This document shows positions 1 through 64,000 of a stretch of 64,000 nucleotides of DNA, piece by piece. The stretch comes from Macrotrachela quadricornifera (taxonomy: Eukaryota > Rotifera > Eurotatoria > Philodinida > Philodinidae). The position numbers and the translations under genes were made by a program. The notes beneath the pieces are model-generated. The model was not told where the DNA came from. It searched no databases and saw only the letters and a program-made list of their open reading frames with translations. The stretch's first letter is position 1; every line of letters starts with the position of its first letter. The stretch spans positions 2,141,944 to 2,205,943 of the forward strand of contig JAJEKB010021191.1 in NCBI GenBank assembly GCA_022393335.1, read 5' to 3'.

Positions 1-836
1 TTCGGTATCTTATCCCTCGTAAGTAGGCGGATATTGCCCAAAAGTTTCATGTCTCTATCCCTTATTATAAGAGAAATATATAGGCCAACATTTTAGAAAT
101 CTTATTCTCCCATCTCCTAAAAATAATAGTTGGTAGATAATAAATGAGCCACTTTTGTGTTTCATTTTTCCAACACTTGATAAGAAAACAAAATATCCCG
201 CATGATGCAGCGTAAAAAGCTCTACAATCTACACAGTAAAGCGCATTTTAATTATATAGCTTTTGGTTCCAAAAAAAGCAAAACTTTATGAAGTCAATTT
301 TCGCCATCGTAAAAAAATCGTTTTTTTCTACACGATGGAAAGACTAGTTTTTTTTTCATCTTTTTGTCACCTAATACATTTTATTACGAAAAAACAAAAT
401 ATACCAGAAGATGCAGTATCAAAAGTTCTACAATTTAGAAAGAAAACCTTGTTTTAACTGTGTACTTTTTGTTTTCAAAAAAGAGCAAAAGTTGGCGCGA
501 CAGTTTTTGCAATGGCAAAAATTAATCATACAGAGTTTTGCTTTGTTTTGTAAACAAAAATTTGATAGTTAAAATGTGCTTTATTGTGTAGATTGTAGAG
601 CTTTTCACGCTGCATCTCGTGGTATATTTTGTTTTCATAATAGAACGTATCCTGTGATGGCAAAATGAAACGCAAAAGTGGCCCGTTTACATGCATTATG
701 CGCCAATCATTATTTTTAGGAGATGGGAGAATAAGATTTCTAGAATGTTAGTCTATATATCTCCCTTATAATAAGGGATGGAGACATGAAACTTTGAGGT
801 AATATTCGCCTACTTCCGAAGGATAAGATACCGAAG
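1..836. repeat. Foldback (long terminal inverted repeat) element, non-autonomous
   Basis: Bases 1-135 return as an inverted copy at about 700-836 (for example TTCGGTATCTTATCC at the left edge and GGATAAGATACCGAA at the right). The inner arms around 145-260 and 560-690 are also inverted copies, so the whole unit can fold into a long hairpin. The left terminus coincides with the window edge and may be cut. No transposase is present; the 64-codon open frame at 263-457 lies in the loop and looks like chance. Three copies of a motif ending GATGCAGCGT-AAAAGCTCTACA lie inside (204-226 +, 410-432 +, 594-616 -). The same motif occurs in the elements at 18.7-20.6 kb. Confidence 0.8.
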
Positions 837-1117
837 TTTGAGCATTTTTGAGTTCACTATAAGGGAGAACGAACAATTTTTCTGAGAGGATCCAAGACTT
901 TTGGATCACCCTATATTTACCCAACCAAGAAAATTCTTTCAATGACGGTTTAAAAGTTTTACATTCGGTTTGATTTGTGATGGCGTTATGGGTGTTGACA
1001 AAATCGAAATGAACTATGTTTTCGGTATCGTTGTCTATTGTTGAGTGATATAATGTATGTTAGTCGAATTTTGGACAAAAAAATAATTAAAAGCGCTGAC
1101 AATGAATGCTTTCTAGA
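837..1117. other. Intergenic, no gene seen
   Basis: AT-rich sequence with no supported coding region, lying between the foldback element and a MITE. Confidence 0.5.
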
Positions 1118-1413
1118 GCCCGGCGTGACCAAAAGTCAAACTGAAGTTGGATCATACTTCTGATACATGATTTTTCTCGTTCTTTTTTTTGAAAACGTAA
1201 CTGAAACATCTTTAATAGAAACTAGTTTCAACAAGTTTTTTTTTGGATAATTTATCACGTATTGATTAAGAAAATATTTTAATTCTTTATTTCCTTCCAC
1301 AGTGATATGTTCTGGTTACTATTCACCAATACAATTTGTACATCTGACTTCTGTTTAGAAGCTAGAAAAAAATCTCCGTGACCAAAAAAGTTGGTCACGC
1401 CGGACTCTATTCG
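1118..1413. mobile_element. MITE, 'GTCACG' terminal-inverted-repeat family
   Basis: The left end reads AGAGCCCGGCGTGACC and the right end GGTCACGCCGGACTCT, an imperfect inverted pair of about 16 bases around 265 non-coding bases. Related ends bound the elements at 12,173-12,673 and 53,276-53,599. No target-site duplication is obvious here, and no transposase is present. The 68-codon minus-strand frame overlapping the right end (1279-1485) is a chance frame. Confidence 0.6.
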
Positions 1414-2138
1414 GAACGCATTGTAGAACACTCTTGAAAACTTCAAATCAATGCGTACAATAGTGCAGAAAACCATCATTCTCAAAATCCTGCTCTTCCT
1501 TATTTTATTTTCCTCCTGTTCTTCTATGTATTTCGTTCGTTCCTATAGTTAGGGAAGAACATCTGGTTGTTCGGGGAGTATTGTGGAGCGCTCTGGAAAA
1601 CTTTTGATTGGTGCGAACAATTCTATTTTTTGTCGATACAATAGTAGAAAAAAAATTCTTTTGATGAAAATTTCACTAAGCCATTTTTTATTATAACTCA
1701 GCAATAGACTGGCAAATCATTTTCATCTTCTTCTCTCAACCGAGGTATTGATGAGACGATGATTCTGTGCACAAAATTTCAGCTCAATCGAATGTAATTA
1801 TGAAGAGTTATCGTATAAGTGGACGGATACACTGACTGTCTCTAGATTGTATTCAGTTTTTAAGTACAGGAAAAGGTAAACAGGTTGATAATATGAAGAA
1901 ATATACTTTATACGTGAGAAAATTGAAAAATAAAAAATCACAAATTATACAAAACAGCAGTTATATAATATGATTTGTTATTTACAATGAAAGCAGAGTT
2001 TTTGTTTGCTTATTTACTTGGAAAATAGTATAAACATTATCAAAAAATCACAAGAAAAAAAACCTTGTTCTTTAATACAAATTTTTAATATCCTTCTAAA
2101 AATTTAATGATGATTGATCTGTAGAAACAACAGACGTA
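1414..2138. other. Intergenic with decayed repeat sequence
   Basis: Bases 1413-1470 and 1580-1630 resemble each other: a CATTGTAGAACACTC-like block, then a GAAAACTT block, then a GCGTACAAT/GCGAACAAT block. This suggests overlapping retroelement-like remnants. The rest is AT-rich. It includes the region just 3' of the MARCHF5-like gene. Confidence 0.4.
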
Positions 2139-3362
2139 TCATTGATTTGTATTACGAATATTTGATGGATTAACTTCAATTGTTGTTTTAGAAGAAAATT
2201 GTGGATCAAAATTTAGAATTTTTCGATACGCTCCTTGAATATACTGATTTTGTCTATAATATATTTTCATAATACCTTTCAAAATAATAAATGTAATTCC
2301 ACCCTAGGAAAAATTAAAATTTATAAAATAAAATAAATAAAACATTTTTTTTCTTCTTTTACCAAAACTGTTCGTTGAATATTTGAATGAATATTTTGAA
2401 ACAGAAAATTTCCAAACATTGTCGCAATTGTTGGTAATATCAAACCACCACATATCAATCTTGTTAATGATAATGGACTAACATTTCCATTACTTGAAGT
2501 TGGAAGACGAGGTAAAGATGAATTATTTTCTTGATATTTTAATTATAAAACTATTACATAAAACAAAATAAAATAAATTTACCTGAATATTTTCGTAAAA
2601 ATTTTAATATAGATTCTTCCCATTTTATCATTCTACTAAATATTAATACAATTGGAATCATTGGTAGACCGATTAAAAGAAAAAATGAATCAGTTTTTTC
2701 CATAATATTCAAACCTTCTTTATGTCCATATATCTAAAGATATTTATTCATTATTTAATCAATAGAAATAGAATTCAAATAGTCGAGACTTGTATAATTG
2801 ATATTGCACCAAATGTTATTGCTGTCCAATAGACATATCCAACGAGAATACCACCAGCAATAAATGGAAATGAACAATTTAGAATATGTTCAATTCTATC
2901 GAATATATAAACAAATATACCTATATATTTTAAACAAATTTGAAATTCAATTTCTATATGAGATTTTTATTACTTGGTTTTGGATATACAATAATATATT
3001 CCGCATTACATATTGGACATGAAACTTCAACTAAAATAAAATCTTTAGATAAAAATTAAAAACACAAGCCAAATTTTACTTTCATTTGATCCTTGTCGTT
3101 TTTCATCAATCCATCTTTGAAGACATTCTTCATGAACCCATTTTTCTGTGCCTTGACATCGACATGGAGATAGCCAATGTATTGAATCATTATCTTCATT
3201 ACTAACAAAACAAATCCAACAACGTTTTAAAGGTGTAACTCTACATAGATACAGAATTTATTATATTTTGAAAGAAAAAGATAATTATCATTTTTACTGA
3301 GATTGTGCTAAAGGTAAAATAGAATTTGATGTTGATGTTACATTCTCAAGTGAATTATCCAT
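2139..3362 (-). CDS. MARCHF5: MARCHF5-like RING-CH E3 ubiquitin ligase (mitochondrial outer membrane type)
   Basis: Seven exons can be joined on the minus strand with GT-AG borders and phase kept throughout: 3298-3362, 3080-3240, 2974-3030, 2790-2920, 2583-2733, 2363-2529, 2139-2303. This gives 277 residues; human MARCHF5 has 278. The N-terminal RING-CH domain shows the C-W-I-C start, a PCRCQGTEKWVHEECLQRW core and a second CPIC pair. Hydrophobic segments follow, with family blocks such as YWTAITFGAIS, GHKEGLNIME and LLIGLPMIPI, then the Q-Y-I-Q-G-A-Y-R-K-I-L tail. Family knowledge: MARCHF5 is an E2-dependent ligase with four membrane spans in the mitochondrial outer membrane, acting on fission, fusion and import factors. 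Introns are 43-71 bases. The start is the only in-frame ATG before the first exon's acidic leader. No defects seen. Orthology is near certain; location is inferred from the family. Confidence 0.93.
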
Positions 3363-3885
3363 GTCTTTCAAAGAAAATCAAACTAAATAACTTACCAAAA
3401 GATAAGCTGATGAAATACATCATTTACATAGGTTTCTGTTGGTAGGAAAGCAATCCAGCAAAAGAAATCTTATCAATAAAAACAAACCATATACTGGTGC
3501 CCTCTGCCTAACTAAATACATTTAGATTTTATTATAATACAATCATTCATCAGCATTTATATATTTGGAATTGTTATAAGAATTAAGTAAGAGATTTTAG
3601 TTCTAAGATGTGTATGTAATATTTAGCACAGTCAATAAATTGTAACATTCATGTTGATGTTAATGAATCTATTATGCAAGAAAACATGTGTCAATTGTTA
3701 TTCAACACATTAAAGTGATGAAATTTGTATGACAAATTGTTTTAACATCATGTTTTCTCATGATACATTCTTTTTGTTTGTTGTTAATTGACACCTACTG
3801 TTTATATTAGTGTCGTGAGAGAATAAAAAATTATATATGTATATATATTCGTACAAAAAAGTGCATTTTAATACGGCAGCTTCAA
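3363..3885. other. Divergent intergenic region between the MARCHF5-like and MORN genes
   Basis: About 520 AT-rich bases separate two divergently transcribed genes, so this probably holds both promoters. A TATATATGTATATATATTC run at about 3832-3850 lies some 40-55 bases before the MORN start. No open frame or repeat is supported. Confidence 0.45.
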
Positions 3886-5244
3886 ATGATGTTCAGTATG
3901 CATATTTATACATATCTGGTTAGTATACAGAAAATTGTTTGAAATAAATTATTCAAATAAAATATGTTTTTTTCTAGTTTATTTGCGGCACTATTATTCT
4001 TTTACTTCAAAACAAGCACTATGCTATTGGTTTTTCAATTAATACGAATGAAACATTGGAAGAAACATCGTTAACAACGAACACAACTACATTGGAAACA
4101 TCAATATTCCAAAGTGAGTATAAATACAATAAAATATGCTCGTTTCTTTTATTGTATTACAAAAACGATGTAATATAGAATTCTAACATTATTCTTATGT
4201 TGAATGAGAACAATTAGAAGATTTGGCACATTGTAAGCCTTACATCTCTGTAAAGAAACGATGCTGTCAAGCAGAAAAGTAATGACATAGCAACCCGTTT
4301 TGAAGATATATATTTTAATGAAGTAATTATTGATTAGCCATACTAGCATCCTTAATATTAGTTTCAACTGAGAGATGAAAGATGTTTATTTTCAAACTTG
4401 TTATATTCATTTTTTATTAGATATCACTTTTGAAAATGGAAATCGATATGAAGGATATTGGAAAAATGGTATGATGAATGGGAATGGAACTTGTTATTAT
4501 ACAAATGCAAACAAATATGTGGGTCATTGGGTTGACGATTATCGCGATGGATACGGCATCATAACATATACTAATGGAAATCGATATGAAGGTTATTGGA
4601 AAAACGATAGTATGAGTGGAAATGGAACTTATTATTACACGAATGGACAGAAATATGTAGGTCATTTGGTTTATAACCTTTACGACGGTTACGGTGTTAT
4701 GACATATACTGACGGAAGTCGATATGAAGGTTATTGGGAAAATGATATGATGAATGGAAATGGAACTTATTATTACGCGAATGGAAACAAATATGTAGGT
4801 CATTCAGTTGATAATTTTTACGAAGGATACGGCATCATGACATTTACTAATGGAGATCTATATGAAGGATATTGGGAAAATGATATGATGAATGGAATGG
4901 GTACTTATTATTACGCGAATGGACATAAATATGTAGGTTACTTAGTTGATGACCTTTACGACGGATATGGCGTCATGACAGATGTCAATGGAAGTCGATA
5001 TGAAGGACATTGGGAAAATGATATGATGAATGGACTTGGTACTTATTATTATGCGAATGGAAACAAATATGTGGGTCATTGGGTTGATGATTATTGTGAT
5101 GGATATGGTGTTATGACATATGCTAATGGGGATCAATATAAAGGATATTGGGAAAATGACACGAAAAATGGAGCAGGAATATTTATCTTTAACGACGGTC
5201 GTGTTCAACGAGGTATTTGGATTGATGACATCTTTATCAATTGA
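3886..5244 (+). CDS. Secreted or membrane-anchored MORN-repeat protein
   Basis: Three exons join in frame: 3886-3918, 3978-4113, 4421-5244 (330 residues). The long last exon alone would start inside intron sequence; joining it to the two small upstream exons supplies an initiator (ATG ATG at 3886) and a hydrophobic leader around residues 8-22 (LFICGTIILLL). A Thr-rich stretch follows at about 33-55. From residue 64 come eleven complete 23-residue MORN repeats and a partial twelfth, pattern Y-x-G-x-W...G-x-G...NG. Two repeat types alternate (YEGYW- and YVGHW-like), so the DNA shows a 138-base tandem period. MORN repeats are normally cytoplasmic lipid- or protein-binding modules; a signal peptide or signal anchor in front is unusual. 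The function is unknown; an extracellular structural or adhesive role is a guess. A polyadenylation-like AATACAATAAAC follows at about 5319. Confidence 0.85.
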
Positions 5245-5693
5245 ATATTGTCTCCAACTGATTCTCTGAAACATTTATCTAGTTTTTTGTTCATGTAAAT
5301 TAATCTTGATATAGAATTAATACAATAAACTTTCTCAAATAAATTAGCGTAATAAAATCATAATTTAGTGACAACTAATATCTAATTATCTTTAACATAA
5401 ATAGAAAATTATAGTATATATTAAATACTATCTTGTTATTTTTATTTATTTGTTGATACTATATAATACATTTTAATTGTGCCAAAAAAGAGCCATATTT
5501 CAGAAGACTCGATTTTCATCATCAGCTGATAGAGTGCTCTGACTATTGTTTTTGCCTTCCTCTTCAGCTAGTTATTTATGTTCAGCCTAATTCTTCCATT
5601 TGATGATAAAATATATAGAAGGATTTTATAGAGAAATCTTTAAAAAATGAATCTCGGTTGTTGCTGTCACCAATCCTGATCTTGATTTCAGCT
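5245..5693. other. 3' flank of the MORN gene, no further gene
   Basis: AT-rich 3' untranslated and intergenic sequence. No supported coding region. Confidence 0.45.
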
Positions 5694-6286
5694 GACAAGG
5701 GAAGGTCCCGGAGTGATGCCCCGAATTGAAGGCTGATATTATGTGGGTTTGTTACACTAAGTGGTAGGAAAATACAAAATACTCGAGGGATGTCAAATTT
5801 TCCAAAAAATGCTTACTTATGGAAAAGCAACGTGCAATTCTTTGACAATTTATTTTTTGTTCTTATCAATATGGTTTTCGAATTTCTTATACAAAACTGA
5901 GTCCAGAAACGTTTTTAAAAATGTTAAAGAATTGCACTTTGCTTTTCCATAAGTAAGCATTTTTTGGAAATTTTGACATCCTTCGAGTATTTTGCATTTT
6001 TCTCTACGAAGAATCTGTCAAATTGCAAAAAATTACATCATATTCGTGATCAGCGTTAAAAACTGAATCTAGAAATGTATGTTTAAAGGAAAAATAAGAG
6101 GCACTATAATGTTGCATTACTGGCACCTTACCATATAGTGAAAAAAATTTTTGACTATAATTTCTCAATGGACAGGCCTTAGTTGGTAATTGTTTTATAT
6201 TTGATATCAAAGCACTTGGTGTAGTAAACCCACATAATATCAGCCTTCAACTCGAGTCATCACTTCGGGACCTCCCCTTGTTAGAA
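5694..6286. mobile_element. Foldback MITE with 'GGGAGGTCCCGAAGTGA' termini
   Basis: The left end TGACAAGGGAAGGTCCCGG is matched in inverted form by the right end ending GACCTCCCCTTGTTA, and the similarity runs on through GGCTGATATTATGTGGGTTT. A second inverted pair lies inside: 5765-5830 against 5925-6000, sharing TTACTTATGGAAAAGCAA. Two short frames across it (5761-5952 +, 6004-6210 -) follow from the symmetry and are not genes. About 590 bases, non-autonomous; superfamily not assigned. Confidence 0.7.
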
Positions 6287-8760
6287 AAATATTTTTTAAA
6301 CTTTATTTGCATTAAATTTAAAACAATTTTTGAATATTTGGTTTTTCTTATGGATGCAGTCAATGAATGTCATTTTTTTAATCGGTTTATCTAAATATTA
6401 TTTGGATTGGATGATTTTCAGGATTATTCACCTAAAAACATAGAAGACATAGTTATAATCTTTATTTTCGATGAGAACTACTTTTTTTCTCCTAGTCTGG
6501 CTTGCGGATCTATTAACTTTTTGTTCTTATGATCCATCCTCAGTTTTGATCACTTTTTTCGTCGTGATTCTAGTTTTTCTCTCAGTGACGTTTTCTATGT
6601 TGATCTCACAATATTTGTAATCTCGAAAGATAAGAATAAATTCTCACCGTTCAGTCAAACCATCTTTATGGCATATTCCATGAGAAATGGTCAAATAGAA
6701 TATAAAATGACACCTAAAAATTAATATTTTGGTGTATTTACATTTGCGGAAATATTTTGAAGACATAAAAATTTCGAATTATAATTGTTTTTATGACGTG
6801 AGAATGAAGATGACAATTAGATGATAAGATTGATGGACAATATATTAAACCAAATGTTTTTGTGATTTTTCTCTTTCAAGTTTATTTTAATAGAAAAAGT
6901 ACTTAGATAACGTATGTGCATTGTTTGTTATCTTTGTTATAAGCAGAATATGAATTATCAGAGTTTTTTATGATTGAAATAGAAAACTTCATATTTCTGA
7001 TAAAAGTGTAAAACTTGAAAGGTGAACTCAACTATTCAACTTTCGAACTAATCAATTTCTCAACTAATTCTCTCATGCAGGCCCTCCTCTCTCCTACTCT
7101 GTGGCACCCTTATGCAGGCACTCGCCTCTCGTACTCCATGGCATCCTCACGCAGGCGAAAAGGATTCAACTATTGAAAAGTTGAAATCAAGTTTCAAGGT
7201 TTATACATATGTTATCCTAATATTTGAAGTGAGTAAATCATTGTGAGCAAGATGTGTATCAAATTTTGTTTTTAATAATATGACTTGATGAATTGCCTAC
7301 AAATACAATTCCATATTTTTACAGATATTTGAAGATGATGTATCACATATTGTGATATACATATCAAAATAACTTGTCAATTGAGTGTAAACAATTATTC
7401 TTTTCTTTGTTATGCTTTTCAGAAGAAGAGCTACAAAAAATATTACTAAATATATATGTAATAATTAGGAGTGAACGGTTTTTTTGTCTCTCATTTTCTT
7501 TTTGATTTCTCAACAAATATTATCAATTCAACCAAATTACTCTACAGTTCCCTAATTTATCAATGATAGAAAAATCCATCAAAAGAGTAGCTATTTTGGC
7601 TGTAATATGGGCATCTGATGAGTTTTCAAACTGTATTATAGAAGATCAAAGATTAAGTTTAGTCTTGAACAATTCTAAAATCCCTCGATATGTATTTTTA
7701 TAAAAACACGTTAAATCCATATGATGATTGTCATCACATTGAATGGAACATTAAGCATTGTTTACTATAATTGGCTGATCTTCGTGAGAAAAGATCGATG
7801 AAATTGTTAATGTTCAAGATGATTTTTGAAAAAAATACTTTTCCTTGACAATCGATTTTAATTTGTGAGGAATCGGTCTAATCAAAGATTGCTGTTTCTC
7901 CTAAATCAATTTCATATTTGAGATATTTTCTATGACAACTGTTTCTTTAAGATGAGGAAATTATATGGATCTCATATAGTTTGTAATGGTATGGCTACTA
8001 ATTTGTAATTAAAATAAGAGAGTATCAAATTCAAAGTTTCATGAAGAATTAAATGTACATTCATATTTTATAAAAGTCGGTAAGAACAGAAACATTAAGC
8101 TAAATTACTTTTCTTATGAGAAATGTATATCATGCTTTTCAAATTTGATTATATTGATGATAGAAAGAAAACAAAAACGAACACTAGGCAACTTTTAATT
8201 CGAATAATAGCTTAAAAAATCTTATACTCTCATTCTCTTTTTTTCGTCTTTCTCACTTTGTAATTGCTATTTGTCACATTGTCAGTCTGTTTTGTTTTTA
8301 GATGAACACTCAAGTACATCTCTTGAAAGATACTTATTCTAGTAACGAGTAATTATGAATCTCATACATACAAACATTTTTTCTTCATTTAAAACAACGT
8401 CTTTTTACTTATGCTGTCTTCTCATGTAAACAACTATTTATTTCTTCACACATTCAAGCTTTTAATAATGTAAAGAAAATAATGTGTAAGCATCATCTAT
8501 GAATAAATGAAACTATGTTATAATGACGATGTGGCAACAATCATCAACACCATGGACACATTAGTTTGAATCTTAAGAAAAGAAATGTTCTATTTATAAC
8601 ATTTTATGTGTAAATGAGAATATGAATTCAGTATTGAAAAAGAAAATTTCATTTTATAGTGTAGTGTTTTATGAATGACAGCAATCTTACATTTAAGAAA
8701 AATATTCTTCATATATGTATCATATGATTGTTCTAGGTTGAATTGATATTTGATAAAAAA
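6287..8760. other. Long intergenic region, no gene seen
   Basis: About 2.5 kb of AT-rich DNA without a convincing coding frame or splice pattern. Around 7070-7165 there is a short imperfect direct repeat (ATGCAGGCCCTCCTCTCTCC and ATGCAGGCACTCGCCTCTCG, then CACGCAGGCG). It is bracketed by inverted copies of a TCAACTATT-CAACTTT block. The last few hundred bases are presumably the promoter of the ANKUB1-like gene. Confidence 0.45.
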
Positions 8761-11403
8761 ATGCGATATTTTATTTATCATCCACCGACGAACGTCTTAA
8801 AACGGATTGATATAAGAGATGGTACTTCTGTTCAAGAAATCATTAATATGGTACAACGTGAACTTGGTCTCAAAATAGACACTAATAGTCAAGCAAAAAC
8901 ATCAGTTGTTCTCAATTACAATGGTTCAGATTTGAAACCAACATGGTCCTTAACCGATTTAGGCGTTCCTCAAGGTGCCATTATTCGTTGTTTGTATCGC
9001 AAGAAAAAAAGTGCTGAATTTTATGTTCATTGTGGATTTAATAATCAAATATTGGAACTTTTTGATGATACTTTTACTATTGAAACTACTATCGGAGAAA
9101 TACGCAAGAAAATATCTAATCGAATCGGTCTTCCCCTAAGTACCTTCTGTTTAGAGACGTACGATAATAAACAACGTTTATACGATCCAATGAAATTATT
9201 TCAATACAGTTTAAAATTAAATGATCGTATTTATTTAAAAGTCTGGCATGGTTATGAAAATTTTTTGAACTCATGTATGAAAGGAATTCCAAAAGATTAC
9301 TCACAGGATGATCTTACTCGACATTATCAACTACAGATTGCTTTACATATTGCCGCTTTTTATGGTAGATATTAATAAATTATAGAATCTATTTATATAA
9401 TTATCTTTTGAATAATAGGTTTTATGGAATTAGGACATTCTGCATTACATATGGGTGCACGAAGTGATTGTCCAGTTGGTGAACATCCATCTAGACAATG
9501 GGCAAGTGAAATAACAGTACAAGATATGCCTGAAATGCTTAAATGTCCCATTCATATAGCTATTGAACAAGGACATATGAAAATGGTCGATCTTTTTGTA
9601 CGACAATCACTTTTATGTACTCAAGTTGTACATCCAATATCTGGATTTTTACCCTATCGTATGGCATTATCATTATCTATGTCATCGAAAACAAAAGTAG
9701 AAAAACAACGTTATGGTCAAATCTATTTTTATCTTTATGATAAACAATTCAATCTCAAAATCCCGGTAAATACTGTTAGTAGCTATCGTTTTAGTTTATC
9801 AGCTTCGAGTACGAACATCAATTTATTACATCAATCATCGACAAATTCCGCCAGTTTTTCTCTACCACGCTATTGTAAAATAATCAGGTTCGATATAATT
9901 TCTGTATTTCAAATAGAATAGATATCAGTAGAATATATATATTCTTTTCTTATGTAGATGGTGCGACCGAGCACGAGAACGTGTTTGGAAAAAATATGGT
10001 GCTCACATCAATAATTCTATTGAAATTAAACGAGCCTATCAAAGTAAAGGCGTACTAGGTTATAAAGTATTGATTGATGGTTTTAATAATACTTTTGATT
10101 CTTCTAATGAACCGATTTGTTCTATTAATTCCGTCAGAAAGTCTCTAACAGATCTAACTGACTTTTATGGTGCTTTTACCGATGAAGAACGTGAGAAGAT
10201 ACTTCGAACGAAAATATACATGAAACAGTTCGTAATTGACGAACAACAACGGGCTAAATCTACAGCAGTTAACCATTCTCAGAAATCACGACATCCTTCA
10301 TTCGTGACTCAACAAAGCCTGTCGAAAGCAAAAGTACAACCGACGGACTTTGCACGTAAAAATAGTTCCGTACCTGTAGGAGATATTGTGACGTCGTCGG
10401 AACTCTTCAATAGTCAAAATTCTTTGACTTTTATTGGTCTGGATCAACAGAGTTCGAAGTTCACCACTGATACTGAAAAATCCTTGAATATATGCAAAAG
10501 ACAATCAATCGCAACCAATTCGGCATCATTTGAAACAAATGAAGGTCAGTTATCGTTGATTATCATTTCTATCGATCAAACTTTGAATGCTTATATCTTC
10601 GATAAAAAATTCTTGAAACTTTCGCCGGTAAATAAACATTTCATAAACATCTTGTTTCTTGTTTAGATCAACATGAGCGCAATCAAAAAGTTAAACTGGT
10701 ATCAAAACCAATTAACAAAACTGTTATTCATGAAAATGAAGAAGTTGAACAACAGGAGAACTGTACTATACAGTTGATTTCGAATGCGCCAACCATTCAA
10801 TCTCAATGGAAACAAAAACTCCAAATGATAGGTATGACTAATATAACTTCAAATCCTAAAGAAAAAATGTCTTCTAATGATAATTATTTACTATCGCCAA
10901 CTCCTATTCCTACCAATGACCAAAAAGGAAAAATCGCAGCTAAGAGTGACCTGTTGACGCAAACCGAACAATCTTTAAAGAATTCTATCAATAAGTCGAC
11001 AAGAAAGGCGAAGTCTGCTTCAGTTAAAACAAATCGTAGTCCAAGTCTAGATATTGATTCTCATGTACCACATTTGACTCATCCAACAAGAGAAAATAAA
11101 GTTCCAATCCGATTTCGTTTCGATCCGAAGATTTATGAAGCAACTATCAAATCTTATCAACGTCATGATAGTGAATCAACCCGCGCGACTGCTCTTCTTT
11201 ATTTAGAGGAGAGCACGTTTTTAAAGCAAAAATCATGGATTAAACAAGTGGAGATCACTAAAGAGATGGTCAAGCAACGTGCTAAACGACTCATTCGTCA
11301 AATTCATGATGAAAAAGACAATTCTATCTTAACGCCTATGCGAGCCATGAACAATACGCCTTTTCTTTGCACAACTCAATCTTTAACAGCCAAAACAAAT
11401 TGA
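8761..11403 (+). CDS. ANKUB1: ANKUB1-like protein (ankyrin repeat and ubiquitin domain)
   Basis: Four exons join in frame: 8761-9364, 9419-9887, 9958-10544, 10667-11403 (798 residues). I use the ATG at 8761 because MRYFIY matches the family's MRIFIA-type start; an earlier in-frame start at 8743 only adds six residues. Two ubiquitin-like folds cover about 1-85 and 86-160 (WSLTDLGVPQGAIIRC in the first). Ankyrin-like units follow at about 180-290 (ALHIAAFYGGFMELGHSALH, KCPIHIAIEQGHMKMVDLF). Next comes a VLGYKVLIDGF block. A long Ser/Lys-rich disordered stretch ends in FLKQKSWIKQVEITKEMVK, which resembles the vertebrate ANKUB1 C-terminus. It is longer than vertebrate homologues (roughly 400-550) because of the disordered insert. 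Biochemical role is not established for the family. The exon 2-3 splice (9887/9958) is the least certain: an earlier donor at about 9764 is possible. Confidence 0.85.
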
Positions 11404-12172
11404 GTCATACATAACTCTCATGCTTAATCCTTTTTTCTAACAATTTTATGTGAAAAAGATATATTTTTATATTAATAAAAGAAAAATAATTTTGGGACAT
11501 GTTTTTGTAGGTGAACCGTGTTTTAGGACGTTAGGTATTGTTCGTCATAAAATTAATACATTATAAGTATACGTGTTAATAACATACTTCAGAGCCAAAC
11601 CGTGCTTTTGCGAAATAGTGTCTTTTCACAGTCATTAAAACGCATATGATACTTGGGTTCGTTTCCTTCCGTAATAACCAGCCGTATACTTTTACATATG
11701 GTTCTGTATTTATACGTCAAGCAGTCGGAAATGTTTCATCGCTCATTACTTATCCATCGTTCAAAGCATCAATAGGATCCATACGAAGGATAACAATTTG
11801 GAGAAAACTGCAACGATGAACACGAGAATGGCGAGCATCGAAAAGTTAAGGACGAATAAAGAAAAAAGTTCAATCTAATCTTTTAGAAGATCAATCAACA
11901 TATTTGTTAATAAAATCATATTTCAATTTGAATGAAATAGTCTAATAGGTTTAAATTAATTGTAACCGTTGATCTAATGTCTCGTAAATGAGACAATCAT
12001 ATTTAAAAGAAAAAGTAAACAATTTTTCATGTGACTCATTTTCATTTATTCAATGTGGCAACAATATCCACTTTTGGTACAACGAAAAGGAAACCACTCC
12101 TTGATTACAATGGTCATTCTTATGTGAAAGATCGATCAACAACTGAAAAAGTTTACGGCCGTTGTGGTGGAT
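11404..12172. other. 3' flank and intergenic DNA
   Basis: Contains AATAAAAG at about 11,475, a likely polyadenylation signal for the ANKUB1-like gene. The rest shows no supported feature. Confidence 0.45.
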
Positions 12173-12673
12173 ACTAGAGCCCGACGTGACCAACTTTTTT
12201 GGTCACTGTCACGGTCCGTGACCCTGATCGTCAGTCACGGAATTTTTTCTAGCTTGTAACGGTCTCTTTCGGTAAACGATATACAGTAGAGGTATCATTT
12301 TCATGTTAAAGTTAAATAAATTTAAATTATCGATAATTTAATTTACGCATAAACTAAATTAAGCGTAAATATAAATTAACACTCCTAATATACAGAAAAA
12401 TCTCTATTAGTAAACATCTGTCCTAAGTGATCAACCTATTATACTGAATGTTCTCTCGTTCCACCGAGCGAGTTTTGTTGGATTTGACGCGTTCCTAAAT
12501 GATCACCTCATGATTCTGAATATGAACGGTTTTCGTTGGTCGCAAAAGTGTTTGTATAAGAGAGGTTTTACTATATATTAGCGATCGTGAATAATCGTAA
12601 CTGACATCTAGTCACGATCACAAACTTTTAAAAAATAACAGTCATGATCACGGCCATCACGCCGAGCTCTAGT
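12173..12673. mobile_element. MITE, 'GTCACG' family, with internal repeat segment
   Basis: The left end AGAGCCCGACGTGACC and the right end CATCACGCCGAGCTCT are inverted. Flanks TGGATACT on the left and TAGATACT after the right end suggest an imperfect 8-base target duplication, with two extra bases between. The interior repeats GTCACGG/GATCACGG near both ends. Its middle (12,395-12,570) resembles a separate stretch at 33,140-33,310 (ATTATACTGAATGTTCTC against ATTATACTGAACGTCCTA). No coding sequence. Confidence 0.65.
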
Positions 12674-13152
12674 AGATACTCAACACAACATTGTCGTTCT
12701 CGTTTACATACATGCGTTTTCACTGATAATATTGTAAAACCATCAAATGAACATTCATGCAATGTTCATTTTCTGTAACTTTCTATTCATCATGTTTATT
12801 TCCTGTGAAACGAAATCGTGATCATGACATTGCTCAAACTCACACCGCCTATTTCTGTGTGACTGCTATTAGAGAGTATCTTTCGCGATGCAATGTAACA
12901 GTCTAGTTTCTGTCTTGTTTTGGTTTCTGTAAGCAATAACAGACTAGATCTTTATTGATCTAAACCATCATTTGTAGGATAATACATATACTCTCATGAT
13001 GTTCTTGTTTATTATAAGTTCGATAAAAATCTGTTCTTAAATAAGAAAAAAAAACAAATATAAAATTTTAGAAAACGTTTAAAAAAATCAGTCATTATTA
13101 ACTAGCCGTTTATCTCTTTTTTTTCATGTGTAGAAGAACTTCTATCCGGCTT
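12674..13152. other. Intergenic, no gene seen
   Basis: AT-rich spacer that includes the likely 3' untranslated region of the small minus-strand gene. Nothing else is supported. Confidence 0.4.
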
Positions 13153-13401
13153 TTATTTAGGCGTCGTTTTCTTTGGTCCATATACAATATGAACTCCATT
13201 CTCCATTTTTTCGCCTTTTGAATCAGTTGGATGCTTGTGAGCTTGTTGACCTTCGTGATGAGCCTGATGTGTAATGGGTACATGTCCACCACGGTTACTT
13301 AATCCAGGACTTGCGGCTCTAGCTTTATTTTTTGCATCTCCTGGGCTGTTGGCTCGAACGAAATGCCGTTTTGGTTTACCGCTAGGACCAATATCACTCA
13401 T
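13153..13401 (-). CDS. Small hydrophilic, probably disordered protein (82 residues)
   Basis: I do not recognise this protein. The frame starts at the ATG at 13,401 (MSDIGPSGKPKRHFVR); two codons upstream in frame there is only a TTG. It is rich in Lys, Gly, Pro, Ser and His, has no hydrophobic segment and no cysteine, and contains SPGDAKNKARAASPG, a His-rich centre (HQAHHEGQQAHKHP) and a conserved-looking tail MENGVHIVYGPKK. Its GC content is well above the neighbouring DNA, which argues for real coding. It could be a small nucleic-acid or cytoskeleton binder or a hydrophilin-like stress protein; none is shown. A single exon is assumed and further exons cannot be excluded. Confidence 0.5.
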   Translation of the reverse strand: MSDIGPSGKPKRHFVRANSPGDAKNKARAASPGLSNRGGHVPITHQAHHEGQQAHKHPTDSKGEKMENGVHIVYGPKKTTPK

Positions 13402-16400
13402 TTTCAAAAGAATAATTCGAATAGACTAAGTCAAAAATCTGCAACAAATCAAAATAAACATTTGTACTTGAAGACATCAAATAAAACAGCATTGATCTTC
13501 TGAGAAATCTTCATAACAAAAAGCTACAGATTCTGAATGTCACAACTCTTCTATGCAAAAGTAGACGGAAAGCATCGACAAAATGCAAGCTATGTTATAG
13601 TAGCAAAATCGTCAGAAACTTGAGAAGAGCTTCAAAGATAACTGCATCAGCTTTGCAATAATAAACTAAAAGTTTGAGTGGCAAAGCTCTACTTTAGGGA
13701 AATTACACAGATTTCCCACTCTATACTCGTTTAGCAGAAATGCAGAACTCTACATTCGCTCACCTGATCGAATGAGGATATTTCTGGAAAAGATAAAGCA
13801 CACGGTAGAAAATAAAAGAGACACAACTGGGAGAATTGATATAACTAAAAGAATAGTTTTGTAGCAGTCCATGGAAGATGAAATACCTTATATATTTTCT
13901 CGTCTCTTCTACTTCTCTTTCATTAGCGCATGTGAAAAGTGAGCAGAGCAAACAAAAAATGCAGAGTGTTCTATCGATATACGATATAATGATGCACTAT
14001 GTTAGATATGGGAAAATTTACTGTTTTGTAGAAAATAAAAATGTTTTTTGGCAAGCACTTAGTAATGTGTTTTTACTGTGGATGGTCAGGACGAAATGAG
14101 TAGTTCGATTCTCTTCAAAATACATATCAGCCCGATCTTTAACCTCAAATAAAACCGACTCTAGATGCACTATTCACTTTTTGGAAAAAACAGACATCAT
14201 AACTACTGTGGATGTATATGTAAATGAAACGAACAACTCAGAAATATCAAAAGTACGAAGAAAATGAGAAGAAACGTGTGGCGTTCTTGATGCTTTCCTA
14301 CTTGTCGCTCGTTGCAGATTCTTCCATTTCTTACGTTTTTATGATTTAAGATGTATACCTTTTGCACGCTAAATTATAAGAATAAACCTAATGAAAACTG
14401 GACGTCAAAACTTACTTTGAAGTGTGATAAGTATGTTGAGTCTCAATGGGATGACGAATGTAAGCTAACTATAGAAATTTTTGTTATACATATATATATC
14501 TGCTTGGCTTACAGAAAACTCGAGAGAAAGTCAATAGCAAATAATTACTTCTTCTTCCTCGCTCCTGTTAGTGATGACTAATGTTCTCGCTATCGTTTTT
14601 CTTTCTCTTCTGAAGTATATCGCATTTAGAGACCTTCTTTCTCTTTTTCATTCACATAGTAATATTGTGCTTCTCTCTTTCATGTTCTGTTTTTCGATAT
14701 AGAATGTTATCTTTGATACCATTCTTCATGTATACGTGCTTTTTGTTTGGTTGGAACTCAATTCTTTCCTTTTTCTTTTCTATAGTTTATTTTTTCTTTT
14801 TTTCGAATACTCTCGCCCTTTGCAGACAGGGCTTACAGCTTCCAAGACAAAATTTAGTGTTACTTTTCTTCTGGGTTTTTTCGAGCTGTCTCAGTGCGGG
14901 TTAAAGTATGTAAAACCTGAGACATTTATTTGTCTTTTTATGAGACTGGGTTTTTCTTCTGAACGATAAAGGAAGTTATTATGTCTTCATATTTTTTTTA
15001 TATCATTATTTGAAAATGAGTAATTTCTCTTAAATAAGTATCCAAGTTAAAAAAAGGATCATAAATTCAGAGGCTTCTTAAATTCATTTCTTTCCTTCGT
15101 TGGTGTATCGCTTCCAGATGTCAAGTTTAGTTTCACATAGTTTTTGTGCACCCTGCAGGAATTCGATCCAAGAAGGTCTCTCAAAGAAGCGTCCTTCTCT
15201 TTTATTGTATACGTATGCTAGATGAGATATGCTCCATTAATTTCTTGCGTCAGATAACCTACCAGTCCTATGTCTTGCACAGGAAGGGATCTATGTTAAT
15301 GATATTTTGTGATGAATGCAACAAAAGTTCACTAGCCAGTACTGAGACGTAAGCAACGAACATCCAGTTGGAGATTTCAAGCGAAATATCTAGAAAGTCA
15401 GATCTGTCCTTTGTGCCAATAAATTTAAAGTATTGTACGAAAAATGCACAGCTTCTGAGTATGGAGGAGAGAGAAACAATTCGAATTTCACTTGAAAACT
15501 CGGCGCTCAAGACAAAATATTTTACCATCAGTGCCTATCTTTCGACACGTTCTTACAATTTTAACAGACGTAAATGTTCCCTGCACCCCATTCGACTGTT
15601 TATTCATCGCTTTGACGTTAAAAAAACTCTGCTTATGACTCTGAAAGTATCAATCTTCAGCTTGTAAGATACACATGTAGCTTAGGATAATTCATTTTTC
15701 TTCGTAAACACTAGAATAAGTTTTTCTAGTCAATATATATGTAGAGACAAGTATATATGGACTCAGTTCGACAGAACAATGTGATCTTTGACTAGTTTTA
15801 CTTAAAATAGAAAACTTTTGCTCCTGACTGCCGACAATATTTTTCCAAGTTTCCTCATACATTCTAGTCAATCACATTGAAACATTACATGAACTTGATA
15901 TTGAATACTGTCAACATCTGACTTCATTTGTATATGCTCTTGTTCGAATTTGCTCAGAGTTCTCATGGAAACTAACCTTCTGTCAATTATTTTCAGGTTG
16001 GAGTTGAAAATATGGCTCCTCCCATTTTCAAAGGCCTGGACGAGTAAGACCATGGTAATATACCCCTCATCCTCACCCAAGACGAGCAGCCCTTGCACTC
16101 GTCAACACCCCCCGTTTGTTTAGTTAATGGTGGATTCTGGCGGTCAAGATCATTCATTAGAGATTGTAAGAAGAAAATCATTTTTTCTAAGGATGTTGTT
16201 ATCGATATCATTGTTGTCACATCACTAGGTCGCTTCTTACTGGAATATTCTTCGAAAACTCCCACTTACCATTAGACTCAAGCTTTGCAAATTATGTATC
16301 ATTAGAGTAGGCAAAAGGATTTGACTGATAAATTTAAAGGATGAATTAAATATTGGATCGAAAGCAATCATCGTAGGTTGGAAAAATGTAGAGACATATG

Positions 16401-16796
16401 TGCCAAATATAATTTGAAATATCCTGTCAGAATCAGTCATTTGTTTAATTATTTAAAAAAATATGTATTAATGTTAAAAATAGGCCACAGCCACATTGTC
16501 GAAATCAATGAAAGTTGCCTTGGTAAGAGAAAGTACCAAAGCCAATAATACAAAAATTCATTTTACATGGTGCATCCTACCGTCATGTATACAGACTATC
16601 TATAGTTTTCTTTTGTTTTCCTTTTTTCAGTCATTATTTTTTTTGTATTGATCATGTACATTGACCTAAACATTTTCTTTGGCGTTTTCTAATACGCTAA
16701 AATTGAACTAGTACCGTTTCGAATAAATCATCGAAGGAGAAGAACATGTAACGATTGACGAAGAAAGAATTACACATACGTATACACACATTTTTC
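13402..16796. other. Long intergenic region with no supported gene
   Basis: About 3.4 kb with several short open frames. One at 13,878-14,099 begins with a hydrophobic leader (MKYLIYFLVSSTSLSLAHV) but has no recognisable body. Overlapping minus-strand frames at 15,868-16,265 could be a decayed coding fragment of unknown family. The stretch 14,665-14,970 is pyrimidine-rich. None is strong enough to call as a gene. Confidence 0.4.
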
Positions 16797-16913
16797 TATA
16801 AAAGATAGTGAACTTTGCTGGTATATTTATCTGTTCAATCAATCAATCAGATTTTCAACCAAAGATCGACAAACAAGAATCATAGAACTTATTTCAACCG
16901 ACAGTTTTCGAAG
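16797..16913 (+). promoter_or_regulatory. TATA-box promoter with 5' leader exon and splice donor
   Basis: TATAAAAG at 16,797-16,804 is followed at a normal distance by a leader-like stretch (TCAATCAATCAATCAGATTTTC) ending in TCGAAG, then the donor GTAGGA at 16,914. The same layout (TATAAAAG, leader, GAAG then GTAA) lies before the large gene at 46,903-46,978. It probably served the transporter fragment about 0.9 kb downstream; this is inference. Confidence 0.45.
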
Positions 16914-17827
16914 GTAGGAAATTAATCGGAATGATTAACTGTTTTTTAGTCAAAGGTAAGTACACTGTAACCAAGGTCCTCATGTTATTTTTTAAAAAAA
17001 GTCCTTTTGTGAGTGTTATATATTTTTTGAACGGTACATAATACCTAGATCTAAATCTTAAATTTCCATTCTATACGCATCAGCAATAAATCTAGGAAAT
17101 CAGTGAGAGAATGGTGATAAAATAAACAAGAAGAATGCAAATGATCTAAGGATTTGTGGCTGCATTTTGCTATGATAAAAGTACATTGATATACGACTGT
17201 CAACAACAATATTTACGATCATTGCAAATTTGACGGACGATGAAAAGAAATAACTTACCAAATGAAAATTTCGACTGCTGACGTCACCTTAACACATAAA
17301 ATGAGTAATATAATCGCAAAAATAAAAAAATGATAACTGTCATTGTTTATAAATTTATCATGTGACTCGTTTGTTTTCGTTTCGATTGCACTTGCAGTAG
17401 AACAAAGATGCATATTTAAAATACTTTTTTCAATTGATTTCAAGTATAGTAAAAAAAAATCTTCTTCTAGTTATATATATATCATTACCAAGTATCCTCG
17501 GCTTTGCTCGTGCAAATTTAGTATTGTGTATTTGACATATTAAACAACAAAATAGGCATTATTAAAACCACTAATCTATTCTGTCGTCAGCACATCGAAT
17601 ATTTCTAGGATGAAAACAAACCAAAATTTGGTGTTTACACTACTCTAAAAGAGCGATAACCAATCCAATGTTAGACATTGCGTCCTTTTCTTTTCTCTTC
17701 TGCTTTCGATAATTATTATTCGATGTTGTCATACCGAACGAAAAAAATCTTTGTATAAAAAAAAAGAAAAAACTTGTGCTTGAAAAGTGAAACATACTGC
17801 GTGTTTATAAGAGAATCTGCATTACTG

Positions 17828-18175
17828 ATGATGAGTGCGCCTGTATTATTAATAAATGAACAGCTGTTACAGGCCGACCAAATACCGATGGACAACATCT
17901 CTGTCATATATTCGAGCGGCGAGAAACAATTCTACAAAAATGCCATTTCTCGTCTGCTCCGAAAGCTAGATCGAAGATTACTTCCTTTTATTTTGCTCTT
18001 GCAAATTAGTTCAACAATTAATCTAGTGAGCATCGGTATGTGTTTTTTGATTTGAATCATTTATCATTGATGATATTCATCTAGATCATGCTAAAGTAAT
18101 GAATATTTCGATTGACTTACATATATCAGACACACAATGGGATATGCCCATTCCACTCTATTATGTTGCAAAGGC
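17828..18175 (+). pseudogene. Truncated MFS transporter, Dal5/allantoate-permease type (N-terminal part only)
   Basis: Exon 17,828-18,035 encodes a cytoplasmic N-terminus and the family's opening block LLRKLDRRLLPFILLLQIS (first membrane segment). After a 49-base GT-AG intron, 18,085 onward continues DHAKVMNISIDLHISDTQWD, matching the 'NA..-..-dL-ltdtQyn' segment of Dal5-like anion:cation symporters. Coding potential then fades near YYVAK (about 18,172), where a second membrane helix should begin. The other ten or so helices are absent here or downstream. The family is mainly fungal and takes up organic acids such as allantoate, nicotinate and pantothenate. A horizontally acquired, later truncated copy fits. 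The upstream TATA promoter may have been its own. Confidence 0.6.
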
Positions 18176-18717
18176 AAGAAAATAACACGATTGAATTTAC
18201 GTAGGTGGAGTTAGCAGCAGATTCGAGTAAATCCAGCAGACATTCGCCCATGAAAGTGATCCAACTGTTCCAGAGAGTTCCAATGTAGAACTCGATGAGT
18301 TTTATCGATTGGTAACCTTGAAATTTCCATAGCTTATATTATTGGTGATAAAATTCGAAAATAGTGCTTTCCTTCTATTAACATTCGCATCGATATTGAC
18401 TATGCGTATTATCAACAGCAGTATGATGTGCATGTTCGAATCTAATCTTTGTCCTTATGTATTTATATTTAGATTAGTCTAGAGTGATTCAGTATACAAC
18501 ACAACATTATGGCTCGTCCAACATACTATTGCAAATGTCTTTACTTTTTCTATTAAAAATACATTTTGGACGGACGTTAGGATAGAATGACACTTCCAGT
18601 CATGTCAGAATAATCAAAAAAAAATTTTTTTGAGAAAATACCTATTTGTATTATCATCTGTTCATTTGTACTTCTTATTTCTTTAATAAAATGAGTACCT
18701 ATCTAATTCGACTTATA
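18176..18717. other. Intergenic, decayed sequence after the transporter fragment
   Basis: No coding similarity that I can follow. The stretch VPESSNVELDEFYRL at about 18,265-18,305 may be residual coding sequence but is interrupted. Confidence 0.35.
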
Positions 18718-20060
18718 CATAGGGCACTAGAAAAGTTTCTTCGTCCGGTTTCTCTAAAAATCTCAGTTCGCATTCAAGTATCTTGTTATAACGCTTCGAC
18801 ATATTTAGGATTATGTGCAAAATTTCAGACTTCTAAGTCTTATACTTTGCTGTAATCTATTATTTCTTTGACTTGAGTAACATGCCATTTTCTATACGCT
18901 ACATAACGGATGACTTATAACAAATGACAGAACTTTGAATTTCATATTTTGATTCTTAAAAACATTTTATGAAAATAAAAACAAAAATATATCAGAAGAT
19001 ACAGCATGAAAAGTTCTACAATCTACAATATAAAGTTTATGTTAATTGTGCACTTTTTCTTTCAAAATAAACAGTATTCTGAGTGACTAATTATCGACGT
19101 TGCGATAGATATTTCGGAGAATTTTAATTTTATTTTCAAAATAAAAAGTACACAATTAAAGTAAAACTGTTATTTTCCAATTGGAGAGCTTTTCACGCTG
19201 CATCTTTCGTCATGTTCTGTTTTTTTAAGAGAAAATGTATTGGGTAACAAAATGATGGAATACGAAAAAAGGAAGTCTTTGTTTGTGTAGAATTTTTGCA
19301 TCCTAGAAAATTTTTCTATCACAATTTTGTTTTTTCTTAAGAACAAAAGTTACATGTATAATATATACTGTTGTTTGTAACTCGTAGAGTTTTTCGCGCT
19401 GCATCTTGTGGTGTATTCCATTTTTTAAAAAAATAAGTCGTATCAGGTGATAGACAAGAAAAAATTACCTTTTTGCAACATCGAATTTTGATCTTTCAGA
19501 ATTTTGTCGATTTTTAAAATAAATAAACGCAACTGTAAGATAAGCTGTCTTTTGTAATTTGTAGAGTTTTTCATGCTGTATCTTCTGATATGTTTTGTTT
19601 TTTGTTTAATAGAAGATATCAGGTAAATTAAAGATCAAATAAGAAAAAAATGAACTAGCTTTTTATCAAAAAAATATTGTTTTTGCAGCGTCAAAATTTG
19701 ATTGCTTACAAGTTTATCGATTTTTCAACACAAAAAATGTAACTCTAAAATTAATTGTTCTATGTAACTTGTAGAGCTTTTCATGCTGCATCTTTTGGTA
19801 TATTTTGATATTTTAATAAAACGTATTTAGAAATCATAAAATGAAATATCAAGTTCTCCTATTAATGACGGGTTACCCAGTAGCAGATTATGTGCACCTA
19901 CAATAAAAGCAATGACAGATCACAGCGAAGTACAAGACTCAGAAGTCTAAAACTTGGCACATAATCCAAAATATACCTAAGCATTATAACAAAATAATTA
20001 AACTCAAACTGCCGCTTTTAGAAGAGCCGGGCGAAGAAACTTTCCTAGTGCCCCATGTAA
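18718..20060. mobile_element. Inverted-repeat element carrying a five-copy internal motif
   Basis: Bases 18,718-18,885 reappear inverted at about 19,890-20,060. GGGCACTAGAAAAGTTTCTTCG at the left matches CGAAGAAACTTTCCTAGTGCCC at the right, and further in CAGACTTCTAAGTCTTA matches its inverse. Between the arms lie five copies of the GATGCAGC-TGAAAAGCTCTACA motif: one forward (18,998-19,020) and four reverse (19,183, 19,383, 19,561, 19,771). Reverse copies recur every 180-210 bases, so the interior is a degenerate tandem array. The 69-codon frame at 18,646-18,855 spans the left arm and is not a gene. No transposase. Confidence 0.75.
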
Positions 20061-20129
20061 TATAAATGAAAATCGAAAAAAAACAGTGTACATTTTTGAA
20101 AAATAATAAAATAAAATTTTCGCTTTTAT

Positions 20130-20584
20130 TTATTTCATTTAGTTTACTCTCCCACAGACAAAAAAAGGTTTCTTTTTTCATTGCATTTTTCCACCACTTG
20201 ATACATTGTTTTGAAAAAACAAAACATACCACGAGATGCAGCGTGAAAAGCTATACATCGTACAAAGAACAACTTATTCTGTAGTTGCAGTTTTTGTTTT
20301 GAAAATGAACAAAATTCTGTGTGGCTAATTTTCGACGCTACGACAAAAATACAAAAAAATATCATTTTTTTCGAAAAATCAAAAACTAGTGCTTCAGAAT
20401 TTTGTTCATTTTCAAAAACAAAAACTGTAACTACAGAATAAGTTGTTTTTCGTACGATGTGTAGCTTTTCACACTGCATCTCGCGGTATGTTTTGTTTTT
20501 TCAAAACGATGTATTAAGTGGTGATACAAAAATGCAATGAAAAAAGAAACCTTTTTTGTCCGTGGGAGATTATAGATGAAATAA
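20130..20584. repeat. Near-perfect palindromic foldback repeat (~455 bp)
   Basis: The left arm (from TATTTCATTT, then CCCACAGACAAAAAAAGG) is matched by an inverted right arm ending CCTTTTTTGTCCGTGGGAG...ATGAAATA, with a loop near 20,345-20,385. Each arm carries one motif copy (20,235-20,257 forward, 20,460-20,480 reverse). Open frames on both strands are mirror images of each other, a result of the symmetry. It probably belongs to the same family as the element at 1-836. Confidence 0.82.
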
Positions 20585-21645
20585 TAATTCGATACTTTAC
20601 TGTAAAATGAAGTAAAAAAATAAAAATTGTTCTTATCATTTACCACTTATTATAAATGTAATAAGCGAACACATTGCTGTGAAGTTAGAAGAAAAATAAA
20701 AATTTTCTTCTCATTCATTATTTATTACGAATGCGAAAAAATGAAAACTTTACTGTAGTGTAGTATCTACCCAGTCAAGCATAAATGTCTAAAGAGCGCA
20801 CGTAAATGCAGTATTATGATTACGTGTATATGCGTCACACCGTTGACTATATTCGTGAGTGCACGCATGGAAGTTTGCGCATATACACATTTTGCATTTT
20901 CACCTACGTTAGAAAGTATAATCAAAATTGAAGAATATAATTTTTATCCCGTAACTGCATTTATATATGAATATCAATGACAATAAAATTCTTGGAATAA
21001 GCAAAGTTTTGCATGTGAGTACAGAATCGATTCAGTGTAAGTTTTCATGAATACTTTTTTTTTATATTGATATACAGGATTTACGGAATATATGACTATT
21101 TTGCAAGTCAAATTCGAATTTGTATGTAAATCAATAATTGAAGACAGAATATTTTCGATTCTCAAAATGAAAATATAAAGATCAAATAGGTGAATCTTTT
21201 ATTCCTATGAATTTCTCTGAATCTTTACATTGCACGCTGTATTATTAGCCAGCTTGTCACAAGGTGAATACGGACTGCGGCTAAAAATTTTCGGAATCAG
21301 TCTCAGTCATTGACGATGAAATGGAGACTAAAAAACTTGGTTCCACACACCTCTAGTTGTCGTTCTTTAGAAGTGATATGAAACAAAAGAAATATTTTGG
21401 AATAAAATGAGTAACCTGTTGGTGTTATTGGGTATGCCTTTTCATAATGTACTTTGGTATGAGAGAGAAAAAAAATCTATTCTGATGACTATACCTATTC
21501 TTTCTTGATTCAGTTAAATGCAAATGTCAATACACATTTTTTTTCTCTTTCTCGTAGATTAACGTTTTGCAGATGTCGATTTTACCCATAAGCATAAAAC
21601 ATTTGTATTGTTATTATTGTCAATAGATTCAGTTGATTGAAAACA
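20585..21645. other. Intergenic upstream of the GH55 gene
   Basis: AT-rich, no supported coding region. The last part is the presumptive promoter of the glucanase gene. Confidence 0.4.
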
Positions 21646-24421
21646 ATGTTAAAAGTATATACTCTTTATGTGATTATACTTGCTGAAATTGTATACTGTA
21701 CATGTTCGATTGAGAAGATAAATGAAGCATGTTCAACAAATAGTCAATGTGCTAGTCTTCCAACAGGAGATGGAACTTCTACAATATGCGCTTTTAATTA
21801 TGCATCATGTAGTGATTTAACTGCTTGTGAAGATGATTATAGTTGTGCTCGTCCCAATACAGTCTGTCTCAAACATCGATGTCATATTCGTCCTGTTTGT
21901 TATCCAAAAAGTATGACAAGTCAAACAATTTGTCCTCCTCTCGCACGTAAGTCAATTATTGCATAAATAAATATTGTTCACCTTTTAAACAAACGTATTA
22001 AGATGAATAAAAATCTCTAAGAAAACTTATGATAAAAAAAGTTTATTATATAATTAAAATTAAATTAATTTCTGTTGGTTATTAGTATTTTGCTTTTTTA
22101 TTTAATTAGCATCAAATTCTTCTTGTTATTCATGTCAATGTCCAACACATATTGTTCCAGATTATCCCACACAATATTGGAGAGAAATACTAAAAACAAG
22201 TGGATCAAATCCATTTTCTGATGTTCCTAATTATAAAGTTTTTCGAAATGTTAAAGATTATGGTGCAAAAGGTGATGGAATAACAGATGATACACGTGCA
22301 ATTCAAAGTGCTATTTCAAGTGATAGTCGATGTTCAGCTGTATCAGCATGTGAAGGTTCAACATCTGAACCTGGTCTTATTTATTTTCCAAAAGGTACAT
22401 ATTTAATTAGTCGAAGTATTCAATTGGATTATTATACACAATTAGTGGGTGATCCATCAAATAACCAATTACCAACAATAAAATGTTCAAGTAGTTTTAA
22501 TCAAGGATATGTACTTGATGGTGATCCATATAATTCAATGGGAAATCTTGCTTGGGGTGCAACAAATAATTTTTTTCGTGAAATTCGAAATTTAAGAATT
22601 GATATGACTAGTATAAATTCAAATCTTGGTACAAGTGGTATTCATTGGCCAGTTGGTCAAGCTACAGCTCTTCAAAATATTGTAATAGAAATGTCAACAG
22701 CATCAGGAACACAACATCAAGGTTTATTTATTGAAAGTGGTAGTGGTGGTTTTATGAGTGATTTAACATTTTATGGTGGAAAAATTGGAGCATATTTAGG
22801 TAATCAACAATTTACATCAAGAAATTTAACATTTTATGGATGTCAAACTGCTATTGGTCAAATATGGAATTGGAATTGGCTTTATAAATCTCTTTCAATT
22901 AATAATTGTGGTGTTGGTATTGATATGTCTGTTAGACCAGGTCAAAATGAATCTGTTGGAGGATTAACAGTATTAGATTCACATTTTTATAATACTCCTG
23001 TTGGAATAATAACATCTGCTAGTGCATTATCTACACCTCCAAGTGCTGGACAAATTCTTTTAGATAATGTCTTTTTTGAAAATACTCCAATTGCTGTACA
23101 AAGTACAACATATCAAACATTATTACAAGGAAATCAATTGATTACTTCTTGGGGTCAAGGTCATGTATATAAACCATCTTCTAATACATTTAACTTTATG
23201 CGTGGTCCATTACCTCCACCTATTAAAGCTGCTGAATTACTTGATGGATCAAAATTTCTTGAACATTCAAGACCTGAATTTATTGAATATTCAATTAATA
23301 AATTTGTAACAGTAAAAAGTTTAGGTGCTAAAGGTGATGGAGTAACAGATGATACATCTATTATTCAAGATATTATAAATACATATGCATCTACCAGAAT
23401 AATTTTCTTTGATGCTGGTGCTTATATACATACAAGTACTGTTTATATTCCACCATATGCAATTATTGTAGGTGAAGTTGAATCAACAATAATGGCAACT
23501 GGTTCTTATTTTGGTGATGCAACAAATCCTAAAGCTGTATGGTCTATTGGAAAACAAGGTGAAATAGGTAATGTTCAAATAGTTGATATGCTTTTTTCAC
23601 ATAAAGGACCAGTACCAGGTGCAATTATGATGCAATGGAATTTAAAATCAACTTGTAATGGAAAATCTGGACTTTGGTCAACACATTTTCGAACAGGTGG
23701 TGCAAAAGGTACAAATCAATCACCATCAAATTGTCGAAAACTTACAGGTGCAGTTTATAGACGAGAATGTCAAGGTGCTTTTCTTCAACTTCATATAACT
23801 CCACTAACATCTCTTTATATGGAAAATGTTTGGCTTTGGGTATCAGATCATAATCTTGATTATCCTGATCATGATCAAATTGATATATTTAATGGAAGAA
23901 CTATACTTGTTGAAAGTCAAGGTCCACTTTGGATGTATGGAACATCAGCTGAACATTCTGTTTTTTATCAATATCAATTTGTTAATACGAAAAATATTTT
24001 CTTTGGACAAGCACAAACAGAATCAGCTTATTTTCAAAATGATCCACCAGCTCCACAACCATTTACTTCTCTTAGTAGTTGGTCTGATCCGGTTTTTGGT
24101 CAATGTTCATCAGATCAAATAACATGTGGAAAAGGATGGGGTGTTGATATTATTAATGCAACAAATTTATATCTTTATAATGCCGGTTTATATAGTTTTT
24201 TTCAAAAATGGAGTACTGATTGTATTGGAACAGGAAGTAATCGATATTGTCAAGATGGAATATTTAGAATTCGAGGCAATTCTCAAACAGTTTATCTTTG
24301 GAATCTTGAAACAGTAGGTGTTGAAAATATGGTTATAGTTAATGATAATAATAAAGTTAAAAGCAAAGATAATATTGGTGTTTTTGCTGATGGAATACTT
24401 AGCTATTTACCAACGGATTAG
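21646..24421 (+). CDS. Secreted GH55-type exo-beta-1,3-glucanase with Cys-rich N-terminal module
   Basis: Two exons, 21,646-21,946 and 22,110-24,421, join in frame to 870 residues. I start at ATG 21,646, giving the signal peptide MLKVYTLYVIILAEIVYCTC. Residues 22-95 hold about a dozen cysteines in an EB-module-like spacing. Two pectate-lyase-3-type beta-helix halves follow. The first opens near residue 148 (VKDYGAKGDGITDDTRAIQ), the second near 500 (VKSLGAKGDGVTDDTSIIQ). The duplicated GA-GDG-TDDT start is the hallmark of glycoside hydrolase family 55, and total size fits. GH55 enzymes release glucose from laminarin-type beta-1,3-glucan; this one probably digests fungal or algal walls outside the cell. 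Family members are mostly fungal and bacterial. The catalytic half lies in one long exon, so horizontal origin with an added animal-style secretory exon is plausible. The catalytic Glu was not mapped. Confidence 0.85.
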
Positions 24422-26220
24422 ATGTAATATAACAATGACTATTTCAAATAAAAAAAAATGACTTCTATTGGTGTTGGCAGAATTTTAGATATCTATTTAA
24501 TAAAGTTTCGAGAAAAGTTATTTTGAATATAAATACTATCTGAAGAATCTTTGGTTATATCATCATTCAATAATTCAAAAATTTTCATGATATTTATCAT
24601 AGTTTTCTAAAGTGATGATAATTATTGTTCGATCCGAGTTGCATTTGAAATGTTACTCAAAATTAAAATTTAATATATCTATTTCAATTTGATAAAAATG
24701 AAATAGATTTATTAATTTTGAAGGATGAGAGAATAATACAGAATATTTCGAACTTTTGCCGATTATTTTCTTCCAAATACAGTTCTATACCTTTACTTAA
24801 ATCTTGACTCGATAATAGATAATAGACAGTTTTCTTTATATATATATGTAGGTTTTATAGTCTTAATCCTCATATCTTATAGCGATACTCGGTTACAGCA
24901 TTATGTCCTTGTATTCTTAGCATCTCATAACCTTATCAACTCTCAACTTTATTTGGTCATAAACTCATCTTTTGTAAGCTTACTCCCGATAGTCGAACGT
25001 ATTACAACCTCTACAGTCTTATCCTCTTAGATTTCATCTCTAATATGTAAAAAAGAAAAATCTTGATTTCTTTCTTTGAATTAGAAGCATTCGTTATCAT
25101 TGCCGTTTTTCTTTCGTTTGCATGGGAGAAACTTGAAGATTATCATCATGTGTTAACATTCTCATAGGAACATGTCATTACCTCTTTTCAGTTAACTCAA
25201 GTAGAAGTGCCACGTATAGAAAAATATTGACTTTCGCTTTTAGTTATTGATAAAATAAAATTTCTAGAATATTTAAAAAAGAACTATGAAAATAATGTAT
25301 TAAAGGTACCCGTCTCTCTCTTTTGATTAATTTTTGATCTCGATGATGATAAAGCCGATCGGGTTGAAAATTTTACTACAAATTGGGCACATGAAATAAT
25401 CAGACACGTATTCAAGGAAAAAATTTTTACAGCAGGTCTTTGTAGAGTTTTCCATAGGATCTCACCTTGCCACTGTGCAATTTCCATCAAACATTGTCCG
25501 ATTGAGCTGAAAATTTTTTTGCAGATACCTACGACTATATCTTATCTCAGAGGTAGTTTTGAACTTTCGAGAAAATTTCACTTTCTTTGCTTTTATAAAA
25601 AAAATCAAAAGGTTTTTTTCAAAACCAATGTTCTGGCTTTGGTGATCCCTATAAATCTGGATAGAGAAGTCAAAAATGAAAATGACTGATTTTTTTTCTG
25701 AAGAGTAGTTTCAAATATCTGTTTGTAAAAATTTCAACTCGCCTGGATAAAATTAAAGAATGGTTTTTCATCGTACAATTGAGCGCTATGCATGAAAAAC
25801 CAGCACCCAGCCTACTTTTAGAATATATAAATAAAAAAAAAGGAAGAATACTCTTAAAAATTAACCGAACTGCAATCGTTATTACAAATGACTGGTGAGA
25901 TTTTAATCTTTTGTTTGTTGTTGGCACCTATTTATCGACAATCAGGTAAAAGACTTTGATTTTAGCTATATTTTCGATTGTAAGAGAATAAATTAGAGAT
26001 TATAATTCCTAAAGATTTTCAATATACACATATCATGATCTTCATTAATGTGTTTATAATTTTATTTTGTAATACATACTAAATGTATAATTGTAGAGAA
26101 TGAAAAAAGAAATTGAAATTATGAATGTTAATCTATGATAATAAGAGAGATATTTCACAAGAAAAGAATTTAAGTGTCATAAATGATTTTGTCGTCACAT
26201 TGTTCAGATACATCTCTGTA
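24422..26220. other. Intergenic with decayed repeat blocks
   Basis: Between 25,284 and 25,760 short blocks such as GAGCTGAAAATTTTT, GGTTGAAAATTTT and AAAAATTTCAACTC recur, reminiscent of AAAATTTCAGCTCAAT at about 1775. These look like old retroelement tails. No gene is supported. Confidence 0.4.
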
Positions 26221-28910
26221 TCACATATGTAAAAGTATAAAAAATGTTGCGAAAGTAAAGCTAGCTGTATTAGCATCATAAAAAGGAGTTGCATTTGAAA
26301 TGATTATAATAGTGGTAGTAGAGCTCTCTGTTGTCATCCAACTTGTAGTACTTGTTGTAGTACTAGTTGAAGTAACCGTTTGAATCGTATCCCAAAAGTC
26401 ACATCTTGCCATGTTGATAACGCCAAATATGAGACTCTCATTGAATATTATGCCTTGTTTTCCTTGACTCCAATCTGGCCATTTGATACCAGTTGTTGAT
26501 GTTGGATAACCATTTTTTGCCATACTCTGCCATGCTGTCACTATTTCTATGCTTAATATTTGTTCACTTGCTGAAAAGTCACATGATCCATTGGGTTGTG
26601 GTAGATTAGACATTTCATGAAATACGAATGCAAGTTCACTTGTATGTGTAGCACCTAAGAGAGTGAGCATAGAAGTTGTTATTGACGGTATCCATGGACA
26701 ACTTGGTACATGATTCCACAGGTAAGTATAAGTGCCGAGTTCTGTCGTTAGTGAAGTTTGGAGAGCACGACGTGTAGGACATATATATTCAGCATCAGTA
26801 ATGATTGCAGCAATCGCATAGAAGGCAGGTGCCACAGTTGAGCTGAACATGGAGATCGGATAGATAGTTGAAATGCTAGACGCAAGAGTAGGGCCAAATG
26901 CAGTATTGAGATAATTATTGTAGTGAGTGGAAGTAATAGCAAGAGGATTGGGAAAAGACGCAACGGCAGCCAACACACCTTCCATGGTACCTGTTTAAAT
27001 AGAGTTGTTTTTTATAGAAGAAACCTTGAAATAACTACTAATATTATTCGAAATGTATACCATAGCTACTAAATAGTCATATCACTTTGATTTTAATAAC
27101 TATCCCTACACTTCAACAAAACAGGTGAGTATTGACTCAAACTTTTTTTTAGTGTAAACTGCTACTTATGATGGCTTATAAAACTCGCGTTTTTTGCTTA
27201 AAAACCTTTTTTTAAAGAACACTTCTCAAGAACTTTTGGCTCATAGTCTTCCATTTTTTGAATAGCAAAAAAAATACACAAACTTACATGCTCCTGCCAT
27301 GAGTGGGACTATTGGTGAAGTGGCAATTGGTTGAACAGGTATTATATATCCATCAACATGTGCAAAGAATTTATTTGGCAGGGAAACGTACATAGGAGCA
27401 TACTGGAGTGTTGCTTGATTGATTTGATCAGGTGTTTTCATACGAAGACATTCTGCTACCTGGTTCTTACTTTATTTCTACAATATAAAAAATAGTCAAA
27501 GACACTTACATCACTTGTATTGGAACAGCCAAGACCTCCAACGAATTGTTTACCATTTTGAATCTGTTGCTCCGTCGTTGTTAGAAGTCTTCCAGCACCT
27601 GATTCCGAAATGACACTGGAGAATAGGCCAGAAGCTTGAGGAAGAGTGCTGATAATGTAAGCCAACGTTCCACCCGCTGATTGACCAAAGAGAAGGACCG
27701 TTTTCTATATTATATATATATATTAAAATGATAGGCGAAATTGACCGAGTAGTAGTGTCATGGATAGTTAAACAAATATAGAGTATAGTGAAATTTCTTT
27801 GTTCTCTCTTCATGAAAAAGAAGATAAGAGAGCCTATACAAATGCTGAATAAACAAAATCCGCGGAGGAACTTTTTATTGTGTCCGTCAATTTTTGCTAA
27901 AAATTTTATAACAGAATGAAATATTTTAATAGGGTAATGACTCAAACTTTTTGTGGAAGCTGGGATTTCGGAAGCAATTTATATATTTTTAAATTGTTAA
28001 AGTCAAATAGTGGAACCATGCGTTTTTCATAAGTCAACTTTTGAACCGAGAAAATAATGTATTTAACATTCAACGAATTTCAAATATCAATTTTATTAAG
28101 CAGCTAACCGTTTTTCTTTTAGAAAAAGAACTCAAAGTATTGAAAAGGCTGAGTCTCAAATAGTAGAATGAAGTTCAGAAGCTTCTGTTAATCTTAATAA
28201 TGCCTCTATGTAGCTATTAGTTATTATATAATGAAATTAATCATACGTTATTGCCGCCGAATGAAGCGATATTTTCTTGAATCCATTGTAATACCATAAG
28301 AATATCGAGGATACCATAGTTACCTTTAAAATTTGCTGGAGGTCCTAAAGTGAGCCAGCCAAGAGGACCGAGTCGATAATTCATTGAAACGACAATCGCA
28401 TTTGTAGCTATTCCACATCCATTATATAAGGGATCGGAGGACAGACCTACATAACCACCTCCGCCATGGATCCAAACTTTCACTGGAAGTAAAGATGTAT
28501 TAGTAGCCTTGGCTGGAGCCCACACATTAAGATACAGGCTATAAAGAGGACATTATAAACTTTACGTTATAGCTTTATCTCACTTACCAATTCTCAGAGT
28601 AAGCGGGAGCTTGATTTGGAAATGAACCAAATTGATTGCAACCAGGTGAAAATGTCGTAGCATTAATACTACCATTGGGATACGTTGAATTATATGAAAC
28701 TGGAGCATTCCATCGAAGAGATCCAACTGGAGGTTGAGCGTATGGAATACCGAGATAGGCCACTACATTAGTAAATGGACAAGAACACAAGGATCCAAAT
28801 ATAGTTCCATTTTTTACCCTGACCGATACAGTTTGTGCAGAAATACATACCATAAATATATTGACCAGAAATAACAATTGTAATACATGAGTAGATATTG
28901 ATTTCGACAT
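26221..28910 (-). CDS. Type-B carboxylesterase/lipase, secreted or GPI-anchored
   Basis: Five exons join in frame on the minus strand: 28,588-28,910, 28,247-28,538, 27,510-27,704, 27,288-27,459, 26,221-26,990 (583 residues, normal for the family). A signal peptide covers about residues 1-25. Family blocks: LGIPYAQPPVGSLRW, CLYLNVWAP after the first intron, the oxyanion loop HGGGGYVG, and SMNYRLGPLGW. The triad appears complete: Ser214 in GQSAGG, Glu331 in TMEG, His443 in GATHTSEL. The tail is a Thr/Ser-rich linker (about 530-558) followed by a short hydrophobic end (SFTFATFFILLHM), suggesting GPI attachment or a weak membrane tail. Expected activity is hydrolysis of carboxylic esters outside the cell; substrate unknown. 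Intron 2 (about 540 bases) is far longer than the others. It is not a neuroligin-like inactive relative, because the Ser, Glu and His are all present. Confidence 0.88.
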
Positions 28911-31900
28911 CTAAAATATAGCTCACATTAGATATTACTTAACTTTCAATGAGTACAGATTAGAAAGTTTTACAGAAGTTTAGATCAATGATTCGCAAAT
29001 AAAATATTGTGATATTTTGACTTGAGAATCAGAAATGAAAAATATGATAGTATGCAAAAGAATTTTATCCATGTCGGATTTTTTTAAGTTCTCTTAGAAG
29101 AACAACGTAAAAGTGATACTCATGAGTATGACATAATGATTTCCACATGTCAATATAATTAGATTTAAATTTGGTTTTCGAATGGATGTTCAAAAGTATT
29201 CGCGTATTTTAGTAATACCTAATTAAAAAATGATAGAGAATGAAAGGCAACTATAGATAACTTCTCCTCTTCTTTTTTATTCTCCGATCAAAACGTCATC
29301 CGTTTTCTCGCATTCGATCTATATCATAAATTCGTGGCACAGCTAAAAATTACTTAATCAACACAAAACACTTTAAGAGACAATTATTTTGTAATTGTCC
29401 TAAGCATCTAGATCATACACTTACTATCACAAATGACAGTATGCAATAGATACAGCGGTTTAAATAGCTGTGCATGATAATTGTTTGTCTTCATGTCAAA
29501 TACAAAGAAATACGACGATTGCATATAGTGTCAGTTTTACTTCATACGCCAATGTACCATGTCAGGCATCTTAGTAACGTTCTCATCACAAACTGTGGCA
29601 GTAGAACTTTCTTCTTTTTCTCTTACAAACTGTCACATATATAGCGACAAAACCAAAGTCTAATATTGGATTATAATGAAAGACGATTGATTTTAAGATA
29701 ACCATTTTTGACTATTTTGCCAAAACTCACTGTGACGGATTACAATTAATATCTTTCATTACGGACATACATTAACAGTACATTAAAATTGATAAACCGA
29801 ATCTGCCTGAAGTTTTACTATATTTCGTCGTAATGCATTAGTCCATTTTACGGGCTGTCTTTTACGTTAGTTAACGATCGCCATTCCTTCTACTATTTTC
29901 ACTGTTTTGTACGAGCTTATTGTTTATGACGTTGTTTTCTTCGACTTAAGAAATACTATAATCAATTTTTCTTTGATAAACTAGTGTATGCCGAGCTTTG
30001 TTATCTCTACCAAGACTTTCATGGTTTTTATATATTGTAGTCTATTAAGCAAGTAAATGTCTTAGTATGCAGCTGCCTATTTTTCCTTTTGAAGCTACAC
30101 ACATTATGCTCGCCTAATAAAATATAACCTATTTTTTCTTACCTTATTATCACAATACCGTCCGTGGTAGGAGAGAAAAAAAATGTAATTCTAACTGCAT
30201 GTTCGTATGCATATATATATGCTTGATAGAAGCTCATACAAGTGTTATGATGTTTGCTTTCGAACGACATCACAAACGATGTTGACGAACGTAAAGTACG
30301 TCAAAACAGGATTACTAATTCTGTTTCTTCGTCCATGATTTCAAAGTAATTGAAGGGATTCATTTTATTTAAAGCATCATGAAAGCAACTGTATAAATAT
30401 AGAATGAGCGAAAGTTTTGACAGTTGTTAGACGAAATTCTTTTAAAACTAATCATCTTTGAAAAATATAGAAAAGAAAGCATGAAAATGATAGACAACAT
30501 ACAGAAAGTTTCGATTATGTCCTTTGATTTCGATAGAGACTTTAGATCTATAGTTCAAGGCGCAACGCAAATGACTCTTTAATTGCATTCTAATTTTGAC
30601 CAAATGAAATCATGTATATACATACGCAAATAATAGTAAATTTTGCTGATGCTTTACTACGCTTTGACATCTTTTTTTGTAACAATTGGATATTTGAATG
30701 AGAATATAATGAAGCCTAAGAAAGTGTATCATAGTTTGAACTATAGATCTAAAGTTTCTCTGTCTAATTCAAAGGCCATAATCGACACTTCCTGTGTACG
30801 GTATGTCATTTTCATGCTTTCTTTTCTATATTTTTCAAAACTAATTAGTTTTAAAAGAATTTTGTCTAACACATTATCAGAGAAAAGGGCACCCTAACTT
30901 CTTCTCTTTCGATTGGTGAAAGCCGCAGGTCTCTAGCTGTTTCCGTTCTCGCGTTATTCAAAAAACAGTCACTTGCGCAAACTTTTTGGATAGACTATAA
31001 TTTCATTTTAAATTTGTATATATTTACGAATTTGGATAGAGAGGTGAAAGCATTTGTTTAGAATTCATTGATCTGTTCTATGACGACTAAACTATTGAGT
31101 TTTATAATTCTCTCTACTGAAAGAAAGGTAATGCGCCGAGCAGATGTTTGGTCATTGTTCAATTGTTAGGTTCTGATACCAATTTTCGATAAAACCTGAC
31201 TGAAAGGCAATCGAGAGTGGAAAATGTGAATCTGCTGTCGATTTATTAATTATTAATTGCTAGTTAGTAATTAGTAATTAATTATTAATATTTTTCATAG
31301 AGTTTAACCAAAGGCGGGAATTCGAATCTGTGATGAATTTTTGTTAATTATTAGTTATTCAGTTTTATTCTCTAGAAAGAGGGTTATGCGCGAAGTAGTC
31401 ACAGCGATTAAACGTTCGTTCGCTCATTCATTGGTTCGATTGCTGTGAGAAGAAAGCAAATAAATATAACCTCGATAATAACTTCATTACTGAGTGTGGT
31501 AGACCACCTAATCACATGTTTTTTTATATGTAGCTGTGGTGTAATGGGGATCTGAGCTACCGAATTTCGATGAATGAAACCTTTTTCTCCATAGACACTA
31601 CGAGACATAAATCAGCTCATAATATTTTAATGTGCGCGAATATGACAAAGGGAGAGATCCCTTGGTTTGGAACGCGCCTTCTTGTAAGAGATGGATGATT
31701 TTTTGAAATCCAATATCTCATGACGGAAATGTTCATTTTATATCTATGAACTCCAAATATGTCTACTAAATTATGATGGTAGTAACCGACATTCAGTAGA
31801 GGGCTTAATGACGTTTTCGTTGCGTTACCTTGTATCTTAATTGTAGAATATACTACTTGTTGGAAGACTCATATTCTCCTCTTCAATCAAAGTTCTAATC

Positions 31901-32100
31901 AATTGAATAAATTTTTTTGTACACATCGAAATAATAATACATTGTTTATAATTATTGTAGATCTATGATACTATTTGTAAGATAAGCAAAATATGATTTT
32001 AATATTTATTTATATTTTACTAGGATTGAATACTGAGAAAAATATGTATGGAAAAACAGAGAATAATTATCAATATATAATATTGATTAACATACCAAAA
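28911..32100. other. Long intergenic region, no gene seen
   Basis: About 3.2 kb, AT-rich. At 31,090-31,400 an imperfect direct duplication is visible (GAGTTTTATAATTCTCTC..GGTAATGCGCCGAG and CAGTTTTATTCTCTAG..GGTTATGCGCGAAG), separated by an ATTAAT-rich block with local palindromes. A 66-codon minus frame at 31,408-31,608 has no recognisable domain. No gene called. Confidence 0.4.
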
Positions 32101-32379
32101 TTATTGTTTATCATAATAATAACGATGATCAGGAGGAGCAATACGAGTAACACAACGAGTACGAGTATCATCACGACCATTGCACATATCAGTGACAATA
32201 TCATGAGTATTTTGATCAACACCACAGCAATCGTCTCTATTTTAGCATAAACCACCAGGTGGAATACAACGACGTTTGACAACAGGTTGAATATTTTCTT
32301 TCGACTTTCGTGCATTACCATACATTATCGTCAATGTTAAAATAATGATCAAATAAAATTCTAATTTAGTTTTATTCAT
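32101..32379 (-). pseudogene. Cystine-knot-like secreted peptide gene interrupted by an in-frame TAA
   Basis: The ATG at 32,379 opens a frame with a signal peptide (about residues 1-23, LIIILTLTIMYGNA), a short charged propeptide and a KRR site at 35-37. Two cysteines follow (38, 45), then a TAA at codon 46 (32,242-32,244). The same frame stays open for 46 more codons to the TAA at 32,101-32,103 and carries the remaining cysteines: a CC pair at 51-52, then 66 and 76. The spacing C-x6-C-x5-CC-x13-C-x9-C is the inhibitor-cystine-knot (knottin) layout. Such peptides include venom peptides, antimicrobials, protease inhibitors and agouti-like ligands; nothing here says which. The stop lies inside the second loop, so this is either a recent nonsense pseudogene or a readthrough gene. 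I describe the break only. An opposite-strand frame at 31,993-32,250 is a shadow. Confidence 0.6.
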
Positions 32380-34000
32380 TTTTCTATTATTAATTCGGCG
32401 AGGAATACAAAAAAATAAATTGGTTAAAATAACCAAAGTTATGTTTCTACAGTAATATCATGTCTCTTATATATTTATCGATTTACAATTAGTTAAAAGC
32501 ACATCCAGAAACGCCAATTGATCAAATACTATAGTGAATAATAGATTCGTCTTTTTTTCTCTTTCTTTGCTTCTTGAGATGAAGAGTTACGATTTTGCAT
32601 GGAAGTATATTTACACACTTGAATAGAAATAATTGATATCAAGAGTGAAGGTAATTTTTGAGTACAAATTAAGATTTGTAGACTATTACATCTATTAATC
32701 TTTTGCATAACAGTGATCGAATTCATCACTAGTCAGATGAACCGATTCATCTGAACGCAATCGAATTTCATTATGATTTTCTCTATACAAGTCTAAGTTT
32801 AGAAATAGCAGATGTCGCATAGTAGCATATTCGGATACTTTTCAGTTTCTGCAGTTGGCCACCATTTTTACTCGCACTTGATGTGAGTGCAGGTCTTGTT
32901 CTTTCGTTCTAAGCGCACGCATAAAAATGATCATTTTCTGTGGCGATGATTTGAAGAATAAAAAATCACAAAATATTTGCTCAAAGGTGTGATGAAAATA
33001 TCGCGATCAAATCGTTCCCATTTATTTTTCGATTTCAACTAGGAGATTCCGTTTGTTTACTTTGTGTTCGAGAAGAACACAATTTGATCTTAGGACTTTG
33101 TTTTATCTTTCAGTAGCCGAGATATAGTAAAATCACTATTGGTGAACATCTCTCCTTTATGAGCAAACTATTATACTGAACGTCCTACGATCTCTCCGAG
33201 CGATTTTTGCTGGTTTTGGTCCCCTCCTTAATGAGCCCCTCGTAATTCAGAATGTGAATGCTTTTTTGCGATCCCTCCCGTGTAAAATAACCTCTACAAT
33301 ATGAACAGAGACATTTGACATCACTTATCGATGAGAAATTTTTCCGCATTTAATAGGTTCGTCTCACAATTCATTAGAGTCGAATGACGAAACGACTACT
33401 GAGAGAGAAATCAATCCCAACTTCTAGTCATTTTTGTTCATCAACTGTCTATTATTGACCGTGAAAAGTCATAAACATTGAAAACATTACGTCATTAGTT
33501 AAGATAATCACACAGTAACTTATTAATCTCAATGAAATAATTAAGGAAAATTGTGTGGAAGTGCTGTTTAAAACTTCAACGGTTAGATCATAGTGTGAAA
33601 TCGGAACTATCTCGTTTTTTAAAAACTAATTCCAATATCAGAATCATTGAAATTACTTGTTTATAATTCTAAATACGAATTGACACAGTTCATCAAAATC
33701 TTCCAGGAATCAGTTGCTTTAGAGAGGTTTTACTGTACACATACGTACATGTATATGTTGGACACAAGTTTGCATCATGAAGTGACATCCGATGACGCTA
33801 ATAAATTGATTTTTTCATTACCTTCACATTTCATATATTGAATGAATCTTTGGTCAGATAAGGAGTTTTTGAAAAAGTAAGGGTACTGATTTGTTATCTT
33901 CTCACATGGGATTTTTTTGTTCTCTTCTATCTTTTATTCTCAAGCTAAATAAGGTCACTGTATATAAAATAAAACATCGTCAGCACTAGTTCTCTGGTGG
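32380..34000. other. Intergenic with a repeat-derived block
   Basis: Bases 33,140-33,310 resemble the interior of the MITE at 12,395-12,570 (ATTATACTGAA, CGAGCGA, TTGCTGGTTTTGG, ATTCAGAATGTGAA), so the same repeat has landed at both places. A 64-codon frame at 33,647-33,841 has no recognisable content. Confidence 0.4.
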
Positions 34001-34910
34001 TCAAAATGCAGCTATATCATCCAGAATTGCATTGAAGATATCACGTCCGTTCAATCTTGTACGCCACATATATTCACATAAATATGAATCGATGAAACTC
34101 CAATCAGTACCATTCCTTTTTCTATTTTCATCCTTCGGGTTTCGTCAAACTCTTTCGATGTTTTGTGTGTGAGCTCCACTTTGTGAATTCACGAAATTGT
34201 ACTTGTGATTGACTGTAAGATGAGTACAACCACTAGCGGTTAATCTTCTGTAAGCTCGCCTTTCGTCCGTTATAATTGTTATTCTGGGTGGTGTTGTAGC
34301 GAGATATGTCACCTACATCTATATCTTTCTCTCTATTTGACCTTGTGCCCTTTCTCTTCTTACGTGTTCGCTACGGTTGACCGCCGTCCATTGTCTATCT
34401 CTTCTATATAAGCGTATGTTCTCTATGTTAACGATGACTTGTTGTATGAAGACGCCAAATAAAACGTGTATTACTATCTCACAGACACTTCTCTCCTCAT
34501 AGTTCATTACAGGTGTGACTCGATTTGTAATGATTGGAAACAGTATAGCTGCACTTCGAACGGGAAAGGTTTTCATAAAACACTTACGAGTTTCCCGACA
34601 GATTCCACCCAATATCTATTGTTGTGATAATATACAGTCAGCACTCATTGCTTGTGTCTGTTGAAGCTTAGAAGCACACACTTTTCTTAAGCAGTTATTT
34701 CAGTCTACGACAGAATTCTTGCCAATCTTGAGTTCAACTGTTGAAAATTCGACTGAGGTTGTCTTTCGAGAACAAGAATAGATGAAGAGGATGACCCTTC
34801 GAAGTGGCAGTCTGGAACCAATCAATCAATTGACGACAGCCTTTCAAGCTGTATCTCCATTGATCCTGAGCACCTAGACACAATTTCATTTTGTGACCAT
34901 TCTTGCAAAA
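34001..34910 (-). pseudogene. Merlin/ISXO2-like (IS1595-superfamily) transposase relic, split by a solo LTR
   Basis: Read on the minus strand, the pieces follow the ISXO2-like transposase in order. A zinc-ribbon start lies at about 34,830-34,910 (CKNGHKMKL, then LKGCRQLI). The core before the LTR reads ILGGICRETRKCFMKT and SAAILFPIITNRVTP. After the LTR it continues RITIITDERRAYRRL, VNHKYNFVNSQSGAHTQNIE and DSYLCEYMWRTRLNGRDIF, ending at a TGA at 34,001-34,003. Several frameshifts and stops break it between these blocks. The family is a DDE(N) cut-and-paste transposase; eukaryotic members are called Merlin. Terminal inverted repeats were not located. The 97-codon frame at 34,319-34,612 is a chimera of transposase and LTR sequence. 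Confidence 0.75.
34295..34511. mobile_element. Solo LTR (217 bp) with 5-base target-site duplication
   Basis: The element begins TGTAGCGAG and ends TTCATTACA, giving the TGTA...TACA ends of an LTR. It is flanked on both sides by GGTGT (34,290-34,294 and 34,512-34,516). A TATA-like CTATATAAGC lies near 34,406 and an AATAAA near 34,455, in the order expected of U3-R-U5 on the plus strand. There is no primer-binding site or internal region, so an LTR retrotransposon inserted here and was reduced by LTR-LTR recombination. It interrupts the Merlin-like transposase exactly between its VTP and RITII blocks. Confidence 0.8.
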
Positions 34911-35970
34911 TTTTTGAGTTTGAATTAATGTATATTATTGTAGGAACTCGACATTTGAAGCCTCATCTCGGATATATTCTGCTAAGCGTAGAAAATTCAT
35001 CATAAAAATGTTTAAGAAATATGACAGTCTGCCTGGTACTAACTATCAGTCAAGACAAATCTGAACTTTACACACATCTTTATGCATCCACAGGCGAATA
35101 TATATATGCAAGAGAGATGGAAAGGAAAAAATGCACTTGAATATACTAGAACAATGTATATATTAGTATACAAGAGTAAAATGAAAGAAGATATGGACAG
35201 AATCATATACTATGGGGAGACAGCAAACCAATACTAAAGAATCGATGGTTTTTGTTTATAAAATTACTAAACTATAAAATAACCTTATAGTGTTCTATGT
35301 ATGCATAAAAATCTTATCCTAATATTGAATAGAAGTGCAGCGAAACGTGGTTGCAAAATGATAAAGTGGGCTAAAGAAAAGAAAAATGAAAATTGCTTCA
35401 ACCTTTCTATTATTCCGACCGCATATCCTCATTCATTTTTAAAAGAAGATAAAGAAAAGAGAACAGAACGAACAAGAATAATATGATCTTGTGGACTAAA
35501 CCACGAAGTAACGATCACAACGATACTTCTATTAATTTTTGTAAAAAAAAGCACCCTTCTTGTTGAATGACTCATTGTTGATAGGTACTCACAAATGTAC
35601 TGAGGAAATTGCTAAGAATATGTCATGTTTGATATAAAAATATTGGTAAAACCTTACCATTTTGCACTGATAAATCCAATTTTACCAATAGCATTATCCT
35701 CCTGAAAAAAATAGTTTTACGCACTGTGTAGTTTACTTATCCATGAAAGATTTCATGATAACTTATAGATGTGACACAAAAAAAGAGTCGAGTTACAACT
35801 ACGGAATATATTCGAACACAAACAGACTTTAATAATTAGTCTAGACTTTCGAAAGCAAGCAACAGAGCTAAAACATCTAAATATGAAGAACAGTTCCAGA
35901 GCGATTGTTCAATGTCCATTGAAAGTAATTAGATCTTGAGAAATGTTTAAAAAAGCCAGTCATTGATGAT
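34911..35970. other. Intergenic, no gene seen
   Basis: About 1 kb of AT-rich DNA. A 61-codon frame at 35,301-35,486 is Lys-rich and low in information; not called. The right part is the 3' flank of the minus-strand kinase. Confidence 0.4.
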
Positions 35971-38127
35971 CTATAATTTTTTCGTATAACGCTTTTTGCC
36001 AAAAAGATATGAAATATGCCACTTCTTTTTCGACGAATTTCGTTTGGCCTTCTTTTTATGTGAGACTATTTCGTCATTCTCATCGGGCGTCTCCTCAAGT
36101 AGTTCTTCGATTATTGTCAAAACACGTCGATCAGCACGACCTTCTAATTGAACTTGTTCCGCTACTTGTCGTAAAACAATTGTTGGATCAGACTTATCCG
36201 TATTTATTGCTAATGAAGATAATTTATCATGGACTTTTTTATCCGTCTCATTTTGATTGAGAACTTGATTGTTTGCTGATGAATCGTTTAGAACATTCAT
36301 ATTCAATCTATTCAGAGCATCACCTGCTTGCTTTACGATAGTTTGATCTATATCGACAAAAGCTTGAATTACATGAAGAAGAAACAGAATACCACCTTGT
36401 TCGACAATAATTGTATTCGTTGGGGAAATTTCAGCGAGGAGACCAATTAACTGACAAGTTGCACTGATGTACAAGTTGGCATCGACCTTCGTTTCCAAAA
36501 TGGATTCACCAGTGCTGATCAAATGTTCAATAGAAGTCGCTGGAATCGGTTTCGGATTTTTATTCATTAAATGTAATAGTTCTTTAGCAGCTTTAGTGAT
36601 TTTTAATATGTTACGCTGTTCATTTCGTTGTTCCAATTCATATTTAAAATCCAAGAGATGATCTAAAACATTGGGTGGATTGAGATGAACCATTGATGAC
36701 TTGATGGTATCGGGCCACAAGTCCTCATTAGTATCAATTCTTTTGGAACCGATGACCAGACGAACATATACTTGTTCACAAGAGAGTCGCTCATCTGAAT
36801 CCTCATTCCATGTTTGATAAAGAATATTTGCAAAAATTCTTGGAATTTGTTCATACGAGATAGGTAATTGTTGACCTTCACAAATCTGTCGTATGATTTC
36901 TTCAGATGACTGATTTGCATAAGGCATCTGACCGGTGGCTAATTCCCATAAGACCACACCTAAACTGTAAATATCACTTGCTGTATTGAACATACGTCGA
37001 TGAATTGTTCGCAAAGTTTCCGGTGCAGACCAAGCTAGAGTTCCAATATTACCATGAATTTGTTCTAATCCAAAATCGTTTACTTTTGCTCGATATTTTC
37101 GACGATCACCACCATAATAATCCAAAAGAACATTTGATGATTTTATATCTTTATGAATAATCGGCGGTGAACAATAAGTATGAAGATAGAGAATAGCATT
37201 GGTAATCTGTTTAGCAATAGACCAACGATCAATCCAAGTGAATTCGATTTCTTTGTCTCTTAAGATGGTATTTAAGGATCCTAAAGGCATCAATTCACTA
37301 AGAACAAGATAACGGTCAGGTTCTTCGATACATGCACCTAGATGTTGCACAATATTTTCATGCCGAATACGCGTAAGAATTTCTACAGCTTTAATAAATT
37401 CCTGTCGTTCTTGTCCTTTCATGGCAGAAATTTTTAGCTCTTTAACAACAACTTTTGAATTGCTCCATCGTCCTTTATACACATTACCTGAACTGGCACT
37501 GGCAATCAATTGTTCGAATATGACTTGACTGTATTGAACATGGATGAAAAGTTTCTCCTCTTCATCCATGGATTGCCGTTTGTAATCATCCATTAATGCT
37601 TCGAGATTCTGTTTATTATTATCGATCAATGATTGGAACATACGTTCAATATTACCCAATTGAGTTTTATGCTGCTGTGAATATTCACTTTGTAAGTTAA
37701 TAATTTTATCAAAATTCTTTGCTAAAAATTGTCGATCATCACGTCGATCAGTTTCGTCCTGTTCACCTTTGAAATGGTTTTGCACAGATAAAGCTAAATT
37801 TAAATCTGTAGCGCAGGAAAAAAGTATTTGATTTAATTCATCAAATGTATTTCGATGGCATGCTTGATCATATACTCGAACAAACCAATTACTTTCAGTA
37901 AATTTCTTTATAAATGCATAACAACGTTCAACACAAACAAGTAATCGTTCCAATGCAGCTGTGTATTTGGCTGTCGATGTTTTTTTTGTATGCATTTGTT
38001 GAATTAATGGAACGAGAACTGAAATCCGATCATTTAAACGTCGACATCGTTTACTATTTGCTCGAACGTTGTCAACGAGAATTTTGATTTTCCAGGCGAT
38101 GTCTGCTATTTTCAACGCGATCTCCAT
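35971..38127 (-). CDS. MLKL-like kinase: N-terminal helical bundle, TKL-type kinase domain, ARM-like C-terminus
   Basis: One uninterrupted 718-residue frame. Residues 1-125 are helical with the pattern of the MLKL N-terminal/HeLo-type four-helix bundle (ALKIADIAWKIKILVDNV, CRRLNDRISVLVPLIQQM). A brace-like coiled segment at about 130-190 leads into the kinase domain (about 203-470). The Gly loop is ASASSGNVYKG (209-219), with the VVVK lysine at 229. The catalytic loop is HKDIKSSN (325-332, Lys replacing the usual Arg of HRD), then DFG at 351-353 and SAPE at 367-370. The C-terminus (about 500-640) is helical, armadillo-like, followed by a basic tail. In animals and plants, proteins with this bundle permeabilise membranes in necroptosis-like cell death; mammalian MLKL is a pseudokinase, whereas here the Lys, Asp, Asn and DFG residues remain. 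Activity in cell death is inference. An intronless gene is unusual beside its neighbours and may reflect retroposition or acquisition. Confidence 0.82.
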   Translation of the reverse strand: MEIALKIADIAWKIKILVDNVRANSKRCRRLNDRISVLVPLIQQMHTKKTSTAKYTAALERLLVCVERCYAFIKKFTESNWFVRVYDQACHRNTFDELNQILFSCATDLNLALSVQNHFKGEQDETDRRDDRQFLAKNFDKIINLQSEYSQQHKTQLGNIERMFQSLIDNNKQNLEALMDDYKRQSMDEEEKLFIHVQYSQVIFEQLIASASSGNVYKGRWSNSKVVVKELKISAMKGQERQEFIKAVEILTRIRHENIVQHLGACIEEPDRYLVLSELMPLGSLNTILRDKEIEFTWIDRWSIAKQITNAILYLHTYCSPPIIHKDIKSSNVLLDYYGGDRRKYRAKVNDFGLEQIHGNIGTLAWSAPETLRTIHRRMFNTASDIYSLGVVLWELATGQMPYANQSSEEIIRQICEGQQLPISYEQIPRIFANILYQTWNEDSDERLSCEQVYVRLVIGSKRIDTNEDLWPDTIKSSMVHLNPPNVLDHLLDFKYELEQRNEQRNILKITKAAKELLHLMNKNPKPIPATSIEHLISTGESILETKVDANLYISATCQLIGLLAEISPTNTIIVEQGGILFLLHVIQAFVDIDQTIVKQAGDALNRLNMNVLNDSSANNQVLNQNETDKKVHDKLSSLAINTDKSDPTIVLRQVAEQVQLEGRADRRVLTIIEELLEETPDENDEIVSHKKKAKRNSSKKKWHISYLFGKKRYTKKL

Positions 38128-38834
38128 GTCGAAGATGACGATAATATTAATGTTAATGGATGGTTATGTGACACTTACTTGCTGATAAGATGTTTGTCAA
38201 GCAATATTCGATAAGCAACACGAGTTTGCGTTCTTTATCTAAAAATTAAGTTGTTTGTCTCCTCGACATTAATATACTACTCATACAGACAAACAATGAA
38301 AAATCACGTATAAAAATCTATGCTTTTTACAATTTTATTCTTGAATGAAGTGTTAAATATACACAGCCATAAGTTGTAGATTTAGATTGCTTGAAGTATC
38401 GATTACATAAGTAATGAATTATTCAACCTTGTTATTATTTTATTATATTGACTTCATATAAATCTTTAATATGATAAATGTTTTGAGTAAAGTTTCTGTT
38501 CACAAGTAGATCATCATTGAAACAACTCGCTTTATTATCTTTTCGATGTTTAACTATGCATTTATACAGTGCCTGAATACGATTATTTGGACAACACATG
38601 TTAAGATGAAATATAGAGTGAACTGTGGTGATTCGGATCAGGAGTGTTAAAAGTTTTATTTTATTTTAGTTCGTTCTCACTCAGTGTGAATTGTGAAAAG
38701 ATGATTTTCGAACTACAACTAGACTAAAATGTCTCCTATGCACCGATGAAAGAATGTTTGACAAATTCTGTATTAGATAAAAGTATCAATCAAAGTAGTA
38801 AAAGGATGATTGAATTCATTCGAATTACCTCAAA
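38128..38834. other. Intergenic, upstream of the kinase gene
   Basis: AT-rich region that should contain the kinase promoter (minus strand). No motif is convincing enough to call. Confidence 0.4.
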
Positions 38835-39015
38835 CAGAGCTAGAACGCAAGTATTTGTACTTGTACTTTCCAAAAACTACTTGATACTCACATTTTAATG
38901 ACGGAACGACGTGTTTAACGGTGACTAATTTGTCGTTTAGCTTTGCTGAAGTGTTGATAGTTACTCAAAATATTAGAAAGATTGTCATTATTTTCACTTC
39001 ATGGATATGTTCCAA

Positions 39016-40469
39016 TGGCTACGTTCTAATTGCGACAAAAAATTAAACTAATGAACATTTCAGTAGTCGCGATTTGGGAAGCAGATAATCACAAAGTTTA
39101 ATTGACAAAACATTTATTAACAAAGCAAGGTACGTGGTCTTTCACCAATTGTATCAAAATGATTCCACATAGTTGATGAAAATCGAACATCATCAATATA
39201 ATTTTTAATAACATAATCAGTTAGTTTTTCTAATTTTGAATCATAATTACATAATTCATCAATAATATTTTCCATGCAATTATTTATATGATTTGAAGGT
39301 CTTAACGGTAATGCAATAATATTAGCTATTTGTCGACGAATATTTTCTTGTTTTGATGATTTCACTAAATTATATTTTTTAACTTTTTTCCATATATTCT
39401 GAGCATAATGAAAATGGCATCCTTTGACTAATGATTGGCGAAATATATCGTTAATTGCATTAATCATACTTTGTTCAAAATCTATTAAAATAGTTGATGG
39501 AATTAATGTAATATTTTGTTTTGTTGCATAAACAAGTAACGATTTAAGTGATTCATGATAATATTGTTCAGATTTATTTTTACAACAAGAATATGATATG
39601 ATTGAGTAAATAATGCAGGTGATGTTCGAAATGTGCCGTCACCATTCCAATGTGGACTGCTGCTTAACAATTTTAATGCTTCTTCCGATGCAAATACTAT
39701 AACTTTGTTTGATGATGGTGAATTACAGAATAAAAATTCTTTTTTCATATTGTTGCAACACATGTCTTCAAGAATATTAATTGACGATATTGACAGTGGT
39801 GTTGGAGGTAATGTTGTTTTGCGAATAGAATATAATATTGATTCCCATGTTTCGAAGACTGATACTGCAGCAGCTGATCCGTTTTGCGGCGCTAAACAGA
39901 ATACATGGGATCATCTATGTGCTTTGCAAATTAAATGAACAAGTAATTACAAATTTTTTTACTTCTTCATAGATTTTTTTAATAGGTTGATCTATTTCAG
40001 TTAAAATTCGACGTTTCAAATCGCAAAATACATTTTGAACATTTTTGGTAATTTTGAACGATGTTTATGTGCTTCACCATTTGATGTTACAATTACATTA
40101 TTTTTTAAAGTAATAGCACGAGTACATTATTTGAACGTGCAGACATAAATTAATGTACCATTTTGATTTTTACGTTTTAATCGGTATAAGTAATTATTAT
40201 ATAAAATAGCTCTTTCACCTTTTTCGGTTGTTGACCAAGTAACTTTTGTATCCATAGTTTGATATGTATTCTGATTTCTTTTATTCTGATTTTTGTATAT
40301 TAATATTATTAATAGAACACAACTCACTCTAATTTTTCAATAACTGAATAATCAAAGTGGTCGCAATTTCGAAACACATTATAAGAGTAATCAACATACA
40401 TTACTGCGTTCCAAATTGCGACTATTGAAGTGTTAATTGGCTCAATTTTTAGTCGCAACTAGGAGGCCA
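39016..40469. mobile_element. Mutator-like element (MULE) with terminal inverted repeats
   Basis: The left terminus TGGCTACGTTCTAATTGCGAC is an inverted partner of the right terminus GTCGCAACTAGGAGGCCA. Similarity extends about 70 bases inward (left CAGTAGTCGCGATTTGGGAAGC, right TTCCAAATTGCGACTATTG). Flanking 9-mers ATGTTCCAA and CGGTTCCAA agree at 7 of 9 positions, the duplication length used by Mutator elements. The element contains a broken FLYWCH-MULE transposase on the minus strand and lies inside a hAT-like element. Confidence 0.75.
39117..40255 (-). pseudogene. FLYWCH zinc finger-MULE transposase, frameshifted
   Basis: From ATG 40,255 the frame reads MDTKVTWSTTEKGERAILYN and YLYRLKRKNQNGTLIYVC, the FLYWCH zinc-finger start. 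Stops and frameshifts follow. The MULE core reappears as FASEEALKLLSSSPHWNGDG-TFRTSP (39,640-39,720), with WNGDGTF covering the first catalytic Asp. After another frameshift comes SMINAINDIFRQSLVKGCHF-HYAQNIWKKV (39,380-39,467), the MULE 'F..A-..-fp..-.GC.FH..q' block. The frame ends at 39,117. It once encoded the transposase that mobilised the surrounding element and is now inactive. Confidence 0.75.
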
Positions 40470-40889
40470 CGGTTCCAATTAAACATGATGTGCGTGCCCT
40501 CTTAAGTATAAGGGCGGTTCTCTCGCTGAATCACGTTTATTCTAATCCACTTATTCGTTTAACTTATTTTGTATCTTTGATTTTAAATCATCTTTATAAA
40601 AGTCAACATATCATAGACGGTATGTGCAATGAATATATTAGTATACTGGGGTACAAATTTCAGTTATTATATTTTGATATTCAATTGTGTTGTAATCTCG
40701 CATTATGTCAGTGATCTTTAAAAATTCATTAACATCTTTTTGCTTTACTTCTATAATTTGTTGTACACATATCTCGAATATACGTCCAAAATTCTTCTTT
40801 TTTAAACTTCTATACAAGTACAAAAGTATACGTCTTGAAGTACAAGTAAAATACTTTTACTTGCAGTACTTGTACTCGTCCTAGCTCTG

Positions 40890-43221
40890 ACTACAAATGA
40901 AATAATTTAGATCGCTTAAAAAATTATTATAGCTAAAATATTCAAAAAGTTTCTACTACTTTTTACAGTACAATTCGAATGCCATTTTTAAGGAAAAAAT
41001 TATTCATCTCTCGTTCTTATATTTTATCACGAAAACTAATAATAAAACTCTATGTCATCAATGAAATGATATGCTACCATAAAGAAATAACCGAAAAAGA
41101 TAATCTTCTTTCGATATATCTAGACAGCTGTTTTGAAATCACTTCAAGCATAAGATTGATCGTGATAAAAAAATAACTTAAAACATTTCAGACGCAGAAA
41201 TATGGGGGGTTGTAAATCTGGGTTCCGATTCGATCTATATTTCCTATAAAACCTATACTTTTGGAAAATTCTTTAATTTGTCCTATACTTCGACTATTTT
41301 TCCTATTATACCTATATTATATAAAAAAAACTATGAGATATCTAGGAACAGCGCGAAAGAGTCGAAGCAGACGCTTAATCCAAAATATGGACCCATATTC
41401 ACCAAAAAAAAACATAAGAAAAAATCTAATAAAAAGACTATCGTATACATATATATACGTTTAGTGTTTTCTTACATCGCGGAAAGAATCGAAAAGGATA
41501 AAATCATATAGTGTAGCGTGATGAAAATAGCGTGTACGAAAAATATTCGTCTGTCTTACTCATCATGACATGTATGACATAGCACCTTTGAATGATTCAC
41601 GTAAACAAACATTACTTAGAAAAATCACCTAAATTCATTGAGTATAAATACGTAAAATAACTTGCGTCTAAGATACATAAAACAACTTCAATATATTTCA
41701 GTGTTAGTTCTCATCGTAAGTACGTTTGATTATTTGTGTATCGATTTTTTTTATGTAATCCGATACTTCAGACATAAGTATTTACATTAGAATTCAAAAT
41801 TACTGTTCATATCACGTCGTAGAGTACACTTCAAAAGGTAAGAAAATATATTTCATCATTCAGAAGTTCGTTGTTCTATATCTTTAAAATATATACACTA
41901 TGCATTAGTCAGTTTTCTTCATTAGAGTATGTTTCATCATACTTTGAAACTATTTATGTATCTCAATATAGAGCTCCAACCTCTGTTCTCAAATGTTATT
42001 TAAACTATCCTGTATAATATTTCTGGGGGAAACACAAGAAATTTTTTCCTTTTATCTACATAAAGTTATTCTCAAAATAGTACTTCATTAGGATAGCTAT
42101 TATAGCGTTATGAAAAGATCATATTTTAAACTTCAATAATCCATATATGAAATACTAGTAAACAATAATTGACTTTTAGTAATGGTTCAGATGCGGTACC
42201 CTTTTCTCAAAAATATTCTATGTTGAGCAGGATAAATGTGACGTCATCGTAAAAATTTTGTCTTTAGTATAATTTTTGTTTATATAATAGAGTAATAATT
42301 AAGATAATACGGGCTTAAGATAAGTAACTGGTATATTGCTAATGGAAAAACTAGACCTGGGTAAAATTGACGGTTTTTTGAGGTTCGGTAAAATATCTTT
42401 TTTGTTGAGATTAAAATTGTCCATTCCTAGGAACAACATCTACGGCTTTGGAATGAATTTTATTCTCGAGCATACAACGATAAATATTCCTTCTTTCAGA
42501 AAAGGAACAGCGTTTCTCACTACCTACGTACAATCAAAATTCCATGCTAATAGCTTGAAATATCAATAAACCTTAGGATAGTAAGGAACTTTTCGCCATC
42601 AGTGTATGTCGAAGCAAAGTCTAACCATTGGAGTTAACTCTATCAAACGAACATTTTCAGTTGCAAGTTTACATAGCTAGACTTCTGAGAAGAAAATATA
42701 CATATGTATATTTTTCCTATTTTCTAAAAAGGATCCTTTCTTTTTAAAAAACTCAATCCTGTAAAGATTCCTATTTTTTGAAAAATTCGTAATCGCAAAC
42801 CAGGTTATAAAGTGGTATAACATAAAAAAGATTATATCCTTTTCCTATCAGAATGTGTTTCGAAAGAATTTTGTGAGGATGGTATAATAAACAAAAATTG
42901 CAACGTTTGATGAGAGCACTTATGCAAGTAATAACTCGCTTTTGAATTCGGGCTATTGGTATAAAGTAGACCCCAGCAAGATATGAAAAACCCTAAAAGG
43001 ACTCATGCCACTAACGAGGAAACTTCCCCAGATGCTTAAGTCCTTTAGGTTCCATATTTTGGCGATAGGTAGATCTGAATAAGGTATGAAAAATCTTAGG
43101 ATAATTCGTGCGCTCGCGCCTTTATTCCCCAGATATTGAATCTGCATGATGCATACGAAAAGGGACCGAAATGAGAAATGATCGTTCTTCGAGAACAGTA
43201 GAGTATTCAGGTGAAAATCTT
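40890..43221. other. Intergenic region, no coding gene supported
   Basis: About 2.3 kb. A TATAAATA promoter-like block lies at 41,643 (listed separately). Frames at 41,261-41,511 and 42,336-42,569 lack recognisable motifs. Low-complexity TTTCCTAT blocks occur at 41,240-41,320 and 42,715-42,850. Confidence 0.4.
41643..41715 (+). promoter_or_regulatory. Orphan TATA box with leader and splice donor
   Basis: TATAAATA at 41,643-41,650 is followed by a C/A-rich leader (AAAACAACTTCAATATATTTC) and a consensus donor GTAAGT at 41,716. The layout matches those at 16,797 and 46,903. No downstream coding exon was found, so it may be a promoter relic or drive a non-coding transcript. Confidence 0.3.
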
Positions 43222-43260
43222 TTAACACATTCACCACGACGGGTCCCACCGGTGGGACCC
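43222..43260. repeat. piggyBac-like terminus: TTAA plus 20-base perfect palindrome
   Basis: TTAA at 43,222-43,225 (the piggyBac target site) is followed by CACATTCACCACGAC and then GGGTCCCACCGGTGGGACCC (43,241-43,260), a perfect palindrome. Sub-terminal palindromes with GGTCCCAC are seen in piggyBac-type elements. It lies just beyond the C-terminal side of the piggyBac-like relic, as expected for an element end. The matching right end was not found. Confidence 0.5.
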
Positions 43261-43269
43261 GCTCGGAAT

Positions 43270-43972
43270 TCACAAGAAACTTAATAGAAAAACAGTTCTC
43301 ATCCTATGGTGTTCAATGGAAAACATCAAGGAGTATGTCATCTAGTTCGTCTTACCGCTGTTTGAGATATTTATTACAAAGGAAGATGTTTTTCATTAAA
43401 GCAGTTAAGACAAAAAAAAAGTATCAGAATCACAAGAGAAATTATTTATTTTTTTTGCCGTTGCATTACTCGCTTCTTTTGACTATTACTCCAGTAGTGA
43501 TTCATTTACAGCATTTATACGAACCCCAGCTCCATTATGATCCTAAAGAACTGGAGCATTTCTTCATCAGTGGTTGATTTCCATTCACGATATTTGGATC
43601 GTCTGCTAATCTCATGGGCTTACAAGTATTGCTCCACATATCGATTAGTTTCACGAACCATAAGGCTAATAATTTCGTCCGTAAGGAAATATCGATAGCA
43701 ATCTATACGGTTAATTGCATTATCTTCTCAAGCAGAAATTATCTCATCGACGAGTTCATGATCCTCTATGAATTCTGCATCCGATGGCTCTATTTCGTAT
43801 CAACCATTTCTTCGTTAAAATTTCCAGATTCAAGATGCATTTCATCAGAATCATTACCTAAAGAACTTTCTGCACTTAGTGAGGTGGCGCTTTCTTCTGT
43901 ATCAGTTGCTTCCAACGATATGTGACCTATATATATTTCAAAATTTAGAGCGCTTTTAAACATCATATACAA
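43270..43972 (-). pseudogene. piggyBac-like transposase relic (N-terminal part)
   Basis: On the minus strand an acidic leader (43,790-43,972, containing SLEATDTEESATSLSAESS) is followed, after a frameshift and stops, by NAINRIDCYRYFLTDEIISL, MVRETNRYVEQYL, and SKYREWKSTTDEEMLQFFRI ahead of IMELGF. This matches the piggyBac start ('f..ffteel...iv.eTNrYa', then 'w.d.t..El..flgi.i.mg'). The catalytic DDE region is missing or unreadable, so an internal deletion is likely before the TTAA end at 43,222. Confidence 0.65.
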
Positions 43973-44384
43973 AGATAAGAATACGGAGGAAAAATCTGGA
44001 AATTTCGTTATGACTCATTAGATGATGATATGAAGAAAAGAACAATGAATAATCCGTGGAAGATAATGAAAAGATCACTGAGTGCAATTATCTGAAATTA
44101 ACTCTTGAGAGATGTGGATATTTCGGAGATTTTTCCAAGAAAACTTAATCGTGGTGAATCTTTTAAAGCTTCACGTACTGCTTGTGCAACCTGTTGTGGA
44201 TTAAGAGATAGACCATATCTTATCAGTACCGCTTCTATTGGCTGTTCATCAATCCACAGAGCATCCAAAACTCCTCATTTCATATCTAATATTGTTACAC
44301 ATTAGAAAAATCCTCACATGAGTGAATCAACAAAAATGATAATCAAGGAAAAAGTGATTGAAACATAGCGGTTTGTCACACTAG
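43973..44384. other. Spacer between two transposase relics
   Basis: No supported feature; probably TE-derived. Confidence 0.35.
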
Positions 44385-45236
44385 CTGCAGCAAATAAAAG
44401 GAGCCACAACGCATATTGTTGCATCGAAGAAAAAACGGACTTCGGTCACAGTTTTACAACATCGTGGATGGTTGTCTATGTGGCCGCTGGCGCACCATGT
44501 GTATAGAATCATTGAATGAAAACCTTCGGTAGAGAGTTGGTTATGAGCGAGAGACATAAGGCGGATGATGTTATTTCGTTCGCTCATATTGATGTCAAGT
44601 TCATCGAGCAGCACGCGATCCTATAACTGACGAGGGATTACTTTCATCTGTCTGTTGAAAAAGATATCTAATGGCTAAACGCGATCCATCGTTTTCTTCG
44701 GTATGTCTAGTCTTGTGTCACCGAGAGTATGATCGTATAACTCCTTTTCATATGTCTGTTCTCCCCAACAGTCCAAGATAAGTAGAACCTTCTTGTGACG
44801 ACCAAGTAATGGAAGAAGAACATGATCATGTCAATACTCGACCAAGGATTTAGTGAGTTCTCCAGAACTGCTGCGAGTGATCGCCACATCCGACACCTTA
44901 AAAAGATGCGATCGAATATTGTCGTTAATGTGTCCATTAAGCAAAGGTAAAGCGACGAGGGGAGATGATTATCGAGTGCAAATGTTGACTACACTTATAT
45001 CTGTGAGAAGTAACGTTTATAGAGCGGACGAATCCAGTTGTATCATATTGGGACAAATTTTTGTGAACATAAGCTATGCATTGATTGGCCGAAGTTCTGA
45101 TCGTCTCCTGATTTACAGCTTGACGCCTCGTCGTAATCGATGAAGAACAAATAACTTCAGTAAGTTTGATCTCAAGTAGTTTTGAAGAAACCAATGATTC
45201 TCGAAAACCGGGACGTCTGTAACTTGTAAATGGCAC
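44385..45236 (-). pseudogene. DDE-superfamily transposase relic (pogo/Tc1-like fold)
   Basis: On the minus strand, over 44,440-44,970, the frames contain SSGELTKSLVEYWHDHVLLP, then LLILDCWGEQTYEKELYDH with a DDE-style Asp in LILDCWG. Next come IPKKTMDRV (followed by a stop), PLDIFFNRQMKVIPRQL, and NNIIRLMSLAHNQLSTEGF. This order resembles the DDE endonuclease domain of pogo/mariner-like transposases ('lllD.wgg', 'ipp....iQPlDv.f.r..K'). At least two stops and one or two frameshifts disable it. Precise superfamily uncertain. Confidence 0.6.
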
Positions 45237-45380
45237 TTTTTCATTTTTATCTGATTTCTGAAGACAGAGATTCTCCTCTTTTCAATGATGAAAACTGCAG
45301 CTTTCTATCCTTCTTCTATCAAAAATTATTCAAAAATACCCATCCGTCCTTTTTTTTTGAAATTGGCAATAGGTTGGAAT

Positions 45381-46209
45381 CAGAGCTGCCGGCCTGGCCT
45401 GGTACCTGCCAGGCGCATGATGGCCTGCCAGGCCGGGCCTCCTGTTCAGGCTGAATTTTGAAAATTTGGCCTGGCCTGATCCAGGCAGCCAATATATCCC
45501 ACCTGGTCCCAGGCCAGGCCAGACCAAAATTCTTGGCGTGGTTGAGAAACGATTTTAATTTTTTTCGTGAGTTATGAAAAAATTTCAATAATTTGGGTCT
45601 TTCTTTTATGAAAAATATTCGCGAAGATTGCCTCTTTATTTTAACTTTCCTATTTGTACTTTTTTCAAGCGTTTGACAAGGCTTCACTTGATTCCAAATG
45701 TCCTCAGAGTGCATGATCAGCTTACATAAGAAAGTTAAAAAGATCATGAGCATGTGTGCCAAAATAGTATCGAAACTTTTTGCGATAGGTCGCAATGTTT
45801 TTCCCTCGAATAATGCTTTGTGTGAAAGAAAATCTTCGGTTTCAATAGTATTCTTACATAAAAGTTTTCTTATTATCCACAAGTCAACAAAGGTTTCAAG
45901 ATCTGTTCCCAGTGCTCGACTAGTATTACTATTTTGTGTAAATACTTGCCTTCTATTATCGTCATGAAAATGTTAAATGACGAGAAATGAAACTGTGCAC
46001 CAATCCTAATTTATAGAATTCAATCAATTTGAAAAACTACAAATATCAGTTGGCCTGAGCAGGTGCCTGATGGCCTGCCAGGCCAGGCCAGTTCGAGCTA
46101 TGAAAACAAACAGTCCATCTCGGTCTGACCCCCCAGGCAGGGTGAGGCTATACCAGGTCAGGCCACAGGCCAGGTCAGGCTGGAAAAAAGTGGCCTGTTG
46201 GCAGCTCTG
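45381..46209. mobile_element. Non-autonomous hAT element with GC-rich termini and perfect 8-base TSD
   Basis: The element begins CAGAGCTGCCGGCCTGG and ends TTGGCAGCTCTG, and is flanked on both sides by GTTGGAAT (45,373-45,380 and 46,210-46,217), a perfect 8-base hAT-type duplication. Both sub-terminal regions (45,381-45,530, 46,050-46,209) are arrays of GGCCTGGCCAGG-type words, strikingly GC-rich in an AT-rich genome. The 187-codon minus frame at 45,319-45,882 crosses the left end and is not a transposase. The exact duplication argues for a recent insertion. Confidence 0.85.
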
Positions 46210-46902
46210 GTTGGAATATTATTTATATTTTCTCAGAGTGAAATTCGTTCGAATGTAAGGCATTGACTTTGCAGTGTGCGTTGTTGAAATGAGAAAAAAA
46301 CCTGACTACAGGTAGCCTACAAACAGTGTTATTAGTCGATGTGTATGAGATTTTTTCCGTGAAAGAAAAAAACATATACGCAAATAAAGTGTATGCAAAC
46401 ATCTTGTCTGCCCAAAACAAAGAGAAACAGAACGAAAATGTGTTGATCAACTTTTTTTTGGTGTTTGTGAATGACGCATGTAATAAAACGCACATGCTTT
46501 GCTGTTGTTAAAGGTGAGTGAGAGAAGTCATCTAGTCATCTTAGCTTGCTCCAAATAAAAAAAATATGATTGAAAGAGGATGCGAACATCAAAATGAAAA
46601 TGAAGAATAGCAAAATAGTAATCAATACCGATTTGAGTAAAAGTCATATTAACAGCTCCGAGACTTTGATGATTCATATCGAAAATTCACTGTTCTATAT
46701 AATCCAATATCAAAATAACCAATTTGTTGTATTCAAATTGATTTTTAATTAACGTTGATTTTGTTGAAAGTAACATAAGTAAACACTTCTGTCGAATCTC
46801 ACACTGAAAATAATCAATTTCTGGTTTGTGCGTGGTTTTTTTCAGTCTGAAGGAGAATAATTGCTACCAATTGTGCAATTTTTCGACCTCGTATATAGAA
46901 AG
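46210..46902. other. Intergenic, no gene seen
   Basis: AT-rich spacer between the hAT element and the promoter of the large multidomain gene. Short frames only. Confidence 0.4.
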
Positions 46903-47510
46903 TATAAAAGAAGGTTTTATTTTTCTTTTCTTCTCAATCTGCATACATTGAAGAAAAATACAACCAACAGACGAAGGTAACTCGGTAATTTCTTGAAAGC
47001 CGCTCATGACTGATATAGAAGAGGTCGAACTAACAAAATAAAAGATATTTTGTGAGCTTAATCTTCGAAATGATCAGAAGAAGTTTACGCTTCATATTTT
47101 AGAGTTTTCTATAGATTTTTAAATTTCAAATGCACTCTATATGTTGATAATGTTTTCAGACTTTCAACATGACTTTTATGTATAAGAGAAGATTGGAAGA
47201 ATCTATCAAATACCATAGAAGTAGAGCACACAACCTTACACAATCATCTCCATTTCTCTAGTATAACATATCGTCTAGAGCTGAAATGTTTTCCTATAGA
47301 TACCAGAGTTATTTTAAGATGCGTATTTTTTCTTTATTTTCAAAAAATATTGTACTGAAGAGCTTTGGATAAATTTTGAAAGTATGAAATTTTTCTGATG
47401 AGTTCTCCTCGAAACACTTGGGAGAGAAAGAATTCCGTTAAGATTGTATGATTTAATCTTTCTAATTGCAAACAAATTATGCATGAAATTATGTTGAAAT
47501 TTATTTTTAG
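46903..47510 (+). promoter_or_regulatory. TATA promoter, 5' leader exon and leader intron of the large gene
   Basis: TATAAAAG at 46,903-46,910 precedes a leader (AAAAATACAACCAACAGACG) ending GAAG at 46,976, a donor GTAACT at 46,977, and an acceptor TTATTTTTAG at 47,501-47,510. The acceptor lies 18 bases before the ATG at 47,529. An intron in the 5' untranslated region is therefore predicted. The layout is seen from sequence; use as a promoter is inference. Confidence 0.55.
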
Positions 47511-47528
47511 TTTTATTCAACAAATATA

Positions 47529-50500
47529 ATGGAACCTATTGATGAGGATAGATTAAAACAATGTTTGAGTTCAATCATTGAAAAGATCGATGATGTTTTG
47601 AAAAGATTGAAAAACAAGCAAGGAACTACATCAGAGACACATCCGTCCAATGCTACGACTACAATCCAAGCTTCAGTTAATCCAAACAATCCTATCACTG
47701 ATAATCCATTACTCAATAATTCAATTCAGAATAACAATGTGAACACATTTACAGTTGATCAAGAGGAAAATGATTTATTAGATACATTAACTAATGATAT
47801 TCAAAATATATTAAGAAATTGGTTGCCACAATTATCAACTCCATGTTGTAAGTATGTTGAACAACATTTACATCAATATCATTTCGATTCTGAAAATCAA
47901 GTATTCACTGAAATGATCACAGCTAATATTCTATACTCATTTAAACATAATTTAAATGGTTTATTATTAGCTGTACGAGCTTATCCAGCTTCACTGAATG
48001 GAGATTTACAAACAGTTGATAAATTTCTCACACGTTATCCAGAATATAAAGATAAGCCAGGCTTTTGGGGTACAACATTATTATATTCAGCTGCAAAAAA
48101 TGATCATCTTCGTTTAGTTCGACATTTAGTTGAAACAAGTGGATGTTCTGTAAATGCTCGAAATGAAAGTGAAATGGCTTTTGCTTTGATAAATGATAGT
48201 GATACGAATCGAGAAAACACTCGTACTCTACCGTACAATCCGGATCCCAAGTTTGCTTCCACAGCGTTACATGCCGCATGTTTTAACAATAATTTGGAAA
48301 CTGTCAAATATTTGATTAGTAAAGGAGCAAATTATTTTTTAAGAAATCAACTTGGTGAAACGCCAGTACAAAATGGTAAAAATCATCAAGCAATACAAGA
48401 TTTCTTTAAAGATTATCTCATAACAACATATATGAATACATTTCATGTTCCTTTACCCACTGAACCTATTCTAGATTGTCATGATCGAACACCAAATAAT
48501 TGTATTTGGGAATATAAACCAGTCAAAGGACATGAATGGGAAGAATTTACTATGAGTGAACATAATACTTTATCTAATGCTTTAATAACAGAAAGAAATA
48601 ATCAATCATTTAATCCAACAACCTATTTGAGTGTTCGACAAGGTACATATAATGTAAACCTTCTAATACTTCTACGTAGTGGTAAAAATCAAGAACCAAA
48701 TCCATCAAATCAAGATAGTTCAGCATGGATTCGATGTCGTGGATCGAGTGTAGCTAATTTTGATCTTCATTGTGTTTGGCAATTGATGTTTGTTAAATAT
48801 GATACAAAACAAACACCTCAAACAGATATTCCATCGTTGGATTCCAAAATTCTTCCAACTGAGTATGATAGTAAATTTCAAATAAAGCTAAATTGTTGGT
48901 ATACATGTGATTCAAAAAGAAATACTCTATTAGATGATGCTATGAATTATAGACGACGATATGTCGATATTAATTGTAATTTTGATCTTGATTATAATGG
49001 AAATAAAATTATTAAATGTAATCTATATACATTTACATTAACAAATAATGATAAAACGATCTTAGGTTTTATAAGATGGATACCAAAATTAATTGCAAAT
49101 ACACCAAATGATCAAAATATAATTAAAGTATTAGATAATTTTAAAATGATTAATAATTTTAATCCAATACCATTATCAACTAAACGATTAGAACAATTGA
49201 CTGGATCGAAATCAACAACTGGATCAAGTATTACAACAACAGATGATGAATTAAATAATCCAACAGAATTAGGAGCTGATTCATCAACAAATGAAAATGG
49301 AACGGATGATGGAGATGATGATGATGATAAAACATATTCCAGTGTATCAGTCAATAATTTAGGTACTTGGAACTTAAATGATCTTTTGAACAATGATTCT
49401 CAGACAACAACTACACAAGGTAAAAAGAGAGATTCATTCTTTTTATAGGATATATCAAAATTTTCAACCCTTTTGTCATATAAACAAAAAGATTAATATT
49501 AGTCCCGAAATCTGATTAGCTGAATTTTCCCATACGGAGAAACATACAACCAATTTCGAGATTTACACCCTAACGACAAATAAGGGAACACTGGCACGCC
49601 CCACGTATAGGGATTAAGAGCCCAAGGGTACCTATAGTATAGCAGCTGAAGCCTAAGAGTATCTCCCTAGTAGACAAGTTAAGGCCCTAAAGATACCCTC
49701 CTAATATAGTACTTGAGAACTCCAGAATACCTCTATAATATAGTAGTGGAGCACTCAAACGTATCCCCATAGTACACCACTTGAGTATTTATGAGTTCTA
49801 TGGAAGATGCATTTTGATTGGTTGAATAAAACGAACCATATCAGCAATGCAGACAAACACAGAAACACACTGTCAATTTCAGGATTAAGACTCTGACTAC
49901 AGTCAAGGAAATCATTTTAAAAGAGACCTAATTATTTTATTTATATATCCAAGTATCTGATGAATTTAATTTTTTTTTCTGTATTGTATAGAAGACCTAT
50001 AATTTTGATATATCATATATCTTATTTTTCTAGACAATATCGTAGTACCAACAATTGAACCTAATCCCGCTGTCGATACACCAGTACCAAATCTTAATGA
50101 TTTCATTGATAAACGCATAGGTGAATCTACAAATGTATCAGAAAAGTTAGAAGTTAATCACGTTTCCGAAACAAGTAATCGTTCTAAACAAGATGATGCA
50201 GCCCAACAAGCTAAAGTTGCTCTAGAAATGGAAAATAAACAATTACAAGAAAAGTTAACTTCACTACAGAATCAATTTGACGAACAACTAAAACTTACAA
50301 GTGAACAAGGTGCAGTCAGTCAAATAACATTGAATACTACAATGGATCAATTAGAAAATTTGCAATATGAATTACGTACAAAAACTGAACAAGAAAATTT
50401 AATTAAACAAACTGCGAAAAATATATCTACTCTTGAATATACAATTCCAAAATCTAATCAAGATATACTTTTAAAATTCAATTTAATTATAAATACATTG

Positions 50501-53500
50501 AAAAAATTAGATTATTCATTAAAAGAATATTTTAAAGATAGTGTACCATTAATTGAATTCGATCATGATTATATTAGAAAAATAATTCTTCGTGGTTTTC
50601 CTATTCATCATAAAGAAATGAAAAATATTTTTGATGGAATAAAAAATTTAGTTCAACAAGTTCAATCAACTCAAGCTTATTATAAACAACGAACAAATAG
50701 AAATAAAGAATTTTTATTAAGAACAATTCGTCAAGTAAATCGAACAAATTCTATCCATTGGAAATCTTATTACAACTCAATAATTAAATTAATTAATCAG
50801 AAATATGATGGTTATATTGAAGATTTTAATAATTATATTAATGATAAATTAAAAAATCTTATTGATCTTTGTATTCAAAATTCATCACAACAATTTCGAA
50901 AAGATATTACTGACTTAACGAATGATTATATAAACAAAGAAACATTTTCATCTGATATTGAATTAATAAAACAAAATGCTCTTAATGAATTTATTCATGA
51001 ACATATTTTCTTACAACAAAAATCAAGTAAAACTATTCCAACAAAAGAATCAATTTTAACATTAAATAAACATATTGAAAATATAAAAAATATATTAAAA
51101 AATAATAAGGATTATAAAGGATATGAATTGAAACATTTTCAAATGATTTGTTCTCTATTACAATGTTTAATGATTTTTTATCATTGTTTTTTGGCACAAT
51201 TACCTTTATTCAATGCATCATTAGATCTTCTAAACAAGATTGAAACGAATACAGTAATAACAATTGAAACAGCAACAGGTTCCGGTAAGTAATATTTTCT
51301 TGAAGAATATATCAGAATAGAAACTTTGAATAAATAAATGATTTTTTTTTATTAGGTAAATCTACACTTCTACCTGCTTTATTAGTTGCTGCTGGTTATG
51401 ATAAGATTATTGTTACACAACCTCGACGTTTACCATGTACTTTAATATCTCAACGTGTAAATTCTATGGTCAATGATGATATTAGTGGTTGGGCAGTAAG
51501 TGGTGCTGAGAATAATATACAAGGAAAAATTCTTTATTTAACTGATGGTCTATTAAAAGAACGTTTATTAAATGATAAAAATTTTATAACAGATAAAACA
51601 AATGTAAAAAAATCTGTTATATTTTTTATTGATGAAGTTCATGAACGTTCAATTAATATTGATTTATGTTTAGCTTTATTTGCACGATTATTAAAATTAG
51701 ATCCACAATTGAAAAGAAAAATGAAAGTAATTATATCATCTGCTACATTAGATGCATCAGTTCCAACATTATATAAAAAAATTCCTGGTTGTTCATTAGC
51801 TACATTTGATCTCGTATCATTATCAACACTTTATCCAGTTACTGTTCATCCTGTACCTAATGAAAATCTTCTTGATCTTGTCCAACAACTCTATAGTCAA
51901 CGTACTCGACATGATCAAATATTATGTTTTGTTAATTCAACTCAAGATACACATGAAAATTGTCAATTATTAAAAAAAATAACTAAAGGTGCTATTGTTG
52001 CCTATCCTCTTATACAATCTCAGTCGGCTATTGATCAACAAAAATATATTGAACAAGGAAGTGTCTTTTTCTCTACAACAGTTGCTGAAACATCATTAAC
52101 ATTTCCATGTTTAAAATATGTTCTTGATACTGGTGTAATTAATATGCCAGTTTATAGTTTAGAATTAGAAAGAACTGAATTACAAGAAACAAAATCTGCT
52201 GAATCTACAAGAAAACAACGACTTGGTCGTCTTGGTCGAACACAACCTGGTGAATACTATGCTTTATATGATTATCCACCCGGTAAATTAAAAAAAATTT
52301 TTTTTTTAAATTATAAGTTAAACTAGTGGTAGTACCTGGCGTTGGTCGGGAAATATCCATGATGAAAACTTAGCATGTCAGGAAACGACAGAAGACATGT
52401 AGAAGGCTTGCTTATGACCTTTTCATCTATTATTACTACATCTCCCCGCCGTGCATATACTCACAACTATTCTTAAATCGGATAATTCAGCAAATAATGT
52501 GGAGTGTGAGTGTCTTTCACTTAACTAATGCCTATTGCCAAACTTTATACTAATACTCAATGCAAAAAGAGTGACAGTAGGAGGTGGATATTCTAAAAAT
52601 TGCAGCAAATGCTCTGATGTTTCTGAAAGATTCGTAAAGATTGGAACGTATCATAACCTGTGTGAAGTTTCACCCCAATTCTCCCGCCGGTTATTCTTAT
52701 CCCTCTCGATCCTCCTCGGGACCTATGAGTATGTTATGAAAAGCTTGACACCACTACCTCATGCGGTGTCCGAATGTATAAAAAACAGAAAAAAAAGACA
52801 AAATTTCTTCTTTTTAGATATAGATTATATAAGTTATGAGAAATGGAATTTTATCTCACTTGTTGCCTTCTTCATTCGATGGATATTTTCATTCATATAA
52901 CTGTTCTTCATTTTACACATTCTGTCAGTCTTTTTCGAGTATCCTAAAATGTCCTGTTCCTCTGGTTGAAAGAGTATTCTGTGCAAATTTTTTTTACCGT
53001 TGGTCATGCCGTGTCCAAATGAATAGCGAAAAGACAAACAGATAGACAGATAAACATTCTTCTTTATATATGTCGGTTAGAAACTTTCGGTTTTCACGTT
53101 TCGACCAAAGAATTATCAATACGAAATGATTAATTTTAGAATCATAACGAATTCACTAAATTTCCGGAAAATTGACACAAACTTCATTGCAATATGACTT
53201 GGTGAAAACTCACCCAAACACCCTCTTCTCACGCCTGTGAATGGTAATTGCACTCTCCAAAACTACCTCTGGACCAGTGTCCGGCGTGATCGTGGCCGTA
53301 GGTGAAAGTTAGTCACGGAATCATCCTTAAAAACTGATGTCAAAATGTTCAATATTCATTTTTTGAGCTAAATTTCATAATTGAGTATGAAAATCTTTAC
53401 TTTATTACTTTCCGCAGCAACATATTCTTGTTTGTTTCACAAGCGCGATCGATGTATCGGAACTTTGACATAATACATATTTGTTAAGAAAAAAAGTAGA

Positions 53501-56500
53501 GAGTTTTAACAAATTAGTAGAAAAGGCCGTGACTATGAACAAATACCCGTGACTGTGACGTGACCGTGACTAAAAATGGTTGGTCACATCAGACTCCACT
53601 CTAGACCTAGGAAAGCACCGTGGAAAGTTTGGTAATGTTAGCTATTACACCACTGTCTGGGTGAGATTTCACCGACACCCCACACCCCGATGACCATGCC
53701 AACCCCTCATCGACCTTCTTTGGGACCTAGAGAAGCATTGTGGAAAGTTTGGTGACGTTAGCTTTTACTATCATTGAGTTAGAAGCGAACAGACAGACAA
53801 ACATTCTTCTTTTTATATATACTAGAGGAGGTGTCCACTACAAAGAGAATATGGTTAAAGTTTTGTACCTTCCACCCGACTTTTTCTGCTATACATAACA
53901 CGTCTTTTACAGGACTGTTTCCCGCTGTGGCTGAGCCATCTGCAACAGACATTTTCTCGTCACCTCTCGAACCTCTATGACACGACTTTTACCGGTATGC
54001 GTCAGGCATCTTTAACAGGATTATTCCTGCTATGCGTTAGGTATTCTCCATAGAACTCTTCTCGCCGTGCGTGATACCTCTTTCATAGGACTTTTTTCAT
54101 CGTACCTGAAACCTCTGCTACAGAGCTTTCCCCACCGCGCGTGGAGTATCTTTCACAAAGCTTTTCCCGTCGTGCATAACGCAACTTCAGTGAGACTCTT
54201 CTCATCGGGCTCAAGCTGCCATCCTCACTCACGTCCACTTTGGATACGATCACTTTCAAAATTATATTGAACTGCGTCGTTTGATTAGAAAGTGAGTAAA
54301 ATCACAGTCTCTTACGACTTGGATGAAGTTTCATGCACACCTCCTTCTCTCACCTCCAATCACTCTGCCGACTTTTCTCAGCAATCAAGGAACTAATGCA
54401 AATAGTTCCTTGACGCTATCTCTCACAATGACTAAATACATTGCGAACAGACTCATCAGAATTTCGATCTGTATTGATCGCAATGAAATTTCACCCATCC
54501 CCTTCCGCGCACCCCGTTTGGTGATTTCAACCTCAAGTCGACTTTCCTCATGAGCTAAGGAAGTAGTGTGGAAAGTTTTGTGACACTAGCTATAACAGAG
54601 ATTGAATGCATAGCGAACAGACAAACGTTTTTCTTTAAATATATACATACGTCATCGTTGTGAGTCAAGAAAAACAACAAATACATTGTTTGTGTGAGTC
54701 ATAGAAAACAAATGGATACACAATAGTTGTGAATCAAGGAAACACTCCTATACATTGTTCTCTTATAACCTATTAGAAACCTTCGATTTTCACACTTACA
54801 CCAAAGAGCCATCAATACAAAATGATTAATCTTAGAATCATAAGAGATTCGCTAAATTTCTGCAAAACTCATGCAAATTTCATTGCCATATGACATGGGT
54901 GAAATTTTACCCTCACACCCTCGGTGGGTGACCCCGCTATGGCTTTCCTCCGGGCCTGGGGATGCACCATGGAAAGTTTGGTGATCGTAGCTCTTACAGG
55001 GCCGGAATGCATAGCGAACAGACGGACAAACTGACAGATATTCTTCTTTATATATATAGACAGATGTAAATGTTCTAGGTCAGCAAAGAAAATATCCAGT
55101 ACCACAAATATGTCAATCAGATTTAGTCAATATTGAATTTGCATTACGAAAATCTCAATTAAAACTAAGTTTAAGAGAATTTCAAGAATATTTACCAGAT
55201 AAACCAAAACGAGAATATATTGATGATGCAATTAAACAACTTCAACGTTTAGGTAAATTATATTTATAGAATTTAAAAAATTTTTTAATAAAAAATAATC
55301 TTTATTATCTCATTTAGAACTTATTGATAAATCTTCCAATGAACATTTCACTACTTTGGGTGCAGCAATTGCCAAATTACCTGATTTTAGCTCTTTACCC
55401 ATGTCCAAAGCTGTCCATGCTGCATTAAAACGATATCGCTGTGGTCGTGATTTAATTATTTTATCATCAATTTTATCTACTCTTAATACATCAACTGTAC
55501 TTAAATCAATTCCACCTGAATATAAACGTTCTGAAGGCGATTTTATGACACTTTTACAAGTAATGAATACAATTTTATTAGTTCGTGATGCAGTACCTTC
55601 AAAACAATTTAATCTTGATCGTGTTTGTACTGCTAAAGGATTATCTGCTGTTACACATGTGATTAAACCAGCATTACGACGATATAAAAATTTAGAAAAA
55701 GCTTTCAGTCTATCTGATGAATTTCGTGAACTTGCTCAAGTATCATCAGGCAATTGGGAAAATATAGCAAAAGCTTTATTAAAAGGATTTTCTGATAAAG
55801 TTTATGCATCTCAAAAAATTCTTCAAGGTAAAACACAAAAATATGTCAAATATAATGTTCCTCATCGAACATCGAATAACGAACAACAAGATTCATTAGA
55901 TGAAGCATCTGCTATAGCTGTTATTGATCGAACATCAACATTAAGAACTGGAAATAAAGGCGCGTTACCAGCATCATTAGTTTTAGCTCGTGATGTTCGT
56001 TATTTAACAGCCGTACGTTCATCAGCTATTCTATCATTTGTTGGACAAGTTGAATCAGCATGGTTAGAATATATTTTTAGTCGTGAATTAAAATTAAATG
56101 CAACAGAAGAACAAACATTAAAAACTAACAATATATTACAACAAACAATTCAACGATTTGCACATGCACAAATTCAAATTAATAATGGAAAATTAATATT
56201 TCATGGTACATCTGGTCATATTATTAATGCAGAACTTTATGTTCGGCAACAATTAGTGACTACATTAAATTTTACATTACCATTTTCATCAACTGATTCT
56301 AATGATAATCTAAAGAGAAATTTAGCGAGTGTGACAAGTATGCCAGGTGATTTGTTTGGTCCATTACGATGGCGTTGGGAATCTGAACATCAAGTTAAAG
56401 TACGAACAAAAATGCATAAGAATAATGGAACAATTGATGTCACTGTGGAAGGTCTTGATTCACAAAATCAAGCAGTACGTCAAGAATTTAAGTCATTCGA

Positions 56501-58144
56501 AAATTGGCTACGTACGTGTGCTGTTATTCGAGATCCAAATTCAGGTATGTTGAAAGAAATATATGAATTTTTTGATTAAGCAAAAAGAACACTTTTCTAA
56601 CAATGTAATGTTAAGAGATTTTACAAAAGATTGTTTGAATTTTAGGAGTTTCACCGCGAGTTTTAAAACCGCAAATACGTGATAAATTCCGTGATATGGA
56701 AGTCAAAATTGGCAATATTACTGATCCAGATCGAACATTAGTTGATATTTGGAAAAGTTTGAAAGGTCCCAAAGCCACACGTGAAACACGCATGGAAGTA
56801 GTTGCTTGGATAGCTGTATGTCAGTTTTATTGTCGATTAGAAGGTGGTTTTGTTCGTGATTGGGTTGTTGGAAATTATTCAGCACAACCAAAGAATGTAT
56901 CATCAAATCAATGGATAGAAAAACAAACATCTGGTATTCCAATGTTACATAAAGATTTTGTTCCTTCAGATCTTGATTGTCATTTACCACAATCAAAAAA
57001 TTTTGATGTAGAAGCTTTTTTAGATGCATTATATGGCTATGGAATTACAGCAACATCATGGAGACAAGATTGGCGTTATGTACTTTTAATAGATGAAAAT
57101 ACAAAGACTGGTCCATTCACAATGGATTTAATTGAACCACATATTGCTTTAACACATGATCGGATTGATTTTGATGTTAGTAATTTATCATTAGAACGTG
57201 GATATACAAAAGATTTAGGTATGCGTGTTGATATAACAGGTGGAACATATCCAATTCAACTTGAAACAATTGTTGAAAATATTCAAAATAAAAATTTTCA
57301 AGTTTTACGACCAATTGACGGTGAAAATGGACCAAATACAAAAGGAACAGTTGCTGAACGAATTGAAAAAATGAAATCAAGAGGATGGACACAAATCGGT
57401 ACACCCTTTTCATTTATTCCAAATCCTCCATCAACATATAATGCTGTTCTCGTACCTTATCCATCATCTACATTACTCTATCAAAATCTTGTAACCGAAA
57501 TAAAAAAAATATCGGGTGCAAATATCATATCAATTGAACAAATAAAAAATCCAAATATTGAAGCATTGTATGAATATATGAAACGAACTATAGCAAAAGA
57601 ATGTCCTGGTAATGATCCTAGAGAAAGAGAATTATTTCATGGAACCGGTGGTGAAGCAATTCAAGGAATAATTGATAGAGGATTTGATGATCGATACTAT
57701 AAAAATGGAGCATGGGGTAGGTTTATAAACTTATTGAAAAATTCTTTTTACAATTGTTAGATACACAGAGTTCAGATTTATTTGTTTCATAATATATAGC
57801 TTGGAGTTGCCACAGTTTATCATATAAATATTCATCTCTTTTTGAGATTTTAATTTAATTTTTTTTTGTTTTATTTAGGGAGTGGTGCGTATTTTGCTGA
57901 TGATCCTCGAAAATCGAATGGCTATGCACCCCCTGATCCAAATACACAACGTCGTGTTATTTTTTATAATAAAGTTGTATTAGGTATTGAATCTGTACAA
58001 ACGCAAGCAAACAATTCAATTAGAGCAGCACCACTAAATCATCATTCTGTTCATGGTACTGGATTTCAATACCATGAATACATTGTCTATCGATATGGTC
58101 AAGCTTTACCATACTTGAAAATTACTTACGCTGCGCCTACATAA
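47529..58144 (+). CDS. Ankyrin-DEAH helicase-nucleotidyltransferase-PARP multidomain protein (2268 residues)
   Basis: Seven exons join in one frame with GT-AG borders: 47,529-49,419, 50,034-51,284, 51,356-52,282, 55,079-55,252, 55,318-56,544, 56,646-57,716, 57,879-58,144. Domains: ankyrin repeats about 155-295; possible WWE-like CIWEYKPVKGHEWEEF near 325; coiled coil about 690-760; DEAH helicase from about 1040 with ATGSGKST (Lys1049), DEVH (1140-1143), SAT (1176-1178), AETSLTFPCLKYVLDTG (about 1291-1307) and QRLGRLGR (1335-1342). Winged-helix and ratchet regions follow (about 1380-1480). A nucleotidyltransferase-like head has GGFVRDW (1890-1896) and SDLDC (1931-1935). A C-terminal ADP-ribosyltransferase has His2155 (LFHGT), Tyr2185 (GAYFAD) and Glu2247 (HEYIVY), the H-Y-E triad of poly-ADP-ribosylating PARPs. 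Every core motif is intact. Likely an RNA-dependent remodelling enzyme that also modifies nucleic acid or protein; the in vivo role is unknown. Intron 3 (2.8 kb) is full of transposons. AATAAA follows at about 58,197. Confidence 0.85.
49613..49800. repeat. Degenerate minisatellite in intron 1 of the large gene
   Basis: Five or so imperfect units of about 34-36 bases recur. Each contains a word like AGAGTATCTCCCTAGTAGA, AGATACCCTCCTAATATAGT, GAATACCTCTATAATATAGT or CGTATCCCCATAGTACA, spaced by a CTTGAG/CTGAAG/GTGGAG-type linker. It lies wholly inside the 49,420-50,033 intron. Confidence 0.55.
52283..55078 (+). repeat. Transposon-filled intron 3 of the large gene
   Basis: The donor is at 52,283 and the acceptor TTCTAG ends at 55,078. 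Inside are several copies of one retroelement-like unit of about 290 bases. The clearest is 54,770-55,060; another is 53,078-53,825, interrupted by the MITE at 53,276-53,599. Partial copies lie at about 52,670-53,060 and 54,315-54,650. Copies share a CACCATGGAAAGTTTGGTGA-like block and end in GCGAACAGACAGACAAAC then TTCTTCTTTATATATA. No copy has coding sequence, so they look like 3' tails of a LINE or SINE family. Frames reported across this intron (52,535-55,105) are not genes. Confidence 0.65.
53276..53599. mobile_element. MITE, 'GTCACG' family, inserted in a retroelement copy
   Basis: Left end AGTGTCCGGCGTGATC, right end GGTCACATCAGACTCCAC, imperfectly inverted and related to the MITEs at 1118 and 12,173. 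Flanks TCTGGACC (53,268-53,275) and TCTAGACC (53,600-53,607) form an 8-base target duplication with one mismatch. The retroelement sequence resumes immediately after it, which confirms the borders. Confidence 0.72.
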
Positions 58145-58278
58145 AATGCTATATTTTTTTATATTCATAAATATTTTCTATCGTTTACACTTTATTAATA
58201 AAATACTATATCATATGATTTTTAGTAAAAAAACTTAATGATGAAATCATACATATATAAGAGAAAAGGAAAAATCTA
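58145..58278. other. 3' flank of the large gene
   Basis: AT-rich, with an AATAAAAT-type polyadenylation signal at about 58,197. Confidence 0.5.
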
Positions 58279-58428
58279 CAGGGTTGGCCCAACCGGGAGT
58301 TGTAAGGATTGTGACAACCCCCTCAACTATCGAAAATTCTTGTTCTTTTCCAACGAAATCGAAATTTTTTTCTTGCATTCTTTTAGAAAAAAGTTTATTC
58401 TCATTACAAAAATCTCGGGCCAGCTCTG
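58279..58428. mobile_element. Short hAT-type MITE (150 bp)
   Basis: The left end CAGGGTTGGCCCAACC and the right end TCGGGCCAGCTCTG are inverted and fit the hAT CAGRGYTGGCCC style. Flanks AAAATCTA and AAGGTCCA match at 5 of 8 positions, so the target duplication is weak. No coding content. Confidence 0.5.
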
Positions 58429-60207
58429 AAGGTCCATATGATGACACATGATAGAAAGAAAAAAGTCCAATATGTTATATATACATGACATCGAATGAAA
58501 AACACCAATATGTTGTGTATTGGAAGAATCCCAACAGATCGTATCTCCAGCACAACTGTGGAGTAACTATATATAGAGTGACAAACAAAGAGAATCTCAA
58601 TTGTCAAAGATTGCAAACGTAACGGTTGAAAACATCTTAAACACAACAAGAGATCGAGGAACTATCCATAAAGAAACAGAGAAAGAACAAAAAAAAGGCC
58701 AAGTGAAAAATTCACTTATGTCATATATAAGTGAGAAGGAAAAAACTAGATATAAGTATCATTATCAAAAGAATGATAGCAGAGAAAATAAGGAGAAATG
58801 AAATCACTATGTATCACCAGTAGATTTAGGTAGCTTCATATCCGTTCCTCTTACACGACCTGTAAGAATCGACAAATCAATTCTTATTCAAAAAAGAGTA
58901 CTAAAGAATATCTAAGATTGGCATTGATATGGAATTGGTTAATTCTAATTATCACGAGAGAAGAAGTTGAAGAAAGATATCTTTGCCTTTGGGCTATCTT
59001 CCAGTGCAATGTGCTGCTCGAGTGCAGTTTTATAAGCCTGATATTTTTTCTTATAACTATGACTAGCTGTAGCTTTGGACAGAAGGTGTGCCGTTTTCAA
59101 TCGTTTACATCAAGGTAAATAGAGATATAGTGCCATTTACAATCGTCACAACTCTAGTCCTCGAATACTTTATTTTGTTTCATAGAACCTTTTGGCTTTG
59201 GATTATACCGAATATCAACATCAACAGACATTGCATATTTTTATTTTTTTTCTTTTATCTCTGTGTCATTTTACAATAAGTCTGATGATAAGAATGTTAG
59301 AAAGAGTGCATTCATATATCCACCAGTATTATTTGCTCATGTAAACTATATACCTTTTATTATTGTTTAACAATATGCTTTGTTTGTAAGTAAAATATAT
59401 TCAAGCAAAAGTGTTTTCTTAGACGATTACTTATTATTATTATATGATCGTTTCCTTTATATAAGAGCTCGATAGACTTTGAAGATATAGTAATGTTTTA
59501 ACATATCTGACCGATATGACAAGTTGAAATAGATCGTTATTTGATTAGAATAACTGAAATGGAAGTTATATAGATCAAAAAGAGTAGGATGAAATCGACA
59601 AAACATTTTTCTGACTAAAATAGTATGATACTATCAAATACATCTATTTGCTATACATTCTTTTATTAAATTAATTTTTCTATACGAGTAAATGTTCTAC
59701 TTAGAGAAATAATTCAAGGTAAGATAACTCTTTAAAGTTTCAATTGACTACTTATATATTATACATTCGTTTGTTCTATAAGACAGAATTTTTAACAAAG
59801 CAGTATTTTGAAAATCGTTAAATCTTCTCTCTGTTATTATTTGCTCGAAAAACAACCCTTAAAAATGATAGAAAGTAGATGAATCATTGTAAAAGAGCTG
59901 ACAACTAGATTTTCAAGTATCTGTTTAAAACCTCAATTCTACTGTTTTAAATTACTTTAAATATAAGTTTGTACAGAATTGTATCACACATTATCTTTAA
60001 GTAAATTTAACATTTTATCTTAACTAAGATATATGTAAAACATGAAATGTTGCAAAATTTTTTCATCATCCGATATTAGTTAAAATTATGTGTTGGATGA
60101 GCATAAACGAAAAAATGAAAACAATGACAGTTATGTACCAATAATATGAGGAAACCTTTTGTTTTGAGTATATCACAAATTGGATTCAGACACACAATAC
60201 TTATTAT
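58429..60207. other. Intergenic, no gene seen
   Basis: AT-rich. The frames at 58,601-58,801 (Lys/Glu-rich) and 58,918-59,279 lack recognisable domains. Confidence 0.4.
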
Positions 60208-60597
60208 AATTGTCAGGAGTCTCATTCTGTCAACTTTCTTATACAGGTTAATCGTTCGATTCGTAAAATGCTCGATCGAATTCGAGTTGAATGCATAGCT
60301 TGTGGACAAATTGAAATACAACATGGTAATTTTGGTGGTCATGTTGAAACAATTGTATTCTGTTTATCAGTAGATATAAAATGTCCATGGACGTGACAAC
60401 GAGATAAACTTAATCAACACTTATCTAATTGTCCATTTGAATCAATGAGACCTATTTTTACTCAATTTATTACCGAAAATCAACAATTGAAAGAAAAAAT
60501 AACTCGATATATTATTCAAATAAGTGAACAACAAAATGAGATTAGGCAACTTAAAGAAGAAATAGTACAATTGAAAATGCAAGTTTATACACATTAA
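60208..60597 (+). pseudogene. TRAF-type zinc-finger/coiled-coil protein fragment with in-frame stop
   Basis: The frame reads VNRSIRKMLDRIRVECIACG then IEIQHGNFGGHVE, and after a stop (TGA at about 60,396-60,398) QRDKLNQHLSNCPFESMRP. The C-x2-C...H and C...H...C spacing is TRAF-like zinc finger, and the sequence ahead of it is what normally follows a RING domain. A leucine/glutamate coiled coil follows (EIRQLKEEIVQLKMQV) and ends at TAA about 60,595. The stop sits where the family normally has Gly (W-x-G-Q-R), so a GGA-to-TGA change is likely. No RING exon is readable upstream. A broken copy of a RING-TRAF ubiquitin-ligase-like gene. Confidence 0.55.
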
Positions 60598-62822
60598 CAC
60601 AAAAATCAACAATTCAATATATCATTTACTGAAGAAATCTCTCAAATAATACCTATAAACAGTCAATTACGTGAGTAAATAACTGAAACAATCATTATTA
60701 TTTCAAGATTATGTTTCTCCAGAAATTGATAATATTTTTTACATTAGTGAGAATAATCTATCAAAACAATAGCTTTTACATATTATACATAAGTCATATT
60801 GGAAGAAAAAACATATATATATGTGCTAATATTACAGTCTTATTCAATCGAAAAATAACTGTTATCTCGAAACTTCTTACAAAGCACTTTAACAATTTCT
60901 GAAATATGAATATGAAAATAGGAATGTAAGTTAAATTTTTATCATAATAAATTTATTTCTTGTGGGTAAATAAAATGACGTTTCAGATGATTTTTACAAT
61001 CCGTATATTTGTACTATGGTATAAGTTTCCACTAAATTTTCAGTCATAATCATTCTATTTAGAAAAACCTACAAATTGTGAATACAGTATTCCCTCTATC
61101 ACATCATCCTGATAATTATTCATTTATCGTAACATTTTCTTAAAAACAACAAACAAAATTTTTCATTTTTAGTGAAGATCATTGTTACACAAATCAATTG
61201 TTTCAATAACTCATTTACTACACGAATTTCACTTAACTAAAAACAGCGAAACATTCAGTTAGTTAACAATAAAATATATGCATACAATCATGGTAGGAAT
61301 GTCTGTTCACAATATTAGAATTATTCATTTCTTTAAAGATAGATAATCAGTTTCTCAATTAATACATGTTATTACATAGAAATTAATATATTCTACTAAA
61401 GTTCTGGCAAATGTTGTTTTAATTATTCATATATACCATATCTTTTTTTATAATTTCACTGATTTTTTTTGAACTTGAATTGCTCGAACTGGATTAAATG
61501 AAAAACATTTTAGTTCTCGTTATTTTATTAATATAACATCATCATCTAACTAACATATTCACTATTATCGATTCATGCTTAATGAAATATTTGAATAAAT
61601 CTTTTGGTAAATTATTGTTTATAGATTAATCTGATACTTGAAAACATTTTCTTCAAAATGAATCAAAAAAATGAATAGAGTTTTGCTTATAAATATTCAT
61701 CTGTCATGTGATCTTCAATATACTGATCACCTGACCAACTTTGTTTTGAAATGAGCAAAAGAGATGTATAAAGACATCATGAAAACTAGTCACTTTCTAT
61801 ATGCTCTCAATTGACATATTAACTATTAAGTTTTTGTTCAAAATAAAAATGATACATAGAGAAAACTGTGGATGCGAATGTGAAGAAAATAGAAGAAAAT
61901 AGTCTTTGAAATTTTAGTTATGTTTTTACTTTTAATCGAACGATATTTTTATGAACTTTTTATTAAAATTTCAATTTAATAAAGATTAAATTTAGGCTGA
62001 ACCTATAACAACCATTATTACAATTTTGATCTTGGTTACGGATCTCATCAAATAATTTTAACTTTATACTTATTGAAAATAATATGAAGATAGCAAACAT
62101 AGTACGTCATCTCAAGATATAATCAGTGTTTCATAATAAATAGATCTCTCAAAAAGCCGAGAATAGCATAATGCTTGTATGTATCCGATTACCGAATGTG
62201 AAAAGGTTCCATTCCTTCCCCTCGGCACGGTATCGTTGGTTTCGCAATGTATGGATACAGAGGAACGGACAATCAGGCAAAAACAAACACGTCGATTCGT
62301 CATCACTGCCTCTATGGGCTACTATACTATGCTTTCTGTTCTATTTCTGTTTGCATCACCATCCTATCTTTCGACTCTTTCGCATGCACTCGAAAAAAAC
62401 ACCCTAAAATTCAAAAAAATGAGCGTCACTAAATAAATACGCAAAATTTAAAAAAAATGTTTCCAACGTAGAATCTGCACACTATCTCAAGAGTGCGTGG
62501 GTAGCGTTGCATGCATACAGGCCAACATTTACACTTACCTGAAGTCTATTACGTTGAATGCACTTTATCTCTTTCCTCCTCCTTTCTAACATATTAAACT
62601 TATCTGATCTCTTTGGCACAGAGTCTCCACTTCATAAGCTTGTCCTTTACTCTTCTTTCCTCTTTACATTTTCTATATTATTCCTTTCGTCATTGATTAC
62701 GCATTCATAAACATCATTTCGCTTTTCTGTCTTGATCCCTCCTTGCATAAATACCTTCATTCTGATTTCTTCTTATGTGTATTTTGTAAATAAATCAAGT
62801 GTTAGAGAGTAAAGAAACGACG
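60598..62822. other. Intergenic, no gene seen
   Basis: Very AT-rich to about 62,100. From about 62,150 base composition is more balanced, with a pyrimidine-rich stretch at 62,570-62,660 that may belong to the promoter of the oxygenase-like gene. Frames at 62,112-62,436 overlap each other in three phases and are not supported. Confidence 0.4.
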
Positions 62823-63836
62823 ATGGAATCTCCAGCCGACTTGAATAAATGTGGATTGTTGCGTATGGACGTGTTTTCTTATCGGGGCAAAAAATATGAA
62901 GTGCCCATTTTCGATCCAAGTGACACTCCAATTGTATTGAAAGCAGGTATCAGTGAGATTTCTTTACCTGATGCTTCCCCAATATTGCGTTGTATCGACT
63001 CAGTTTGGACTCTGTCTGAATTCTTGGTTCCACGATATCCTGTTTCCCTTGGCTTACTCGATATTAATGAACTTACTCTGTTCACAGAGGCAGATGCTGT
63101 ACGAGTGTTGGATATGCCTATAAAGATGCCTGACTGCGACGAATATCGAATTCCTCGTGCGCTCTCGCAATTTACCGATGCAATTCAGCGCATTATCGAT
63201 GTGGAACACCGTATCAATCCACATCATGATGATTATTACGGATATTTAACTATTGATCAACGTTGGGTGAAACCGGGCACACTTCATCGTGAGGCACCTT
63301 GCCATGTGGATGGATTCCAGGGAGCACGATGGAATCCCAAATGTCGAACCAATCACACCTACACGGTCTCGGATGTGTTACCTACCGCTTATTATATACA
63401 GCCTTTTGACTTCTCTGCTCTTGATGAGCGAGTTCACGATTTCTTTTGGGAAATGAATGCTCAAGTTGCTGAAACAGGGGAAGCTCATCGATGGCAACCG
63501 CAGCCTGCTGAAATCACTTTGATGGATTGCTATACTGTTCACCGCGGTGTTGAAAATATGAGCAATAGTCCTGTGTTCCGAACATGGTTACGGTTGTCCT
63601 TTGAAGAACGTCGTCGTATTTTTGACCGTTTAGGCAACGCACATAATCCTTTCTTTGACTATAACTGGACGATGGTCGATCGCGACATCGAACAACTTGG
63701 CCTTTCTGCCTATCGCACCACATGTGATCCATCTCTCCGTGTATTTCCTTGGCAGGATCTTTCGGGAAATCCACTTCCTCTAGGAGCACCAAAAACCAAA
63801 CCAAAATTGTATAAGGCAATAAATGCGACGAAATAA
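62823..63836 (+). CDS. 2-oxoglutarate/Fe(II) oxygenase-like protein, intronless
   Basis: A single 337-residue frame. I start at ATG 62,823 (MESPADLNKCGLL); the longer frame begins at a GTG. The family name is not certain. What can be seen is a possible iron-binding facial triad: His161 and Asp163 in PCHVDGF, and His240 in DCYTVHRG, followed by Arg253 or Arg257 (VFRTWLRL), which could bind 2-oxoglutarate. This His-x-Asp...His...Arg order suits a cupin-fold dioxygenase. Codon use is less A/T-biased than in neighbouring genes and there are no introns, so a bacterial or viral origin by transfer is plausible. Substrate unknown; it could be a hydroxylase of a small molecule or protein. No signal peptide, so probably cytosolic. 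Confidence 0.6.
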   Translation: MESPADLNKCGLLRMDVFSYRGKKYEVPIFDPSDTPIVLKAGISEISLPDASPILRCIDSVWTLSEFLVPRYPVSLGLLDINELTLFTEADAVRVLDMPIKMPDCDEYRIPRALSQFTDAIQRIIDVEHRINPHHDDYYGYLTIDQRWVKPGTLHREAPCHVDGFQGARWNPKCRTNHTYTVSDVLPTAYYIQPFDFSALDERVHDFFWEMNAQVAETGEAHRWQPQPAEITLMDCYTVHRGVENMSNSPVFRTWLRLSFEERRRIFDRLGNAHNPFFDYNWTMVDRDIEQLGLSAYRTTCDPSLRVFPWQDLSGNPLPLGAPKTKPKLYKAINATK

Positions 63837-64000
63837 CAAGCTTTAATCTCAACTTTTATTGATTTGACAGAACATTATTTTGAGCAGAGATCATACTATG
63901 AGAAAAGACTACGAGAAAAAAAACACGCGAATAATTTAGATGTGAGTGTGGGTATGAGTTGGTTTAGAGCGAATGGGAGTTCACTGAGCTGCTATGACTG
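63837..64000. other. 3' flank at window end
   Basis: No feature seen; the sequence runs off the window. Confidence 0.4.

Follow-up and report, generated by a model that had tools for sequence, protein, structure and literature searches.

A predicted bdelloid rotifer protein with a DEAH helicase, a nucleotidyltransferase-like domain and a PARP domain in a single chain

Several described systems share individual modules with the protein predicted here. Tankyrases combine ankyrin repeats with a PARP domain bearing an H-Y-E triad, and the WWE-PARPs PARP7, PARP11 and PARP12 have a PARP domain together with WWE, an ADP-ribose-reader family. DEAH helicases have RNA as their main substrate; members of the DEAH/RHA group (Prp16, Prp22/DHX8, HrpA and DEAH11-like proteins, the last with KH folds downstream of the helicase, as found here) have all their helicase motifs in common with our protein. 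By contrast with tankyrases, however, the predicted chain has a single short ankyrin block in addition to helicase, KH, nucleotidyltransferase (NTase) and WWE-like parts; it differs from the WWE-PARPs in adding a helicase and an NTase and in that its two WWE-like domains lie far from the PARP domain; from the DEAH/RHA helicases in that two further enzymes, NTase and PARP, are joined to the helicase; and from the class II tRNA nucleotidyltransferases and the bacterial poly(A) polymerase head in having a PARP domain directly behind the NTase. According to passages of a PARP survey, PARP7 and PARP12 also bind RNA, through zinc fingers (PMC4245714).

The first-pass annotation of this DNA knew of no described protein with its enzymes in this order. 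The layout does occur in dozens of database entries, named for example ‘Poly [ADP-ribose] polymerase’, ‘unnamed protein product’ or ‘hypothetical protein’, whereas no paper describing it was found: a full-text literature search, in which subscription papers are thinly covered so that an earlier mention is possible, gave no recognised description of the helicase–NTase–PARP combination, and the words ‘helicase’ and ‘nucleotidyltransferase’ are absent from the main text of the same survey (PMC4245714). This is a new combination of known domains, conserved and undescribed in the literature searched, with a function that we infer.

Gene model and module order

The window (the whole 64-kb stretch of DNA analysed) contains the gene at 47529-58144 on the forward strand, to which all coordinates below refer. 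Seven exons, predicted from GT-AG joins, keep a single frame; when spliced in silico they give a coding sequence of 6807 bases (2268 residues plus stop) with no internal stop, and all six introns are GT-AG and in phase 1, in agreement with the seven exons and 2268 codons originally proposed. Exon 1 (47529-49419, residues 1-630) runs from the ATG start to the donor gtaaaa and encodes the N-terminal region, the ankyrin repeats, the WWE-like pair and an acidic linker. On the basis of the frame, exon 2 (50034-51284, residues 631-1047) holds a linker, the pre-helicase region and the first part of Walker A. Exon 3 (51356-52282; frame, Pfam and PDB match) carries helicase motif I (second part) through VI, and exon 4 (55079-55252; frame and PDB match) the beginning of the post-motif VI region, its winged-helix part. 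The C-terminal accessory region of the helicase and two KH folds follow in exon 5 (55318-56544), the NTase domain and the start of the PARP domain in exon 6 (56646-57716), and the remaining PARP domain with the TAA stop in exon 7 (57879-58144). A tblastn search for further copies in the window (E up to 1e-3) returned the gene's own exons only, and an Rfam scan of the window gave nothing at the gathering threshold.

Pfam matched the joined protein to Ank_2 (E 4.9e-15; residues ~154-282, 47988-48374), Helicase_C (E 7.7e-7) and PARP (E 6.2e-14); up to an E of 1, the window protein itself matched none of the DEAD, NTase, WWE and KH families. The WWE-like pair after the ankyrin repeats is predicted, without a direct Pfam or PDB match in the window protein, from alignment with homolog P0054, in which two stretches pass the Pfam WWE cut-off (E 1.1e-10); 2 of 21 homologs match WWE at E up to 0.1. 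The first domain spans residues ~323-405 (48495-48743) and the second residues ~409-516 (48753-49076), where W and IRW residues line up with homologs.

The DEAH-type RNA helicase core (residues ~1021-1410, 51203-55239) is split by the introns at 51285-51355 and 52283-55078. Motifs I, II (DExH), III, V and VI are present and in the order of DEAH/RHA helicases, with ATGSGKST at 1044, DEVH at 1140, SSAT at 1175 and QRLGRLGR at 1335, and each motif listed in the first-pass annotation lies where it was placed. The best PDB match is Prp16-like (8cnt, E 1.2e-34), and DHX8 and HrpA were also matched. This long alignment, over residues 1-453 of the 525 in the query, crosses the 52283-55078 junction, which places the intron inside the helicase. 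The intron, 2.8 kb long with GT-AG ends and diverged internal repeats, had been named as a point where the gene might break; both the Prp16-like match and homolog P0002 are continuous across it. The Prp16-like alignment extends into the HA2/ratchet region, for which Pfam HA2 gave no match in the window protein; HA2_N in P0054 (E 0.1) falls short of the cut-off.

Between helicase and NTase lie two domains (residues ~1663-1816, 56061-56522), both with a predicted KH fold; neither has a GXXG loop between the modelled helices, the first reading NN and the second MPGDLF.

The NTase domain (residues ~1860-2085, 56753-57430) is assigned from its motifs and predicted fold as class II A/CCA-adding-like. 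The GG...DLD signature noticed initially proved to be part of a full set: GGFVRDW (56843-56863, GGFVRD at 1890), DLD (56969-56977, residues 1932-1934) and a third carboxylate, D1984 (57125-57127), as in the class II CCA/poly(A) polymerase-type fold. In a fold search with the NTase model, tRNA A/CCA-adding enzymes were the best matches. Downstream, RIDFDVSN (57161-57184) stands in the place of motif B, an RRDFTIN-like stretch (RIDFDVSNL in the window, RRDFTINSL in PcnB); its Asp is kept in all 78 homologs with a residue there, and the motif Asn position holds Asn in 40 and Ser in 36 of 78, with Ser in the window. The spacing from the RD Asp to DxD is 37 residues, whereas it is 9 in PcnB. Direct family matches were fainter: hhalign of the NTase against single E. 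coli sequences of PcnB and Cca gave non-significant E values of 0.03-0.07, no PolyA_pol match is listed for 13 family members, and an NCBIfam scan of the NTase was uninformative (E 0.16). DUF5769 (PF19073) scored 20.6 bits with the window NTase, below its 26.1 cut-off; of the 13 members, 11 match it under an E limit of 10, the best at 9.8e-6.

The PARP catalytic domain (residues ~2113-2268, 57512-58141) is split by the intron at 57717-57878. The H-Y-E triad of the first-pass annotation was confirmed as H2155 (57638-57640), Y2185 (57890-57892) and E2247 (58076-58078). Tankyrase-1 is the nearest solved PARP by sequence (E 4.9e-15), and its catalytic Glu aligns with E2247. Membership in the tankyrases was rejected, given the one short ankyrin block and the lack of a Pfam match to SAM at E up to 1.

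Domain and fold searches recovered both the NTase and the ART fold, and one polypeptide carrying the three enzyme modules in the order first proposed is supported. The original list of ankyrin repeats, DEAH helicase, NTase and PARP had the sequence of domains right but overlooked the WWE-like pair and the two KH folds, so that the predicted order becomes ankyrin, WWE-like pair, DEAH helicase, KH pair, class II-like NTase and PARP.

Homologs, distribution and conserved residues

With residues 1824-2268 as query (subject length 0.55-1.75 times full length, E up to 0.001), 80 database proteins match the NTase–PARP region. Bdelloid names (Adineta, Rotaria, Didymodactylos) are borne by 66 of these, 7 of the 80 being from Adineta vaga; 14 are not bdelloid-named, and no animal other than bdelloids is named among the 80. 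The same architecture was found in other rotifers, as the first annotation had proposed to look for: annotated bdelloid proteins P0006 (2258 aa, Rotaria magnacalcarata) and P0014 (2186 aa) share the layout, and the ‘Poly [ADP-ribose] polymerase’ proteins P0006, P0018 and P0002 (the latter two from A. vaga) have the same modules in the same order and form one family with the window protein. Database models are in some cases shortened; P0002 begins just upstream of the helicase. A search for stand-alone relatives of the NTase, run with the NTase alignment, returned 256 proteins, the best 120 of which all have E ≤ 3.8e-85 and 51-87% identity.

The helicase–NTase–PARP order also occurs in P0074 (2362 aa, labelled complete) and P0078 (1850 aa), the frames of which are probably single transcripts because their labels resemble transcriptome assemblies; one of the two is probably from Euglena. 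Six metagenomic proteins of 1610-2258 aa likewise join helicase, NTase and PARP, and 67 matches came from a further search that started with P0078, among them P0202 and P0203, neither of which has a bdelloid name. The non-bdelloid proteins with this combination are probably from protists.

In a tree of the NTase region (33 rows, with no usable root or donor for a horizontal transfer and with long branches that meet), the window protein groups with A. vaga I4U23_016986, A. ricciae, D. carnosus, R. sordida and R. magnacalcarata in a clade of six rows with support 100/99; P0002 and P0006 lie inside this clade and P0018 outside it. The window copy is thus common to bdelloid genera rather than a recent local fusion; the family has multiple members per bdelloid species. 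A viral origin of the NTase was considered and rejected, since a scan of viral contigs with the NTase alignment gave nine pattern stretches, none of them confirmed; the same was done for a bacterial origin with genome contigs (11 stretches, none confirmed). Proteins of giant viruses and phages, some of them named poly A polymerase head, came up in a BFVD fold search (best E 6.0e-6), which shows a shared fold and nothing more.

Residues were counted over an alignment of the 80 homologs, the remaining rows being gapped at the site in question. The NTase residues are kept as strictly as those of the helicase (G1890 and D1895 in 77/77, D1932 in 74/76, D1934 in 75/76, D1984 in 76/78), and the PARP triad is kept in 73/75 (H), 61/63 (Y) and 60/61 (E). 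Of the 54 rows in which each of the 15 key residues of the three enzymes can be read, 51 keep the full set, the exceptions being P0003 and P0036 (helicase) and P0067 (NTase); the partly readable rows P0064, P0073 and P0080 show changes too. The best conserved parts are the NTase (median 61.1%) and the helicase (60.7%), the least conserved the linker (21.8%). This pattern is what working enzymes would show. Judged by these homologs, which have the same layout and keep the key residues, the fusion is genuine, occurs widely and is constrained.

Two related proteins, P0207 (2168 aa) and P0208 (2173 aa; both source ena), apparently end in an NTase (GGFVRDWVV, DID), with KH, Nudix and PARP-like parts placed upstream of the DEAH helicase. 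They matched the P0078 NTase–PARP query at E 1.9e-7 and 4.2e-4, respectively, with ~40% coverage. Nudix passes the cut-off in P0207 (E 7.5e-5) but not in P0208 (E 0.0067), and KH falls below it in both (E 0.0014 and 0.0013); the PARP-like part is weakly supported, with a sub-threshold stretch in P0207 (E 0.0018) and none listed for P0208. The same modules in two orders suggest a common target.

Proposed function and alternatives

The reading we favour, tentatively and with somewhat less than even confidence, is that of an RNA-directed enzyme, which would open an RNA, act at the 3′ end and attach ADP-ribose to the RNA or to a protein bound to it. In this scheme, the ankyrin repeats would pick partners or position the protein, the helicase and KH folds would load onto RNA and thread it, and the NTase would extend the freed 3′ end with nucleotides, as suggested by tRNA A/CCA-adding enzymes being the nearest folds. 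The PARP domain would then move ADP-ribose from NAD+ onto the RNA or a bound protein, and the WWE-like pair could read that mark, holding the product or recruiting more copies. RNA is a known PARP substrate: one study reports that PARP10, PARP11, PARP15 and TRPT1, which are not the nearest relatives of the window PARP, act on phosphorylated RNA ends (PMC6582358). From the module set and the number of paralogs, the protein would probably serve to survey RNA or to defend against RNA that is foreign or damaged; a possibly defensive, RNA-directed role fits the DEAH helicase, the KH folds, the WWE-like modules and the many paralogs. In PADLOC, the window NTase gave no match and P0006 one weak match (ZorA, E 0.028), while P0207 gave six, all in the helicase part (best SngC, 7.5e-5), such as any helicase might give.

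Somewhat unlikely, in our estimation, is a protein-directed PARP, in which helicase and KH folds would sense RNA, the PARP domain would label itself or neighbouring proteins and so assemble a signalling scaffold that the WWE-like pair reads, with the NTase either modifying protein (AMPylation-like) or making a small signal; however, the top NTase matches are RNA 3′-end enzymes, and a chain that also contains an RNA helicase speaks for an RNA substrate. An extended form of the RNA-directed reading, which we regard as unlikely, is a self-contained RNA-marking machine that would unwind RNA, extend the 3′ end, ADP-ribosylate that same end and read the mark through the WWE pair, as an old eukaryotic RNA-surveillance or immune system that bdelloids and a few protists have retained and expanded; no further animal is named among the matches of our searches.

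Quite improbable is a desiccation or radiation response in which an RNA- or DNA-repair PARP restores damaged ends, as DEAH helicases act mainly on RNA and the helicase–NTase–PARP order is also found in proteins without a rotifer name. In favour of this reading, radiation raises the expression of 17 PARP genes in A. vaga at 2.5 h, and 9 are over-expressed following rehydration, although the passages reporting this do not specify which PARPs, and ‘ankyrin’ and ‘helicase’ are absent from the main text (PMC10809525). That two or three adjacent genes were wrongly joined is highly improbable and was rejected: exon joins predicted from genomic DNA and a 2.8 kb intron would allow it, but that intron splits the helicase itself, which is continuous across it, P0006 and P0014 share the layout, and P0074, P0078 and the six metagenomic proteins join the same three enzymes.

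Implications for PARP biology in bdelloids

To our knowledge, no PARP dedicated to RNA in cells has been settled so far. RNA ADP-ribosylation by PARPs has been demonstrated with purified enzymes, according to the study cited above (PMC6582358). With a DEAH helicase physically coupled to a tRNA-nucleotidyltransferase-like module and to a PARP domain that is intact, all of them constrained, this family offers a direct, testable candidate for an RNA-dedicated PARP. Radiation-responsive PARP genes of bdelloids have been interpreted, in the passages concerned, in terms of DNA repair (PMC10809525); if some of them belong to this fusion family, that interpretation may need RNA added to it.

Relatives with other module arrangements

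The two proteins P0207 and P0208 (source ena; 2,168 and 2,173 residues) appear to combine Nudix, PARP-like, DEAH helicase, KH and nucleotidyltransferase (NTase) parts in a single polypeptide, and the order of these modules differs from that in the bdelloid protein. In P0080, a homolog from Adineta steineri that matches the NTase–PARP region of the main protein, the GG..RD start of the NTase leads directly into a PARP piece, followed by an ABC transporter, and the DxD part of the NTase is absent; P0080 is either a decayed copy or a wrongly joined gene model.

Repeats in the long intron

The intron at 52283–55078 of the helicase–NTase–PARP gene contains diverged repeats (for example, 53077–53225 versus 54773–54922, 80%), for which no further copies were found across the rest of the window at an E-value of 1e-4.

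Neighboring reading frames

A single ORF at 4372–5241 (+) yields ten MORN repeat matches, and its DNA displays strong internal repeats. RHGA/epimerase domains of the pectate lyase-like kind (E = 2.4e-96 for PF12708) occur in a 771-residue ORF at 22106–24418 (+), which was possibly gained horizontally. A fragment at 39120–39638 (−) carries a MULE transposase domain (E = 1.6e-7). Approximately 9.4 kb upstream of the helicase–NTase–PARP gene, a 730-residue ORF at 35974–38163 (−) has an N-terminal domain of the MLKL type (MLKL_N in Pfam, E = 3.9e-16) fused to a protein kinase domain; this rotifer ORF would encode an MLKL-like kinase with a possible link to cell death.
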